Below are positions 1-64,000 of a stretch of DNA of 64,000 nt, piece by piece. The DNA comes from Flavobacterium ichthyis. Lineage in GTDB: Bacteria; Bacteroidota; Bacteroidia; Flavobacteriales; Flavobacteriaceae. The stretch lies in contig NZ_JAABLM010000006.1 of assembly GCF_009915155.1 (NCBI RefSeq), positions 62,001 through 126,000 of the forward strand, read 5' to 3'. The notes below the pieces were generated by a model. The model was not told the DNA's origin, did not search any database, and saw only the letters and a list, made by a program, of their open reading frames with translations. The translations under genes were made by a program, and so were the position numbers. The stretch's first letter is position 1. Each line of letters opens with the position of its first letter.

Positions 1-611
1 ATAATCGCCGGAATTTTAGTTTCCCATTCACTCATCAACGAAACTTTGTTGCTTGGCGTAGAACTAAATTCTGCCCAAATTGGCATATTGTCAATCAATA
101 TTGCCGAAAGGTCTCCAAAAAAAGTATTGTTGTCTTCATACAATTGTTTGCTTCCGCCGAGACGTAAACTTTTTCCAGTAAAAAGTTGGGATTCTTCGTT
201 GTTGTTCAAATACAAACTCAGCAAATCTTTACTGGCTTTGTAATGGCAATTTTCCAAAGCTTCGCTACTAACCGGAATAAATTTACTCTTCGCATTTGTC
301 GTGCCGCTAGATTTGGCAAACCATTTAATTGGCGTATGCCAAAAAACATTTTGTTCGCCTAAACGGGTTCTTTCAATCATGGGTTCCAAATCTTCATAGG
401 TAGAAATGGGAACGCGATTGCTAAATTCATTGTAAGATTTTATTGACGAAAAGCCGTAATTTTTACCAACAAAAGTATTTTCGGCTGATTTAATTAAGCT
501 TAGTAACAATTCTTCTTGAACTTCGTTCGGGTATTTTAAAAACAATTCTATTTGATGGATTCTTTTTTTTAAAATCCAACTTGCTAATGAATTGATAATT
601 GGTATCGCCAT
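1..611 (-). CDS. GH3 auxin-responsive promoter family protein (N-terminal part, cut by window edge)
   Basis: The reading frame opens at an ATG (complement of 609-611) and stays open to the left edge, so only about 203 N-terminal residues are visible. It begins MAIPIINSLASWILKKR and contains WFAKSSGTTNAKSKFIPVS, a Ser/Thr/Gly-rich nucleotide-binding loop typical of adenylate-forming GH3 enzymes. Bacteroidetes GH3-like proteins are related to plant acyl-acid-amido synthetases, but their substrate is not established. A good promoter lies just upstream, divergent from the carboxylase operon. The family call rests on the N-terminal third only. Confidence 0.72.
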   Translation of the reverse strand, partial: MAIPIINSLASWILKKRIHQIELFLKYPNEVQEELLLSLIKSAENTFVGKNYGFSSIKSYNEFSNRVPISTYEDLEPMIERTRLGEQNVFWHTPIKWFAKSSGTTNAKSKFIPVSSEALENCHYKASKDLLSLYLNNNEESQLFTGKSLRLGGSKQLYEDNNTFFGDLSAILIDNMPIWAEFSSTPSNKVSLMSEWETKIPAI

Positions 612-670
612 TTTTATCAGTTAAGTTAAGTTCGTTAGAAACAATTATGATTTAAGATTGTCTAACTTAT

Positions 671-700
671 CAAAAATAATCAAAAGATTTTACAAGACAA
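671..700 (-). promoter_or_regulatory. Bacteroidetes-type promoter for the GH3-family gene
   Basis: On the minus strand, TTG (698-700) is followed after 19 nt by TATTTTTG (671-678). This matches the Bacteroidetes TTG-N17-23-TAnnTTTG consensus. The start would lie near 667, giving a leader of about 56 nt before the ATG at 611. Confidence 0.6.
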
Positions 701-810
701 TAATAAAAAAGCTGAAGACATTAGGCAAAAAAGCCAAAAAACTTCTTATGAAAAATCATCTCACTTAGTTCATTAAATTTTGGTATATTTACGTTCATAA
801 GCCTAAAAAT

Positions 811-1293
811 ATGAAGTCAAATTTTAATGTTATAGTAAATAATCGCGAATTTACCAGTATAGATTTAGAACAGGAAACTATTGTTTTAAACGATCTTGGA
901 AATAATCGATTTCACGTTATCAAGGATTATAAAAACTACTCAATTCAAATCACCAAAGCTAATTATTCTAGCAAATCCTATACAGTAGAAGTAAACGCAA
1001 ACCAATATGAAGTGGCGTTGCACAGTCCACTTGATCAACTCATTGCGCAAATGGGATTCACCCTAGGCGGTAAAAAAGAAATCAATTCCATCAACGCACC
1101 AATGCCAGGAATGATATTGGAAATTGCTGTTCGAGTAGGGCAGGAAGTGGGGTTAAACGAGCCTTTGCTAATCCTTGAGGCGATGAAAATGGAAAACAGC
1201 TTCCATTCTCCACGTGCAGGAATTATTAAATCTATTGCGGTAAAGATAGGAGATGCAGTAGAAAAAGGCCAATTATTAATTGAATTTGAATAG
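811..1293 (+). CDS. Biotin carboxyl carrier protein subunit of an acyl-CoA carboxylase
   Basis: This 160-residue protein carries biotin and shuttles carboxyl groups between the biotin carboxylase and carboxyltransferase encoded just downstream. The C-terminal half (about 93-160) is a biotinyl/lipoyl domain with NAPMPGMI, and EAMKMEN places the biotinylated lysine at K126. The N-terminal 80 residues are a short domain of the kind seen on propionyl-CoA-type carboxylase carriers. It is followed at 4 nt by the biotin carboxylase, so the three genes form an operon. The operon layout favours acyl/propionyl-CoA carboxylase over the fatty-acid AccB, but the substrate is inferred. The nearest promoter-like match, TATATTTA at 784-791, is imperfect. 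Confidence 0.85.
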   Translation: MKSNFNVIVNNREFTSIDLEQETIVLNDLGNNRFHVIKDYKNYSIQITKANYSSKSYTVEVNANQYEVALHSPLDQLIAQMGFTLGGKKEINSINAPMPGMILEIAVRVGQEVGLNEPLLILEAMKMENSFHSPRAGIIKSIAVKIGDAVEKGQLLIEFE

Positions 1294-1297
1294 CTGT

Positions 1298-2749
1298 ATG
1301 AAAAAAATAGTCATCGCCAATCGAGGTGAAATTGCACTTCGAATTATGAAAACGGCTCGCAAAATGGGCATTAAAACCGTGGCAGTATATTCGGATGCTG
1401 ATAGGAACGCACCTCATGTACATTTTGCCGACGAAGCCTTCCATATTGGAGAATCGCTCTCGAGCCAATCGTATTTGGTCGGCGAAAAAATTATTAAAGT
1501 AGCGCAAACTGCCAATGCCGAGGCCATTCATCCAGGATATGGATTCTTAAGTGAAAATGCAGCTTTCGCGGAAAAAGTTACACAATCAGGATTAATTTTC
1601 ATCGGACCAAAGCCACACGCTATTCGGGTGATGGGAAGCAAATTAGCAGCCAAGGAAGCTGTAAAAAAATATAATATTCCAATGGTTCCAGGTATAGACG
1701 AAGCCATTGAAGATGTGGAAAAAGCCAAAGAAATTGCAACAGAAATTGGCTATCCCATCCTCATCAAAGCTTCTGCTGGAGGCGGTGGAAAAGGCATGAG
1801 AATTGTGGAAAAAGCTGAAAACCTCGAGTCGCAAATGAACCGTGCCATCAGCGAAGCCATATCTGCTTTTGGAGACGGTTCGGTTTTTATTGAAAAATAC
1901 GTTGCCTCTCCACGACACATCGAAATTCAAGTAATGGCCGACGGTCATGGCAATATTGTGCATCTGTTCGAACGGGAATGTAGCATTCAAAGACGACATC
2001 AAAAAGTGGTGGAAGAGGCACCTTCTTCCGTCTTAACGCCCGAAATCAGAAAACAAATGGGAGAAGCTGCTGTAAAAGTGGCGCGTTCATGTAATTATTT
2101 AGGAGCCGGAACTGTAGAATTTTTGTTGGATGAAAAACTCAATTTCTACTTTTTGGAAATGAACACCCGTTTGCAAGTGGAACATCCGGTAACCGAACTT
2201 ATCACAGGTTTAGATTTGGTGGAACTGCAGATTAAAATTGCTCGAGGCGAAAAATTACCATTCGGCCAAGAAGATTTAAAAATAAAAGGTCATGCGATAG
2301 AATTACGGGTGTATGCCGAAGATCCGCTGGATGATTTTCTTCCAAGTGTGGGAAAATTAGAAAACTACCAACCGCCAAAAGGCGAAAGAATTAGAGTGGA
2401 CGATGGTTTCCGCGAGGGAATGGAGGTTCCAATTCATTATGATCCAATGCTTTCCAAGCTAATCACGTACGGTAAAAATAGGGAAGAAGCCATTGCATTA
2501 ATGACACATGCAATCAACAATTACAAAGTGCGAGGAGTACAAACAACACTTCCTTTCGGGAAATTTGTCATGGAGCACGAAGCCTTTCAGTCAGGGAATT
2601 TTGATACACATTTTGTGAAATTACATTATAATGCAAATGAACTGAAAAAAGAGCAGGACAATGAAGCACAAATTGCAGCATTCATCGCCTTACAACAATA
2701 TGTAAAAGACCAACAACAATTACGTTTGCCAAATACTCATGAAAGATAA
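1298..2749 (+). CDS. Acyl-CoA carboxylase biotin carboxylase subunit
   Basis: ATP-dependent carboxylation of biotin on the upstream carrier protein. I start at the ATG at 1298 ([16 protein letters not shown], 483 aa); an earlier in-frame TTG at 1280 would overlap the carrier gene and add six residues unlike the family. The order is an N-terminal Rossmann-like domain with the family opening, an ATP-grasp domain with the glycine-rich loop [14 protein letters not shown], the catalytic region [14 protein letters not shown], and a C-terminal biotin carboxylase domain. Length is slightly above that of AccC (about 450). The carboxyltransferase gene overlaps its end by 11 nt. Propionyl-CoA or another acyl-CoA is the likely final acceptor. 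Confidence 0.93.
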
Positions 2750-4280
2750 AATTAAAGTTTTAGAAGATAAAATTGCGTTGGCTCATCAAGCTGGTGGAAC
2801 CAATCGATTGGCCAAACAACATGACAAAAAGAAACTCTCAGCCCGTGAGCGGGTAGAATATTTACTAGACGATGGTTCATTTGAAGAAATCGGAATGTTG
2901 GTCACACACCGAACAACTGACTTCGGAATGGAAAAGGAAAAATACTATGGCGATGGTGTCATCACGGGGTACGGAACCATAAATGGTCGAGCGGTTTACA
3001 TCTTCGCCCAAGACTTCACCGTGTTTGGAGGAGCGCTTTCGGAAACCCATGCCGAAAAAATTTGTAAAGTGATGGACATGGCGCTTAAAACCGGAACTCC
3101 GATGATTGGTTTAAACGATTCTGGTGGTGCGAGAATTCAAGAAGGCGTGCGATCTTTGGGTGGTTATGCCGATATTTTTTATAGAAATGTGCAAGCGTCC
3201 GGTGTGATTCCGCAAATTTCTGCCATTATGGGGCCTTGTGCCGGTGGCGCGGTTTATTCGCCAGCGATGACAGATTTTACCATGATGGTCGAACACAGCA
3301 GTTATATGTTTGTTACAGGACCAAATGTGGTGAAAACGGTGACCAACGAAACCGTTACTTCGGAAGAATTAGGAGGAGCTCATACGCATTCGTCTAAATC
3401 AGGAGTGGCGCATATCACTTCTACAAACGATGTGGAATGTCTGGAAGATTTAAAACATTTATTAAGTTATCTGCCACAAAATAATACTGAAAAAGCGCCT
3501 CATTTGCCATTTGATTTTGGCGATGAAATTCGAGAACAACTGTCCAATGTTATTCCTGAAAATGCCAGTAAACCTTATGATATGCACGACGTGATTAAAG
3601 GGATTATTGATGAAGATTCGTTTTACGAAATCCACAAAGAATTTGCCGAAAATATCATTGTAGGTTTTGCCCGTTTGGGCGGTCGAAGCATTGGCATTAT
3701 TGCCAATCAGCCTTTGTATTTGGCCGGAGTTTTGGATGTGAATAGTTCCGTGAAAGCGGCGCGTTTTACAAGATTTTGTGATTGCTTCAATATTCCGTTG
3801 TTAGTGTTGGTCGATGTTCCGGGATTTCTTCCGGGAACCGATCAGGAATGGAACGGCATCATTGTTCACGGTGCGAAATTGTTGTATGCTTTAAGTGAAG
3901 CAACGGTTCCGAGAGTCACAGTAATTACCAGAAAAGCGTACGGTGGTGCTTATGATGTAATGAATTCCAAACATATTGGTGCCGATATGAATTTTGCGTG
4001 GCCAACCGCCGAAATTGCAGTGATGGGTGCCAAAGGTGCCAGTGAAATTATTTTCAAAAAAGAAATTGCCCAAGCCGAAAATCCGCAAGCGAAATTATTG
4101 GAAAAAGAAGCCCAATATGCCGATAAATTTGCCAACCCTTATCGTGCTGCCGAACGCGGTTTTATAGACGAAGTGATTTTGCCAAAAGACACACGACGCA
4201 AATTGATTAAAGCTTTTAGTATATTAGAAAACAAAAAAGTGGTGCCGCCGAAAAGGAAACACGGAAACATTCCTTTGTAA
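2739..4280 (+). CDS. Acyl-CoA (propionyl-CoA type) carboxylase beta subunit, carboxyltransferase
   Basis: This 513-residue carboxyltransferase moves the carboxyl group from carboxybiotin to an acyl-CoA. Its length matches the PccB/MmdA family, with crotonase-fold N and C halves. Visible motifs are [14 protein letters not shown] (acyl-CoA side), [12 protein letters not shown], and in the C half [14 protein letters not shown] and [14 protein letters not shown] (carboxybiotin site). No zinc finger is present, unlike AccD. It ends an operon of carrier, biotin carboxylase and carboxyltransferase, and overlaps the preceding gene. The family also contains methylcrotonyl- and methylmalonyl-CoA enzymes, so substrate is inferred. 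Confidence 0.93.
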
Positions 4281-4300
4281 CGAAGGCATTTTTGTGAAGG

Positions 4301-5224
4301 TTATTTTAAAAAATTGATATTCCGTTGCAATCCGGCAAATTTGGTTCTTTTTACAGCAGAATTTTTAAAAACAGCCCGAAAAGTTTCTTCGGTGATTTCT
4401 TCCCAATCTTTTTTGGAGTATTTCAAAAGATTTTCGTTGGGTTGCAACAAAGGTTCATTGTGCGGTTTTGAGAAACGATTCCACGGACAAACATCTTGGC
4501 AAACATCGCAACCAAACATCCAATCGTCAAATTGTCCTTTTACCTCTTGCGGAATATTTTCTTTCAATTCGATGGTAAAATACGAAATGCACTTGCTGCC
4601 GTCCACCACGTAAGGCGAGACGATGGCTTGTGTGGGACAAGCATCGATACATTTGGTGCAAGAACCGCAATGATCCGTTGTGGGATTGTCGTATTCGAGG
4701 TCTAGATCAACGATGAGTTCGGCAATAAAAAAAAAAGAACCTACTTGTTTGCTCAACAAATTAGCATTTTTTCCTATCCAACCCAAACCGCTTTTGGCAG
4801 CCCAAGCTTTGTCTAAAACAGGAGCCGAATCTACAAAGGCACGACCGGAAACATCGCCGATATTTTCCTGAATGGAATAAAGTAACTCTTTTAATTTTTC
4901 TTTGATGACGTAATGATAATCTTGTCCGTAAGCGTATTTTGAAATTTTGTACGAATCTGGATTTTGCTGTTCGTGCGGGAAATAATTTAACAGCAACGAA
5001 ATCACGCTTTTAGAATCTTCCAATAAAAGAGTCGGGTCGAGGCGTTTGTCAAAATGATTTTCCATATACGACATTTCGCCGTGGTGATTTTGCTTGAGCC
5101 AATTTTCCAATCGTGGCGCTTCTTCTTCTAAAAATCCGGCTTTGGAAATGCCACAGGAAATAAACCCAAGCCGTTTGGCTTCGGATTTGATGAAACTCGT
5201 ATTTTTTGTCTTGCTCTCTATCAT
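4301..5224 (-). CDS. queG: Epoxyqueuosine reductase QueG
   Basis: Cobalamin- and 4Fe-4S-dependent reductase that converts epoxyqueuosine to queuosine in tRNA. The 307-residue protein has the QueG N domain with [20 protein letters not shown], and a ferredoxin part with two cluster motifs, [12 protein letters not shown] and [11 protein letters not shown]. It is shorter than the E. coli enzyme because a C-terminal HEAT-repeat extension is missing; short forms are common. It is convergent with the carboxylase operon, only 20 nt away, with no obvious terminator between. Confidence 0.93.
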
Positions 5225-5238
5225 GCGTCTTTTCTTGC

Positions 5239-5398
5239 AGTTTGCCCTAGCCCTGATTGCAGCGGAAAGCCCGGAGTTTTAAAAATTTTATTTTTTGCTG
5301 CTGCAAAAGAGCGACTCCCGACACTTCGGGAGAAGCTCCTTTTGTGGCTTGCAAAATTAATTTTTAAAACGAGGACTTGTAGCGAAAAGCAGGATTAG
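5239..5398. repeat. Dispersed intergenic element, copy A
   Basis: Fills most of the 192-nt gap between queG and ruvB. Box 1 is GATTGCAGCGGAAAGC (5255-5270) and box 2 is GACTTGTAGCGAAAAGCAGGA (about 5374-5394), in the same orientation. Between them are complementary arms AGTTTTAAAAATT and AATTTTTAAAAC, and a strong inner hairpin CTCCCGA-CACT-TCGGGAG (5315-5332). The left flank (AGTTTGCCCTAGCCC) resembles that of copy C. Similarity was judged by eye against copies B and C. Confidence 0.6.
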
Positions 5399-5416
5399 CT
5401 TCTAAAAAATCTTAAA

Positions 5417-6439
5417 TCAAAAAAGTTCTCCTTGGTTGAAACCTTTTATTTTTCCAAGGTGCTTGTATGCCTTTTCGGTGACTTCTCGGCCCCGAGGTGT
5501 TCTGATAATAAAACCTTCTTGAATTAAAAACGGCTCATAAACTTCTTCGATGGTTTCGCCACTTTCGGAAACGGCGGTTGCTAATGTGGAAAGCCCAACG
5601 GGACCACCTTTGAATTTGTCGATGATGGTGTTGAGAATTTTATTGTCCATTTCGTCGAGTCCGTGAGCATCTACGTGAAGCGCACGAAGTGAAAATTTGG
5701 CGATTTCGATGTCGATTTTTCCGTTTCCTTTGATTTGGGCAAAATCCCGTACGCGACGTAAAAGCGCGTTGGCAATCCTTGGTGTTCCGCGGCTTCGACC
5801 CGCAATTTCAATTGCGGCTTCCATAGTGATGGGCATTTTTAAAATTTCGGAGCTTCGCTGAACGATGGTGGTCAACAATTCGGTAGTGTAATATTGCAGG
5901 CGACTTTGGATTCCGAAACGGGCTCGCATTGGAGCCGTTAACAATCCCGAACGTGTGGTCGCGCCAACTAAGGTGAATGGGTTGAGGTTGATTTGTACGG
6001 TTCTGGCGTTTGGTCCGGATTCTATCATGATGTCGATTTTAAAATCTTCCATGGCAGAATACAAGTATTCCTCAACAATGGGACTCAAACGGTGAATTTC
6101 GTCAATGAAAAGCACATCGCGTTCGTCGAGATTGGTGAGCAATCCTGCTAAATCTCCGGGTTTGTCTAAAACCGGACCGCTGGTAATTTTGATGCCAACC
6201 CCTAATTCGTTTGCTAAAATATTGGCCAAAGTCGTTTTTCCCAATCCAGGAGGTCCGTGAAAAAGGGTGTGATCGAGAGCTTCGTTTCGATAATTGGCGG
6301 CTTGCACAAAAACCTGAAGATTTTCGAGTACTTGGGCTTGACCTGTAAAATCGTCAAAGGAGAGCGGTCTCAACTTTTTTTCAAGGTCTAATTCTTCCGG
6401 ATTGTAACCTTCGTTTGTGGGATCTAAATTGGCATTCAT
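5417..6439 (-). CDS. ruvB: Holliday junction branch migration DNA helicase RuvB
   Basis: Motor ATPase of the RuvAB complex, which drives branch migration at Holliday junctions during recombinational repair. At 340 residues it is full length. It shows Walker [14 protein letters not shown], Walker [12 protein letters not shown], the sensor 1 segment [11 protein letters not shown], and a C-terminal winged helix with [16 protein letters not shown]. The start [11 protein letters not shown] precedes the conserved [17 protein letters not shown] gene lies 31 nt upstream on the same strand and may be cotranscribed. ruvA and ruvC are not in the window. Confidence 0.97.
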
Positions 6440-6470
6440 TTGGCAAAGATAAGGAAACTTGGGTGTTTTT

Positions 6471-6782
6471 TTAACCGATGTTGTACCCGTTCGCTAATAT
6501 AGATTTCCATTCCGGATGGCGTTTTACATAAGCGGCGACAAATGGACAAAGTGGTGCTAATTTGTAATTATTTTCTTTTAAAAATTCGAGTGTTTTAACC
6601 ACCAAGCTGCTACCAACGCCTTTGCCTTCTAATTCTGTGGGAACTTCGGTATGGGTGAGGAACATAATATTTTCGTTGTTGACAATGTATTCGATAAACG
6701 AGATGTGGTTGTCCATTTTTAATTCAAATCGTTTTTTTTCTTCGTTTTGAAGTAATTGCGTTTCGGGAAATTTATCTGCCAT
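6471..6782 (-). CDS. Small GNAT-family N-acetyltransferase (Gcn5-related, NATD1-like)
   Basis: This 103-residue protein has the compact single-domain GNAT form. It contains [19 protein letters not shown], the acetyl-CoA pyrophosphate-binding turn, and ends with [18 protein letters not shown], the hallmark C-terminal signature of the YjdJ/NATD1 group. Its substrate is unknown. It lies 31 nt upstream of ruvB on the same strand, which suggests cotranscription but not a shared function. Confidence 0.85.
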
Positions 6783-6901
6783 AGTTTCTTTTGTTGGTTG
6801 ATGACAGAAAGATAGGAATTTTTGGGAATGATTGTTATCTTTATTTAGGTGTTTTTTTGATTTTTTGTCAAAAGCTGGAAAAATTTTAAAGTTTTAATTT
6901 T

Positions 6902-7636
6902 ATGAAAATAAAGCAAATTTTACAACAATCCGATCACAGACCTTGGGAAATACCGCAGTCGCCTTGGCGTTTTTATCAGGAATGGAATGACGCTATTTTT
7001 TTGCATTGGGAAGTGGAATTGGAAGCGTTGCAAAAATTTGTTCCGAAGGAATTAGAAATTGATTTATTTGAAGGAAAAGCCTGGGTTTCAGTGGTGGCGT
7101 TTGCGATGGAGGAAATTCGGCCGCGGTTTTTGCCGGCTTTTGGGGCGGTTTCTAATTTTTTTGAAATCAATATCCGAACGTATGTGAAAAGAAAAAACAA
7201 AACGGGTGTTTATTTTTTGAGTATGGAAGGCGGGAAGGACATTTCGTGTAGGGTTGCCAAATTTATTTCGGAGTTACCGTATCGGTTTTCGAAAATTGAA
7301 CGGACGATGGAATATTATCGGTCGAGCAATAAGGTGTTCAAAGATCGTTTGGACATAAAATTTAAAGTAGGGGAAACGGTTGAAAAAACACCTTTGGATA
7401 TTTGGCTAACGGAAAGATATGCCTTGTTTCAAGATGCCGGAAATTATATTAATGAATATGAAATTCACCACCAAGAATGGCCATTGAAAGAAGCGGTTAT
7501 TGAAAATTTAGAATTGCATTATCCACGTTTTGAAAAGTTGTTTGGCTCAAAACCGAATTTATGTGGTTATTCGCCCGGAGTGAAAGTTGTGGCTTGGGGA
7601 AAGAAAAAAATCGGGAAGGATTTGTGGCATTTGTGA
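6902..7636 (+). CDS. DUF2071 family protein (YqjF-like)
   Basis: This 244-residue soluble protein opens with RPWEIPQSPWRFYQEWNDAIFLHWEVE and has VPKELEIDLFEGKAWVSVVAF, PAFGAVSNFFEINIRTYV and PYRFSKIE, the conserved blocks of DUF2071. These proteins are probably all-beta and distantly related to acetoacetate decarboxylase-like folds; no reaction is established. It is a single-gene unit, divergent from the GNAT gene and convergent with the respiratory operon. Copy B of the dispersed element follows it. Confidence 0.8.
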   Translation: MKIKQILQQSDHRPWEIPQSPWRFYQEWNDAIFLHWEVELEALQKFVPKELEIDLFEGKAWVSVVAFAMEEIRPRFLPAFGAVSNFFEINIRTYVKRKNKTGVYFLSMEGGKDISCRVAKFISELPYRFSKIERTMEYYRSSNKVFKDRLDIKFKVGETVEKTPLDIWLTERYALFQDAGNYINEYEIHHQEWPLKEAVIENLELHYPRFEKLFGSKPNLCGYSPGVKVVAWGKKKIGKDLWHL

Positions 7637-7671
7637 TTTCCTAAAGTTTAATCCCGAAGCTGTCGGAAGCC

Positions 7672-7786
7672 TCAAGTATTCTCTTACCCCCGATAGCAGC
7701 AACTATCCTTTTGTGTAGCGTAGCGGAGCAAAAGATAGTGCGGATAGCGGGAACATGGATTATTAAAATGCCTGATGTATTGGTCT
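7672..7786. repeat. Dispersed intergenic element, copy B
   Basis: Lies between the convergent DUF2071 gene and ctaD. Box 1 is CCCCGATAGCAGC (about 7687-7700) and box 2 is GCGGATAGCGGGA (about 7740-7752). Between them the arms ACTATCCTTTTG (7702-7713) and CAAAAGATAGT (7729-7739) pair with a single bulged C, the same bulge as in copy C. The right flank ATTAAAATGCCTGATGTATTG is shared with copy C. Confidence 0.6.
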
Positions 7787-7831
7787 TAAAAAAAAAATTA
7801 TGATTGTTGATATACGACTTATGATATAGCC

Positions 7832-7864
7832 AAAAAAAACCCGATTCTTGTGGAACCGGGTTTT
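7832..7864 (-). terminator. Intrinsic terminator of the act-cta respiratory operon
   Basis: On the minus strand AACCCGGTTC and GAATCGGGTT form a 10-bp stem (one G-T wobble) with a 5-nt loop, followed by a run of T. It begins a few bases past the ctaD stop codon. Confidence 0.8.
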
Positions 7865-7869
7865 GTGTT

Positions 7870-9675
7870 TTATGAGTGGTGAAGTTCTTCTTCGCCTTCG
7901 CGCATTGGAACTGTTTGTGGCACGAAATCTTCTTCGAAGCCTGGTTTGCTGTAGTCGTAAGGCCAACGGTGTACTTCTGGGATTTCTCCTGGCCAGTTTC
8001 CGTGGATGTGTTCTACTGGTGTAGTCCACTCTAATGTGTTAGATTTCCAAGGATTTTGGGTTGCTTTTGCTCCAAAGAAAATGCTGTGGAAAAAGTTCCA
8101 AAGGAAAACCAATTGGAAAGCGCCACCAATTAAGGCAAACATGGTGATCAATACGTTTACGTTTTGTAAATCGTCGAACAACGGGAATGCGGTGTTGGTG
8201 TAGTAACGACGTGGTAATCCTGCCATTCCGATGAAGTGCATTGGGAAAAATACGCCGTAAGCACAGATTGCTGTTACCCAAAAGTGGATGTATCCTAGAT
8301 TTTTGTTTAACATTCTTCCGAACATTTTAGGGAACCAATGGTAGATTCCGGCAAACATTCCGTAGAGTGCCGAGATACCCATTACTAAGTGGAAGTGAGC
8401 GACTACGAAATAAGTGTCGTGAACGTTAATGTCGAGTGTACTGTCTCCCAAAATGATTCCGGTTAAACCTCCAGTGATGAAGGTAGAAACCAATCCGATG
8501 GAGAATAACATTGCAGGGTTCATTTGCAGGTTTCCTTTCCACAACGTGGTGATGTAGTTGAAGGCTTTTACTGCAGATGGAATTGCAATTAATAGTGTTG
8601 TAAAGGTAAATACCGAACCAAGGAATGGGTTCATTCCTGAGATGAACATGTGGTGACCCCAAACGATGGTTGATAAAAATGCGATAGCAAGGATTGAAGC
8701 AATCATGGCACGATAACCGAAAATTGGTTTACGAGCGTTGGTTGCGATAATTTCTGATGTGATTCCTAAAGCTGGTAATAATACGATGTACACTTCAGGG
8801 TGACCTAAGAACCAGAATAGGTGTTCGAATAATACTGGTGAACCACCTTGGTAATGTAATACTTCTCCTGCAATATAAATGTCTGAAAGGTAAAACGATG
8901 TTCCGAAACTTCTATCAAAAATTAATAATAACGCAGCTGAAAGCAATACAGGGAATGATACGATACCAATTACTGCTGTGATGAAAAATGCCCAGATGGT
9001 TAAAGGCATTCTTGTCATCGACATTCCTTTAGTTCTTAAATTGATTACGGTAACTACGTAATTAAGTGATCCCATTAATGATGAAGCGATGAATATTGCC
9101 ATGGAAACTAACCAAAGTGTCATACCTGCTCCAGAACCTGGAATGGCTTGAGGCAATGCGGAAAGTGGCGGATAAATTGTCCATCCTGCAGATGCCGGAC
9201 CTGATTCTACAAATAAAGAAATTACCATGATGACACTCGAAAGGAAGAATAACCAATAAGAGATCATGTTCATGAAACCAGAAGCCATATCTCGAGCTCC
9301 AATTTGTAATGGAATTAATAAGTTACTAAAAGTTCCACTTAATCCTGCCGTTAATACGAAGAAAACCATGATGGTTCCGTGAATGGTAACTAATGCAAGG
9401 TATGCGTCGTTTTTCATGACACCATCAGGAGCCATTTTATCACCAAGGAAAAACTTGAAAACACCGAAAGATTCTTCCGGCCAAGCCAACTGCATTCTGA
9501 AAAGCAATGACATTCCCACACCAATGATTCCCATGATGATACCTGTAATTAGGTATTGTTTGGCGATCATTTTGTGATCCAAGCTAAAGATGTACTTTGT
9601 GATAAAAGTATCTTTGTGGTGGTGTTCGTGTTCGTGATCGTGTGCGTGATCCATATCGTGAGCTACTGCTGACAT
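7870..9675 (-). CDS. ctaD: Cytochrome c oxidase subunit I
   Basis: Catalytic subunit of a heme-copper oxidase in the inner membrane, reducing O2 and pumping protons. The 601-residue polytopic protein has the Cu-B and cross-linked tyrosine motif LGHPEVYIVLLP, the Cu-B pair in IVWGHHMFISG, and the heme ligands in YFVVAHFHLVMG. The N-terminus is unusual: eight histidines in the first 20 residues. It is the last gene of the operon that begins with actA, 35 nt after ctaC. Subunits III and IV and assembly factors are not next to it. Type A is suggested by the HPEVY form and by pairing with a Cu-A subunit II. Confidence 0.97.
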   Translation of the reverse strand: MSAVAHDMDHAHDHEHEHHHKDTFITKYIFSLDHKMIAKQYLITGIIMGIIGVGMSLLFRMQLAWPEESFGVFKFFLGDKMAPDGVMKNDAYLALVTIHGTIMVFFVLTAGLSGTFSNLLIPLQIGARDMASGFMNMISYWLFFLSSVIMVISLFVESGPASAGWTIYPPLSALPQAIPGSGAGMTLWLVSMAIFIASSLMGSLNYVVTVINLRTKGMSMTRMPLTIWAFFITAVIGIVSFPVLLSAALLLIFDRSFGTSFYLSDIYIAGEVLHYQGGSPVLFEHLFWFLGHPEVYIVLLPALGITSEIIATNARKPIFGYRAMIASILAIAFLSTIVWGHHMFISGMNPFLGSVFTFTTLLIAIPSAVKAFNYITTLWKGNLQMNPAMLFSIGLVSTFITGGLTGIILGDSTLDINVHDTYFVVAHFHLVMGISALYGMFAGIYHWFPKMFGRMLNKNLGYIHFWVTAICAYGVFFPMHFIGMAGLPRRYYTNTAFPLFDDLQNVNVLITMFALIGGAFQLVFLWNFFHSIFFGAKATQNPWKSNTLEWTTPVEHIHGNWPGEIPEVHRWPYDYSKPGFEEDFVPQTVPMREGEEELHHS

Positions 9676-9710
9676 ATATTCTGGTTTAAATTTTATTTAA
9701 ATACTACTAA

Positions 9711-10877
9711 TTAACGTGCCGTTGGGATGGTTGGTACTCCAGTTGCTGCATGAGCTGAATCTTTAATTGGAGCAGTAGGACCTACAACTTCAGTTTCTTC
9801 CGGAGCATTTTCTGCTTTCACAGCAGATACTAAAGTTGGTTGTTCTTTCATCCAAGCATTAAAATCTTTCTCGTCTTCCACTACAATTTTCATTTGCATA
9901 TTGTAGTGTGAAGCGCCACAAATTTTATTACATAGCAACAAGAAATCAAACGTATAAGGATCTAAAGCCGTTTCACCTTTAGCGATTAATTCTTGGCTTT
10001 TTTTCGCTCTTAATTCGTTAATATGTGCTACTTTTTCTACAATATCCGGATGTTGGCGCATTTCGGAAGTTGTTTTAGTAGGAGTGAAGGCAAATTGCGT
10101 CACCATACCTGGAACACAGTTCATTTGTGCACGGAAATGCGGCATGTAAGCAGAGTGCAATACATCTTGCGAACGCATTTTGAATAAGATTTTTTTACCT
10201 TTCGGCAAATGTAACTCGTTTGTAACACGATCGTCTTGCGCATTTGGATCCGTTACGTCAACACCTGTAGTATTTACTCCTTTGATGTAACGAACGTTTG
10301 CTTTTCCAAGAACGTTGTCTTCACCAGAATATCTTGCTTCCCACGAGAATTGTTTTGCGTAAAGCTCTACTACAATTACATCTTCGTCTTCATCCACAAA
10401 CATAATGTTCGTCCAAGCGTATAATCCATATAGAATTAAACCTGCTAAAACGATTACTGGAATAATGGTCCAGATAAATTCTAATTTGTCATTATCAGCA
10501 AAATATAAAGCTTTTTGCCCTTGTTTTCCTCTGTATTTGAAAGAAAAATAGTGTAGTAATGCTTGTGTAATGATTTGTACAATGAAAATTAAAATCATTG
10601 AAATCCACATGAGGTTATCTACATCAGTTCCATGTTCAGAAGCTGGATTGCTCATTAACGGAAGGTGTCCGAATTTGGCAACACAATAAATCATTGTGAT
10701 GTAAATGAACACTAAGAATCCGAACATTAAATAACCATTAACATTATTATCTTTATCATTAGCGATTTGCGAATTGTCGCGCAAACCTCCAACTTGAGTT
10801 AAGTCGAAAATTTTAGTCAACTGCCAAACTGCGACAGCCAATAAAACTAAAACTACAATTACCAACAAACTTGTCAT
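9711..10877 (-). CDS. ctaC: Cytochrome c oxidase subunit II (Cu-A)
   Basis: Takes electrons into the oxidase through the binuclear Cu-A centre in the periplasm. The 388-residue protein has four hydrophobic segments at about 1-20, 49-68, 89-113 and 134-156, where the usual subunit II has two. The Cu-A cupredoxin domain carries H241 (DVLHSAYMPHF) and C316-x3-C320-x3-H324-x2-M327. The residue that supplies a backbone ligand, often Glu, is Lys here (CNKIC). A charged insert of about 45 residues (265-310) precedes the copper loop. There is no C-terminal heme c domain, so an external cytochrome c or the Act complex must donate electrons. Confidence 0.95.
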   Translation of the reverse strand: MTSLLVIVVLVLLAVAVWQLTKIFDLTQVGGLRDNSQIANDKDNNVNGYLMFGFLVFIYITMIYCVAKFGHLPLMSNPASEHGTDVDNLMWISMILIFIVQIITQALLHYFSFKYRGKQGQKALYFADNDKLEFIWTIIPVIVLAGLILYGLYAWTNIMFVDEDEDVIVVELYAKQFSWEARYSGEDNVLGKANVRYIKGVNTTGVDVTDPNAQDDRVTNELHLPKGKKILFKMRSQDVLHSAYMPHFRAQMNCVPGMVTQFAFTPTKTTSEMRQHPDIVEKVAHINELRAKKSQELIAKGETALDPYTFDFLLLCNKICGASHYNMQMKIVVEDEKDFNAWMKEQPTLVSAVKAENAPEETEVVGPTAPIKDSAHAATGVPTIPTAR

Positions 10878-10896
10878 CTGTTTTTACCTTTAAATA

Positions 10897-12432
10897 TTAA
10901 TAATGAAAATGTTTACTTTCTTCAATGAATGGGTTGTTTTTAGGAACCAATGGCGATTTTGTAAGAGCCGTGAAAATTACTAAGATAAACAATCCTAAGA
11001 AGAATAAAATTGAGCCGATTTCTGCGATACCAATAAACCACCGGTCTCCAACGGTTGCTGGCATAATCATGTTGTAGAAATCTAAGTAGTGACCACAAAG
11101 GATTACAATTCCCGCCATTACTACAATCCAAGTTAAGCGTTTGAAATCTGTATTGATTAAAATTAAAACAGGGAATAAGAAGTTCATGGCTACCATTCCG
11201 AAGAAAGGCAAGTTGTATTGCTCAATTCTGGTAATGAAGTAAGTTACCTCTTCCGGAATATCTGCATACCAGATTAGCATAAATTGTGAAAACCAAAGGT
11301 AAGTCCAGAAAACTGAAATACCGAACATGAATTTTGCCAAATCGTGAATGTGGCTAGTATTTACATATTCTAAATAACCTCGGGATTTTAGGTACAGCGT
11401 TACCATTGCGATAACAGTAATTCCACTTACAAAGAAACTTGCAAATACATACCAAGCGAATAATGTACTGAACCAGTGTGGATCAACGGACATAATCCAG
11501 TCCCAAGACATGATTGACTCAGTTACAATGAAAAATACTAAAAATCCAGCTGAAATTTTGAAATTCTTTTTATAGAACGCATTGTCTGAAGCTTCGTCTT
11601 GTGCCAAACAATTTTTTCTTGAGAAATAACGATACAAGTTCCATCCGATGATGAAAACAGCTGCTCTGATTAACCAGAACCATTCGTTTAAATATCCTGA
11701 TTTATTTGCAATCAATTTGTCATATTTTGGGCTTGTTGGGTCTAACAACTCGTGATCCATCCAGACAAATAAATGGTGAACATGGAAAGCTCCCAATGCC
11801 AATAAAATAAATACAATAATCGAACCTACTGGTAAATAAGCTGTTATGCCTTGCATCACACGGAATAAAACCGGAGACCATCCTGCTTGTGCCACTTGTT
11901 GAATAGCGTAAAAAGCTAAAACTCCAAGTGAAATCAACATAAAAAATAAGCCGGCAACGTAAACAGCAGCCCATGGTTTATTTTGTAATTGGTGCAAAAC
12001 GTGCTCTAAATGTTTTTCATGTGAAGCGTGATCATCATGACCAGCAGCATCATGGTGATGTGCAGCTGCTGTAACAGCGTGAGTTTCGTGTTCTTTTTCT
12101 GCAACTGTTGCAGAATCGCTAACGTGAACAACTGAATCTGTATGGGCTTCTGCAACGGCATGCGCTTCAGCAGTAGGTTCTGCGTGAGGTGCATTTGTAG
12201 TGTCGTGAGTAGCTTCTGCGTGTGCATGAGCTTTTTCTGAAGTTGTTGAAGCGTGTGCATCTGCGTGATGAGCATCACCGTGTCCGTGATGTGCTTCAGC
12301 TTCTTTTTTCAGAATTTGTTCAACTTCCGCAATATCTTTTGGTGCAGTTAAAAAACCGTATCCTATCCCAAGAATTCCTAAGACCATCAGGATAAACGAA
12401 AACGTTTTTAATTTGCTGGAAAATGTGTACAT
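10897..12432 (-). CDS. actF: Alternative complex III subunit ActF (quinol:cytochrome c oxidoreductase membrane subunit)
   Basis: A polytopic membrane subunit of alternative complex III, related to but distinct from the NrfD-type ActC. The 511-residue protein has one N-terminal membrane helix (about 10-30), then a long low-complexity segment at 44-147 with 24 histidines among Ala, Asp and Glu, then about nine more hydrophobic helices. The His-rich stretch is far longer than a normal loop here. The gene lies between actE and ctaC in the same operon with short spacers. ActF identity rests on position and the NrfD-like membrane pattern. Confidence 0.88.
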   Translation of the reverse strand: MYTFSSKLKTFSFILMVLGILGIGYGFLTAPKDIAEVEQILKKEAEAHHGHGDAHHADAHASTTSEKAHAHAEATHDTTNAPHAEPTAEAHAVAEAHTDSVVHVSDSATVAEKEHETHAVTAAAHHHDAAGHDDHASHEKHLEHVLHQLQNKPWAAVYVAGLFFMLISLGVLAFYAIQQVAQAGWSPVLFRVMQGITAYLPVGSIIVFILLALGAFHVHHLFVWMDHELLDPTSPKYDKLIANKSGYLNEWFWLIRAAVFIIGWNLYRYFSRKNCLAQDEASDNAFYKKNFKISAGFLVFFIVTESIMSWDWIMSVDPHWFSTLFAWYVFASFFVSGITVIAMVTLYLKSRGYLEYVNTSHIHDLAKFMFGISVFWTYLWFSQFMLIWYADIPEEVTYFITRIEQYNLPFFGMVAMNFLFPVLILINTDFKRLTWIVVMAGIVILCGHYLDFYNMIMPATVGDRWFIGIAEIGSILFFLGLFILVIFTALTKSPLVPKNNPFIEESKHFHY

Positions 12433-12460
12433 ATCTATTAAGATCAGTTTGTTCTACAAT

Positions 12461-13006
12461 TTATAATTCACTTTTAAGTTTCATCACGTAGGCCGCAACC
12501 ATCCAACGCTCTTCTTGAGATAATTGGTTAGCGTGAGATCCCATTGCGTTTAAACCATAAGTTTCAACGTGGAAAACACTACCTTCAGTGATTACTCTAT
12601 CGGCATAACTTGGTACTCCAAGGAATTTTTCTCTTTTTACAAGATTTCCTTTACCGTCTCCTTTTTCACCGTGGCAAATAGCACAGTAAATTCCGTAAAG
12701 TTGTGCTCCTTTATCGCTATTTCTTTGAATAGAATCTAATGGAGATTGTAGGCTGGCTTTTGCCGCTTCGTAACCTTCGGTTGTATTTGGGTATTCGTAA
12801 GGCTCAAATCCTCTTGGAATAGATCCTTGTGCAGGCAATTGTCCTTCTTTTCCTCCTTTAAAAGCAGCAGATTCTGAATAAGTTTCATAACCCACTGATT
12901 CGTACATGTTTGGAAAATATTGGTAGTTTGGCTTTTTCTTATTTTGGCAAGAAACAGCAGCAACCGCAATCCCTACTAAAAGTGTTATTTTATATAAACC
13001 TTTCAT
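12461..13006 (-). CDS. actE: Alternative complex III monoheme cytochrome c subunit ActE
   Basis: A 181-residue lipid-anchored cytochrome c. The N-terminus is a lipoprotein signal (LLVGIAVAAVSC, lipobox cysteine about residue 20). One heme site, CAICHGEKGDGKGN, is visible, and the methionine ligand is probably in the NAMGSHANQLS region. It would relay electrons from the ActA/ActB side to the oxidase. It sits between actF (28 nt) and actD (8 nt). Confidence 0.9.
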   Translation of the reverse strand: MKGLYKITLLVGIAVAAVSCQNKKKPNYQYFPNMYESVGYETYSESAAFKGGKEGQLPAQGSIPRGFEPYEYPNTTEGYEAAKASLQSPLDSIQRNSDKGAQLYGIYCAICHGEKGDGKGNLVKREKFLGVPSYADRVITEGSVFHVETYGLNAMGSHANQLSQEERWMVAAYVMKLKSEL

Positions 13007-13014
13007 ATTCCTTA

Positions 13015-13539
13015 TTAATGCTTTTCTATTACTTTAACTTCTACTGCTCCGGTATTTTGAAAAAACGAAACCATTTCATTTTCATCTCCGTGAACGGAAA
13101 CTTCCATCAAGAAATGATCATCTGTAGTTCTTACATCCGGGTTTTCAGCTTGTTTGAATGGCCATAATCTACTTCTCATGTAAAAAGTGATAACCATTAA
13201 GTGAGCTGCAAAAAATACGGTCATCTCAAACATTACAGGTACAAAAGCCGGCATATTTTGGATGTAGCTAAAACTTGGTTTTCCTCCGATGTCTTGTGGC
13301 CAATCCGAAATCATGATATAGTTCATCATTGTAGTTGCAACTGATAAACCTACTAATCCATATAGAAAAGCACAAATTGCTAATCGCGTAGGTGCAATAC
13401 CCATAGCTTTATCTAAACCGTGAACCGGGAATGGTGTAAAAACGTCTTCGATATGATGATGAGCTGCACGTGTTTTTTTAACGGCATCCATAAGCACGTC
13501 ATCGTCATTATAAATTGCGTGTATAACTTTATTACTCAT
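13015..13539 (-). CDS. actD: Alternative complex III subunit ActD (DUF3341)
   Basis: A 174-residue protein of the DUF3341 family, with a short soluble N part (IEDVFTPFPVHGLDKAMGI is characteristic) and two membrane helices (about 50-75 and 95-118). It is a structural subunit of alternative complex III with no known cofactor. Its start overlaps the end of actC by 8 nt, a sign of translational coupling. Confidence 0.93.
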   Translation of the reverse strand: MSNKVIHAIYNDDDVLMDAVKKTRAAHHHIEDVFTPFPVHGLDKAMGIAPTRLAICAFLYGLVGLSVATTMMNYIMISDWPQDIGGKPSFSYIQNMPAFVPVMFEMTVFFAAHLMVITFYMRSRLWPFKQAENPDVRTTDDHFLMEVSVHGDENEMVSFFQNTGAVEVKVIEKH

Positions 13540-14938
13540 GGTGTGAATGTGAATGGTTGTTTTCTCTTTCTCGTTTGTAATTTTCTCCTGAAGATTTCAA
13601 AATTGTTTTAACCTCTGCTTGTGCAATCACAGGGAAAGATCTTGCATAAAGAAGGAATAACACGAAGAAGAATCCTATTGTTCCGATGTAAATACCAATA
13701 TCAACAAAAGTAGGAGAGAACATTGTCCAAGATGATGGAAGGTAATCTCTGTGAAGTGAGGTTACGATAATTACAAATCGCTCAAACCACATTCCGATGT
13801 TTACCACAATCGAGATTACGAACGAGAACATAATACTTGTTCTTAATTTTTTGAACCACATAAATTGTGGAGAGAATACATTACAGGTCATCATTGCCCA
13901 ATATGCCCAAGCATAAGGTCCTGTTGCTCTGTTTAAGAAAGCATATTGCTCATATTCTACTCCAGAATACCATGCTACGAAAAGTTCTGTGATATACGCA
14001 ACCCCTACGATTGATCCTGTAATCATGATCACAATGTTCATCAATTCGATATGCTGAATCGTAATGTATGCTTCTAAGTTTGAAACCTTTCTCATGATAA
14101 TCAAAAGCGTATTTACCATAGCAAATCCTGAGAAAACTGCTCCAGCAACGAAGTAAGGAGGGAAGATGGTCGTATGCCATCCTGGAATAACTGAAGTTGC
14201 GAAGTCAAAGGATACAATCGTGTGAACCGAAAGTACAAGTGGTGTTGCCAAACCTGCCAAAACCAATGATACTTCTTCAAAACGTTGCCAGTCTTTTGCT
14301 CTTCCACTCCAACCGAAACTTAAAATGGAATAAACTCTTTTAGTAAACGGGGTTACAGCTCTATCACGTAACATTGCAAAATCGGGTAATAAACCAGTCC
14401 ACCAGAATACTAATGATACGGATAAATACGTAGAAATTGCAAATACGTCCCAAAGTAATGGTGAGTTAAAGTTTACCCAAAGAGAACCAAATTGATTCGG
14501 GATAGGTAAAACCCAGTATCCTAACCATGGACGACCCATGTGAATAATCGGGAATAAACCTGCCTGAACTACCGAGAAAATAGTCATCGCTTCAGCTGAA
14601 CGGTTAATTGCCATTCTCCATTTTTGACGGAATAATAACAATACGGCTGAAATTAACGTTCCGGCGTGACCGATACCAACCCACCAAACGAAGTTCGTGA
14701 TATCCCAAGCCCAACCAACAGTTTTATTTAGTCCCCAAGTTCCGATACCGGTAGAGACAGTGTAAATGATACAACCTAATCCCCAAAGAAAAGCAACTAG
14801 TGAGATTGAAAAGACAATCCACCATTGTTTGTTGGCTCTTCCTTCAACAGGAGCAGCAACATCTACTGTTACATCGTGATAAGTTTTATCACCTATAACT
14901 AAAGGTTTTCTAATGGGTGCTTCGTAGTGAGACGACAT
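13532..14938 (-). CDS. actC: Alternative complex III subunit ActC (NrfD/PsrC-like quinol-binding membrane protein)
   Basis: A 468-residue membrane protein of the NrfD/PsrC family with about ten transmembrane helices. It holds the quinol-oxidising site of alternative complex III and passes electrons to the iron-sulfur clusters of ActB. Typical segments are WVGIGHAGTLISAVLLLFRQ, FPIIHMGRPWLGYW and LSVHTIVSFDFATSVIPGWH. The C-terminus ends in a charged, His-rich tail (HSHSHHE). It lies 33 nt after actB. Confidence 0.95.
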   Translation of the reverse strand: MSSHYEAPIRKPLVIGDKTYHDVTVDVAAPVEGRANKQWWIVFSISLVAFLWGLGCIIYTVSTGIGTWGLNKTVGWAWDITNFVWWVGIGHAGTLISAVLLLFRQKWRMAINRSAEAMTIFSVVQAGLFPIIHMGRPWLGYWVLPIPNQFGSLWVNFNSPLLWDVFAISTYLSVSLVFWWTGLLPDFAMLRDRAVTPFTKRVYSILSFGWSGRAKDWQRFEEVSLVLAGLATPLVLSVHTIVSFDFATSVIPGWHTTIFPPYFVAGAVFSGFAMVNTLLIIMRKVSNLEAYITIQHIELMNIVIMITGSIVGVAYITELFVAWYSGVEYEQYAFLNRATGPYAWAYWAMMTCNVFSPQFMWFKKLRTSIMFSFVISIVVNIGMWFERFVIIVTSLHRDYLPSSWTMFSPTFVDIGIYIGTIGFFFVLFLLYARSFPVIAQAEVKTILKSSGENYKRERENNHSHSHHE

Positions 14939-14971
14939 AATCCTTTATATTGTTTCTTATTAATTAATTAT

Positions 14972-17900
14972 TTAGGTATTTCTAACTTTTACGTGGTAGA
15001 ATACATTCGGTTTTGTGCCAACATGCTCTAACAAATGGTACATTCTTGGATCTTGTTCCAATTTTGCAATTTCACTTGATTTGTCGTTAACGTCTCCAAA
15101 AATCATGGATCCAGAAGTACAAGCTGCTGAACAAGCTGTTTGGAATTCACCATCTTTAACAGCTCTGCCATCGCGTTTTGCATCAAGAATTGTTTTTTGT
15201 GTCATTTGAATACACATTGAACATTTCTCCATCACCCCACGTGAACGAACTACAACGTCCGGATTTAATACCATTCGGCCTAAATCATCATTCATGTGGA
15301 AATCAAATTCTTCGTTTTTGTTGTATAAGAACCAGTTGAAACGACGTACTTTATAAGGACAGTTGTTTGCGCAATATCTTGTTCCAACACAACGGTTATA
15401 AGCCATATGGTTTTGTCCCTGACGGCCGTGTGAAGTTGCCGCAACCGGGCAAACTGTTTCACATGGAGCATGGTTACAGTGCTGACACATTACTGGTTGG
15501 AAAGCTACTTGTGGATTGTCTGACGGATCTTCCATTTCTCCAAATCCACCCAAAGAACCTTTGTCTCCAAATAATCCTTCAAATCCTTCTTTTTTCTCGT
15601 TGTCTTTTTCAAAAGTTTCTTCAGAAGAATAATACCTGTCAATACGTAACCAATGCATATCACGGCTTCTTCTTACTTCTGCTTTTCCAACAACTGGAAC
15701 GTTATTTTCTGCGTGACAAGCAATAACGCAAGCGCCACAACCTGTACATGAATTTAAGTCAATTGATAATTTAAAATGATGACCGGCACTTCTGTCAAAA
15801 GATTCCCAAAGATCTACAGTGTTTGCTTTTACAGGATTGTGGTCTAATGAAACCATTGGTGCTACATTCCATACAGAAGCATCTTCTTTGTTGAAAGTGT
15901 CTAAAGTAGTTTCTTTAATAATATCGCCACGACCCATTAAAGTTTTTTGCAATTGTACACAAGCAAATTCGTGTTCGCCACCTGTTTTGGTAATTTTTGC
16001 AGTTTGGTTTGCATTAGCATTAACATACAAAGTATAAGCGTTAACCCCAACTTGCATTTCTTCTTTTAAAGATTCTTTTCGGCCGTAACCTAAAGCAACC
16101 CCAATCGTTCCAACCGCTTGACCTGGTTGGATAATTACCGGAACGTTTTCTAGTTTTGTACCGGCAACTTCAATATTAACATAGCTACCATTTAAACCTC
16201 CGTTAGCTACATTATAATTTTCAAGATTTAATCTTTCAGCGTCTGCTTTGGAAACGGTAACGTAGTTGTCCCACGAAACACGGGTAATTGGATCAGGAAA
16301 CTCTTGCAACCATGGATTGTTGGCTTGCTGTCCGTCTCCCATGCCAGTTTTGGTATAAAGTACTAATTCAAAATCTCCTTGTTTTTTGGCTTGCGCCAAA
16401 GTTGAAGCAGCTCCTGCAAAATCAGCACTTCCGCTGCCAGAACTAGTTACAGGTGTTGATGAAACACCATCGTGCACTAATTTATTCCAAGTAATTCCCG
16501 AAACTTGCGAAGTTCCGAATGCTTTTAAGTAATCGTAATATGAGGTTGGATTTTCATTCCAAACTAACAATGCATCCTGAAATTGACGGCTGTCAAACAA
16601 TGGTCTGATAGTTGGTTGCATGATGCTGTAATTTCCTTTAGAAATTGTAACATCTCCCCAAGATTCTAAATAGTGTTGAGCAGGCAAAGCAATAGTTGTT
16701 TGCGAAGCCGTTTCATCTTCTCTTAAAGAAAAAGCAACAGAAGTTTTTACTTTTTTAAGTCCTTCAGTAAAATCTTTTGATGCGGCTAGAGTGTAAACCG
16801 GATTCACGCCACTCATTATAAGAGTGTGTACATTGCCCGCTTTCATGTCTTGCAATAATTGTGCAACTGCTTTAGCATCACCTTTACGGGTCAATCTTGC
16901 ACCAGCAGGATTAAATGCTTCCGATTGTAAGGCATTGTTAATGGCAAAAACCAATAACTGTGCATTGATATCATCTAAACCACTTACTAAAACCCCTTTT
17001 GATCCAGCAGATTTTAATTGTTGAGCGGCTTTCATCACTTCTTCTTCACGAGCTACTTTTTGAGTGCCCACAGAATTTCCGGTGACGGCATTGTATATTT
17101 TTACTAAAGCTTGTTTTTGATCTGTAATAGTTAAAGGGATACGTTTGTCTGCATTGGCTCCAGACATTGACATATTCGCTTCAATTTGGATGTGTTTCGA
17201 CATTTTTCCATTACGAGGCACACGACCTTTTGCGTAACCAGAATCGAAACCGCCACCTTGCCAATCTCCTAAAAAATCTGCTCCAACTGATACAATCACT
17301 TCAGATTTTGAAAAATCGTAATCGGCTAAAGCTCTTTCTCCATAAGCCATTTGGAAAGCATCTAACGCATTGGTTTCTGAAACCGCATCATAAATAATAT
17401 GTTTGGCTGTTGGGTTTTTGGCAATAAATTCTGCAATTAACTTATCAGTTGATGGGCTTGCCATAGTACCTGTTAATAGCACAACTTGTTTGCTGGATGC
17501 TTTTGCTTCTGCAAGGCTAGCTTTTACTTGAGTGTCAACATCCGTCCAAGAAGCAGCTTTTTTAGCAATTTTAGGGGCTTTTAATCTACCGCTATCATAT
17601 AAAGAAAGTACTGAAGCATGAACTCTTGCATTGGCAGCAACTTTAGCGCCTTCAGTGGTGTTATTTTCAACTTTAATCGGACGACCTTCTCTGGTTTTGA
17701 TTAGGATATTTGCAAAATCAAATCCATCTGCGATTGTAGTTGCATAATAATCTGCTACTCCCGGAATAATTTCTTCCGGTTGTACTACGTACGGAATTGA
17801 TTTAATAACTGGACCTTCGCAAGCAGCTAATGATGCAGCAGCAGTACTGAATCCTACATATTTCAAGAAATCACGTCGTGATGTTGATGATGCTGATAAT

Positions 17901-18031
17901 GCTTCTTTATCTCCTAAAAACTGTTCTACAGGAATTGGTTCCGCGAATTCGTTGTTTCTGAGCGTCTCAACAATAGAACTATTATCTTTTAGTTCTTCAA
18001 CACTTTGCCAGTATTTTTTGTTTGATGACAT
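14972..18031 (-). CDS. actB: Alternative complex III subunit ActB (molybdopterin-oxidoreductase-like fused to four-cluster ferredoxin)
   Basis: A 1019-residue periplasmic iron-sulfur subunit. The N-terminus has a twin-arginine-like motif followed by a lipobox-like stretch (SRRDFLKYVG then AAASLAAC). Residues from about 90 to 730 resemble the molybdopterin oxidoreductase catalytic subunit, which in ActB carries no molybdenum cofactor. The C-terminal part is a ferredoxin with four cysteine groups: CTGCGACVIAC, CQHCNHAPCETVC, CVGTRYCANNC and CSMCIQ with CSAAC. This gives 3Fe-4S/4Fe-4S relays from ActC quinol oxidation to the hemes. The B1-B2 fusion is normal for this complex. Confidence 0.95.
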   Translation of the reverse strand: MSSNKKYWQSVEELKDNSSIVETLRNNEFAEPIPVEQFLGDKEALSASSTSRRDFLKYVGFSTAAASLAACEGPVIKSIPYVVQPEEIIPGVADYYATTIADGFDFANILIKTREGRPIKVENNTTEGAKVAANARVHASVLSLYDSGRLKAPKIAKKAASWTDVDTQVKASLAEAKASSKQVVLLTGTMASPSTDKLIAEFIAKNPTAKHIIYDAVSETNALDAFQMAYGERALADYDFSKSEVIVSVGADFLGDWQGGGFDSGYAKGRVPRNGKMSKHIQIEANMSMSGANADKRIPLTITDQKQALVKIYNAVTGNSVGTQKVAREEEVMKAAQQLKSAGSKGVLVSGLDDINAQLLVFAINNALQSEAFNPAGARLTRKGDAKAVAQLLQDMKAGNVHTLIMSGVNPVYTLAASKDFTEGLKKVKTSVAFSLREDETASQTTIALPAQHYLESWGDVTISKGNYSIMQPTIRPLFDSRQFQDALLVWNENPTSYYDYLKAFGTSQVSGITWNKLVHDGVSSTPVTSSGSGSADFAGAASTLAQAKKQGDFELVLYTKTGMGDGQQANNPWLQEFPDPITRVSWDNYVTVSKADAERLNLENYNVANGGLNGSYVNIEVAGTKLENVPVIIQPGQAVGTIGVALGYGRKESLKEEMQVGVNAYTLYVNANANQTAKITKTGGEHEFACVQLQKTLMGRGDIIKETTLDTFNKEDASVWNVAPMVSLDHNPVKANTVDLWESFDRSAGHHFKLSIDLNSCTGCGACVIACHAENNVPVVGKAEVRRSRDMHWLRIDRYYSSEETFEKDNEKKEGFEGLFGDKGSLGGFGEMEDPSDNPQVAFQPVMCQHCNHAPCETVCPVAATSHGRQGQNHMAYNRCVGTRYCANNCPYKVRRFNWFLYNKNEEFDFHMNDDLGRMVLNPDVVVRSRGVMEKCSMCIQMTQKTILDAKRDGRAVKDGEFQTACSAACTSGSMIFGDVNDKSSEIAKLEQDPRMYHLLEHVGTKPNVFYHVKVRNT

Positions 18032-18062
18032 GTATATAAATATTTGCTTCTTTAATAATTGA

Positions 18063-19397
18063 TTAATAGTGACACTTACCGCATTCTAAACCACCCATTT
18101 CAGCAGCTGTAAGTTTAGACTTGCCATATTTTTTAGCAAGTTCTGCGTGAATTTTTTCATAGTAAGCGTTACCCTCCATCTTAACATCAGTTTTGCGGTG
18201 ACAATCAATACACCATCCCATTGTTAATGGAGAAAATTGTTCCATGAACTCGTAAGTTTCTACTGGACCGTGACATGTTTGACATTCAACTCCTGCTACT
18301 GAAACGTGTTGAGAGTGGTTGAAGTAAACAAAGTCTGGAAGATTGTGAATCCTAACCCATTTAACTGGTTGGGTTTTTCCGGTGTATTTTTGAGCTGCTT
18401 TGTCCCAACCTACAGCATCGTACAATTTTTGGATTTCTCCATCGTAGAATGCTTTGCTGTGTTCTGGTGTCGCGGTAGATTCTGCTACTTCCGAAATGTT
18501 TTTATGACAATTCATACAAACGTTTAACGACGGAATTCCTGCATTTTTACTAACACGAGCCGAAGAGTGGCAATATTTACAGTCGATAGCGTTATCACCA
18601 GCGTGAATTTTATGCGAATAATGAATGGGTTGAATGGGTTGGTAACCTTGGTCAACACCTACTTGCATCAAATATCCGTAAATAAAGTATCCTGAAGCCA
18701 ACATAAGTAAAATGGCTGTTACCAATACTAAAAATTGATTTTTAGCAAAAGCAATCCAGATTGGAGTAGTTGGTTCTTTTTTAACTGGTTCGATTCCGTT
18801 AGCACGAGCAATTTTTCCAAGAACATTGTTTACCAAAAACAACATTACTACTAGCATTGCCATTACAACCACAAGAGCTCCTAAAATTATATTGTTAGAA
18901 AGACCGTCTTGCGATGTCCCACCAGTAGTTGCACCACCTATTTCGGGTTTTGGAGCTTCGGCTTTTGGTTCAGCAGTATAAGCTAAAATGTTGTCAATAT
19001 CTGCATCAGACAGTTGCGGGAAAGCAGTCATCACAGATTTATTATACTCTTCGAAAATTTTTACAGCTTCTGCATCTCCAGATTTAATCAAAGCCTGACT
19101 GTCTTTGATCCATTTGTGTAACCAATCACGGTCACGACGTTCTGTAACTCCGCGTAAAGCAGGTCCTGTCATTTTTGCGTCAAGCTTATGGCATGCAGCA
19201 CAATTGGCATTAAATAATGCTTTTCCTGCAGCAGCATCACCGGCAGCACCTTCGGCTGGAGCTGCAGCTTGTGCGGCTTCAGGAGCTGGTGTTGCAGCAG
19301 CTTCTTGAGCAATAGATGAAACGGAAAATGTTAGCAAAAAAGCTAAACTTAATAAGAGAATCTTCGAAATCGAATTATGGTGACCCACCTTTTTCAT
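18063..19397 (-). CDS. actA: Alternative complex III multiheme cytochrome ActA with extra N-terminal cytochrome c domain
   Basis: This 444-residue multiheme cytochrome is the first gene of the operon. A signal peptide (about 1-30) and an Ala/Pro-rich linker lead to a single-heme cytochrome c domain (C66-H70, CAACH). Two hydrophobic segments (about 169-194 and 219-242) follow, then a pentaheme domain with CXXCH at 273-277, 294-298, 372-376, 396-400 and 439-443, the last almost at the C-terminus. Classical ActA is pentaheme and about half this length, so the N domain is an added cytochrome. It would pass electrons towards ActE or the oxidase. Confidence 0.93.
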   Translation of the reverse strand: MKKVGHHNSISKILLLSLAFLLTFSVSSIAQEAAATPAPEAAQAAAPAEGAAGDAAAGKALFNANCAACHKLDAKMTGPALRGVTERRDRDWLHKWIKDSQALIKSGDAEAVKIFEEYNKSVMTAFPQLSDADIDNILAYTAEPKAEAPKPEIGGATTGGTSQDGLSNNIILGALVVVMAMLVVMLFLVNNVLGKIARANGIEPVKKEPTTPIWIAFAKNQFLVLVTAILLMLASGYFIYGYLMQVGVDQGYQPIQPIHYSHKIHAGDNAIDCKYCHSSARVSKNAGIPSLNVCMNCHKNISEVAESTATPEHSKAFYDGEIQKLYDAVGWDKAAQKYTGKTQPVKWVRIHNLPDFVYFNHSQHVSVAGVECQTCHGPVETYEFMEQFSPLTMGWCIDCHRKTDVKMEGNAYYEKIHAELAKKYGKSKLTAAEMGGLECGKCHY

Positions 19398-19483
19398 ATT
19401 TTATAATGATTATCGACTAATTTGGTACGGTTTTTTTTGTATTCAATACAGTTAAAACATAATACCCCTTTTAAAACTTCGCA

Positions 19484-19512
19484 CAAAAATACGACTTAGA
19501 AACTATTCTCAA
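19484..19512 (-). promoter_or_regulatory. Promoter of the actA-ctaD respiratory operon
   Basis: On the minus strand TTG (19510-19512) is followed after 18 nt by TATTTTTG (19484-19491), a full match to TTG-N17-23-TAnnTTTG. The expected start near 19480 gives a leader of about 83 nt before actA. Confidence 0.7.
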
Positions 19513-19568
19513 AACCCTAAAGAAGTCTTAATATTCAATTTATATCAATTCTAAATAATATTTTTAAA

Positions 19569-19597
19569 TTGTGTATAATTAATATGTAGTACCTTTG
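19569..19597 (+). promoter_or_regulatory. Promoter of the SPOR-domain gene
   Basis: TTG (19569-19571), an 18-nt spacer and TACCTTTG (19590-19597) match the Bacteroidetes consensus exactly. It is divergent from the actA promoter about 60 nt away. The predicted leader is about 15 nt. Confidence 0.72.
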
Positions 19598-19615
19598 TTT
19601 AAAACTAACTTCATT

Positions 19616-20002
19616 ATGAGAATTTTAAAGCCAAAAAAACTTTATTTTTTTATCGGAACTTGTCTTTTATTGATGGGTTCAGTTTTTGCTCAAGAGCAAA
19701 ACATTAAGGTTATCCAGAATCCAAAATTTGAGCAAATGCTTACCGAAAAGCGAAAAATCAATGCTTCGTTGACGGTAAATGAGCGTTATAAAATTCAGGT
19801 TTTTAGTGGTGATAGCGAGACAGCCAAAAAAACTTTGAATGAAGTAAAAAAGGATTTAAAGATGGATGGTACGATTGTGTTTTACACGCCGGTTTATAAA
19901 GTGTGGATTGGGAATTTTAAAACCAAAATTGAAGCGGAACGCCATTTGCAAGAAATTAAACGAAAATATGCTGGGGCGTTGTTGATCAAGCCTGGTAAAT
20001 AA
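19616..20002 (+). CDS. Secreted SPOR domain-containing protein
   Basis: I start at the ATG at 19616 (MRILKPKKLYFFIGTCLLL, 128 aa); an upstream in-frame TTG at 19595 lies inside the promoter's -7 element. A signal peptide ends near FAQEQ. The C-terminal half, RYKIQVFSGDSETAKKTLNE to GALLIKPGK, is a SPOR repeat, a fold that binds denuded septal peptidoglycan. The protein is probably periplasmic and linked to cell wall or division. It is monocistronic, with its own promoter and a strong terminator 5 nt after the stop. Confidence 0.85.
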   Translation: MRILKPKKLYFFIGTCLLLMGSVFAQEQNIKVIQNPKFEQMLTEKRKINASLTVNERYKIQVFSGDSETAKKTLNEVKKDLKMDGTIVFYTPVYKVWIGNFKTKIEAERHLQEIKRKYAGALLIKPGK

Positions 20003-20007
20003 GATAA

Positions 20008-20040
20008 GTCGTTTCAGTTTTGATTGAAACGGCTTTTTTT
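20008..20040 (+). terminator. Intrinsic terminator after the SPOR-domain gene
   Basis: GTCGTTTCA (20008-20016) and TGAAACGGC (20025-20033) form a 9-bp stem with an 8-nt loop and are followed by seven T. Confidence 0.88.
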
Positions 20041-20128
20041 GTTTTGTCTGAAAGGTTTTGTGAAATTTAATTATTTTGGTAGAGATTTTCATTATTTTTT
20101 GTAGGCGAATTTTCAAAAAATGCCTGAA

Positions 20129-20257
20129 GTTTTCCAGTAGCCCCGATTGCAGCGGATATCCTTTATTGATTACCTTGGGTGAAACCCGAAGGTAATGGAT
20201 AAAGATTGTAGCGGAAAGCGGGAATTACGATTAAAAAAATGCCTGTTGTGTTGCTCT
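20129..20257. repeat. Dispersed intergenic element, copy C
   Basis: Occupies the middle of the 318-nt gap between the convergent SPOR gene and tsf; the rest of that gap holds one terminator at each end. Box 1 is GATTGCAGCGGATATC (20145-20160), box 2 is GATTGTAGCGGAAAGCGGGA (20204-20223). They enclose ATCCTTTAT against ATAAAGAT (one bulged C) and then ATTACCTT-GGGT-GAA-ACCC-G-AAGGTAAT (20169-20196). The 3' flank ATTAAAAAAATGCCTGTTGTGTTG matches copy B. Confidence 0.65.
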
Positions 20258-20266
20258 AAAAAATCC

Positions 20267-20296
20267 AAAAAAAAAGCCCCGCAATAAATGCGAGGC
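20267..20296 (-). terminator. Intrinsic terminator of the rplM-rpsI-rpsB-tsf operon
   Basis: On the minus strand GCCTCGCA and TGCGGGGC pair (8 bp, one wobble) around a 5-nt loop, followed by nine T. It lies about 25 nt beyond the tsf stop. Confidence 0.88.
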
Positions 20297-20320
20297 GATT
20301 TAATATGAGTTGTTGGACGA

Positions 20321-21145
20321 TTATCCAAGTGCTGCTCTTTTGAAGCCTGTTACGGTAAGATTAGCGTCAACAGATTTTACGTAGCCTGCTACGTTCATTT
20401 GTCCGTCTTTGATATAATCTTGGTTTACCAAAGTATTGTCTTTGTAGAAACGTTGGATTTTTCCTTTAGCGATATTGTCTAACATGGCTTCTGGTTTTCC
20501 TTCTTGACGCAATTGATCTTTAGCGATTTCGATTTCTTTTTCGATGATTGCGCTGTCAACACCTTCTTCGTTAAGTGCGATTGGGTTCATGGCAGCAGCT
20601 TGCATGGCTACATTTCTCGCAGCTTCTTCAGCACCGTTTACGTTAGCAGAAAGCGCTACTAAAGTGGCGATTTTGTTACCAGCGTGGATGTAAGATCCTA
20701 CGAAAGCACCTTCTAATTTTTCGAAAGTACCGATTTCGATTTTTTCTCCGATTACACCAGTTTGCTCGATTAATTTTTCAGATACAGTGATTCCGTTAAA
20801 ATCAGCTGCTAAAAATTCGTCTTTTGAGTTGTAGTTTAAAGCAAGGTTTGCTAGGTCTGTGGCTAATTTTACGAAGCCTTCGTTTTTACCTACGAAGTCA
20901 GTTTCGCAGTTTAATGTAATTACAACACCTTGTGTTTTATCTGCATTTACAACAGCAATTGCAGCACCTTCGGTAGATTCTCTGTCAGATCTGTTTGCTG
21001 CTACTTTTTGACCTTTTTTACGTAGGTTTTCGATAGCCAATTCAAAATCTCCGTCAGCTTCTACTAAAGCTTTTTTACAGTCCATCATTCCGGCACCTGT
21101 AAGTGTTCTTAATTTATTTACGTCTGCAGCAGTAATTGTTGCCAT
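20321..21145 (-). CDS. tsf: Translation elongation factor Ts
   Basis: Guanine nucleotide exchange factor for EF-Tu. I start at the ATG whose first base is 21145 (MATITAADVNKLRTLTGAGM, 274 aa). A longer in-frame start 16 codons upstream adds AT-rich intergenic sequence unlike the family. The N domain shows TGAGMMDCKKALVEADGD and the core shows NCETDFVGKNEGF, both classical. It follows rpsB across a 129-nt spacer that contains a large inverted repeat, and a terminator closes the operon. Confidence 0.97.
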   Translation of the reverse strand: MATITAADVNKLRTLTGAGMMDCKKALVEADGDFELAIENLRKKGQKVAANRSDRESTEGAAIAVVNADKTQGVVITLNCETDFVGKNEGFVKLATDLANLALNYNSKDEFLAADFNGITVSEKLIEQTGVIGEKIEIGTFEKLEGAFVGSYIHAGNKIATLVALSANVNGAEEAARNVAMQAAAMNPIALNEEGVDSAIIEKEIEIAKDQLRQEGKPEAMLDNIAKGKIQRFYKDNTLVNQDYIKDGQMNVAGYVKSVDANLTVTGFKRAALG

Positions 21146-21178
21146 AATATTTTTTTTGTTTTTAATGTTAAAAGTAAA

Positions 21179-21263
21179 AATTCCAATCTTCAAATCCCAA
21201 ATTCCAACGTTATCAGATGGTTAAAAATCTGATTTTGGAATTTGGAATTCAAAATTTGGAATT
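21179..21263 (-). repeat. Large imperfect inverted repeat in the rpsB-tsf spacer
   Basis: Arms at 21179-21207 and 21235-21263 match as reverse complements at 24 of 29 positions by hand count. The loop itself holds a second hairpin, ATCAGAT-GGTTAAAA-ATCTGAT (21213-21234). In the rpsB-tsf transcript this would be a long stem. It has no T tract and cannot be a normal terminator. Confidence 0.6.
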
Positions 21264-21274
21264 TAAAATTTGAT

Positions 21275-22051
21275 TTATTCTTCGGTTGAAGTAGGAGCTG
21301 CTTCTGTTTGTGCTGCTTTTACTTCTTCTGCTGGTTGTTCAGTTTCTTTTTCAGAATTTGTGTTTCTGTCAGAAAGGCCTTCGGTTACAGCAGCTGTTAC
21401 TAAAGAAAGGATTTTTTCGATTGATTTAGAAGCATCATCATTTGCTGGGATTACATAATCAACCTCACGTGGGTCTGAGTTTGTATCCACCATTGCAAAA
21501 ACTGGAATGTTTAATTTTTGAGCTTCTTTAACCGCGATGTGTTCAGCTTTAATATCTACAATGAACAATGCCGCTGGAAGTCTTGACATATCAGCGATAG
21601 AACCTAAATTCTTTTCTAATTTTGCACGAAGACGATCAACTTGTAAACGTTCTTTTTTAGATAATGTGTTGAAAGTACCGTCTTTTTTCATTCTATCGAT
21701 AGAAGCCATTTTTTTAACTGCTTTACGGATAGTAACGAAGTTAGTTAACATACCGCCAGGCCATCTTTCAGTGATGTAAGGCATGTTAGCTGCAGCTGCT
21801 TTTTCAGCCACGATATCTTTCGCTTGTTTTTTGGTAGCTACGAATAAAATTTTTCTACCTGATGCAGCGATTTTTTTCAAAGCTTCATTTGCTTCTTCGA
21901 TTTTAGCTGCGGTTTTATATAGATTGATAATGTGAATTCCATTACGTTCCATATAAATGTAAGGAGCCATATTTGGATCCCATTTTCTGGTCATGTGTCC
22001 AAAGTGAACACCTGCTTCCAGTAAGTCTTTAACTTCTACTTTGTTTGCCAT
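21275..22051 (-). CDS. rpsB: 30S ribosomal protein S2 (uS2)
   Basis: Full-length S2 (258 aa) of the small subunit. It begins with VKDLLEAGVHFGHMTRKWDPNM, of which HFGH is the signature, and contains VNIPVFAMVDTNSDP and VDYVIPANDDA. The C-terminal 35 residues are an acidic, Ala/Glu/Thr-rich tail, common in Bacteroidetes. It precedes tsf. No good promoter was found in the 195-nt gap upstream, so it is probably read through from rplM-rpsI. Confidence 0.97.
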   Translation of the reverse strand: MANKVEVKDLLEAGVHFGHMTRKWDPNMAPYIYMERNGIHIINLYKTAAKIEEANEALKKIAASGRKILFVATKKQAKDIVAEKAAAANMPYITERWPGGMLTNFVTIRKAVKKMASIDRMKKDGTFNTLSKKERLQVDRLRAKLEKNLGSIADMSRLPAALFIVDIKAEHIAVKEAQKLNIPVFAMVDTNSDPREVDYVIPANDDASKSIEKILSLVTAAVTEGLSDRNTNSEKETEQPAEEVKAAQTEAAPTSTEE

Positions 22052-22191
22052 TTTAATAATAGTTTACGTTCTGTTGAATTAGCAATGTCCCTTTATGGAT
22101 TTTAATGATTTAAAAATTTCAGTTGGTAATTTTTTAATTATTCAATCTTTTAATCTTTCAATCCTGGTTTCATTTAGATGCTAAACTACTT

Positions 22192-22205
22192 CCTGCCTCA
22201 GCAGG
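22192..22205 (-). other. Short hairpin in the rpsI-rpsB spacer
   Basis: CCTGC (22192-22196) and GCAGG (22201-22205) form a perfect 5-bp stem with a 4-nt loop. On the transcribed strand no T tract follows, so a terminator is unlikely. The remaining 195-nt gap is AT-rich and contains no other recognised feature. Confidence 0.3.
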
Positions 22206-22246
22206 CTTGCAACAAAAACTTAGTTTTTATAAATAGTGAATAAATA

Positions 22247-22633
22247 TTAACGTTTAGAGAATTGGAATCTTTTACGCGCTTTTTTCTGTCCGAATTTTTT
22301 ACGCTCTACCATTCTTGGATCTCTTGTTAATAATCCTTCTGGTTTCAAGATAGCTCTGTTCTCGGTATTTACTTCACACATTACGCGTGCTAACGCCATA
22401 CGAACTGCTTCTGCTTGTCCGGTTGTACCTCCACCATAAACATTTACTTTTACGTCAAAGTTTTCAGCGTTTTCAGTCATTGAAAGCGGTTGTAAAACTT
22501 TGTACTGCAATGTTGCGGTTGGGAAGTAAGTTGTAAATTCTTTTTTGTTTACCGTGATGTTTCCAGTTCCTTCTGTTACATAAACACGGGCTACTGCAGT
22601 TTTTCTTCTGCCGATTTTGTGAATTGTAGCCAT
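22247..22633 (-). CDS. rpsI: 30S ribosomal protein S9 (uS9)
   Basis: Full-length S9 (128 aa). It starts [19 protein letters not shown] and ends in the basic tail [11 protein letters not shown] that reaches the P-site t[24 protein letters not shown] is the central signature. The start codon touches the last base of rplM, the usual L13-S9 pairing. Confidence 0.98.
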
Positions 22634-23088
22634 TACTTTAGATCGTTTAAGTTAACGGTTTTAGGTTTTTGAGCTTCCATTTTGTGCTCAGAACCTACAT
22701 TTACATTTAGGTTACGGAAAAGTTGAGCACCCAATTTGTTTTTTGGAAGCATTCCTTTTACCGCTTTTTCTACTAACGCTGCAGGATTTTTTGCCTGAAG
22801 TACTTTAGCAGAAAGGATTCTTTGTCCTCCTGGGTAACCTGTGTGGCGGATGTAAGTTTTGTCATCCAACTTGTTACCGGTAAGGTTGATTTTTTCTGCG
22901 TTGATAATAATTACATTATCTCCACAGTCCACGTGCGGGGTGTAGCTTGGTTTGTACTTACCTCTAAGGATCATAGCCACTTTAGAAGCAAGACGGCCCA
23001 AGTTGTGCCCTTCAGCATCTACAACAATCCACTCTTTTTGTACGGTGGCTTTGTTAGCTGAAATTGTCTTGTAGCTTAAATTGTTCAC
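22633..23088 (-). CDS. rplM: 50S ribosomal protein L13 (uL13)
   Basis: Full-length L13 (151 aa). It contains [44 protein letters not shown] and [19 protein letters not shown]. It is the first gene of the rplM-rpsI-rpsB-tsf group, and a consensus promoter lies 46 nt upstream. The predicted mRNA opens with a small hairpin. Confidence 0.98.
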
Positions 23089-23116
23089 AATAATTTATTT
23101 TAATTAAACATTCCAT

Positions 23117-23130
23117 CCCCAATAAAGGGG
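23117..23130 (-). other. Hairpin at the predicted 5' end of the rplM mRNA
   Basis: CCCC-TTTATT-GGGG on the minus strand. The promoter -7 element ends at 23134, so transcription should start at about 23130, the first C of the stem. A 5' end hairpin may stabilise the message or take part in L13 autoregulation; neither is shown. Confidence 0.4.
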
Positions 23131-23133
23131 TTG

Positions 23134-23163
23134 CAAAAGTACAAATATTTTCTACAAATACAA
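23134..23163 (-). promoter_or_regulatory. Promoter of the rplM-rpsI-rpsB-tsf operon
   Basis: On the minus strand TTG (23161-23163), 19 nt, TACTTTTG (23134-23141): a full consensus match. The rest of the 314-nt gap between rplM and recR is AT-rich and holds only this promoter, the leader hairpin and the recR -7 element. Confidence 0.72.
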
Positions 23164-23390
23164 ACTACTGTAAAATATAATTTTAATTGCTGATTTTCAG
23201 TGGCTAAAAAACACATTTCAAAGATTAAAATCTTTCACATTAATCGTTTAATTGTCTTGATTATTAATCTAAAATCTAAAGCAATGAATTTTTTTTTAAA
23301 GTTTAAAGATATATTAGGGTATGTCTTTTTTTTGGAAAAATTTACTCTTGATTACACAACACGGCCATGCTTCAAGTATGAAATATTGAT

Positions 23391-23398
23391 TAACTTTG
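23391..23398 (+). promoter_or_regulatory. Putative -7 element for recR
   Basis: TAACTTTG fits TAnnTTTG. No TTG is found at the proper distance upstream, so the match is partial. The expected start is within one or two bases of the recR ATG at 23403. Confidence 0.42.
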
Positions 23399-23402
23399 CG
23401 TC

Positions 23403-24023
23403 ATGGAATTTTCATCAAAATTATTAGAAAAAGCAGTAGCTGAAATTTCTCAACTCCCAGGAATCGGAAAACGTACTGCATTACGACTCGTATTGCATTT
23501 GCTTAAGCAGCCTAAAGACCAGACGCATTTTTTAGCCGAAGCATTACTGAATATGCGAGACGAAATAAAATTCTGTAAAAATTGCCACAGCATCTCTGAC
23601 ACTGAAGTCTGTGAAATATGTAATAATCCAAAACGTGATCATGAACTTGTTTGCGTAGTGGAAGACATAAGAGATGTGATGGCGATAGAAAATACTGCTA
23701 CTTTTAGAGGAGTGTATCACGTTTTAGGAGGAAAAATTTCTCCTATTGATGGAGTTGGCCCGAGTCAGTTACATATCCACTCGTTAGTGGAGAAAGTGAG
23801 AACTGGGGGTATCCGCGAAATTATTTTTGCGTTAAGCGCGACCATGGAAGGTGATACCACCAACTTTTATATTTACAAGCAAATCAAAGACTTTTCTGTG
23901 TTAACTTCTACCATTGCCAGAGGAATTCCCATTGGCGATGAGCTGGAATATGCGGACGAGGCTACACTTGGGAGAAGCATCTTGCATCGAATTCCTTTTG
24001 AAAATTCGCTTAAAAATAATTAG
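23403..24023 (+). CDS. recR: Recombination protein RecR
   Basis: DNA-binding clamp of the RecFOR pathway, which loads RecA on gapped DNA. The 206-residue protein begins with a helix-hairpin-helix ([20 protein letters not shown]), then a C4 zinc finger ([16 protein letters not shown]), then a Toprim domain ([15 protein letters not shown]) and a C-terminal segment with [20 protein letters not shown]. It is the last housekeeping gene before the polysaccharide locus, which follows 55 nt later on the same strand. Confidence 0.97.
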
Positions 24024-24052
24024 AAAGGGTTAGCATTTTCTAAATGAAAAAC

Positions 24053-24060
24053 TATATTTG
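24053..24060 (+). promoter_or_regulatory. Putative -7 element at the start of the polysaccharide locus
   Basis: TATATTTG matches TAnnTTTG and ends 18 nt before the wza ATG. The -33 position has TTA (24030-24032) instead of TTG. It may be the main promoter of the long plus-strand cluster. Confidence 0.42.
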
Positions 24061-24078
24061 TTTCGAAATTATTTAACA

Positions 24079-24870
24079 ATGAGAAAAATATTTGTGTTGT
24101 GTTGTTTGGCTATTGGCGTTGTATTTACGTCATGCGTTCCGGCTCAAGACCTAATTTATTTGCAGAAAAAAAATGATGGAGCTACTGCTGCCGTAAATCC
24201 AGTAGCTTTAAAACCTTATCGTGTTCAAGTAAACGACGTTTTGAGTATTAAAATTAAAGCTTTAGACGCTGCTTTAGTGGAAATGTTTAACACGCAACCT
24301 GGAGGTGGGGGAAATCAGGGTCAAAGTACACAACAGCTATATTTTGATGGTTATACGGTAAACGATCATGGAAATATCCGAATTCCGGTATTAGGAGAAG
24401 TAAATGTACTGGGTTTTACGGTTGAGGAAATTCGGGCTAAAATTGAAAAACAATTATTAGATGAGTACTTCAATAAGGTTGCTAATATCTTTGTAAATGT
24501 AAAATTAGCTGGAGTTCGGTTTACCGTCAACGGTGAAATCAACAGTCCCGGAACTCAAACTTTATTTCAAGACAGGGTTACTGTACTTGAAGCGGTTGCC
24601 AATGCCGGAGATATTACAACCGTGGGAAATAGGAAAGAAGTAGTAATTGTAAGGCAATATCCTCAAGGGACAGAAATGCATTCTTTAGATTTGACAGATG
24701 CAGAAGTAATGAATTCTCCTTATTATTATGTGCAACCTAACGATTATATATACGTCAAACCATTAAAGCAAAAAACTTGGGGAACCGGAACAACTGGCTT
24801 GCAAACCCTTGGTTTGGTAATGACAATGATTTCTCTTGTTACCACCGTACTTTTGCTTATTAACAGATAA
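24079..24870 (+). CDS. Polysaccharide export lipoprotein, Wza family (first copy)
   Basis: Outer-membrane polysaccharide export channel subunit. I start at the ATG at 24079 (263 aa); an upstream TTG at 24058 is part of the promoter. The signal peptide ends in a lipobox (GVVFTSC). A Poly_export domain with YRVQVNDVLSIKI is followed by SLBB-type domains (VNGEINSPGTQTLFQD). A hydrophobic C-terminal helix, GLVMTMISLVTTVLLLI, could be the membrane-spanning helix of the pore. It lies 14 nt before a Wzc-type kinase. A second copy lies at 50980. Confidence 0.92.
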   Translation: MRKIFVLCCLAIGVVFTSCVPAQDLIYLQKKNDGATAAVNPVALKPYRVQVNDVLSIKIKALDAALVEMFNTQPGGGGNQGQSTQQLYFDGYTVNDHGNIRIPVLGEVNVLGFTVEEIRAKIEKQLLDEYFNKVANIFVNVKLAGVRFTVNGEINSPGTQTLFQDRVTVLEAVANAGDITTVGNRKEVVIVRQYPQGTEMHSLDLTDAEVMNSPYYYVQPNDYIYVKPLKQKTWGTGTTGLQTLGLVMTMISLVTTVLLLINR

Positions 24871-24884
24871 TTTTTTTTGAAAAA

Positions 24885-27329
24885 ATGTTAGACTCGAAAG
24901 ATTTTGCCCTTTTTGACAATCAAAACCATTTTGATTTTAAGGGTTTTTTGATGAAAATTCTCAGCTATTGGAAATGGTTTTTGCTTAGTCTTGCCATTTG
25001 TCTTTTTGTAGCGTATCAAGTCAACACCAGAAAAGAAAAAATTTATGGGATGGAGAGCTTGATTACCGTTCGCGATGAAAGTAATCCTTTTTTTACCTCA
25101 AATACCAGTTTAGTTTTTAACTGGGGAGGAACTTCGGATAAAGTGCAAACTGTGATTACTACACTCAGATCCCGAAGCCATAATGAATTAGTAGTCGCAA
25201 AACTTCAATATTACATTCAATATCTACAAGAAGGAAAATATAATTATGTAGATGTTTACGGCAATACGCCATTCAAAGTAAATATAGATACTAAAGCGCC
25301 TCAACTAGCGGGAAAGCCAATTAAAATAAAATTTATAACTGAAACGGAATACGAAATTAGTATAGATTTTACCTCAGAATCAGCAGAAACGGTGGTTTAT
25401 GCCACCGAGACATACAATCCTGTTAAGACGGCTTCGGGCGAATATAAAAAACGTTTCCGTGTAGGTTCACCAGTAAAATTACCCTTTTTAAATTGGACTT
25501 TGGAGCTTAATCCTGATGCTCACAATTATAAGGATAGCGAATATTTTATAAGATTCGATAATTTCAACGGAACGGTTAGTCACTATAAAGGAATTAGTGT
25601 TGAACCGGATGCTAAAGGCGGTTCAATTCTAAAATTGAGCCTTCAAGGAACTAACAAGGCCAAATTAGTGGACTACCTTAATACAACGGTTGATGTCTTG
25701 AGAAAAAATCAACTCGACAGTAAAAATCAATTTGCCATCAACACAATTGCATTTATTGACAGTACACTTGTATCAATGGAAAGTCAATTAAAAGGAGCTC
25801 AAGGTGAATTAAAAAGTTTTAGGAAAGGGAAAAACGTTTTTGAATTAGAAGGTAACGGTGAACAACTTTCAGAAAAACTCTCGACTTTGGATTTAGAACG
25901 CGATGGAATTAACCGGAAACTAGCTTATTATAACACATTACGAAATTATCTTAGCAACAGTAAAGATTATAGCAAACTTCCCGCTCCAGCAGTTGCCGGA
26001 ATCGATGATCCAAACGTGGTAGGAAATGTCTCAAGATTAATTGCATTATCAGTTCAAAGATCGGAAAAAGCTTATGCGGTTAAAAACGAGAAATTTTTCC
26101 GTGATTTTGATAACGAAATGGAAGCCATCAAAAAAGTTTTGTTAGAAAATATCGCTGCCGCAAAATCGGTTATTCAAAATGATCTATCCTTAGTGAATAG
26201 CAAAATTTCAGCAGCAGAAAGCACCATAAGACGCCTTCCAGAAGAACAACAAGATTTGCTTAAAATTACCCGAGATTATGATTTGGCAGAAAAAATATTC
26301 AATACTTTTTTAGAAAAAAGAAATGAAGCCGACATCGTAAAAGCCGCAAACCTTTCAGATATCCATTTTATTGATCCGGCTAAAGATATTGGAAACGGCC
26401 CTATCGGGCCAAAAACTAGTGTCAATTATATAATGGCATTATTTTTAGGCTTGCTTTTTCCGTTATTGGTAACATTTATCATTGTATATCTAGATAACGG
26501 CGTAAATTCTCCTGAAGATTTAAATGCCCTTACTAAAATTCCACTGTTGGGAGTGGTAGGAAAAAAAACCACTTTATCAAATTTAACGGTTTACGAAAAG
26601 CCTAAATCTGCCCTTTCGGAAGCCTTTCGAGCCATTCGCTCATCATTACAATTTATGTATAAAAAGCACAACGTAGTAGGTGCAAAAACCTTGATGGTTA
26701 CTTCTTCAATAAGTGGTGAAGGCAAAACGTTTTGCTCTATAAATATTGCAACAGTTTTTGCGCTAAGCGATAAAAAAACCGTTATCGTAGGCTTGGATTT
26801 AAGAAAGCCAAAAATCTTTGGCGACTTCAACCTCAACAATACTTTTGGCGTTGTTAATTATTTGATTGGACAAAAATCTCTCAACGAAATCATACAAAAA
26901 TCTGGAATAGATAATTTAGATGTCATTACTTCAGGTCCAATTCCGCCAAACCCGGGAGAATTAATCTTAGGCGATTCAATAAAAGAAATGCTTGAAGAAC
27001 TTCGCAATCAATACGATTATATTATTCTTGATACTCCTCCAGTAGGATTAGTGGCGGATGCACTCGAACTCGCGCAACACTGTGATGCAACACTTTACGT
27101 TGTAAGACAAAATAGAACTAAAAAAGGCATGCTAAATTTGGTCAACGACAAATATAAAAAAGGCGAGTTAACCAATATTAGTATTGTTTTTAACGGATTT
27201 GAAAATAAAAATCGTTATGGATACGGTTATGGATATGGCTACGGCTATGGAAGTTACAGCGATGGTTATCACGAAGACGAACCAAGAGGAACATTTACCA
27301 AGTTAAAATCAAAATGGAAGAAAAAATAA
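24885..27329 (+). CDS. Polysaccharide biosynthesis tyrosine autokinase, Wzc family (first copy)
   Basis: An 814-residue inner-membrane co-polymerase and BY-kinase that controls chain length and export through Wza. The Wzz domain is bounded by two membrane helices, near 30 and near 510, with a coiled-coil periplasmic part between. The cytosolic kinase carries Walker A SSISGEGKTFCS, Walker A' VIVGLDLRKPK and Walker B YIILDTPPV. The C-terminal tail alternates Tyr and Gly (GYGYGYGYGYG) before SYSDGY, giving a dense autophosphorylation cluster. It overlaps the next gene by 16 nt. The likely phosphatase partner is the CpsB-like gene at 55914. Confidence 0.93.
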   Translation: MLDSKDFALFDNQNHFDFKGFLMKILSYWKWFLLSLAICLFVAYQVNTRKEKIYGMESLITVRDESNPFFTSNTSLVFNWGGTSDKVQTVITTLRSRSHNELVVAKLQYYIQYLQEGKYNYVDVYGNTPFKVNIDTKAPQLAGKPIKIKFITETEYEISIDFTSESAETVVYATETYNPVKTASGEYKKRFRVGSPVKLPFLNWTLELNPDAHNYKDSEYFIRFDNFNGTVSHYKGISVEPDAKGGSILKLSLQGTNKAKLVDYLNTTVDVLRKNQLDSKNQFAINTIAFIDSTLVSMESQLKGAQGELKSFRKGKNVFELEGNGEQLSEKLSTLDLERDGINRKLAYYNTLRNYLSNSKDYSKLPAPAVAGIDDPNVVGNVSRLIALSVQRSEKAYAVKNEKFFRDFDNEMEAIKKVLLENIAAAKSVIQNDLSLVNSKISAAESTIRRLPEEQQDLLKITRDYDLAEKIFNTFLEKRNEADIVKAANLSDIHFIDPAKDIGNGPIGPKTSVNYIMALFLGLLFPLLVTFIIVYLDNGVNSPEDLNALTKIPLLGVVGKKTTLSNLTVYEKPKSALSEAFRAIRSSLQFMYKKHNVVGAKTLMVTSSISGEGKTFCSINIATVFALSDKKTVIVGLDLRKPKIFGDFNLNNTFGVVNYLIGQKSLNEIIQKSGIDNLDVITSGPIPPNPGELILGDSIKEMLEELRNQYDYIILDTPPVGLVADALELAQHCDATLYVVRQNRTKKGMLNLVNDKYKKGELTNISIVFNGFENKNRYGYGYGYGYGYGSYSDGYHEDEPRGTFTKLKSKWKKK

Positions 27330-28198
27330 ATCAAAGCCTCGAGAATAAAGATTGGCTGTATGAAATTAGTCCAAAAGGAAATCTTTTTGAGTTTAATTTT
27401 TCCGAAATTTGGCGTTACCGCGATTTGCTGCTTTTATTTGTAAAACGCGATATTGTTACCTATTACAAACAAACCATTTTAGGACCATTGTGGTTTCTAA
27501 TTCAGCCCGTTTTAACCTCAGTGGTTCAATTTGTTATTTTTAATAAAATTGCCCAAATTGAATCGGATGGCGTAAACTATTTTCTATTTGCGTTAGCAGG
27601 AAATACACTTTGGCTCTACTTTGCGGATTGTTTTAAATCTACCTCCGACACTTTTAAATCTAACCAAAATATTTTCGGCAAAGTTTATTTTCCAAGAGTC
27701 ATAATGCCCATGTCCGTCACGGTTTCTAACTTACTTAAATTTGGTATTCAGTTTTTGTTTTTCTTGATAGCATTAGGTTATTTTATTTTTCAAGACAGCA
27801 CATTAAGACCAAATTGGACAGTTGTGTTCCTTCCAATATTGTTAATTTTAATGGCGTTAATTTCAATGGGTTTCGGAATGGTAATTTCATCCATGACTAC
27901 CAAATATCGAGATTTGTCCTTTTTAGTAGGATTTGGAATTCAATTGTATATGTACCTCACACCAGTGGTTTATCCAACTTCGTTGGTGGTAGAAAAATTA
28001 AGACCCTATGGATACGAGAATTTTGTTTACTTGAACCCATTAACCAGTATTTTTGAGTTTTTCAAATATTCTTTTTTAGGTCAAGGAGAATTTAACACCT
28101 TTGGAATCATTTATTCAATAACATTTTCTGTATTTATTTTCTTGTTCGGATTAGTGATATTTAACAAAACCGAAAAGAATTTTATAGACACCGTATAA
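27314..28198 (+). CDS. ABC-2 type polysaccharide export permease (Wzm-like)
   Basis: A 294-residue permease with about six membrane helices. The N-terminal segment WRYRDLLLLFVKRDIVTYYKQTILGPLWF is the interface helix and first segment of the Wzm/TagG family. It would export lipid-linked polysaccharide across the inner membrane with a Wzt ATPase. No ATPase gene is adjacent; the only Wzt-like gene in the window starts at 56976, almost 29 kb downstream. It is translationally coupled to wzc by a 16-nt overlap. Confidence 0.92.
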   Translation: MEEKINQSLENKDWLYEISPKGNLFEFNFSEIWRYRDLLLLFVKRDIVTYYKQTILGPLWFLIQPVLTSVVQFVIFNKIAQIESDGVNYFLFALAGNTLWLYFADCFKSTSDTFKSNQNIFGKVYFPRVIMPMSVTVSNLLKFGIQFLFFLIALGYFIFQDSTLRPNWTVVFLPILLILMALISMGFGMVISSMTTKYRDLSFLVGFGIQLYMYLTPVVYPTSLVVEKLRPYGYENFVYLNPLTSIFEFFKYSFLGQGEFNTFGIIYSITFSVFIFLFGLVIFNKTEKNFIDTV

Positions 28199-28268
28199 AT
28201 TTACCAATGTTTTATGGTCAAATTTATCCAACGGCATGATTAATTAAATTACAAAATTTAGTAGTAGA

Positions 28269-29660
28269 ATGAAAATAAAAAAAATATGCTGCATTGGAGC
28301 CGGATACGTTGGAGGACCAACTATGGCTGTTATTGCGCAAAAATGTCCCGAAATTCAAGTAACCGTTGTAGATCTTAACGAGGCAAGAATTGCCGCTTGG
28401 AACCACCCCGATGTAAATCAAATTCCTATCTACGAGCCAGGATTAGCAGAAGTCGTAGCCGAAGCCAGAGGCAGAAATTTATTTTTTTCTACCGAAGTTG
28501 AAAAAGCCATTGCCGAAGCCGAAATGATTTTTATTTCAGTAAACACGCCAACAAAAACCTATGGTTCGGGAAAAGGTATGGCGGCAGATTTAAAATACAT
28601 AGAACTTTGTGCGCGACAAATTGCCAAGGTATCCACTTCGGATAAAATTGTTGTCGAAAAATCTACTCTTCCGGTGAGAACTGCCGAAGCGGTTAAAAAT
28701 ATTTTGGAAAATACCGGAAATGGTGTTCGTTTTCAAATTCTTTCCAACCCAGAGTTTTTAGCTGAAGGAACCGCAGTTCAAGATTTATTAAACCCGGACA
28801 GAATTTTAATTGGCGGAGATCCTTCGCCGGAAGGTCAGGAAGCCGTCGAAAAATTAATTGAAGTGTACGCCAATTGGGTGGATCGAAATAAAATTCTAAC
28901 CACAAATTTATGGTCGTCAGAATTGTCAAAACTTACAGCAAATGCTTATTTAGCACAAAGAGTTTCCTCGATCAATGCATTGTCTGAACTTTGCGAAAAA
29001 ACCGGTGCAAACGTTAATGAAGTGGCAAAAGCAATTGGAATGGACAGCCGAATAGGATCGAAATTTTTAAAAGCCTCTGTCGGTTTTGGAGGATCTTGTT
29101 TTCAAAAAGATATTTTGAATCTGGTTTACATTGCAAAATCTTATGGATTAACTGAAGTAGCCGATTATTGGGAACAGGTGATCATCATGAACGACCATCA
29201 AAAGCGTCGATTTGCACAAAAAATAGTTTCTACCTTATATAATACCGTTTCCGGAAAAAAAATAGCATTTTTAGGTTGGGCTTTTAAAAAAGATACAAAT
29301 GATACCCGTGAATCCGCAGCAATATACGTAGCAGACGAATTAATTAACGAGCAAGCCCAACTTGCTGTTTATGACCCCAAAGTAGAAGCACATCAAATTT
29401 ATAATGACTTAAATTATTTAGGAAACAGAACCGTTGATGAAAATAAAAGCAGCGTTTCCGTTACAAAAAATCCTTACGAAGCTATGGGAAATTCTCACGC
29501 TGTAGCCGTGCTAACCGAATGGGACGAATTTCGGGATTATGACTGGCAAAAAATTTATGACAAGATGTTAAAACCTGCTTTTATATTTGATGGACGAAAC
29601 ATTCTAAATGCCGAAAAATTAAAAGAAATAGGATTTATATACCACGGAATTGGGTCATAA
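28269..29660 (+). CDS. UDP-glucose 6-dehydrogenase (animal/plant-like type)
   Basis: Oxidises UDP-glucose to UDP-glucuronate with two NAD+. The 463-residue length and sequence are of the eukaryote-like UGDH class: NAD-binding [48 protein letters not shown], and catalytic C277 in [11 protein letters not shown]. It starts the nucleotide-sugar part of the cluster. The 221-nt gap after it holds the rfbB promoter and a 31-codon open frame of no evident significance. Confidence 0.93.
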
Positions 29661-29847
29661 GTTGATTAATAAATTTCAAAAAAAATATGTGTAGTAAGAA
29701 AAATAGGGAGGCTTTTACCAACGAACAATCGATTGAAGGAAACATTTTTGATGTCAATAAAGCCTCACAGATTTTACTATAAGTTTACACAATAAATCAA
29801 AAAATGTTTTTAATTTAGTAACATATACCGCAAGAAAACCATTAATT

Positions 29848-29876
29848 TTGCCAACCATTCAAAAAATTTAATTTTG
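29848..29876 (+). promoter_or_regulatory. Promoter of the rfbBCDA unit
   Basis: TTG (29848-29850), 18 nt, TAATTTTG (29869-29876), a full consensus match. The -7 element ends only five bases before the rfbB ATG at 29882, so the transcript would be leaderless or nearly so. Confidence 0.55.
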
Positions 29877-29881
29877 TTTCG

Positions 29882-30928
29882 ATGAAAAATATTTTAATTA
29901 CCGGAGGTGCCGGATTTATCGGTTCTCACGTAGTGAGAAGATTTGTAAACCAGTATCCAGATTATCACATTTTTAATTTAGATGCCCTAACTTATGCTGG
30001 AAACCTCGAAAATATTTCGGATATCGAACAAGCTCCTAACTATACTTTTTTAAAGGGAGATATTACTGATGCCGCTTTTATCGATTCATTATTCGAAAAA
30101 TATCAATTTGATGGCGTTTTACATTTAGCAGCAGAATCTCACGTGGATCGCTCAATTACAGATCCTTTGGCTTTTGTGAAAACAAATGTTTTCGGAACAA
30201 TGAACTTATTAAATGCCGCCAAAAACACCTGGAAAGAGAATTTTGAGGGCAAAAGATTTTACCATATTAGTACTGATGAAGTGTATGGAAGCTTAGGTCA
30301 AACCGGTCTTTTTACCGAAACAACACCTTACGACCCGAACTCTCCTTATTCTGCATCTAAAGCGAGTTCGGATCATTTTGTAAGAGCATACGGAGAAACA
30401 TACGGTTTACCTTATGTATTGACCAATTGCTCTAACAATTACGGTCCTAACCATTTCCCGGAAAAATTAATTCCGCTTTTTATCAATAATATCATCAACA
30501 ATAAGCCTTTACCAGTTTACGGCGACGGAAATTATACTAGAGATTGGCTTTTTGTAGAGGATCATGCTGTGGCAATTGACTTGGTTTTTCACAAAGGAAA
30601 AAATCACGAAACTTATAACATTGGAGGTTTCAACGAATGGAAAAATATTGATTTAGTGAAGCTGCTTTGTCAACAAATGGATCAAAAATTAAACAGAGAA
30701 AAAGGAACTTCCGAACAATTAATTACTTACGTAAAAGACCGTCCGGGTCATGATTTGCGCTATGCAATTGATGCTACAAAAATTAACCGCGAACTGGGTT
30801 GGAAACCATCCGTTACTTTTGAGCAAGGTTTAGAAAAAACCATCGATTGGTTTTTGAATAACCAAGAGTGGTTAAACAATGTAACCAGTGGAGAATACGC
30901 CAATTATTATACAAAACAATACAATTAA
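29882..30928 (+). CDS. rfbB: dTDP-glucose 4,6-dehydratase
   Basis: Converts dTDP-glucose to dTDP-4-keto-6-deoxyglucose, the branch point for both rhamnose and 3-amino sugars. The 348-residue SDR enzyme has the NAD-binding [24 protein letters not shown] with the catalytic Asp-Glu, and the [10 protein letters not shown] Tyr-x3-Lys pair. Its stop codon overlaps the rfbC start (TAATG). Confidence 0.97.
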
Positions 30929-31476
30929 TGTTAGTTGAACAAACCACAATCGAAGGATTAAAAATTATTACGCCAAAGATTTTTGGGGACGACAGAGGTT
31001 ATTTTTTCGAAGCCTACAATCAAAATGCTTATACTAAAAATGGGATTGACTTAGTTTTTATTCAAGATAATCAAAGTTCCTCCAAAAAAAATGTCATCAG
31101 AGGTTTACATTTGCAATTACCACCATTTGCTCAAAGTAAATTGGTGAGAGTTTTACAGGGCGAAATTTTGGATGTTGCCGTAGATGTTCGACCGGAATCA
31201 CCCACTTTTGGACAGCATTTTAGCATTGTACTTTCTGAGGAAAACCATAAACAATTGTTGATTCCCAAAGGTTTTGCACACGGATTTTCCGTCTTAAGCG
31301 AAGAAGCAGTTGTAGCCTATAAAATTGATGAAGTTTACGATAAAGACAGCGAAAGAAGCATTAAATTTGACGATCCGGCATTAGCAATTGATTGGAAAGT
31401 AAATTCAAGAGACGCTATCGTTTCTGAAAAAGACCAAATCGCTGGAACCTTAGCGGATTTAAAACCATTTTTATGA
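30928..31476 (+). CDS. rfbC: dTDP-4-dehydrorhamnose 3,5-epimerase
   Basis: Second step from dTDP-4-keto-6-deoxyglucose to dTDP-rhamnose. I start at the ATG at 30928 (182 aa), which overlaps the rfbB stop; a longer frame would run 60 nt into rfbB. The cupin-like enzyme shows DDRGYFFEAYNQ, NVIRGLHLQLPP with the catalytic His, and LIPKGFAHGFSVLSE. It overlaps rfbD by 4 nt. Confidence 0.97.
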   Translation: MLVEQTTIEGLKIITPKIFGDDRGYFFEAYNQNAYTKNGIDLVFIQDNQSSSKKNVIRGLHLQLPPFAQSKLVRVLQGEILDVAVDVRPESPTFGQHFSIVLSEENHKQLLIPKGFAHGFSVLSEEAVVAYKIDEVYDKDSERSIKFDDPALAIDWKVNSRDAIVSEKDQIAGTLADLKPFL

Positions 31477-32339
31477 AAAAAATTCTCGTAACTGGAGCAA
31501 ACGGTCAGCTGGGAAGTGAAATTAACGCAATTTCTCGCAACCTATCCGGCTACGAATTCGTTTTTGCCACCCGTGAAAATTTTTCCTTAGAAGATTCTTT
31601 CTATATTTCGGAATATTTAGAACATTTACAACCAGATATAATTATAAATTGTGCCGCATACACGGCCGTTGACAAAGCAGAAACTGACAAAGCCGCAGCA
31701 GAAGCCGTCAACCACACAGCTGTAGAAGCGATGGCAAAATATTGTTTTAAAAAAAATTCAAATTTATTGCATATTTCTACCGATTACGTTTTTAACGGAA
31801 ATTCGGCAAAAGCATTAGACGAAAACGCAGCAGTTGCACCAATCAATTTTTATGGCGAAAGTAAATTGCGTGGGGAAGAAGCTGCAATGAGGGAAAATCC
31901 TACCAGCATTATCATCAGAACCGCTTGGGTTTATTCGGAATTTGGGAATAATTTTGTAAAAACGATGATGAAGCTCATGAACGAGCGAGATAGCTTAAAC
32001 ATTGTGAATGATCAAATAGGAAGTCCAACATATGCAGGCGATTTGGCGAAAGCCATTTTAAAAATAATCGATTCGGGCGTTTGGCATCCAGGAATGTATC
32101 ATTATTCGAACAAAGGTGAAATTTCCTGGTATGATTTTGCAAAAGATATTAAAGAACTGGCAAATTTAAACTGTGAACTTACTGGAATCCCAACAACGGC
32201 ATACCCAACTCCGGCAAAAAGACCAGCATTTTCGCTACTAAATACTAAAAAAATTAGTGAAACCTATCAAGTAGAAATTCCTTTTTATAAAGATAGTTTA
32301 CAAAAAGTGATTCAAAAATTACAATCCAATAAAAATTAA
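31473..32339 (+). CDS. rfbD: dTDP-4-dehydrorhamnose reductase
   Basis: NAD(P)H-dependent reductase giving dTDP-L-rhamnose. The 288-residue SDR protein has GANGQLGSEINAI, the long motif NCAAYTAVDKAETD, the STDYVFNG block, and YGESKLRGE with the catalytic Tyr-Lys. It starts within the end of rfbC (ATGA overlap). Confidence 0.96.
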   Translation: MKKILVTGANGQLGSEINAISRNLSGYEFVFATRENFSLEDSFYISEYLEHLQPDIIINCAAYTAVDKAETDKAAAEAVNHTAVEAMAKYCFKKNSNLLHISTDYVFNGNSAKALDENAAVAPINFYGESKLRGEEAAMRENPTSIIIRTAWVYSEFGNNFVKTMMKLMNERDSLNIVNDQIGSPTYAGDLAKAILKIIDSGVWHPGMYHYSNKGEISWYDFAKDIKELANLNCELTGIPTTAYPTPAKRPAFSLLNTKKISETYQVEIPFYKDSLQKVIQKLQSNKN

Positions 32340-32345
32340 AAATAC

Positions 32346-33227
32346 ATGAAAGGCATCATATTAGCAGGAGGTTCAGGAACAAGATTGTACCCGTTAACCC
32401 GTTCGATTTCAAAACAGTTAATGGCAATTTACGACAAGCCAATGATTTATTATCCGCTTTCGGTATTGATGCTTTCGGGAATTAATGAAATTTTGATCAT
32501 TTCTACACCTCATGACTTGCCTAATTTCAAAAACCTTTTAGGCGATGGCTCTGATTTTGGAATCAAACTTGAATATTCCGAACAACCTAGCCCTGATGGT
32601 TTGGCACAAGCGTTCATTATAGGGGAGAAATTTATTGGGAATGACGATGTTTGCCTCATTTTAGGCGACAATATATTTTATGGTCACGGTTTAACCGAAT
32701 TGCTGAAAACCGCAGTTCAAAATGTAACGGTTGCCAAAAAAGCAACTGTTTTTGGGTACTACGTTCAAGACCCGGAACGTTATGGCGTGGCAGAGTTTGA
32801 CAAGCAAGGAAATGTAATTTCAATTGAAGAAAAACCGGCAGCCCCTAAAAGTAATTATGCCGTTGTCGGACTTTATTTTTATCCAAATTCTGTGGTTAAA
32901 ATTGCCAAAGGAATCAAGCCAAGTGCGAGAGGTGAACTAGAAATTACCACAGTAAACCAAGAATATTTGGCGGAGAAAAATCTAAAAGTAGAACTCATGG
33001 GACGTGGTTACGCTTGGCTTGATACCGGAACCCACGAGTCTTTATTGGAAGCTTCTAATTTTATTCAAACCATTGAAAAAAGACAAGGGTTAAAAGTAGC
33101 TTGTTTAGAAGAAATTGCTTACGAAATGGGGTATATTTCTAAAGAAAAATTAATTGAGCTAGCAACACCACTTCAAAAAAACGAATACGGACAATATTTG
33201 TTGAGATTAGCAAACCGAAAAAAGTGA
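32346..33227 (+). CDS. rfbA: Glucose-1-phosphate thymidylyltransferase
   Basis: Makes dTDP-glucose from glucose-1-phosphate and dTTP, the entry step of the rhamnose and 3-amino-sugar branches. At 293 residues it is normal length, with the nucleotidyltransferase loop [24 protein letters not shown] and [17 protein letters not shown]. It overlaps the next gene by 4 nt. Confidence 0.97.
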
Positions 33228-33622
33228 TTTCACAAAAAGCACATATCATCCAGTTGCCACAAATTCCCGATGAACGAGGGAATTTGTCGTTTTTTGAATT
33301 TCCTAATCAAATTCCGTTTGAAATAAAAAGAACTTACTGGATTTATGATATTCCGGGAGGCGAAAATAACGGGCACGCTTTTCGAAATCAAACCGAACTA
33401 ATTGTGGCGCTTTCGGGTAGTTTTGAGATTCTAACCCATGATGGAAAAGTTGAAGAAAAATTTACTTTAAATCGGGCAAACAAAGGTGTTTTAGTTCCCA
33501 AAATGCATTGGCGACAAATACACAATATTTCGACAAATGCTGTGGTTTTAGTAGTTAGTGATGCTGCTTTCGATGAAAATGATTATATTCGAGACTTTGA
33601 CGATTTTTTAAAACAAATATAA
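33224..33622 (+). CDS. FdtA/QdtA-like cupin, variant copy without second active-site histidine
   Basis: A 132-residue single-domain cupin of the WxcM/FdtA family, whose members isomerise dTDP-4-keto-6-deoxyglucose to a 3-keto form. It starts with GTG at 33224, overlapping rfbA by 4 nt. Where the family has HxH followed by Lys, this copy has H51-A-F53-R54, so the second histidine is missing. It is 1 nt from an intact paralogue. It may be a non-catalytic partner or have a changed specificity. Confidence 0.82.
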
Positions 33623-33623
33623 A

Positions 33624-34034
33624 ATGCAAACTATTGACGATTGCCACAAAATCTCCTTACCAACTGTCTTGAGTAGCGAAGGAAAGCTGGTGGCTTTGGA
33701 AAACAATTTGCAGCTACCATTCACTGTTCGTCGTGTTTATTATTTATACGACATTCCCTTTGGAAGTCAACGCGGTGGACATGCACACAAAAAGTTAGCG
33801 CAATATCTCATTGCCGTTAGCGGGTCTTTCACCGTAACTTTAGACGACGGAACTAATAAAAAAGAAATTTTTTTAAACAATCCTTCCGAAGCACTGTTTT
33901 TGCAACCGGGAGTTTGGCGTGAAATTCATAATTTTTCTAGCGGTAGCATTTGTTTGGTTTTGGCTTCCGCCGAATTTACAGAAGATGACTACATTCGGGA
34001 TTATCATTCATTTCAAAAATTTCGGACACTATGA
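33624..34034 (+). CDS. dTDP-4-keto-6-deoxyglucose 3,4-ketoisomerase (FdtA/QdtA family)
   Basis: A 136-residue cupin with the intact family signature GGHAHKKLAQYLIAVSGS (H53, H55, K56). It should convert dTDP-4-keto-6-deoxyglucose to the 3-keto-hexose needed by the aminotransferase two genes downstream. FdtA (galacto) and QdtA (gluco) products cannot be told apart by eye. The gene is tightly packed, with a 4-nt overlap with the next. Confidence 0.88.
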   Translation: MQTIDDCHKISLPTVLSSEGKLVALENNLQLPFTVRRVYYLYDIPFGSQRGGHAHKKLAQYLIAVSGSFTVTLDDGTNKKEIFLNNPSEALFLQPGVWREIHNFSSGSICLVLASAEFTEDDYIRDYHSFQKFRTL

Positions 34035-34975
34035 TTTCGGTAAAAAAATACCAACCAGAATATGCAGATGGCTGGAATAATTTTGTTGAAAACAGCAAAA
34101 ACGGCATTTTTTTATTTCACCGAAAATACATGGAATACCATCAACATCGTTTTGAAGATGCTTCATTAATTTTCTATAAAAAAAATAAAGTAGTGGCTGT
34201 TTTTCCTGCCAATGTTATGGGAAACGTTGTTTATTCTCACCAAGGACTTACTTTTGGAGGATTAATTTTGGCAAAAAAAATAACAACGCCAGAAGTTTTT
34301 GAAGTTTATAATTTGCTCAAAAAGCAGTACCAATCCTTAAGTTTTGAAAAGATAATTTATAAAAAAATTCCCACTATTTTTTCGGAAATAGCTTCAGAGG
34401 AAGATCTTTATGCCATGTTTTTGGACGATGCAGTACTTTTTCGCAGAGATTTATCTTCTGTAATCAATCTGCAAAACGCAATAAATTTTTCTGAAACTAA
34501 AAAACAAAATGTACGAAAAGGCAAGGCAAAAAAATTACAGGTTCGGGAAATTTTTGAAGCAAATCTGTTTTGGGAACTTTTAGAAAAAACTTTACAAAAA
34601 TTTGACGTAAAGCCGGTTCATACATTACAAGAAATCGATTACCTTCGAAGTTCATTTCCTGAAAATATTAAATTTTTTGGGGTTTACGATTCTGAAAAAT
34701 TATTAGCGGGAACTGTGATTTACCAATTTAAAAATGTGGTGCACACACAATATATGGCAAGTAGCGTTGAAGGTAAAAAAATAGGGGCTTTAGACTACTT
34801 GATTTTCGAATTGCTCAAAAAATATGCTGATTCGGAAAAATATTTTAGCTTTGGTATTTCCACCGAAAACAATGGTAGAGATTTAAACGAAGGCTTGCTA
34901 TTGCAAAAAGAAATGTTCGGTGCAAGGGCTTTAGTTTTAGATCATTATGAAATAAATTTAATTTCAAAAAGATGA
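34031..34975 (+). CDS. GNAT/FemAB-like acyltransferase, probably for a dTDP-3-amino sugar
   Basis: A 314-residue protein with two GNAT-like halves of the FemAB/BioF2 type. The N half includes [19 protein letters not shown] and [20 protein letters not shown]; the C half includes [19 protein letters not shown] and [14 protein letters not shown]. Its place between the ketoisomerase and the aminotransferase, with 4-nt overlaps on both sides, makes N-acylation of the 3-amino sugar likely. Known FdtC/QdtC enzymes are hexapeptide-repeat proteins, so this would be a different fold for that step; the role is inferred from context. Confidence 0.7.
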
Positions 34976-36051
34976 TTAAGTTTCTTGATTTACAACAAAA
35001 AAACCTCGTTCACCAAGAAGAGATTGAGCAAAAGCTATTAGAGGTGTTTCGCAGTGGTCATTATTTGCTTGGAAATGAAACAGCGGCTTTCGAGAAAAAT
35101 CTTTCACAATATATTGGAGCACCTTATTGTATAAGTTGTGGTAACGGATACGATGCGTTGAGGTTAATTTTTAGGGCCTACATAGAGTTAGGGTTCATGA
35201 AACCTGGCGACGAGATAATTGTTCCAGCTCATACGTTTATAGCATCTATTTTAGCCATTACCGAAAATGGTTTGGTTCCCGTTTTTGTGGAGCCTGATTT
35301 AGAAACTTATAATATCGATATCAATTTAATCGAAAGCCATATAACCGAAAAAACAAAAGGCATTATGTTAGTTCATCTCTATGGTCGCGCGGTTTTTTCG
35401 GAAAAAATCACACAATTAAAACAAAAGTATTCCCTTAAAATCATTGAAGATAATGCACAAGCGATTGGGGCAATTATTCAAGATAAAAAGTCAGGTAACT
35501 TGGGAGATGCTTCCGGATTTAGTTTTTATCCGGGGAAAAATTTAGGCGCTTTGGGTGATGCTGGAGCCGTTTGTTGTCAAGATGAAGAACTTGCTACAAC
35601 CATCAGGGCAATTGCCAATTACGGTTCTCAAAAAAAATATGTTAACCAATACAAAGGATTAAACAGTAGGATTGATGAATTTCAAGCTGCGATATTGAAT
35701 ATAAAGTTGCAATATTTGGACGCTGAAAACGAAGCTCGCAGAAAAATTGCTGAACAATATTGTAGGCAAATTCAAAATCCTGACGTATTTTTGCCGTCCC
35801 TACCGCAAAACCGCGAAGAACACGTGTGGCATTTGTTTGTAGTTAGAAGCAAAAACCGCGAATACCTTCAGCGTATTTTACGGGAAAATGGAGTAGAAAC
35901 GCTTATCCATTATCCTATTCCTCCCCACAAACAAGAAGCGTACAAAGAATACCATGCTGTTCATTTGCCTATTACGGAAATGTTAGCAGATGAGGTGCTA
36001 AGTTTGCCTATTGTCTCGAAAGGTTTTGTAAGTTTAAGTAAAGTAATTTGA
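34972..36051 (+). CDS. dTDP-3-keto-sugar aminotransferase (DegT/DnrJ/EryC1/StrS family)
   Basis: A PLP-dependent sugar aminotransferase of 359 residues. It shows [36 protein letters not shown] and the PLP lysine K189 in [18 protein letters not shown]. With the upstream ketoisomerase it would make dTDP-3-amino-3,6-dideoxyhexose (Fuc3N or Qui3N series). It ends the tight block that follows rfbA. Confidence 0.92.
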
Positions 36052-36080
36052 CCGCTAGAAGTCAATAACTAATAAAAAAT

Positions 36081-37049
36081 ATGTTGAAAATATTAATAAC
36101 AGGAGGAGCAGGTTTTATAGGCTCTAATTTATGCGAACATTTTTTGGGTAAAGGGTATCAAGTAGTATGCTTGGATAACTTTGCAACTGGTCATCGACAT
36201 AATATTGAACCTTTCTTTGCGAATCCAAATTTTAAATTGATTGAAGGCGATATTAGAAATTTAGATACGTGTCATGAAGCTACAAAAAATGTAGATTACG
36301 TTTTGCATCAGGCCGCATTAGGTTCGGTTCCTCGATCTATCAATGATCCCATTACAAGTAATGACGTAAATGTTTCTGGTTTTTTAAACATGTTAGTCGC
36401 CTCAAGAGATGCTCATGTAAAGCGGTTTATTTATGCAGCAAGTTCCTCTACCTATGGAGATTCTGAAGCGTTGCCAAAAGTAGAAGATATCATTGGAAAA
36501 CCATTATCGCCATACGCCATAACAAAATATGTCAATGAGTTATATGCCGATATTTTTAGTAAAACTTATGGGCTTGAAACCATTGGACTTCGATATTTTA
36601 ATGTCTTCGGACGGCGTCAAGATCCAAACGGAGCTTATGCAGCTGTAATTCCGTTGTTTGTAAAACAATTTATGAATTATGAAAGTCCGGTAATTAACGG
36701 AACAGGAGATTTTTCGCGCGATTTTACTTATGTAGATAACGTGGTACAAATGAATGAGCTTGCCATGACGACTGATAATCCTTTGGCTATCAACACGGTA
36801 TATAATACGGCGGTTGGAGATCGAACTACGTTAAACGAATTGGTTAACTATTTAAAAGAATTTTTAAGCGAAAAGGATCAAGCCATCGCTCAAGTCGAAA
36901 TACAATATGGTCCAAATAGGAAAGGTGATATTCCACATTCATTGGCTAGTATTGATAAGGCCAATAAATTGTTAGGATACAAACCCACTCATGTAATAAA
37001 AGCCGGTTTAAAAGAAGCTGTCGATTGGTATTGGGAAAATTTAAAATAA
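36081..37049 (+). CDS. UDP-N-acetylglucosamine 4-epimerase type SDR (WbpP/TviC-like)
   Basis: A 322-residue extended SDR with [25 protein letters not shown], and [13 protein letters not shown] with the catalytic Tyr-x3-Lys. [19 protein letters not shown] is typical of WbpP/TviC enzymes that act on UDP-GlcNAc(A). The next gene is a UDP-HexNAc dehydrogenase, so the pair probably gives UDP-GalNAcA. UDP-glucose 4-epimerase is less likely because of the RRQDPNG loop. Confidence 0.88.
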
Positions 37050-37083
37050 TAACAACACTATATTTAAAATCAAAATACATTTA

Positions 37084-38370
37084 ATGAGCTTACCAAAAAT
37101 TGCAGTTATAGGTTTAGGATATGTTGGATTGCCTTTGGCGAGATTATTTGCTACAAAATATCCGGTAGTGGGATTTGATATTAATCAATCCCGTATAGAC
37201 AGTTTAAATTCCGGGACTGATAACACGCTGGAAGTGGAAGATGAAGTTTTACAAGAAGTACTCGTAAAAACGCTCAACGAAACTACTCATGGATTGTTAT
37301 GTTCATCATCGTTGGCGGATATTGCGGACTGTAATTATTATATTGTTACTGTACCAACTCCAGTTGATAAAAACAACCGTCCGGATTTAACGCCACTTTA
37401 CAAAGCCAGCGAAACAGTTGGAAAAGTTCTTAAAAAAGGTGATATCGTTATCTACGAATCAACCGTTTATCCTGGAGCGACAGAAGATGACTGCATTCCG
37501 GTAGTAGAAAAAACTTCGGGCTTACAATTCAATGTCGATTTTTTTGCAGGATATTCTCCTGAAAGAATTAATCCTGGCGATAAAGAACATACAGTCGAGA
37601 AAATATTGAAAGTAACTTCAGGTTCCACACCAGAAGTAGGCGAAAAAGTAAATGATTTGTACAAATCAGTTATCACAGCGGGAACGCATTTAGCACCAAC
37701 CATAAAAGTAGCCGAAGCAGCCAAAGTGATTGAAAATTCGCAAAGAGACATCAACATTGCATTTGTCAATGAATTGGCTAAAATTTTCAATTTGATGGAC
37801 ATTGATACCCATGCCGTTTTAGAAGCAGCGGGAACCAAATGGAATTTTTTACCCTTTAAACCAGGATTGGTAGGAGGTCATTGCATTGGGGTAGATCCTT
37901 ATTATTTGGCACAAAAAGCGCAGGAACACGGTTACCATCCCGAAATTATTTTGGCGGGAAGACGCTTAAACGATTCTATGGGAGAATATGTCGCTTCGCA
38001 AGTAGTGAAATGCATGATTAAAAAAGGAATTAAAGTAAATGGTGCAGAAATCCTGATGCTAGGGGTTACTTTCAAAGAAAATTGTCCGGACGTTAGAAAT
38101 ACTAAAATTGTAGATGTGATTAAAGCTTTGAAAGAATATTCTGTAAATGTTACGATTTTCGATCCATGGGCAAATCCACAAGAACTGTTACACGAATATA
38201 ACTTAGAATCTCATTCCACGCTAATTGATGGGAAAAAATTTGACGCTGTAGTTTTAGGAGTCGCACACAATGAATTTAAAACATTAAATTTCGATACACT
38301 CAAAAAAGACAATGCAATTGTATATGATGTAAAAGGCGTTTTAGAAGTAGAGGTCAACGGAAAGTTGTAA
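37084..38370 (+). CDS. UDP-N-acetylhexosamine 6-dehydrogenase (WbpO/TviB-like)
   Basis: A 428-residue nucleotide-sugar dehydrogenase producing a UDP-HexNAc uronic acid. It shows the NAD-binding [30 protein letters not shown], and catalytic C267 in [19 protein letters not shown]. It is a different class from the UDP-glucose dehydrogenase at 28269. With the epimerase 34 nt upstream, UDP-GalNAcA is the likely product. Confidence 0.92.
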
Positions 38371-38391
38371 TAGTTAGCCAAAAAAACATAC

Positions 38392-39867
38392 ATGAAAATA
38401 CCGTCAATATTTCGTAGAATTAATCAATCCAGTTTTATAAAAAAACTCTTATATGGTTCCTTATGGATGACATTAGGAACCCTTGTTTCCAGAGGATTGT
38501 TAATGTTAGCCTCTATTATATTGGCTCGTATTTTAACAGTTTCTGAATATGGCGAATTTGGAATGATTAAATCCACAATTGATAACTTCTTAATTTTTGC
38601 TTCTTTAGGAATTGGGCTTACTACTACTAAATATGTATCTGAACGTAAAGATCATGACAAAGCGGGTACTTCATCAATTTTAGGAGCGTCTATTTCTTTA
38701 GTTTTATTGTTAAGTACGGTAGTCTCAATTTTAATTGCACTTTTTTCGGGTTTTATTGTAGAAAATATTTTAAACAACGAAAGCCTTCAACTGCCCTTAA
38801 TTATGGGGAGTTTTACGTTAATGTTTGTAGCGTTAAACGGTACCCAAATGGGAGCTCTTTTAGGATTTCAAGCTTATAGAAAAAATTCCTTTTCTAATAT
38901 ACTGCAAGGTATTTTTCTTTTTTCGGGATTAACGATAGGAGGCTATTTCGGTGGTGTTACAGGTGCTTTCTTGGGAAATTTAATCGCAATATTTTTAGTT
39001 TCGGTAGTATTGCAAAAATTACTTAGAGACGAAGGTAAACTTCACAACGTAAGTATCAATTTACACAATTGGCGTGACAATGTAAAAACCATCTACAAGT
39101 TTGCCATTCCTGCTTCACTCAGCACAATAATTGTAGCTCCTACGATTTGGTTTTTAAATACTTTACTTGTAAACCAACCCAACGGCTATAAACAATTAGG
39201 ACTGTACAGTGCCGTAATTATTTTTTCCACTGCTATTCAAATGTTTAACGGATCAATAAGTAACGTACTCTTGCCAATTTTTCTGTCAAAATCAGAAGAA
39301 AAAACACCTAAAAAAGAGTTTTTTAACTATTTTGGAGGATGGATTATTTCAATACTCTTAGCATTTCCTATCTTATCTTTTCCCGAAATTGTTGCCGCCA
39401 TACTTGGTGATAAATATGTAGATACCGAAATTGTGCCCATTCTCGGAATGTCTGTAATTTCAACTTTGGTAATTGCCAATCGAGGAGGTGTCAGCAGAGA
39501 TTTGATTATAAAAAATAAAATGTGGCTTAGCGTTTTCAGTATGGGACAATGGGCATTGACTAACTTAGTTGTCTTTTATTTTCTAAAATCTTATGGCGCT
39601 TGGGGTTTTGCATTGTCGTATATGATTTCATACCTCATTAACTATGTACTATTTGTACCCTTTTTTATTTCAAAAAATATTGTGCCTAAAATAGTTTTTT
39701 ACAGCAAATGGAACTTCGCTATCTGGATTTTACTTTTTTCGTTAGCTTTTGTTTGCACTTATTATTATGAAGCCATCATTATAAGATTATTTTCAGTAAT
39801 AGCTATTTTTGGGTTGTTGTCCTATTCTATTTTTAAATATTATAAAGAATGTTTGATAAAATTGTAA
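38392..39867 (+). CDS. Oligosaccharide flippase, Wzx family
   Basis: A 491-residue membrane protein with about 12-14 helices. It opens with LLYGSLWMTLGTLVSRGLLM and SIILARILTVSEYGEFGM, the usual start of the Wzx/polysaccharide transporter family. It would flip undecaprenyl-linked repeat units across the inner membrane for a Wzy-type polymerase. It overlaps the acyltransferase by 19 nt. Its presence beside an ABC permease implies two export routes. Confidence 0.93.
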   Translation: MKIPSIFRRINQSSFIKKLLYGSLWMTLGTLVSRGLLMLASIILARILTVSEYGEFGMIKSTIDNFLIFASLGIGLTTTKYVSERKDHDKAGTSSILGASISLVLLLSTVVSILIALFSGFIVENILNNESLQLPLIMGSFTLMFVALNGTQMGALLGFQAYRKNSFSNILQGIFLFSGLTIGGYFGGVTGAFLGNLIAIFLVSVVLQKLLRDEGKLHNVSINLHNWRDNVKTIYKFAIPASLSTIIVAPTIWFLNTLLVNQPNGYKQLGLYSAVIIFSTAIQMFNGSISNVLLPIFLSKSEEKTPKKEFFNYFGGWIISILLAFPILSFPEIVAAILGDKYVDTEIVPILGMSVISTLVIANRGGVSRDLIIKNKMWLSVFSMGQWALTNLVVFYFLKSYGAWGFALSYMISYLINYVLFVPFFISKNIVPKIVFYSKWNFAIWILLFSLAFVCTYYYEAIIIRLFSVIAIFGLLSYSIFKYYKECLIKL

Positions 39868-40415
39868 AATTATATTGGAAATTAACTTCAAGAAAAGTGA
39901 TGAAACGACTTGGAGCAAGAGGAACTAATACTGTTATATCTTATCCGATAGATGTGACAAAACCTGAAAATTTATTTATCGGAAAAAATGCTTACATCGG
40001 TCCTCATTCATGGATTTCAACATATGGAAAAGTTGAAATTAAAGATGGGGCATTAGTTGGACCCAGAGTAAAGATTTATACAGGTAATCATAATTATGAT
40101 AGCGACACTATTATTCCGTATGACGAATTAACAATCGCTAAAAAAGTGGTAATTGGAGAAAATGTATGGATTGGTGGCGACGTAACCATTTTACCTGGCG
40201 TGACGATTAGTGAAGGCGCCATAATTGCAGCGTCAACAGTCGTTACTAAGGATGTTCCAAAAGGTGCGATTATTGGCGGTAATCCGGGAAAATTAATAAA
40301 ATATAGAGACCTAGACAAATATGATAGATTGAAAGCTGAAGGTAAATTTTATATGAACGAAAAATCTAAAGGAAACATAAAACCCATTGTAAAACAGTAT
40401 GAAAGCGATATTTAA
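39849..40415 (+). CDS. Hexapeptide-repeat acyltransferase (LbH family)
   Basis: A 188-residue left-handed beta-helix protein, like serine and maltose acetyltransferases. Hexapeptide repeats run through NLFIGKNAYIGPHSWIST, VWIGGDVTILPGVTI and GAIIAASTVVTKDVPKGAI; the last is the classical C-terminal repeat. GNHNYDSDT contains the likely catalytic His. It probably O-acetylates a sugar in the repeat unit. It overlaps its neighbours on both sides (19 nt and 17 nt). Confidence 0.88.
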   Translation: MFDKIVKLYWKLTSRKVMKRLGARGTNTVISYPIDVTKPENLFIGKNAYIGPHSWISTYGKVEIKDGALVGPRVKIYTGNHNYDSDTIIPYDELTIAKKVVIGENVWIGGDVTILPGVTISEGAIIAASTVVTKDVPKGAIIGGNPGKLIKYRDLDKYDRLKAEGKFYMNEKSKGNIKPIVKQYESDI

Positions 40416-41505
40416 CGGTTATTACGGTGTAAAAAATTCTGGAGATGATGCTTTTGTAGAAGTGTCTGCTTGGGGAGCTCAAAAATATTGGGAATCCACA
40501 GAGCAATTCTTTTTTGCGAAAGACCTTCCCAAAACCATTACCCCAACCACCTTTTATCCACCGCATAAAAATCATTTTAATTTCGCCAAAGCCGTAAAAG
40601 ATGTTTTTCTTAGCGACGTTTTTGCATCGGCAGGAGGATCAACCTTTCATTCTGCCTTAAAAAAAACCGACCTCCGTACTTATGCCAAATTGAAAAAAAA
40701 ACTAGGATTTAGCGGAAAAACCGGAGCCATAGGCATTTCATTAGGACCTTTCCGAAATACTGAAGCCGAAAAAAATACCATTGCTTACCTAAAAACGCTC
40801 GATTTTTTGGCACTACGAGACGAATATTCTTTTAAGTTAGCCCAAAGTTATAACTTACCATATCAGCCTGTAAAAGCATTTGATTTAGCAGCACTAATGC
40901 CGGAAATATACCAGTTTAATAAATCAAGCATCACTACAAAACCACAAAAAATTGTAGGGATAAGCATTTGTAATTATGAAAGTTATACCGGAGGTAATCT
41001 CGCCAAAGAAGCGAATAGAAATCAATTTATAGAATCGTTGATTGGCAAATTAAAAATCCATAAAAATATACTTTTTAGGTTTTTTATCTTTAACGGAAAT
41101 GACATTATGGGTGACGAAAAGCTAACCTTCGAAATAATAAATCGCCTCAATATAACTAACGATTTAAACTTTGAAGTGATACCGTATTTGCCCAAAGTAC
41201 AAGATATGTTCTTGAAAATTGCCGAATGTGATGCCGTTGTTTCCACCAGGCTTCATGCCAGTATCTTTGCCTGTTATAGCAATACGCCATTCTTTTTACT
41301 TGAATATCATAGAAAATGCACCGATTTTTTAAATGATGTAGGGCAAGCAAAACAATATCTTTTGGGAGATGGAGAAATCGCGCCGCAGGAAATTGCCAAA
41401 GAAATAGAAAATATTGTTTTTGATCAAAACATTCAGCAACCGCTTTATATAGCCGAAACTATTGAAAGAGCACGTTTAAATTTTACACAAACTTATACGT
41501 TATGA
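40399..41505 (+). CDS. Polysaccharide pyruvyl transferase family protein
   Basis: A 368-residue protein of the PS_pyruv_trans family, which adds pyruvate ketals to sugars (CsaB/WcaK relatives). The start MKAIFNGYYGVKNSGDDAFVEV and the late motif CDAVVSTRLHASIFACYSNT with the conserved Arg-x-His are diagnostic. It is translationally linked to the genes on both sides. A second family member is at 62878. Confidence 0.88.
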   Translation: MKAIFNGYYGVKNSGDDAFVEVSAWGAQKYWESTEQFFFAKDLPKTITPTTFYPPHKNHFNFAKAVKDVFLSDVFASAGGSTFHSALKKTDLRTYAKLKKKLGFSGKTGAIGISLGPFRNTEAEKNTIAYLKTLDFLALRDEYSFKLAQSYNLPYQPVKAFDLAALMPEIYQFNKSSITTKPQKIVGISICNYESYTGGNLAKEANRNQFIESLIGKLKIHKNILFRFFIFNGNDIMGDEKLTFEIINRLNITNDLNFEVIPYLPKVQDMFLKIAECDAVVSTRLHASIFACYSNTPFFLLEYHRKCTDFLNDVGQAKQYLLGDGEIAPQEIAKEIENIVFDQNIQQPLYIAETIERARLNFTQTYTL

Positions 41506-42356
41506 TTTCTGTAGTAATTCCGTTGTACAACAAAGAGAAAAGCATTACAGATACTATTAATTCTGTACTGGCGCAAACCTTTACAAACTTTGAATTAATT
41601 ATTGTAAATGACGGGTCTAAAGACAATAGTCTGGAAGTGGTACAAAGGTTTTCTGATGATAGAATTGTTGTGGTCGATAAACCCAATGGAGGCGTTTCGT
41701 CTGCAAGAAATCAAGGGATTTTAAATGCTAAAAATGAATACATTGCTTTTTTAGACGGCGATGACATTTGGCATCACAAGCATCTAGAGGTTTTAGCTGC
41801 CGGACTTTTGGAACATGATGCTCCAGATGTAGCAGGAATAGGAACCAGCTTTTATAAATCAAACTCAAAATTATTTGAAGCCGAGAAATTTCAGCTCCAA
41901 AAAGTCATAGTTGTAGAAGATTATTGTGCGTTTATGACAAGCCCCTATCCAAGGTTTAATTCCTCAACGCTTTTGGTTAAAAAATCCAAAGTGATGGAAA
42001 CCGGTTTATTTGATGAGCAACTTAAATATGGCGAAGATGTAAAATTTTGGTACAATTTGTTTACCAACTTTAAATTGCTTTATACCCCAACAGTTACAGC
42101 CATTTATTTCATTGCCGCAGAAAATCGAAGTGTTCATTATGTCATGCCGTTAGAAAAACGGTTTCATAAATTTGACTATACCGGAAAATCTAAAAGCGAA
42201 AAACGTTATTTAGATAAACTAGTTGCCTTAATCCTAATAGATTATTTTAATCAACGAGCATTTAAGCAGGTTTTCACGATACTAAAAATGTATTCGCACC
42301 GGATTTTTGGCGTATTCAATTACGTTAGTAAGTTAATTGTTAAAAAAATTAGTTAA
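41502..42356 (+). CDS. Family 2 glycosyltransferase
   Basis: A 284-residue GT-A fold enzyme. It begins SVVIPLYNKEKSITDTINSV, has the nucleotide-binding VNDGSKDNSLEVV, SSARNQGI, and the metal site FLDGDDIWH. It should add one sugar to the repeat unit on the cytosolic face. The acceptor and donor cannot be read from the sequence. ATGA overlap with the preceding gene. Confidence 0.9.
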   Translation: MISVVIPLYNKEKSITDTINSVLAQTFTNFELIIVNDGSKDNSLEVVQRFSDDRIVVVDKPNGGVSSARNQGILNAKNEYIAFLDGDDIWHHKHLEVLAAGLLEHDAPDVAGIGTSFYKSNSKLFEAEKFQLQKVIVVEDYCAFMTSPYPRFNSSTLLVKKSKVMETGLFDEQLKYGEDVKFWYNLFTNFKLLYTPTVTAIYFIAAENRSVHYVMPLEKRFHKFDYTGKSKSEKRYLDKLVALILIDYFNQRAFKQVFTILKMYSHRIFGVFNYVSKLIVKKIS

Positions 42357-42394
42357 ACATTCTATTTCATCCGTTAATCATTTTACCGAAAAAA

Positions 42395-43453
42395 ATGCCT
42401 AAAGTAATATACTTTACGAAATATACTAAACTTGGAGCAAGCAGCAGACTTCGAAGTATTCAGTTTTTTCCGTTTTTGGAAGAACAAGGTTTTCGTATAA
42501 CACATCAAGCCCTTTTTGGTAACCAATATTTATCCTATTTGTATAAAAAAAGTAAACTAAAACTTCTTTATCTATTTTTGGGATATGTAAAAAGGTTTTT
42601 AAGTCTTCTTTTTATTTTTAGGTATGATTTTATAGTAATCGAAAAAGAATTATTTCCGTATTTTCCTGCTTGGATTGAAATTGCCTTAAACCGCTTGGGC
42701 AAAAAATATTATGTAGATTATGACGATGCTATTTTTCATAAATACGATTTGTCCCGCAATCCATTTATCAAAAAATTCCTTCATGATAAAATTGATATCG
42801 TGATGAAAAACAGCCAATGTGTTTTTGCAGGAAATAGTTACCTTGCCGAAAGAGCCCAAAAAGCAGGGGCGAAAAATATTAAACTTTTACCTACGGTAAT
42901 AGATATTGGTAAGTATAAAAAAATTGATAATAAAAATAAAGCAAACTTTACCTTGGGTTGGATTGGGTCGCCCTCTACTTATAAATATGTAGAAAAACTA
43001 CTTCCTACATTCTATCAACTTAAAGAAAGCTATCCTCATTTTTACGTCAATATTATTGGTGCAAAACCTTATCCGGACACTATAGATTTTATAAATTATA
43101 TACCTTGGAGCGAAAATCAAGAAGTTTTAGAAATCAATAAATTTGATATCGGTGTGATGCCGCTGGAGCTTAGCCCATGGGAATTGGGTAAATGTTCGTA
43201 CAAGTTAATTCAGTATATGGGTTGCAATGTTGCAGTGTTAGCCTCGCCAGTAGGCATGAATGTTGAGGTGGTACAAGATAATTACAATGGATTTTTGGTA
43301 GAAGACACTGCGTGGTTTGAATTTATAGAAAAATATATTTTAGATAAAAATCTAACCACTATTCATGGGGAAAATGGGCGGCAATTAGTGGATACAAAAT
43401 TTAATATTCAAGTAAACTTAGATACAATTATTAAAGAATTTCAAAACCAATAA
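42395..43453 (+). CDS. Family 4-like glycosyltransferase
   Basis: A 352-residue GT-B fold enzyme. VIYFTKYTKLGASSRLRSI at the N-terminus and the C-terminal half with TLGWIGSPSTYKYVEKLLP and the donor-binding GVMPLELSPWELGKCSYKLI place it in the GT4 superfamily. VDYDDAIFHKYD is a recurring block in this subgroup. Donor and acceptor are unknown. Confidence 0.85.
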   Translation: MPKVIYFTKYTKLGASSRLRSIQFFPFLEEQGFRITHQALFGNQYLSYLYKKSKLKLLYLFLGYVKRFLSLLFIFRYDFIVIEKELFPYFPAWIEIALNRLGKKYYVDYDDAIFHKYDLSRNPFIKKFLHDKIDIVMKNSQCVFAGNSYLAERAQKAGAKNIKLLPTVIDIGKYKKIDNKNKANFTLGWIGSPSTYKYVEKLLPTFYQLKESYPHFYVNIIGAKPYPDTIDFINYIPWSENQEVLEINKFDIGVMPLELSPWELGKCSYKLIQYMGCNVAVLASPVGMNVEVVQDNYNGFLVEDTAWFEFIEKYILDKNLTTIHGENGRQLVDTKFNIQVNLDTIIKEFQNQ

Positions 43454-43463
43454 ATTTAAGATA

Positions 43464-44597
43464 TTGCAAAAAAATAAAATAATAACAATTTTATCCATTG
43501 CATTCCTTTTTAGGTTGGTGCTTTGGTATATACAGTATTTTGTAACCAATCTTCCGCAAGCCGGTAGAGATACCATTATGTTTGACAGTTGGGCTTATCG
43601 AATGATTAATGATAATTATGGGCATAGTTATCAGGAAATTTTTATGAACGGAGCATTGCTTAACGGTTATATAGGTTCTGTAATTTATTCCATCGTTGGA
43701 CGTGAGCCTATGATATGGGGTTTTGTATATTTAATTTTGGGATTATGTACCATTTTTAATATACATAGAGCTGTTTACATTATTACCCAAAATTACAAAT
43801 TTGCCAATAGAGCTGCTTGGGTTGCAGGATTATTTCCCAATATGGCAATTATGTCGGTCATCATTTTAAGGGAACAGCCTATTCATTTTTTTATTTCCTT
43901 GTCTTTGCTCTATTTTATAAAATATCTAAAAAATAAAAACGCTTTAAATTTTACCGTTTTTTTATTAACAGGAGCAGTAGCATCCATCTTTCATTCAGCT
44001 GTTTTTGCGCTATTTTTAGGAGCAATTTTGTATCTTACGATATTTGCGAAAAAGATTGGTGTTTTTTCCAAAGTTTTAGTAGTGAGTCTAGCGATTGGCG
44101 GGTTATTTTTTATTAACACTACTGGTATTGGTTTAAGTAAATTTGGCGGTTCGTTTGAAAGTGCTATAGAAATAGCTTCGGACGGAGGAGGAGCAATGAA
44201 AGAAGATGCCGGATCAAATTATCCAGATTGGCTGGTATTAAAAGGTTCAATTACTGACCTTGCGCTAATTCCTGTAAGGATTATAGCTTTTTTATTTGCA
44301 CCCTTAATCCCATTTCTTGTTCGATCTGGTGGGCAAGCAATCGGATTGATAGATGCCTTGTTTTACCTTGTACTTTTTTTTAATATTTTTAAAAATAAAT
44401 TAATTCATGAAAAATCTGATGCTGCGAAATTTTTATTTGTTACCATCTTTATCATGGCATTTGCATTTTCGTTTGGAGCCTCTAACTTTGGAACCAATAT
44501 TCGACATAGAGCCAAATTACTTCCTATTATATTAATGATACCATTAATTACAGCAAAAGAGCGAAAGTCAATTGTAAAGTTTCAGCAACTTAAATAA
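43464..44597 (+). CDS. Polytopic membrane protein, probable polysaccharide polymerase (Wzy/EpsG-like)
   Basis: A 377-residue integral membrane protein with about nine or ten hydrophobic segments. The start is TTG at 43464, 10 nt after the previous gene; the next Met lies 33 residues in and would remove the first membrane segment. A large loop contains GRDTIMFDSWAYRMINDNYG, and GTNIRHRAKLLPIILMIPLI near the end is seen in EpsG/Wzy-like proteins. It is the only polymerase candidate beside Wzx. Polymerases diverge greatly, so the role is inferred from topology and position. Confidence 0.68.
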   Translation: MQKNKIITILSIAFLFRLVLWYIQYFVTNLPQAGRDTIMFDSWAYRMINDNYGHSYQEIFMNGALLNGYIGSVIYSIVGREPMIWGFVYLILGLCTIFNIHRAVYIITQNYKFANRAAWVAGLFPNMAIMSVIILREQPIHFFISLSLLYFIKYLKNKNALNFTVFLLTGAVASIFHSAVFALFLGAILYLTIFAKKIGVFSKVLVVSLAIGGLFFINTTGIGLSKFGGSFESAIEIASDGGGAMKEDAGSNYPDWLVLKGSITDLALIPVRIIAFLFAPLIPFLVRSGGQAIGLIDALFYLVLFFNIFKNKLIHEKSDAAKFLFVTIFIMAFAFSFGASNFGTNIRHRAKLLPIILMIPLITAKERKSIVKFQQLK

Positions 44598-44664
44598 TTA
44601 AATTTACTAAGCCATCATTATAATTTTTAATGTTAGAAATCATAAAAAATAAAACCGAATCTCA

Positions 44665-45813
44665 ATGAATAATCCAAAACTTATCCGTATCACCACCGTT
44701 CCTCAATCTTTGCGTGGACTATTAAAAGGACAGCTGGGATTTATATCGGAAAATGGTTTTGAAGTAATTGGGATATCCAGTCCATCAGAAATATTGGATG
44801 AGGTTTCACGAGATGAAGCCGTCACTACTATTCCGGTGGAAATGACCCGGACGATTTCGCCAATTAAAGACTTAAAAGCCTTGCTTGCACTGATAAAAAT
44901 TTTTCGAAAAGAAAAACCAAATATTGTACATACCCATACGCCAAAAGCAGGATTATTAGGGATGATGGCTGCCAAAATATGTGGTGTGCCTCATCGATTA
45001 CATACCGTTGCCGGAATGCCATTACTTGTGGCTACAGGAAACAAAAGAAAATTACTAAACTTTATAGAAAAGTTAACCTATAGTTGTGCTACAAAAATCT
45101 ATCCCAATTCATATGGGTTAAAAAATATTATAATTGAACAAAAATTTACCAAAATTTCTAAAATTAAAGTTTTAGGCAACGGTAGCTCAAACGGAATTGA
45201 TACCTCTGTATTTAATCCGGCGTTAAACGCTGATGAGCAAAAAGCCTTATTAAAAGAATCACTTGGAATTTCGGCACAAGATTTTGTGTTCATTTTTGTG
45301 GGGCGATTGGTAGGTGACAAGGGGCTAAATGAGTTGGTTGCTGCTTTCGAAAATCTCAACTCGGAACGAGCAAAATTAATTTTGGTGGGAAGTTATGAGC
45401 CTGAATTGGATCCACTAAGTTCTAATACTATGAATAGCATAAATAATAATCCAAATATTATTTCAGTTGGTTATCAAACCGATGTGAAACCCTATTTCGG
45501 TATCGCAGATGTTTTGACTTTTCCGAGTTATCGCGAAGGTTTTCCTAATGTAGTAATGCAAGCTGCAGCTATGCAACTAAATTGTATAGTGTCAGACATC
45601 AATGGTTGTAATGAAATCATTAAAGATGGCGAAAATGGGTGGATTGTTCCTGTGAAAAATTCCGAAAAATTACAAGATAAAATGAGCTGGTGCATCCAGA
45701 ACAGAAGCACGTCAAAAAATATGGGGATTCAAAGCCGTGACCTTATGATTCAAAATTATGAGCGGGCCTTTATTTGGAATGAAATTTTAAAAGAATATAA
45801 AAACTTATCGTAG
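44665..45813 (+). CDS. Family 4 glycosyltransferase, PglA-like
   Basis: A 382-residue GT4 enzyme. It contains [45 protein letters not shown] and the donor-site motif [17 protein letters not shown]. It lies directly before a PglC homologue, the place of PglA, which adds GalNAc to undecaprenyl-diphospho-diacetylbacillosamine. The specificity is inferred from context. The last base of its stop codon is the first base of the next gene's start codon. Confidence 0.88.
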
Positions 45814-46418
45814 TGTACAAACAATTTTTTAAACGATTAATAGATTTCGTATTAGCCTTCATCGGACTCATAATTTTAAGTCCAATATTTCTTTTGGTAA
45901 CGGTTGCACTTTATTTTGCTAATCAAGGAAAACCTTTCTTCCTGCAAGAAAGACCTGGTTTAAACGAAAAAATATTTAAAATAATTAAGTTTAAAACCAT
46001 GAATGATAAAAAAAATGACCAAGGAAATCTTTTACCCGATTCAGACCGTATGACCAAAACGGGATCATTTATCCGAAAATCATCATTAGACGAAATTCCA
46101 CAATTAATAAATGTTCTTAAAGGAGATATGTCACTAATTGGCCCGAGACCCTTGAGAACTTATTACCTCCCAATTTATAATCAAGAACAAAAAAAACGGC
46201 ATAACGTACGTCCCGGAATTACTGGTTGGGCACAAGTCAATGGGCGAAATGCCATTTCTTGGACAAAAAAATTTGAATATGACGTTTGGTACGTTCACAA
46301 TATATCTTTTTTATTAGACCTTAAAATTATTTTTAAAACTGTAAAAAAAGTTTTAATAAGAGAAGGTATTTCTCAAGAAGGCAAAGCTACAACCGAGAGA
46401 TTTAATGGAAATAATTAG
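45813..46418 (+). CDS. pglC: Undecaprenyl-phosphate phosphoglycosyltransferase, PglC-like
   Basis: A 201-residue monotopic phosphoglycosyltransferase that would move phospho-sugar from UDP-diacetylbacillosamine to undecaprenyl phosphate, starting the glycan. It has the N-terminal re-entrant helix ([20 protein letters not shown]), [20 protein letters not shown] and the catalytic Asp-Glu pair D93-E94 in [16 protein letters not shown]. The C-terminal [15 protein letters not shown] closely recalls Campylobacter PglC. The start is GTG, overlapping the previous stop by one base. pglD follows at 2 nt. Confidence 0.85.
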
Positions 46419-46420
46419 CA

Positions 46421-47062
46421 ATGAAAAGTAAGTGTATTATCGTTGGTGCTGGAACTTATGGACAAGTCTATGCCGAATATTTAAAGGATTTTTACGACAT
46501 CATAGGTTACATCGATGACAATGAAACCCTATTAAATTCGAGTATAAAAAATATTAAGGTAATAGGAAATAGGGATTTTCTTTTGAATAAGGTTGATAAA
46601 GCCGTGTCAGTTTTTGTACCTATAGGAAATAATGTGTTAAGAGTAGAAATTCTAAAAGAATTAAAACAAGCAGGCTTCAAAACGCCTTCGTTTATACATC
46701 CGCAAACTGTAATCCATAAGAGCGTCAAAATAGGAGATGCTGTATATATTTTACCCGGAACATATATCATGCCGGACACAGTTATCGAAAATTCAGTCAT
46801 GATAAGTATGGGAGTAAATATAGCACATCATACAAATATTGCCACAGGTTGTTTTTTTTCACAAGGCACTAATATTGGAGCCTCAATCGAAATAAAGGAA
46901 TATGCTTACCATGGGATAGCCTCAACAGTTATGACGGGAGTTAAAACTATTGGAAAAAATGCGCTAATTGGAGCAGGAACCGTAATAATAAGAGATGTAC
47001 CAGATTTTGCCGTAGTTGTTGGCAATCCGGGAAAAATAATCAAATATAATTCCGAAAGTTAA
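46421..47062 (+). CDS. pglD: Sugar O/N-acetyltransferase, PglD/NeuD family
   Basis: A 213-residue enzyme with an N-terminal Rossmann-like domain (CIIVGAGTYGQVYAEYL, IIGYIDDN) and a C-terminal left-handed beta-helix. The region VNIAHHTNIATGCFFSQG carries the catalytic histidine of the family, and GALIGAGTVIIRDVP-type repeats end the helix. It would acetylate the 4-amino group of UDP-2-acetamido-4-amino-2,4,6-trideoxyglucose. The neighbours are pglC, pglE and pglF homologues, which supports the PglD role over NeuD. Confidence 0.83.
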   Translation: MKSKCIIVGAGTYGQVYAEYLKDFYDIIGYIDDNETLLNSSIKNIKVIGNRDFLLNKVDKAVSVFVPIGNNVLRVEILKELKQAGFKTPSFIHPQTVIHKSVKIGDAVYILPGTYIMPDTVIENSVMISMGVNIAHHTNIATGCFFSQGTNIGASIEIKEYAYHGIASTVMTGVKTIGKNALIGAGTVIIRDVPDFAVVVGNPGKIIKYNSES

Positions 47063-47620
47063 TTGAAACGCATTTTTGATTTCATAGTCGCATTACTCGC
47101 AATTCTGGTTATTTTACCATTTGCTATATTAATTTTTTTAGTATGTACTATTGATACTAATTCAAACGGATTATTTTTGCAAAAAAGAGTAGGGAGGTTC
47201 GGAAAAACATTTACGATTTTTAAATTCAAAACCGTTCACCCAAAAACAAGAAAAATTTCTGGTATTGGACGTTTTTTAAGAAAATCAAAATTAGACGAAT
47301 TACCACAGTTAATCAATGTTTTAAAAGGAGAAATGACTTGCGTAGGTCCGCGTCCAGACATTCCAGGATACTACGATACATTGCAAGGAGAAAACAGAAA
47401 AATACTAGAATTGAAACCAGGAATTACCAGTGAAGCTTCTATTAAATATCGAAACGAAGAACAATTACTTGCCAATCAAATCAATCCGCTGCAATACAAC
47501 GACGAGGTTATTTTCCCCGATAAAGTAAAAATGAATCTTGAATATTACTATAATCGATCATTTATTGGAGACTTAAAAATCATAATTAAAACTTTTACAC
47601 CAAATAAACAAAATGGATAA
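47063..47620 (+). CDS. Second monotopic phosphoglycosyltransferase (sugar transferase)
   Basis: A 185-residue sugar transferase with an N-terminal re-entrant helix (IFDFIVALLAILVILPFAIL), KRVGRFGKTFTIFKFKT and the catalytic pair D78-E79 in [20 protein letters not shown]. It starts at TTG directly after the pglD stop and overlaps pglE by 8 nt. It is diverged from the PglC copy at 45813. Either the locus starts two glycans, or one enzyme uses a different UDP-sugar. Confidence 0.85.
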   Translation: MKRIFDFIVALLAILVILPFAILIFLVCTIDTNSNGLFLQKRVGRFGKTFTIFKFKTVHPKTRKISGIGRFLRKSKLDELPQLINVLKGEMTCVGPRPDIPGYYDTLQGENRKILELKPGITSEASIKYRNEEQLLANQINPLQYNDEVIFPDKVKMNLEYYYNRSFIGDLKIIIKTFTPNKQNG

Positions 47621-48761
47621 ATCAAAAATATGGCTGTCATCACCCCACATGGGTGGTACCGAACAAAATTATGTTAACCAAGCCTTTGAAGAAAACTGGG
47701 TAGCACCACTCGGACCAAATGTAAACGGATTTGAAAATGATTTAGAAAAATATGTTGGCGAAAATTCTTATGTTGGTGCATTAAGTTCCGGAACAGCAGC
47801 ATTGCATCTAGGTTTGATAATTTTAGGTGTAAAAGCAGGTGACGAAGTGATTTGCCAAAGTATGACTTTTTCGGCATCGGCTAATCCAATTATGTACCAA
47901 GGAGCAACTCCCATTTTTATCGATAGCGAATCCACAACTTGGAATATTTGCCCTATTGCGCTTGAAGAAGCAATTAAAGACCGAATGGAAAAAGGCTCAA
48001 AACCAAAAGCAATTATCGCCGTTCATCTATATGGAATGCCCTATCAAAAAGAAGCACTTCACGCAGTTGCTGAAAAATACAATATCCCAATTTTAGAAGA
48101 CAGTGCAGAAGCTTTGGGAAGTAGCTATAAAGGGCAAAAATGTGGGACCTTCGGCGAAATTGGAGCGCTTTCTTTTAACGGAAATAAAATCATCACCACG
48201 TCAGGAGGTGGGGCTTTGGTTACAAAAACAAAAGCGATTAAAGACAAAGCAGTTTTTTTATCCACTCAAGCCAGAGATAATGCACCACATTATCAACACA
48301 GCGAAGTAGGATATAATTACCGCATGAGTAATATTTCGGCAGGAATTGGTCGTGGGCAAATGGAGGTGTTGGACAAGCACATTGCACTTCGAAGAAAAAT
48401 GCATGATTTTTACGCAGAATTTTTTTCAAAAATAGAAGGAGTGACAATCCTGAAAGAACCTTCATCGGATTACTTCTCTAACCATTGGTTATCAGCAATT
48501 GTAATTGATCCTGAGAAAACAAACGGCATCACACGCGAAACTTTAAGGTTAGCATTTGAGACAGAAAACATTGAAAGTCGTCCATTATGGAAACCAATGC
48601 ATTTGCAACCCATATTTGAACAATATCCTTACTACGGCTCAAATGTTGCAGAAAAATTGTTTCAAAACGGCTTGTGCTTACCATCTGGGTCAAATCTTTC
48701 AGATAAAGATAGATGCCGCATTCAAAAGGTATTGAATGAAGTATTTAATACAAATTTGTAG
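47613..48761 (+). CDS. pglE: UDP-4-keto-sugar aminotransferase, PglE-like
   Basis: A 382-residue DegT/DnrJ-family PLP enzyme. It starts IWLSSPHMGGTEQNYVNQAF and has NWVAPLGP, ALSSGTAALHLGL, EDSAEALGSSYKGQKCGTFG and the PLP lysine K192 in SFNGNKIITTSGGG. These blocks follow Campylobacter PglE closely. It should aminate UDP-2-acetamido-2,6-dideoxy-4-keto-glucose made by the dehydratase at 48967. Confidence 0.88.
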   Translation: MDKSKIWLSSPHMGGTEQNYVNQAFEENWVAPLGPNVNGFENDLEKYVGENSYVGALSSGTAALHLGLIILGVKAGDEVICQSMTFSASANPIMYQGATPIFIDSESTTWNICPIALEEAIKDRMEKGSKPKAIIAVHLYGMPYQKEALHAVAEKYNIPILEDSAEALGSSYKGQKCGTFGEIGALSFNGNKIITTSGGGALVTKTKAIKDKAVFLSTQARDNAPHYQHSEVGYNYRMSNISAGIGRGQMEVLDKHIALRRKMHDFYAEFFSKIEGVTILKEPSSDYFSNHWLSAIVIDPEKTNGITRETLRLAFETENIESRPLWKPMHLQPIFEQYPYYGSNVAEKLFQNGLCLPSGSNLSDKDRCRIQKVLNEVFNTNL

Positions 48762-48916
48762 TAAAATTAATAAAACATCATTAAGGATTATTGGCAATTA
48801 CACCATAAAAAAGTTGTTGAGTACAGAATCAGGCACGATCGCTCAAAAACATCAATTAAACGAAAAACTTTGCGAAAATTAAGGGTGAAATATATTAACA
48901 TATTCAATTTTTCGGC

Positions 48917-48924
48917 TAACTTTG
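48917..48924 (+). promoter_or_regulatory. Putative -7 element before pglF
   Basis: TAACTTTG fits TAnnTTTG. TTA (48895-48897) stands at the -33 position, 19 nt upstream. The leader would be about 40 nt. The 205-nt gap before pglF otherwise shows nothing clear. Confidence 0.42.
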
Positions 48925-48966
48925 CTGCGTAAAATTTCCCCCCGAGAATTAAATTAATGGAGTTGG

Positions 48967-50943
48967 ATGAATCCGTATCAGAAATTTAAGTCCAATGCCT
49001 CAGAAGTGGCGGGCAGTTTAAACTTGAAATTTAATTTCAAAAATTTAGGTTACTTACCCCGATGGGTGATTTTGATAATAGATATTTCAATAGTCATTCT
49101 AACCGGGTTACTTACTTATTTGTTATTGCGAGGGATGAAGTTGATCTTTATTCCCTATGATTTTTTGGCAGAAGCGTTAGGCGTTTATTTTGTAGTCAAT
49201 ATATTCTTCTTCTGGGTTTTTAGAACTTATAGTGGAATTATTCGCCACTCATCCTATATAGACGGTGTGAAATTATTTTTTACACAACTTTGTGCACTCA
49301 TCACATTGGTGTTCGTCAATTTTGTCTTTTTACTGGATCACGATTTTAAATTATATCTAAACACAGGACTTTTTCTTAATACAGTATTGTCCTTTTTCTT
49401 CTTGTTTTTCTATAGAATAGTAGTAAAACAAACGTTTGAACGTTATTTTAACGTAAGCAAAGAAGCCGAAGTTACACCTATACTCATTTATGGGTTTAAC
49501 AATAATGCCATTGCTGTCGCAAATGCACTTCGCGCAGAAAGTCCCGCGAGATTTAAACTTTTAGGATTTATTGAAAAAAGCAAGCAAAATGCTTCAAAGC
49601 GTATTCTTGATTTACCCATTATTCCTCTAAAACACAGAGTTCCGGTGATGATGCGTTCCGTTGGAGCTAGAGCTGTAATTATTGCCGATAAATCGCTCAC
49701 CAAGCAGGAAAGAATGGCAATAGTAGAGGATTGTTTAGAATTTAATTACAAAGTATTTACAGTCTCGTTAGTGACTGACTGGGAAAACCAAGAAGACATT
49801 GCTCGAAATATTAAAACTTTTGAAATCCAAGATTTGTTAGAAAGAAAACCTATCGTTTTGGATATGAAAGCAATTTCTGCACAACTGCAAAATAAAACCA
49901 TTATGGTAACTGGAGCCGCTGGTTCCATAGGAAGCGAAATTGTGCGACAGGTAATAAATTTTAATCCCAGACAAATTATTATTTTAGACCAGGCCGAAAC
50001 ACCTTTACATTCGCTTAGCCTAGAGTTAGCCTCCATCAATCCTGATGTGCAAATCCGAAATATTCTGGCAGACATACGGAATAAAACGGTAATGGATCAA
50101 ATTTTTAAAGACATTCGTCCGCAAGTGGTGTATCATGCTGCAGCATATAAGCACGTGCCATTGATGGAAGAAAATCCTTGTCAGGCCGTTTTTACCAATA
50201 TTTTAGGTACAAAAAATATGGCTGATTTAGCCGTGGAATACGCGGTTGAACGTTTCGTAATGGTTTCTACTGACAAAGCGGTAAACCCAAGTAGCGTTAT
50301 GGGGGCTTCAAAAAGAATCGCCGAAAAATATGTACAATCACTTTATTTTAAAAATCGAGCACTTAACGGTAATACTACTAAATTTATTACCACTCGATTT
50401 GGAAATGTTTTGGGCTCTAACGGGTCTGTTGTGCCACTTTTCAAAAAGCAAATAGAAGAAGGCGGTCCTATTACCATCACACATCCCGAAATCATTCGGT
50501 ATTTTATGACCATACCAGAAGCCTGTCAATTGGTTCTTGAAGCAGGAGCTATGGGACGAGGAGGAGAAATTTTCATATTTGATATGGGCAAACCGGTTAA
50601 AATTATAGATTTAGCCAAAAAAATGATCAAATTAGCAGGATATATTCCTAATAAAGATATTTCAATAAAAATTGTTGGACTTCGTCCGGGAGAAAAATTA
50701 TTTGAAGAATTACTAAACGATGCAGCCAAAACCCTGCCCACTCACCACAAAAAAATTATGATTGCTGAGGAAGTTTTTGACAATTATGAATTTGTTAGTC
50801 AGGCTGTGGAAGAAATTATAAATTCGGGTACTGATGTTAGTAACGAACAATTGGTATGGCAAATGAAACAAATTGTACCAGAATTTAAAAGTTTGAACTC
50901 CGAGTTTTCAAGCTTAGACGAAAAGTCAGTATCGAACACTTAA
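48967..50943 (+). CDS. pglF: Membrane-anchored UDP-GlcNAc 4,6-dehydratase, PglF/CapD family
   Basis: A 658-residue protein with four N-terminal membrane helices (about 30-140), a nucleotide-binding linker domain (TPILIYGFNNNAIAVANAL) and a C-terminal SDR dehydratase. The SDR part has VTGAAGSIGSEIVRQ, ILADIRNKT, AAYKHVPLMEENP and VSTDKAVNPSSVMGASKR, where Thr-Asp-Lys replaces the usual Tyr. It should make UDP-2-acetamido-2,6-dideoxy-4-keto-glucose for PglE. It has its own promoter-like element and precedes the second wza. Confidence 0.9.
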   Translation: MNPYQKFKSNASEVAGSLNLKFNFKNLGYLPRWVILIIDISIVILTGLLTYLLLRGMKLIFIPYDFLAEALGVYFVVNIFFFWVFRTYSGIIRHSSYIDGVKLFFTQLCALITLVFVNFVFLLDHDFKLYLNTGLFLNTVLSFFFLFFYRIVVKQTFERYFNVSKEAEVTPILIYGFNNNAIAVANALRAESPARFKLLGFIEKSKQNASKRILDLPIIPLKHRVPVMMRSVGARAVIIADKSLTKQERMAIVEDCLEFNYKVFTVSLVTDWENQEDIARNIKTFEIQDLLERKPIVLDMKAISAQLQNKTIMVTGAAGSIGSEIVRQVINFNPRQIIILDQAETPLHSLSLELASINPDVQIRNILADIRNKTVMDQIFKDIRPQVVYHAAAYKHVPLMEENPCQAVFTNILGTKNMADLAVEYAVERFVMVSTDKAVNPSSVMGASKRIAEKYVQSLYFKNRALNGNTTKFITTRFGNVLGSNGSVVPLFKKQIEEGGPITITHPEIIRYFMTIPEACQLVLEAGAMGRGGEIFIFDMGKPVKIIDLAKKMIKLAGYIPNKDISIKIVGLRPGEKLFEELLNDAAKTLPTHHKKIMIAEEVFDNYEFVSQAVEEIINSGTDVSNEQLVWQMKQIVPEFKSLNSEFSSLDEKSVSNT

Positions 50944-50979
50944 AAAATTGCTGTCAATAAATATTTCTAAAAAAATTAA

Positions 50980-51756
50980 ATGAAAAAAAATAAAATTCTA
51001 CTGTTTATAGGAATTGCGTTACTGCTCATCAGTACAAGCTGTGCATCTAAAAAAGGATATAATTATTATCAAAATATTGAGGAAGTTGTTAATGCTGTTA
51101 ATGAGCAAAAGTATCAAACAGCAATACATCCAGATGATTTATTAATGATTACTGTAATGGGGATTGATCCTGAAGTCACAGCACCATTTAACCAATCTAC
51201 CAATGGCAACATTAGCAGTATGAGATTAGGAAATGAATCCGTACCTATGAATTCCTACCTTGTAGATGCTGCAGGAGAAATTTCTTTCCCCATGGTTGGT
51301 AAAATGAAACTTGCAGGATTGTCACGCGAACAAGCCGTTACTACTATTAAAGAGGCCTTAAAGAAATACATAAAAGATCCAGAAATTAACTTAAGAATCC
51401 TAAACTATAAGATTACTGTACAAGGAGAAGTTAACCGCCCAGGTGTTTTTCCAATTAATAGTGAACGCATCACGTTACCTGAAGCTTTGAGTATGGCAGG
51501 TGACTTAACAGGCTACGGAAAACGAAATAATATTTTAGTGATCCGAGACAATGGAGGGAAAAAAGAAATGGCTCGAGTAGATATTACACAAGCTGATTTT
51601 TTAAACTCCCCTTATTACTACCTTGCACAAAATGATGTTATTTATGTAGAACCTAACAAAACACGAATTAACGCATCTGCAGTAGGACCAAACACATCCA
51701 TCATCATCTCGTCCTTATCATTACTCTTGACCGTGATTGCGCTAATTATTAGATAA
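50980..51756 (+). CDS. Polysaccharide export lipoprotein, Wza family (second copy)
   Basis: A 258-residue lipoprotein with a lipobox in LLISTSC, a Poly_export domain (YQTAIHPDDLLMITVMG, SYLVDAAGEISFPMVGKM) and an SLBB-like domain (VQGEVNRPGVFPINSERITL). The C-terminus is a hydrophobic helix (IIISSLSLLLTVIALII). It lies 2 nt before the second Wzc. It shares layout but only moderate sequence likeness with the copy at 24079, so it is not a recent duplicate. Confidence 0.92.
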   Translation: MKKNKILLFIGIALLLISTSCASKKGYNYYQNIEEVVNAVNEQKYQTAIHPDDLLMITVMGIDPEVTAPFNQSTNGNISSMRLGNESVPMNSYLVDAAGEISFPMVGKMKLAGLSREQAVTTIKEALKKYIKDPEINLRILNYKITVQGEVNRPGVFPINSERITLPEALSMAGDLTGYGKRNNILVIRDNGGKKEMARVDITQADFLNSPYYYLAQNDVIYVEPNKTRINASAVGPNTSIIISSLSLLLTVIALIIR

Positions 51757-51758
51757 AT

Positions 51759-54116
51759 ATGACTGAATATACTGACGCCCGAACGAACACCGAACCAGAA
51801 TTTAATTTAAGAACAGAAATCGATAAATACCGCATCCATTGGAAATGGTTTATCGTGTCAATCATAGTATTTTTAACGTTAGCATTTTTGTATTTGCGTT
51901 ATGCTACACCCATTTTTAACGCAACCTCAACAATTCTTGTAAAAGATGATCGAAGAGGAGGAGTAGCTTCAGAATTAAGTGTACTTTCCGAACTCACTGG
52001 AAGCGGTCCTAAAAATAACGTTGACAATGAAATTGAAGTGCTTAAATCTCGAACCTTAGCAGGAAAAACAGTAGATGAACTCGATTTAAATGTCTATTAC
52101 ATCTCTAATGGTCGCGTAAAATCGGTTGATTTATACACTAATTCTCCTATCAAGGCTATCTTCAGTCCAAATGAACAATTCGAAGAAAAAACCGTATTTT
52201 TTACGATTCAATCTACAAAAGAAGCTAACAAATTTAAGTTGTTAACAAGCGAAGAAAATGAACTTGGTACATTTGAATTTGGAAAATTGATAAAAACCCC
52301 TCAAGGAATGTTATCAATTTCATTAAATGATATTAAATCTGTACCCAATTTTCAAATTGATTGCGTAATTCTTCCAATCGCACAAACTACCGCTAAATAT
52401 CGCTCACTTTTACAAGTTTCCCCAGTAGGAAAATTTACAAGCGTGTTAGAACTTTCTATTGATGATGCCGTTCCGCAAAGAGCTGCCGATTACTTAAACA
52501 AGTTGGTAGAAATTTATAACGATGATGCAGTTGAGGCGAAGAACATGGTGGCAGAAAAAACTTCTCAGTTTATTTCCACGAGATTGAAACTCATAAGCGA
52601 AGAATTAACCGACGTTGAAAAAGATGCGGAAGCATTCAAACGCGCCAACAATCTAACCGATATACCTCGAGAAGCAGAGCTATATTTAACTAGCGGTTCT
52701 GAATATGAAAGAAAAGTTATTGATACAGAAATCCAACTAAATGTAGTCGCCAGTATGCGCGAATACTTGCGTTCAAGCGGTCCTGAAGATTTAATTCCCA
52801 CTAATTTGCTTTCAACAGACAGTGATGCTTCAGCCCTAATCACAGAATATAACCAGTTAATTTTAGAATATAAAAGAATATCAGCAACTGCAACTGCCGA
52901 AAATCCTATAGTTGCCAATACGGTCGCTCGAATCAAATCTTTAAAGGCTAATATTGCCCAAAGTTTGCAAAAAATGCAATCGGCGTTAAATATCACTAAA
53001 AATAACCTAAGTCGCCAAGAAAATATTATTGGTAACAAAAAATCGCAAGTGCCCACTTTAGAGCGTGAATTTAGAGTTATTGGACGTCAGCAAAAAGTAA
53101 AAGAAGAACTCTATCTATATTTACTTCAAAAACGAGAAGAAACAGCCTTAACATTTGCAGCCACCGAGCAAAACGCCAAAATTATTGACGAAGCAAGCTT
53201 TTCTAAAGTGCCAGTTTCGCCTAAAAAAATGATTATTTATTTTGGAGCGTTAATTATGGGTTTACTAATACCATTTGCTGTAATCTACTTGTCAAATTTA
53301 TTGAACACTAAAGTAAGAACCCGTTTAGACTTAGAAAAACGTTTTGAAATTCCGTTTTTAGGAGATGTCCCTAAATCAGACTCGCATAACGAATTAATCA
53401 GCACTACAAGTCGTTCAAGCTCTGCGGAAGCCATCCGGATTATTCGCACAAACTTAGAATTCATATTATCAGGAATTACACATCAAAAAGGAAAAACAAT
53501 TTTTGTAACTTCCACCATTCCAGGTGAAGGAAAAACATTTATCTCCGTAAATCTTGCGGCTACTATTGCCTTAAGTGGCAAAAAAGTTTTGCTAGTAGGT
53601 ATGGATATTCGAAACCCAAAATTGTCCGAATACATGCCTGTTAATCCGCAAGGAATTACCAATTTCCTTTCAAAACCAGATGCCAATCTCGAATCATTTA
53701 TCAATAAACTTCCAAATTTTGAAAATTTAGATGTACTGGCATCAGGGGTAATTCCACCAAATCCCGCCGAATTATTGATGAATGATAAAGTAAACCGGAT
53801 GTTTGACACGCTTCGCGAACAGTATGACTACATCATTGTAGATACCGCACCAGTTAGCGTGGTAACTGATACCGTACTAATTGCTAAAAACGCTGACGCA
53901 TTTATCTATGTAATTCGTGCCAATTATCTTGACAAACGTATGCTGGTTGTACCAGAAAATTTCTATAACGAAGGTAAATTACCAAACATGTCAACAGTTC
54001 TTAACGATACCGAAATCATGAAAAAAGGATATGGATATGGTTACGGTTACGGCTACGGTTACGGTGTAGAAGAAGAGAAAAAACCATGGTACCGTCAGTT
54101 TTTTGGTAAAAAATAA
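51759..54116 (+). CDS. Polysaccharide biosynthesis tyrosine autokinase, Wzc family (second copy)
   Basis: A 785-residue Wzz-domain BY-kinase with membrane helices near 30-50 and 490-510. A long helical periplasmic domain precedes the kinase. Motifs are Walker A STIPGEGKTFISVNLA, Walker A' LLVGMDIRNPK and Walker B YIIVDTAPV. Like the first copy it ends in a Tyr-Gly alternation (GYGYGYGYGYGYGVEEE). It closes the plus-strand run, and an intrinsic terminator follows. Confidence 0.93.
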   Translation: MTEYTDARTNTEPEFNLRTEIDKYRIHWKWFIVSIIVFLTLAFLYLRYATPIFNATSTILVKDDRRGGVASELSVLSELTGSGPKNNVDNEIEVLKSRTLAGKTVDELDLNVYYISNGRVKSVDLYTNSPIKAIFSPNEQFEEKTVFFTIQSTKEANKFKLLTSEENELGTFEFGKLIKTPQGMLSISLNDIKSVPNFQIDCVILPIAQTTAKYRSLLQVSPVGKFTSVLELSIDDAVPQRAADYLNKLVEIYNDDAVEAKNMVAEKTSQFISTRLKLISEELTDVEKDAEAFKRANNLTDIPREAELYLTSGSEYERKVIDTEIQLNVVASMREYLRSSGPEDLIPTNLLSTDSDASALITEYNQLILEYKRISATATAENPIVANTVARIKSLKANIAQSLQKMQSALNITKNNLSRQENIIGNKKSQVPTLEREFRVIGRQQKVKEELYLYLLQKREETALTFAATEQNAKIIDEASFSKVPVSPKKMIIYFGALIMGLLIPFAVIYLSNLLNTKVRTRLDLEKRFEIPFLGDVPKSDSHNELISTTSRSSSAEAIRIIRTNLEFILSGITHQKGKTIFVTSTIPGEGKTFISVNLAATIALSGKKVLLVGMDIRNPKLSEYMPVNPQGITNFLSKPDANLESFINKLPNFENLDVLASGVIPPNPAELLMNDKVNRMFDTLREQYDYIIVDTAPVSVVTDTVLIAKNADAFIYVIRANYLDKRMLVVPENFYNEGKLPNMSTVLNDTEIMKKGYGYGYGYGYGYGVEEEKKPWYRQFFGKK

Positions 54117-54122
54117 ATATTT

Positions 54123-54258
54123 CGCTTACGCAAAAATTACTCAAACCGCTTCAATCTGGAGCGGTTTTTTTTGCCAAAATTTTACAGATGTACGCTCAAA
54201 ATTTGAAGAATTCCGCTTTCGCAAAATGGACTCAGCATACTTAAATTTTGCGTAAGCG
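54123..54258. repeat. Inverted repeat bracketing the spacer after the second wzc
   Basis: CGCTTACGCAAAAATT (54123-54138) and its inverted near-copy AAATTTTGCGTAAGCG (54243-54258) enclose the terminator, with 15 of 16 positions complementary. A weaker relative, CCGCTTTCGCAAAAT (about 54213-54227), lies between. The remaining 90 nt to SulP show nothing else. Confidence 0.55.
54143..54172 (+). terminator. Intrinsic terminator after the second wzc
   Basis: AAACCGCTTC and GGAGCGGTTT form a stem around a 5-nt loop (AATCT), then eight T in total. It is 27 nt past the stop codon and ends the plus-strand polysaccharide run. Confidence 0.85.
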
Positions 54259-54350
54259 CTATTTTTATGAAACAAAACCAGTGATGGGCAACCTCAAACC
54301 AAACTGTTTATATTTTGGAATTGATCATTTTGAATAGCGAAATAAAATGA

Positions 54351-55874
54351 TTATTCCGGCATGACACGATAAGTAGGATCTTCGCTGATGTTAACTTCTA
54401 CATAACCCGAAGCATTTTGCAATAATTGAATGCAATCCGGGCTCAAGTGTTTTAAAACCACTACTTTGTTGATTGCTTTGTATTGTTCGGTTACTTTTTT
54501 AACGGCTTCAATGGCCGACATGTCTGCAATTCGTGATTCTTGGAAGTCAATGATGATTTCATTGGGGTCTGATTCAGGTTCAAATTTTTCTACAAAAGCT
54601 GTACTGCTCCCAAAAAATAAAGGACCAAAAATCTCATAAACCTTCCGACCGTTACTATCTATTGATTTTCTCGCTCTAATCCTTACGGCATTGTCCCACG
54701 CAAAAACAAGCGCTGCAATCACAACCCCAACTAATACAGCTAAAGCCAAATTGTGTAAAATAACCGTGATTGCGGCGACTAATATTCCTACAAAAATATC
54801 CGATTTTGGCATTTTATTGATGATTCTAAAAGAAGTCCATTGAAAAGTGCTAATGGCTACCATCATCATCACGCCAACCAAAGCTGCTACCGGGATTTCT
54901 TCAATAACAGAACTTCCGACCAAAATGACTGCTAAAATGGTTACAGCCCCAATGATTGCCGCCAAACGCGTTCTGGCTCCAGCTTCTAGGTTTACTAAAG
55001 TTTGTGCCACCATCGCACAACCGCCCATTCCACCAAAAAAACCGTTGGTCATGTTAGCCAATCCTTGTGCTAGCGCTTCTCTATTGGCATTTCCTTTGGT
55101 TTTGGTTATCTCATCGGTCATGTTTAAGGTCAGCAACGATTCAATCAGTCCAACACCTGCCATGATTAAAGCATAAGGAAAAATTATGTTGAGCGTTTCA
55201 AAAGTAAATGGAATTTTGGGAATGGCAAAAGAAGGCAAATCACCACTTACTGTGGCAATGTCCACCACTTTCTTTGTATCTATATTTAAGAAAAATACCA
55301 AGGCAAATACCACGGCAATTGCAATTAAAGAAGCGGGAACTGCACGGGTTAATTTGGGTACCAACCAAACTAATACAATCGTAAATAAGGTTAGTCCTGC
55401 CATGGTGTATAATTCGGTTCCCTGAAGCCAAGTGGTGATACCGTTAGTTTTGCTATTGAATTGGGAGATTTGTGCCATAAAAATAATGATGGCTAAACCG
55501 TTTAAAAACCCAAACATTACAGGTTGTGGAATTAGGCGGACAAATTTTCCAAATTTAAAAATACCCACGACCATTTGAAGAATACCTGCCAATATTACCG
55601 CGGCAAACAGATAAGACACTCCATGATTTGAAATCAAGGTCATCATGACCACTATCGTTGCACCAGCACCACCAGAAACCATTCCAGGACGACCACCAAA
55701 AATGGCTGTTACTAATCCCATTAAAAAGGCAGCATATAAACCGGTTAAAGGGGTTAATCCGGCAAGGATGGCAAAAGACAACGATTCAGGAATCATAGTC
55801 ATCGCTACTGTAAGTCCAGCCAATATTTCTATTTTGTAATTGATAGGCTGGTTGAAAATTTTTTTGAAAAACAT
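54351..55874 (-). CDS. SulP family inorganic anion transporter with STAS domain
   Basis: A 507-residue transporter of the SLC26/SulP family with about 12 membrane segments (to about residue 400) and a C-terminal STAS domain (NEIIIDFQESRIADMSAIEA). The start INYKIEILAGLTVAMTMIPESLSFA is the family signature. The substrate may be sulfate, bicarbonate or another anion. It lies on the opposite strand within the polysaccharide locus and has no evident link to glycan synthesis. Confidence 0.92.
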   Translation of the reverse strand: MFFKKIFNQPINYKIEILAGLTVAMTMIPESLSFAILAGLTPLTGLYAAFLMGLVTAIFGGRPGMVSGGAGATIVVMMTLISNHGVSYLFAAVILAGILQMVVGIFKFGKFVRLIPQPVMFGFLNGLAIIIFMAQISQFNSKTNGITTWLQGTELYTMAGLTLFTIVLVWLVPKLTRAVPASLIAIAVVFALVFFLNIDTKKVVDIATVSGDLPSFAIPKIPFTFETLNIIFPYALIMAGVGLIESLLTLNMTDEITKTKGNANREALAQGLANMTNGFFGGMGGCAMVAQTLVNLEAGARTRLAAIIGAVTILAVILVGSSVIEEIPVAALVGVMMMVAISTFQWTSFRIINKMPKSDIFVGILVAAITVILHNLALAVLVGVVIAALVFAWDNAVRIRARKSIDSNGRKVYEIFGPLFFGSSTAFVEKFEPESDPNEIIIDFQESRIADMSAIEAVKKVTEQYKAINKVVVLKHLSPDCIQLLQNASGYVEVNISEDPTYRVMPE

Positions 55875-55913
55875 AGTTTTAGATAGGAGAAATTAACCCT
55901 TTTCAGTTTAAAG

Positions 55914-56654
55914 CTAATGGGAAGAGAATTGATTATTATTGCGTACTAAATCTTTTAAAGATTGGGCATCTTTGAAAGTAATACGACGCTGAAAACTTTT
56001 AACGTGGTTTTCATGATGCACATCCGAACCTACAAAATCATATAATCCGGATGCTAATAATTGCTCGGAAACTTTTGCTATTTTTTCGCCATAATATCCT
56101 ACCGTGGAAAGCAGGTTCAACTGAAACAAACAACCGGATTGTTTCAATCGTTTATACTCTGAAATATTGTTATGGTAAAATAAATACCTTTCAGGGTGAG
56201 CCAAAACGGGTTGATATCCCGCCAAACGCAGTTTAAAAATAATATCGTGTAACTGAATTGGCGGATTTATGTATGACATTTCAACCAAAACATAGTTGTC
56301 TTTTAAAGTCAATAATGGGGTATTGGTATCAAGCAAATTTAGAAAAGAATCGTCCATCATGTATTCTGCGGCTGCTCTAACTTGAAAATCATGTCCAATA
56401 TTGCTTAATGCATCATTTAGGATTTTTTGGGCAGGTAAAATGGTTTCTGGACTGTTATCCCAAACGGTTTTAATGATGTGAGGGGTGGCAATAAATTCAG
56501 TAAAGCCAATTTTTTTCAGACTACCAATTAATAACATGGATTGATCGGAAGACTTTGAGCCATCATCAATACCAGGAATTAAGTGGGAGTGAATGTCCAC
56601 CAATCCTTCGGTTAATTCGGCTAAAATGGCTTTCTTTTTCGTGAAAAACAGCAT
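55914..56654 (-). CDS. Tyrosine-protein phosphatase of the CpsB/CapC (PHP) family
   Basis: A 246-residue metal-dependent phosphatase that probably dephosphorylates the Wzc tyrosine tails. PHP-fold metal ligands are seen in VDIHSHLIPGIDDGSK, FIATPHII, AHPERYLFY and FVGSDVHHENH. Length and motifs match the Gram-positive CpsB/YwqE group, used in Bacteroidetes in place of a low-molecular-weight Wzb. It lies 39 nt upstream of SulP on the same strand and about 1.8 kb from the second wzc, convergent with it. Confidence 0.9.
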   Translation of the reverse strand: MLFFTKKKAILAELTEGLVDIHSHLIPGIDDGSKSSDQSMLLIGSLKKIGFTEFIATPHIIKTVWDNSPETILPAQKILNDALSNIGHDFQVRAAAEYMMDDSFLNLLDTNTPLLTLKDNYVLVEMSYINPPIQLHDIIFKLRLAGYQPVLAHPERYLFYHNNISEYKRLKQSGCLFQLNLLSTVGYYGEKIAKVSEQLLASGLYDFVGSDVHHENHVKSFQRRITFKDAQSLKDLVRNNNQFSSH

Positions 56655-56870
56655 CTTTTTCTTTTTTTCATTTATGAGGGCGAAGGTAAGAAAATATGGT
56701 TTAGGATTTATGATTGAAAGAGTTAATGATTTCTAGGTTTGAAGAGTGTTGAAACGTTATATTGTAAACTCTCGGGAATAAAGCTAAAGCATTAAACTTT
56801 AAACTTGGAATTTTATAATCATATCACGCATACAAGAAAATTTAAATAGGTAGGATTAGTGTAAAAATTT

Positions 56871-56892
56871 AAAATGTTCATTTTAACATTTT
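56871..56892. other. Perfect 8-bp palindrome upstream of the Wzt-like gene
   Basis: AAAATGTT and AACATTTT are separated by CATTTT. It lies 45 nt upstream of the -7 element and could be an operator or simply AT-rich sequence. The 321-nt gap between the phosphatase and ATPase genes also holds the promoter element at 56937 and nothing else that I recognise. Confidence 0.35.
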
Positions 56893-56936
56893 GATAAGAA
56901 TGTGATGGCGAACGATGCAGTCTAGGACAGATTTGT

Positions 56937-56944
56937 TATATTTG
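56937..56944 (+). promoter_or_regulatory. Putative -7 element for the wzt-glycosyltransferase run
   Basis: TATATTTG matches TAnnTTTG, 31 nt before the ATG at 56976. No TTG lies at the proper distance upstream. Confidence 0.42.
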
Positions 56945-56975
56945 GCAGAATTTTAAGCCTAATATCTCAAGTACC

Positions 56976-58241
56976 ATGGAGGGTGACATTATTTTAAAAG
57001 CAGAAAATATTTCCAAACAATATCGTTTAGGTCAAGTAGGCACGGGAACACTTTCGCATGATTTAAATCGTTGGTGGGCTTCGGTTAGAGGTAAGGAAGA
57101 TCCGTATCTAAAGGTTGGAGAAATCAATGACAGGAGTACGAAAGGCTCGTCTGACTATGTTTGGGCTTTGCAAGATGTTAGTTTTGAAGTGAGGCAAGGT
57201 GAAGTTTTGGGTATTATAGGGAAAAATGGTGCCGGAAAAAGCACGTTGCTTAAAATTCTTTCCCGCGTGACTTCGCCTACAACTGGTTCGATCAAAACTA
57301 AAGGACGAATTGCCTCGTTGCTAGAAGTAGGAACAGGATTTCATGGCGAAATGACAGGACGTGAAAACATCTACCTCAACGGTGCCATTTTGGGCATGAC
57401 CAAAAAAGAAATTAAAAGTAAGATAGACGAAATTATTTCTTTTAGCGGATGCGAACGGTATATTGATACTCCTGTAAAACGATACAGTTCCGGGATGACA
57501 GTACGGTTAGCATTTGCAGTAGCTGCCTTTTTAGAACCCGAAATTTTGGTGGTGGATGAGGTTTTGGCTGTAGGTGATGCAGAATTTCAGAAAAAAGCCA
57601 TTGGCAAAATGCAGGACATTTCCCGAGGCGAAGGCCGAACTGTACTTTTTGTAAGCCATAACATGGCGGCGGTGAAGAGTTTGTGTACCAGGGGAATTGT
57701 GATTAAAAATGGATCAATTGACTTTATGGGAGGCGTAGAAGATGCTATCATTAATTATTTGGAGGGCAATAAATCTGAGGGAACATTGGAACACGTAACC
57801 GATAGAAAAGGAAACGGAGTTGTCAAAATTAAAAACATTTGTGTTTTTGGTGCTACAGAAAATAGTTTGCCACAGGTAGGAGCGCCTTTCTCATTAGAAG
57901 TCCTTTTGGAAAATAAATTTAATAAAAAACCTTCCGAAATTCGATTTGATTTGAGAATTGATGATGCTTTAGGGCAAAGGATTCTATGGATGAGCGACTA
58001 TTTGGTCGAAAAAAATACTAATGATATTTTTTCTAAAGTAACATTTCATATTGAAAAGCTCAATTTGAATAAAGGTTTGTACTATGTAACATTATATATT
58101 GAAGTAAATAAAGCCCTTAGTGATTATATCCAAAATGCGTTTAGCTTCGAAATAACTGATGGTGATTTTTACGGAACCGGAAAACAAGTACCGCCAATTC
58201 AAAGTAAAATTTTAACTGATTTTAAAGTAGCTTATCAATGA
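56976..58241 (+). CDS. Polysaccharide ABC transporter ATPase with C-terminal carbohydrate-binding domain (Wzt-like)
   Basis: A 421-residue ATPase energising export of an undecaprenyl-linked polysaccharide. Residues 82-90 are Walker A (GKNGAGKST), then the signature YSSGMTVRLAFAVA, Walker B EILVVDEVLAVGD and the H-loop VSHNMAAV. A loop of about 40 residues after the first strand is longer than in most ATPases of the class. Residues from about 285 to 421 are a beta-rich domain like Wzt-C, which reads the glycan's end. The permease partner is probably the gene at 27314. It overlaps the next gene by 4 nt. Confidence 0.93.
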   Translation: MEGDIILKAENISKQYRLGQVGTGTLSHDLNRWWASVRGKEDPYLKVGEINDRSTKGSSDYVWALQDVSFEVRQGEVLGIIGKNGAGKSTLLKILSRVTSPTTGSIKTKGRIASLLEVGTGFHGEMTGRENIYLNGAILGMTKKEIKSKIDEIISFSGCERYIDTPVKRYSSGMTVRLAFAVAAFLEPEILVVDEVLAVGDAEFQKKAIGKMQDISRGEGRTVLFVSHNMAAVKSLCTRGIVIKNGSIDFMGGVEDAIINYLEGNKSEGTLEHVTDRKGNGVVKIKNICVFGATENSLPQVGAPFSLEVLLENKFNKKPSEIRFDLRIDDALGQRILWMSDYLVEKNTNDIFSKVTFHIEKLNLNKGLYYVTLYIEVNKALSDYIQNAFSFEITDGDFYGTGKQVPPIQSKILTDFKVAYQ

Positions 58242-58960
58242 TTACAAGAATAAAAACTGCAATTAAAAAACAATTAGCAGACCAAAACGAAATTTTACGC
58301 TTGAGTCGTGAGAATGAGTGGGCACATATCTATCATGATAGCATTAGGGGGAAAAAGTGGTTAGAGGAAATGCCATTAAATGTGGGTAGATGGGCTGGAA
58401 ATTATACTTTTTTTTATTTGTTGAACCGTATCCTAAATGATTATAAACCACATTCTATTGTAGAAATGGGTCTTGGAGAATCGACAAAATTTATAATGGC
58501 TTATTTAAATAATGAGTTAACGAATACCAATCACATTGTAATTGAACAAGATGAAAACTGGCGAAATACTTTTGAAACCTTGAATGGCATCTCGCCCAAT
58601 ACTACAATTAAAATTCATAATCTACAGAAGGTTGAAATCAAGAACTTGCCTTCAAATGCCTATACTAATTTAGCTGCTACAATTTCCCAACCTTTTGATT
58701 TATATATCGTAGATGGTCCTTTTGGTAGTAAAAACTATTCCAGATATGATATTGTATTATTGGCAGAAAAATTTAGTAACGGACACGAATTTATCATTAT
58801 CATTGATGACTATCAACGATTAGGAGAGAAAGAAACTGCAAAAGATTTAATTTCTGTTCTTCATCAAAAAAATATCAAAATATTTACTGAAGTGTATAAA
58901 GGTTACAAAGAGGTATGTGTTATTGCAACTGAGAAATATAAATATTCAACTTCATTGTAA
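58238..58960 (+). CDS. Uncharacterised protein with methyltransferase-like Rossmann core
   Basis: A 240-residue soluble protein I cannot assign to a characterised enzyme. It has a possible nucleotide/SAM-binding turn (HSIVEMGLGESTKFIMAYL), an acidic strand end (HIVIEQDENW) and FDLYIVDGPFGSKNYSRYDI, arranged like a class I methyltransferase. Its start overlaps the Wzt stop (ATGA), and genes downstream are glycosyltransferases, so a role in glycan modification or capping is possible. In ABC-dependent O-antigens a terminal methyl group can be the stop signal read by Wzt-C; whether it does this is speculation. Confidence 0.6.
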   Translation: MITRIKTAIKKQLADQNEILRLSRENEWAHIYHDSIRGKKWLEEMPLNVGRWAGNYTFFYLLNRILNDYKPHSIVEMGLGESTKFIMAYLNNELTNTNHIVIEQDENWRNTFETLNGISPNTTIKIHNLQKVEIKNLPSNAYTNLAATISQPFDLYIVDGPFGSKNYSRYDIVLLAEKFSNGHEFIIIIDDYQRLGEKETAKDLISVLHQKNIKIFTEVYKGYKEVCVIATEKYKYSTSL

Positions 58961-59018
58961 GTAGTTCATTAAATTGCTTAAATGTAATTTTGTTGAAATA
59001 CTTGTCTGCCTAAAAATT

Positions 59019-59834
59019 ATGAAAAAAATTCTAGCAGTATTAGTTAATTATGGCGATGAACAACTCAACTATTTAAAGCAAGTGGTTGACGAGCTTAAAA
59101 GCTTTAAAAAATACAAGGTTACAATAATCGTACACTCCAATATCGACTTAGATATTGAGTTGATTGACAAGGTAAATATATACCAATTAGAGGATTACCA
59201 ATTGTTACCCTTAACATGCCGCAAAACAATTTGGGAAAATAGAAATGATTATGAACTATTCATATATGGAGAAAATGATCATTTATTTCTCGAAAAACAT
59301 ATCGACAAACACCTAGAATATACAGCTATTTTACCCAAAAATAAAATTCCTGGTTTAATTCAATTCGAGGAGAAAGACGGATATTATTATTACCCCGCTT
59401 ATCATGCCGATTTTGACTGGGATTTTAAATCAGTTAAAGTTTATGACAACAAAATTTTCGCTCACTTTAACAATGTTCATCAAGCCTCATTTATCCTTAC
59501 TAAACAACAACTGCTGAACATAGGAAGCAAAATAAATTTTGTAGCATTGGTAAACGAAAAAACTTTTCTTGCCACTTTAAAAAGAAAACTAAAAAAAAGA
59601 TTGGGATTCAAACTAGAGCGCGAAAACAAGTACAGTGTAAAATGCAAGGTTAATACTGATATTTACTTATATGGTGGTATGGAAAAATTAATTTGCATCT
59701 CAGAATTTAAAGATAATATCATTCATCACTTGCCAAACCTTTATGTCGAAGGAGAAAAAGGCCGAAATAAACTAAGGTCTGATGATAAAAGAATGAAAAA
59801 TTCATTATCACAATTGTTAAAACAAAAAATGTAA
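59019..59834 (+). CDS. Uncharacterised protein, possible glycosyltransferase-like
   Basis: A 271-residue protein. I start at the ATG at 59019 (MKKILAVLVNYGDEQLNYLK); a TTG 45 nt upstream gives an unlikely N-terminus. The first 100 residues alternate strands and helices as in GT-A folds, and DYELFIYGENDHLFLEKH could take the place of the DxD site. The C-terminal third is basic and has no recognised domain. The neighbours are a methyltransferase-like gene and family 2 glycosyltransferases. No clear family. Confidence 0.5.
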   Translation: MKKILAVLVNYGDEQLNYLKQVVDELKSFKKYKVTIIVHSNIDLDIELIDKVNIYQLEDYQLLPLTCRKTIWENRNDYELFIYGENDHLFLEKHIDKHLEYTAILPKNKIPGLIQFEEKDGYYYYPAYHADFDWDFKSVKVYDNKIFAHFNNVHQASFILTKQQLLNIGSKINFVALVNEKTFLATLKRKLKKRLGFKLERENKYSVKCKVNTDIYLYGGMEKLICISEFKDNIIHHLPNLYVEGEKGRNKLRSDDKRMKNSLSQLLKQKM

Positions 59835-59838
59835 AATT

Positions 59839-60711
59839 TTGTTAGCCATAGTAATTCCATATTATAAACTTACCTTTTTTGAGGAAACTTTACAATCATT
59901 AGCTGACCAGACGAACAAACGATTCAAGGTTTACATTGGTGATGATGCCAGTCCTGAAAATCCCGAAATAGCGCTTAAAAAGTTTGAGGGGCAATTTGAT
60001 TTTATTTATCATCGGTTTAAAAGTAATTTGGGTGGGACTTCTTTAACTCAACAATGGGAAAGATGTATCGCTTTAATTGATGATGAAGAATGGGTCAATA
60101 TTTTAGGAGATGATGATGTTTTAGGGAAAAATGTTGTGGAAGAATTTTATAAGAATGAGCAACTACGTAAAAAAAGTAATGTTTGCCGTTTTGCATCGGT
60201 AAAAATCGATGAAAACTCAAATGCTTTTTCTGAAATTTACACGCATCCACAGTTTGAAACTAGATATGACTTTTTAGAGCGGAAAACAAGAAGTTCGTTA
60301 AGTGAATATTTTTTTAGAATTTCTGAACTTTCCCAAAGTGGATTTAAGTCTTTTCCGTTAGGATGGTATTCTGATATTTTGGCGGTTTTGGAAGTTGCTG
60401 GTTCAAAACAAATTTTCACATGTAATGATGCTGTAATTTATATCCGCATCTCGAGGATTAGTATTTCTGGGAATTATAGAAATACACGCCAAAAATACGA
60501 TGCTTCCTTTTTATATCATTATTACCTATTAAACAACCATGGTTTTACGTTTGCGAAGGAGCAAAAAGAAATTTTTTTACAACAGCTTACTCGATCGTAC
60601 CTAAGTAACAAGAAAAATTTAAACCATTTTTTCAAAGTACAGTTTGCCTTACTTAAACACGGAAATATCAAAAATTATTTTAAATTCGTTGGAAAAATAT
60701 TTTCGAACTGA
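59839..60711 (+). CDS. Family 2 glycosyltransferase
   Basis: A 290-residue GT-A enzyme with AIVIPYYKLTFFEETLQSLA, VYIGDDASPENP, and the metal site NILGDDDVLG. The start is TTG at 59839, 4 nt after the previous stop; no upstream ATG is available. It belongs to the run of glycosyltransferases after the Wzt-like ATPase. Sugar specificity is unknown. Confidence 0.85.
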   Translation: MLAIVIPYYKLTFFEETLQSLADQTNKRFKVYIGDDASPENPEIALKKFEGQFDFIYHRFKSNLGGTSLTQQWERCIALIDDEEWVNILGDDDVLGKNVVEEFYKNEQLRKKSNVCRFASVKIDENSNAFSEIYTHPQFETRYDFLERKTRSSLSEYFFRISELSQSGFKSFPLGWYSDILAVLEVAGSKQIFTCNDAVIYIRISRISISGNYRNTRQKYDASFLYHYYLLNNHGFTFAKEQKEIFLQQLTRSYLSNKKNLNHFFKVQFALLKHGNIKNYFKFVGKIFSN

Positions 60712-60745
60712 CAAAATGAAATAATCCTTAACGGGATTTGAAAAA

Positions 60746-61768
60746 ATGCGAGTAGGTTTCAATCCAAATAAAGATAAAATAGTAAAAAAAAGCGATTACT
60801 TTCATCAAGTAATTGTTCCAGTTTATATTCCGATTCTTGAAGGTTATTTTAAAGACAGTTTGGTTATTTTGAAATACTGTTTATCGTCATTAATAGTCAC
60901 CTCTCATCAAAAAACATATATTTCGGTTATCAACAATGGCAGTTGTCCAGCAGTGATTGAATATTTAAATAGTCTTTTGGAAAAAGGTAAAATTCAAGAG
61001 TTACTTCATACAACATCCATAGGTAAATTAAACTCCGTCATTAAAGGAATTTGTGGGCATCGGTTTCAATTTGTTAGTGTGGTAGATGCCGATGTTTTGT
61101 TTTTAAACGGTTGGCAAAATGCAACCTATGATGTGTTTCGGTATTTTCCGAAAACAGGAGCGGTTTGTCCGACACCTTCATCAAAATCATTTAAAACACA
61201 TACGTCTAATATTTGGTTCAATCTATTATTAAGTAAGAAGCTACAATTTACATCAGTTAGAAATCCAGAAGCGTTAAAAATGTTTGCCAATAGTATTGGA
61301 AACCCTAATTTTTATAATGAGAATCATTTAAAAAAATATTTAACTGTTTCAAACGGAAGCTTTAAAGCGGTAGTTGGAGCCGGACATTTTGCTACAACCT
61401 ACTTAGGAGAAATTTTTGATAAATTACAAAGTAAACATTCTAATTATCAATTAGGAGGTGATAGTGAAAAAGAAATTTTAGACCTGCCAGTTGTCAAACG
61501 TGACTTGTGGCGGCTTTCAACCGAAGACAATTTTGCACATCATATGGGAAATGTATTTGAGCCCTGGATGGACGAAGTATTTAATTCGATTTCCCAGAAA
61601 GATATAAGCCAGGCGAATTTGCCACCTCGTTTTTTTTTAAAATCCCAACCTTTTAATTATTGGTTTAAAACGAAATTATTTAGTAAGTTTATTCTAAAAC
61701 GGCGTGTGATGAATCTTTTGCTGAAATATAAGGGCTTATCTAAAAACGAATCGCAAAATTACTTTTAG
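60746..61768 (+). CDS. Glycosyltransferase-like protein (GT-A fold)
   Basis: A 340-residue protein. HQVIVPVYIPILEGYF with a following SSLIVTSHQKTYISVINNGS resembles the start of a family 2 GT-A domain, and FVSVVDADVLFLNGW supplies the DxD. NFAHHMGNVFEPWMDEV lies late and could be part of the acceptor or metal site. It is 34 nt after the previous gene. The exact family is not certain. Confidence 0.68.
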   Translation: MRVGFNPNKDKIVKKSDYFHQVIVPVYIPILEGYFKDSLVILKYCLSSLIVTSHQKTYISVINNGSCPAVIEYLNSLLEKGKIQELLHTTSIGKLNSVIKGICGHRFQFVSVVDADVLFLNGWQNATYDVFRYFPKTGAVCPTPSSKSFKTHTSNIWFNLLLSKKLQFTSVRNPEALKMFANSIGNPNFYNENHLKKYLTVSNGSFKAVVGAGHFATTYLGEIFDKLQSKHSNYQLGGDSEKEILDLPVVKRDLWRLSTEDNFAHHMGNVFEPWMDEVFNSISQKDISQANLPPRFFLKSQPFNYWFKTKLFSKFILKRRVMNLLLKYKGLSKNESQNYF

Positions 61769-61793
61769 TATGTCATCCTAGCCACAAAAAAAA

Positions 61794-62864
61794 ATGTTCA
61801 CAATCCTTTACCCATATCGAAACCGCGAAATTTCAAGAATTAAAAAATCTTTAGATTCCCTACGTGCTCAAACAGCACAAAATTTTCAAGTCTATTTTTT
61901 AGATTACGGTTCTGATGCGGCTATATCTCATGAAGTGCAATCACTTTTAAATGAATATACTTTTGCAAAATATTATTATTTGCCCACAAGGTACCAACCT
62001 TGGAACAAATCTAAAGCCTTGAATTTTGGAATTAAAAAAATACAAACCGAGTATGGTTTTGTAGCAGATGTGGATATGATTTTTCATCCCCAGTTTAGTC
62101 AAGAGTTAACCCGTCTTAAAAATCCTAATCAAGCGGTTTATTTTAAAGTAGGTTTTCTTTCAGAAACAGAATCAAAAAAAAATCAGGCGTTTGAAGCATA
62201 CCAAATAAAGTTTTATTCTAATCATGAAGCGACCGGTATGACGCTTTTCCCAATCTCAAAAGCCAAAGAAATCTCAGGTTTCGACGAATTTTTTCATTTT
62301 TGGGGAGCAGAGGATACGGATTTTCACAATCGATTGAAAAAAGCAAATTGCGAAGTTTTTTTCTATGCTGATAAAACACTAATGCTACACCAATGGCATC
62401 CAAACTTCAATTCGCAAAAAAGCGCTACACTAACGGCAAGTTTGCAACTAAGTAGAATAGCCGAAATCAACCATTTACACTTGCTCGAAAACGAACGGAA
62501 TCCGAAAAACAATCATCAAAATGGATGGGGTGTAATTTTAGACAATGATGCGTTATTGGACAAAGCAGCAGATTTTAAAATTAACATTACTAACGAAAAA
62601 AAATACATTGACTATCTATTAAACGGTCAATTACCTTTGGCAACTAATCAATTAGTAGAAATCACAATTAAAAAAAGCCAAGAACCAAACACTTTAAAAC
62701 ATCAATTTAAAAAAGCGTTTGGCTATAAAACTAAATCATTTTATAACCTAAAAGAAGTGAATGATAAAATCCTTTTACAGCTTCTTTCATTTTACAGTTC
62801 AAAACCATACATTTATCGGGTTAACACAGATTTAAGTGGAATGCTACTTAAAATTGAACTTTAA
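61794..62864 (+). CDS. Family 2 glycosyltransferase with galactosyltransferase-type C domain
   Basis: A 356-residue protein. It has TILYPYRNREISRIKKSLDS, VYFLDYGSD, the metal site FVADVDMIFHP, and the WGAEDTDFHNRL motif of the Glyco_transf_7C domain, which occurs in polymerising and beta-galactosyltransferase-type enzymes. The C-terminal 100 residues are basic and unassigned. The next gene begins 13 nt later. Confidence 0.83.
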   Translation: MFTILYPYRNREISRIKKSLDSLRAQTAQNFQVYFLDYGSDAAISHEVQSLLNEYTFAKYYYLPTRYQPWNKSKALNFGIKKIQTEYGFVADVDMIFHPQFSQELTRLKNPNQAVYFKVGFLSETESKKNQAFEAYQIKFYSNHEATGMTLFPISKAKEISGFDEFFHFWGAEDTDFHNRLKKANCEVFFYADKTLMLHQWHPNFNSQKSATLTASLQLSRIAEINHLHLLENERNPKNNHQNGWGVILDNDALLDKAADFKINITNEKKYIDYLLNGQLPLATNQLVEITIKKSQEPNTLKHQFKKAFGYKTKSFYNLKEVNDKILLQLLSFYSSKPYIYRVNTDLSGMLLKIEL

Positions 62865-62877
62865 TTATTGGCCAAAT

Positions 62878-63696
62878 ATGTTTAAGGATCATAAAATAAA
62901 ATTATTTTGGTGGAGCGAAATTTACTTAGGTCATAAAGACAAAGAAAATTTTGGTGATTTAGTGGGGAAATATTTAGTTGAAAAAATATCAAATAAACCA
63001 GTAAAATGGTTGCATCCTAAAAAGAGAGGATTGTTTTCTAAGAATACTAACTTATACTTTACAGCCGGAAGTATCTTAAGTCAAGTTAACGGCAAATGTA
63101 CGGTTTGGGGAAGTGGCATTATCACGAAAGACCATCCTGTGAAGCCCGCAATATTTACTGCAGTTCGCGGGCCACAAACCCGAAAACATTTAATTTCACA
63201 AGGATATAATGTTCCTGAAATTTATGGTGATCCGGCTTTGTTGCTTCCGTTGTACCATAATCCCAAGATTGATAAAAAATACAAGGTTGGCATCATTCCT
63301 CATTATGTAGATTATAAAACAATTTGTAATTTATACGCTAATTCGCCACACATTAAAGTTATTGATTTGATGACAAATAATGTAGAATCCGTTTGTAATG
63401 AAATTTTGGAATGTGAAAATATAATTTCTTCTTCATTACATGGAGTTATCGTGCCTCATGCCTACGGAATTCCAGCAGTATATGTAAAGTTTTCGGATAA
63501 AATTTTTGGTGACGGTATCAAATATCAAGATTATTTTGAGTCCATAGAGATTGATAATTATGCCCCAAAATATATACAAGAAATAGTAACAGAAACTGCT
63601 TGGTTACAACTCATCTCAGATTATAATTCATTACCCAAAGCACAAAAAATAAATCAATTGCAAAAAGGTTTATTAGCAGCTTGCCCATTTAAATAA
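62878..63696 (+). CDS. Polysaccharide pyruvyl transferase-like protein (second copy)
   Basis: A 272-residue protein; I start at the ATG at 62878 (MFKDHKIKLFWWSEIYLG), because a longer frame would overlap the preceding gene. It contains NFGDLVGKYLVEKISN, WGSGII, AVRGPQTRKHL, EIYGDPALLLPLY and IISSSLHGVIVPHAYGIP. The last has Ser-x-His instead of the usual Arg-x-His of the family. It is shorter than the copy at 40399 and may act on a different sugar. Confidence 0.8.
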   Translation: MFKDHKIKLFWWSEIYLGHKDKENFGDLVGKYLVEKISNKPVKWLHPKKRGLFSKNTNLYFTAGSILSQVNGKCTVWGSGIITKDHPVKPAIFTAVRGPQTRKHLISQGYNVPEIYGDPALLLPLYHNPKIDKKYKVGIIPHYVDYKTICNLYANSPHIKVIDLMTNNVESVCNEILECENIISSSLHGVIVPHAYGIPAVYVKFSDKIFGDGIKYQDYFESIEIDNYAPKYIQEIVTETAWLQLISDYNSLPKAQKINQLQKGLLAACPFK

Positions 63697-63700
63697 AAAG

Positions 63701-64000
63701 ATGCCAAAAGTAATTCTTCTATCTCAATTTCCGCTGCCGTATTCCAAAATTGGAAGCTGGACTACATTGTATAAAAATTACTTGCAAAATGCTCATTCCA
63801 TAGATTATATCGTTTGTAGTCCACCCGAAATTAAGTTTCAAGGAGTTGATTATGCTTTGGTAAAAAATGATTTTAGTACGAAATTGGGGCAAAAATTTTT
63901 TAAAAAGAAATATACAGATTATTTCAACGCCTTAGAAGAGGTAGTCCAACCCAATGAAAAGTATATTTTGCAAGTGATTGACAATTATGGAATTGTTCCG
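63701..64000 (+). CDS. Glycosyltransferase, N-terminal fragment (cut by window edge)
   Basis: The frame opens at ATG 63701 (MPKVILLSQFPLPYSKIGSW) and runs to the right edge, 100 codons, without a stop. The start resembles GT-B enzymes of the GT4 group, and it follows a glycosyltransferase run 4 nt after the previous stop. Donor and acceptor are unknown. Confidence 0.6.
   Translation, partial: MPKVILLSQFPLPYSKIGSWTTLYKNYLQNAHSIDYIVCSPPEIKFQGVDYALVKNDFSTKLGQKFFKKKYTDYFNALEEVVQPNEKYILQVIDNYGIVP

Follow-up and report, generated by a model that had tools for sequence, protein, structure and literature searches.

The window analysed here is a stretch of 64,000 nt, and three of its gaps (copies A, B and C) hold one shared element, at about the positions where the original prediction had placed it. 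Based on a covariance-model scan of the window against Rfam 15 (cmscan), this element is Flavo-1 (RF01705), for which the original prediction had offered no named family. Copies C and B exceed the gathering score of the family (42 bits), and copy A lies slightly below it. No fourth RF01705 copy was found by cmscan in the window beyond the matches at 20135–20229, 7682–7758 and 5245–5400. The finding is therefore an already named family, which is here extended in structure and reinterpreted in behaviour.

The full Flavo-1-type element of copy C occupies positions of about 20115–20257 (+) and includes the Rfam match at 20135–20229 (59.4 bits, E 2.1e-10). Its hairpin is built from a 5′ arm, CCCCGATTGCAGCGGATATCCT (20141–20162, +), and a 3′ arm, GATTGTAGCGGAAAGCGGGA (20204–20223, +). 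By comparison with other copies, the hairpin is flanked by AAAAAATGCCTG boxes at about 20115 and about 20234 (+), and the terminal GCTCT was set at about 20253–20257 (+). The element thus reaches past the hairpin on both sides. In copy B, the hairpin lies at 7682–7758 (+, 45.9 bits), and the element probably extends to about 7787 (AAAATGCCTGATG...GGTCTT). Copy A (5245–5402, +, 40.6 bits) is a long-tip hairpin of the short type with TAGC...GCTTC ends; the gene at 4301–5224 (−) has its start codon some 20 bp away. As predicted, boxes face each other across the stem, and a bulged C (ATC-C-TTT against AAAGAT) is present in copies B and C. Copy A lacks this bulge and has a distal stem of about 100 nt. 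The folding energies of copy C (z −4.3) and copy A (z −5.5) were each below every shuffle, while that of copy B (z −1.55) was not below all shuffles.

The tip of copy A contains a palindrome-like 16-bp unit, TCCCGACACTTCGGGA (5316–5331, +), which recurs within or close to many further copies in the genome. This unit, TCCCGAAGCTTCGGGA or a near variant, represents a second dispersed 16-bp palindrome, nested in or adjoining Flavo-1 copies of this genome (window 5316–5331 and loci L011, L016, L030, L090, L091, L116, L117, L124, L125 and L129). In some copies it substitutes for part of a hairpin arm, and it is rare in the other genomes examined. Weak Rfam matches to miRNA and EF3314_EF3315 models in the window were below their gathering scores and were discarded. 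The weak matches to plant and animal miRNA models coincide with an AT-rich imperfect inverted repeat at 21177–21265 (AATTCCAAATTT...) and are probably due to chance plus this local inverted repeat.

The genome holding the window (G000; 2.86 Mb, 37 contigs) contains 110 RF01705 matches at E ≤ 1, of which 84 are over the cut-off and the best has an E-value of 6e-18, which excludes a chance origin of the element. The expectation that further copies would be found in the same genome was therefore borne out. The placement at 3′ ends of genes, claimed for all three copies, does not extend to the genome as a whole: the 73 scored G000 copies include 9 in divergent gaps and 50 in tandem-gene gaps, of which 30 are antisense and 20 sense, with the other 14 in convergent gaps. 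When tandem-gap copies were pooled, 56 of 91 were antisense (p 0.035). A replication-strand bias in two complete genomes was not significant (56 of 99 copies). No recurrent mobile gene or autonomous partner was found near the copies, whose neighbours are housekeeping genes.

Based on the copies with their flanks, Flavo-1 falls into subfamilies that have one hairpin, HP1, in common. HP1 has arms of about 20 nt, in which UUGNAGYGGAAA faces itself; its distal stem, UCC/GAU, is conserved, whereas its tip is free. Type III copies enclose HP1 in P0, a stem of 5 bp, and a second, variable hairpin comes after HP1; at their 3′ end stand P0′, two pyrimidines and then A's. The P0 words vary within one genome with compensation (GCGTG/CACGC, GCGTT/AACGC, GCAAT/ATTGC, GGCTT/AAGCT, GACTT/AAGTT, GAGTT/AACTT and AGGTT/AACCT), and the fraction of paired P0 cells was 0.91 against a maximum of 0.77 when partners were shuffled. 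The short type A, to which copy A belongs, has AGC/GCT as P0. Type I, which includes copy C, carries additional boxes on both sides (AAAAAATGCC...); the automatic consensus fold of this long element was too weak for helices beyond the hairpin, which makes the limits of the element outside HP1 less certain. Lineage-specific subfamilies were found in G033, in G177 and in G361/G565. An A-rich run directly follows the GCTCC/CGCCC terminus in nearly all copies and can pair with the 5′ T-run. The base preceding TAG varies, so that no conserved GTAG tetranucleotide stands beside the hairpin. The element does not have the form of an intrinsic terminator (a GC-rich stem with a T-run behind it), as its stem is preceded by T's and followed by CC and the A-run.

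The original prediction had also called for compensatory changes, and these are abundant. Among 159 distinct copies, tested against column shuffles with related copies counted as independent, the double-change score was 37983 (shuffle maximum 9325), and 91% of the pairs were canonical (at most 73% in shuffles). At the base, for example, CC/GG is exchanged for GG/CC, and one inner pair occurs as T-A, A-T or G-C. Mismatches of the G.A or A.G kind persist at five loop positions, and at four of these they are found in over 90% of copies (A.G 152/159, G.A 149/159, A.G 153/159 and G.A 147/159). Among non-Watson–Crick pairs, G.T was more frequent than A.C (25 versus 10, p 0.017, one register-shifted pair excluded). 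The strong covariation of the hairpin pairs and the fixed G.A mismatches show that this strand is constrained as a fold. It should be noted that template-switch correction of quasi-palindromes could yield compensatory changes without selection. Such correction would tend to erase mismatches, and their retention is therefore the better sign that the folded strand matters. The constraint on the strand modelled by Rfam fits RNA and single-stranded DNA alike.

Flavo-1 was detected in 65 of 100 sampled genera of Flavobacteriaceae and in 80 of 295 genomes of the class Bacteroidia, where per-genome copy counts are lower bounds. The matches named belong to Flavobacterium, Chryseobacterium, Epilithonimonas, Kaistella, Halpernia and Belliella, and covariance scores in relatives reach 85 bits. 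Of 31 Flavobacterium genomes, 28 contain 3 to 89 copies and three (G117, G119 and G123) contain none; G177, the closest relative found (85% at leuS), has 105 copies. Searches of 2.9 million viral contigs (by exact pattern), of 72,556 plasmids and of 50,697 phage records gave no Flavo-1 copy. An exact search of genomes for the window's own copy gave no match either, although close records may have been excluded from it. Sites beside rluB and beside nrdA, whose copies were selected with an exact-match pattern, are common to several species and combine near-consensus copies with diverged flanks; such conservation could mean function. A copy beside nrdA is also present in CALPUN020000015.1 (L404), a contig labelled as a Bifidobacterium breve MAG, which is likely a mislabelled or contaminated bin. 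At L363 (G428:C9:30783-31087), two copies lie 224 bp apart within a tandem duplication, each unit with a CCCTGTCAGGGTT hairpin. In G361, G565 and G339, several contigs end at or near Flavo-1 copies, e.g., 5 bp from the end in G565:C124; assembly breaks are expected there, as the copies are near-identical repeats.

The occupancy of orthologous gaps differs between relatives. In the leuS/ftsX gap, the element is present in G000, G177, G158, G234 and G218 and absent in most other congeners compared. In the same gap of G177 (L190), several copies of another repeat, TCTATAATAATGGCAACCCTA...GGG, adjoin Flavo-1. Among the best 30 copies of G177, 22 had no match in the G000 regions examined, which cover most G000 copies; one of the remainder matches by a single flank, two face element-free G000 gaps, and the rest face filled ones. 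The G177 copies L274 and L281 lie opposite G000 gaps without the element, and additional pairs of filled and empty gaps were found among relatives. No exact empty site with a target duplication was readable, since the relatives are 6–20% diverged. Some of the variation in copy number could stem from loss instead of gain. For L315 (G139) and L290 (G147), one of the two gene flanks around the Flavo-1 copy matches in the reverse direction, which would suit opposite Flavo-1 orientations in one and the same gap of two close species.

At six of six orthologous sites of G000 and G177, the tip was nearer to a same-genome paralog than to the ortholog (in one example, similarity was 0.50 to the ortholog versus 0.84 and 0.96 to paralogs), although the paralog value is the best of many comparisons, which favours paralogs. 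At three sites of this pair, the size classes differ (142–154 nt versus 78–83 nt). Between G139 and G147 (94%), the tip was kept at two of three sites, and at L289/L314 the hairpin was replaced while the scaffold was unchanged. For some G000/G177 pairs, independent insertion at one gap is possible. The data as a whole suggest that within-genome similarity of tips arises by exchange between copies, which is their simplest reading. The original prediction of a dispersed intergenic family with a conserved asymmetric stem and a freely varying tip is supported.

Based on the above results, we moderately favour the view that Flavo-1 is a repeat that disperses non-autonomously and is active as a folded strand, and not an ordinary small RNA gene. 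It is preferred because the element is intergenic with a weak orientation preference, varies from 0 to 105 copies among congeners, is present or absent at orthologous gaps and was not found in plasmid or phage records. Flavo-1 would be a non-coding, chromosomal repeat whose functional form is the folded single strand modelled by Rfam, with its G.A-rich stem. This stem may be recognized by a trans-acting factor, presumably a protein, and copies may be carried to new intergenic sites by an enzyme. Once inserted, they would pass vertically and decay, while hairpin exchange among the copies of one genome would homogenise the family. Such a lifestyle would be REP/REPIN-like, with a mobiliser other than a Y1 (RAYT/IS200-type) transposase. 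The analysis found neither an autonomous relative nor a mobilising enzyme. A more speculative reading, which we view with considerable doubt, is that such mobile folded elements form a class-wide family and that a novel type of mobiliser, neither Y1/HUH nor DDE, reads the G.A-rich single-strand stem and swaps hairpins between copies.

Flavo-1 was named by Weinberg et al. in 2010 as a probable RNA of Bacteroidetes, neither cis-regulatory nor a switch (PMC2864571), and RF01705 is typed in Rfam as Gene; sRNA, with a model limited to one hairpin. A conventional structured RNA, either a small RNA or a cis-element in untranslated regions, would account for the strong covariation, the strand-specific G.A stem and the conserved copies beside rluB and nrdA. 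In addition, several 5′ transcribed regions of F. psychrophilum coincide with Flavo-1 matches (PMC9723704). However, in the same transcriptome the matches were sense or antisense indistinctly, many lay outside transcribed regions, and no clue to the function of Flavo-1 was obtained (PMC9723704). An RNA is also at odds with the weak orientation preference of the 73 scored copies, with 84–110 copies adjoining unrelated genes, with three congeners that have none and with tips resembling paralogs. Of the predicted structured RNA or protein-bound hairpin, the constrained fold of this strand therefore stands, whereas a conventional RNA gene or cis-regulator is disfavoured by genomic behaviour and by the transcriptome (PMC9723704), and we regard it as unlikely. 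The A-rich run after the GCTCC/CGCCC terminus, found even where empty relatives lack it, would suit a SINE-like small RNA that is reverse-transcribed and inserted with an A-rich 3′ end. In the L281 pair, however, the element-free gap also has an A-run, which may therefore be target sequence; the run can moreover pair with the 5′ T-run, and no reverse transcriptase was seen near the copies. We regard retroposition as very improbable.

Movement on single-stranded DNA by a RAYT or an IS200-type Y1 (HUH) transposase, as for REP/REPIN elements, would suit imperfect intergenic hairpins in high copy. Across the family, copy number shows a weak association with Y1_Tnp (rho 0.26, p 0.009), and one Y1 gene of G033 lies 1.7 kb from a Flavo-1 copy. 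Within the genus, however, the association vanishes (rho −0.02), none of 20 Y1 loci has Flavo-1 within 1.5 kb, and the copy-rich genomes G103, G129, G128, G071, G049 and G091 have no Y1_Tnp (PF01797) match, although draft assemblies may miss genes. Nor do the non-significant replication-strand bias and the variable base before TAG, which leaves no GTAG tag, agree with such an enzyme. Y1_Tnp as the mobiliser was rejected as unsupported by the family and genus correlations and the flank scan, and a REP/REPIN-type origin appears quite improbable. Flavo-1 is also short and non-coding, with a terminal stem (P0) and subfamily expansions, as would be expected if it were a classical MITE that a DDE transposase moves via terminal inverted repeats. 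But a DDE enzyme requires fixed ends, whereas the terminal words vary freely with compensation, and the conserved mismatches are meaningful only in a folded strand. No target duplication was identified among relatives diverged by 6–20%, and a MITE is scarcely to be expected here.

Flavo-1 has been a candidate RNA since 2010, with no function assigned. Our literature search found no paper that explains it and no described Bacteroidetes repeat that matches the element. The dispersing, tip-exchanging behaviour shifts the question from what an RNA regulates to what moves and homogenises Flavo-1, and it would alter the reading of Rfam matches in Flavobacterium genomes. A new enzyme as the mover would be of general interest.

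The STAXI motif (RF01728) offers a parallel, in that it was first called an RNA candidate and its authors also considered a role as folded single-stranded DNA; it consists of pseudoknot repeats near DNA-handling genes and, judged by its description, is unrelated to Flavo-1 in sequence (PMC2864571). With RF01705 itself, the element shares the hairpin, arms, internal loops and phylum. However, the Rfam model stops at the hairpin, while the element described here adds P0, an optional second hairpin and the GCTCC/CGCCC end, and the sRNA type of Rfam contrasts with a dispersing repeat with exchanging tips. REP/REPIN elements with RAYT are similar in being high-copy, intergenic, imperfect hairpins that are chromosomal and non-autonomous, with species-specific copy sets; unlike them, Flavo-1 has no GTAG tag, paired inverted REP units or linked RAYT and shows no dependence on Y1_Tnp within the genus. 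Correia/NEMIS and ERIC are likewise dispersed intergenic hairpin repeats of about 100–150 bp, but they belong to other taxa and have other sequences, and the terminal repeats of NEMIS are fixed.
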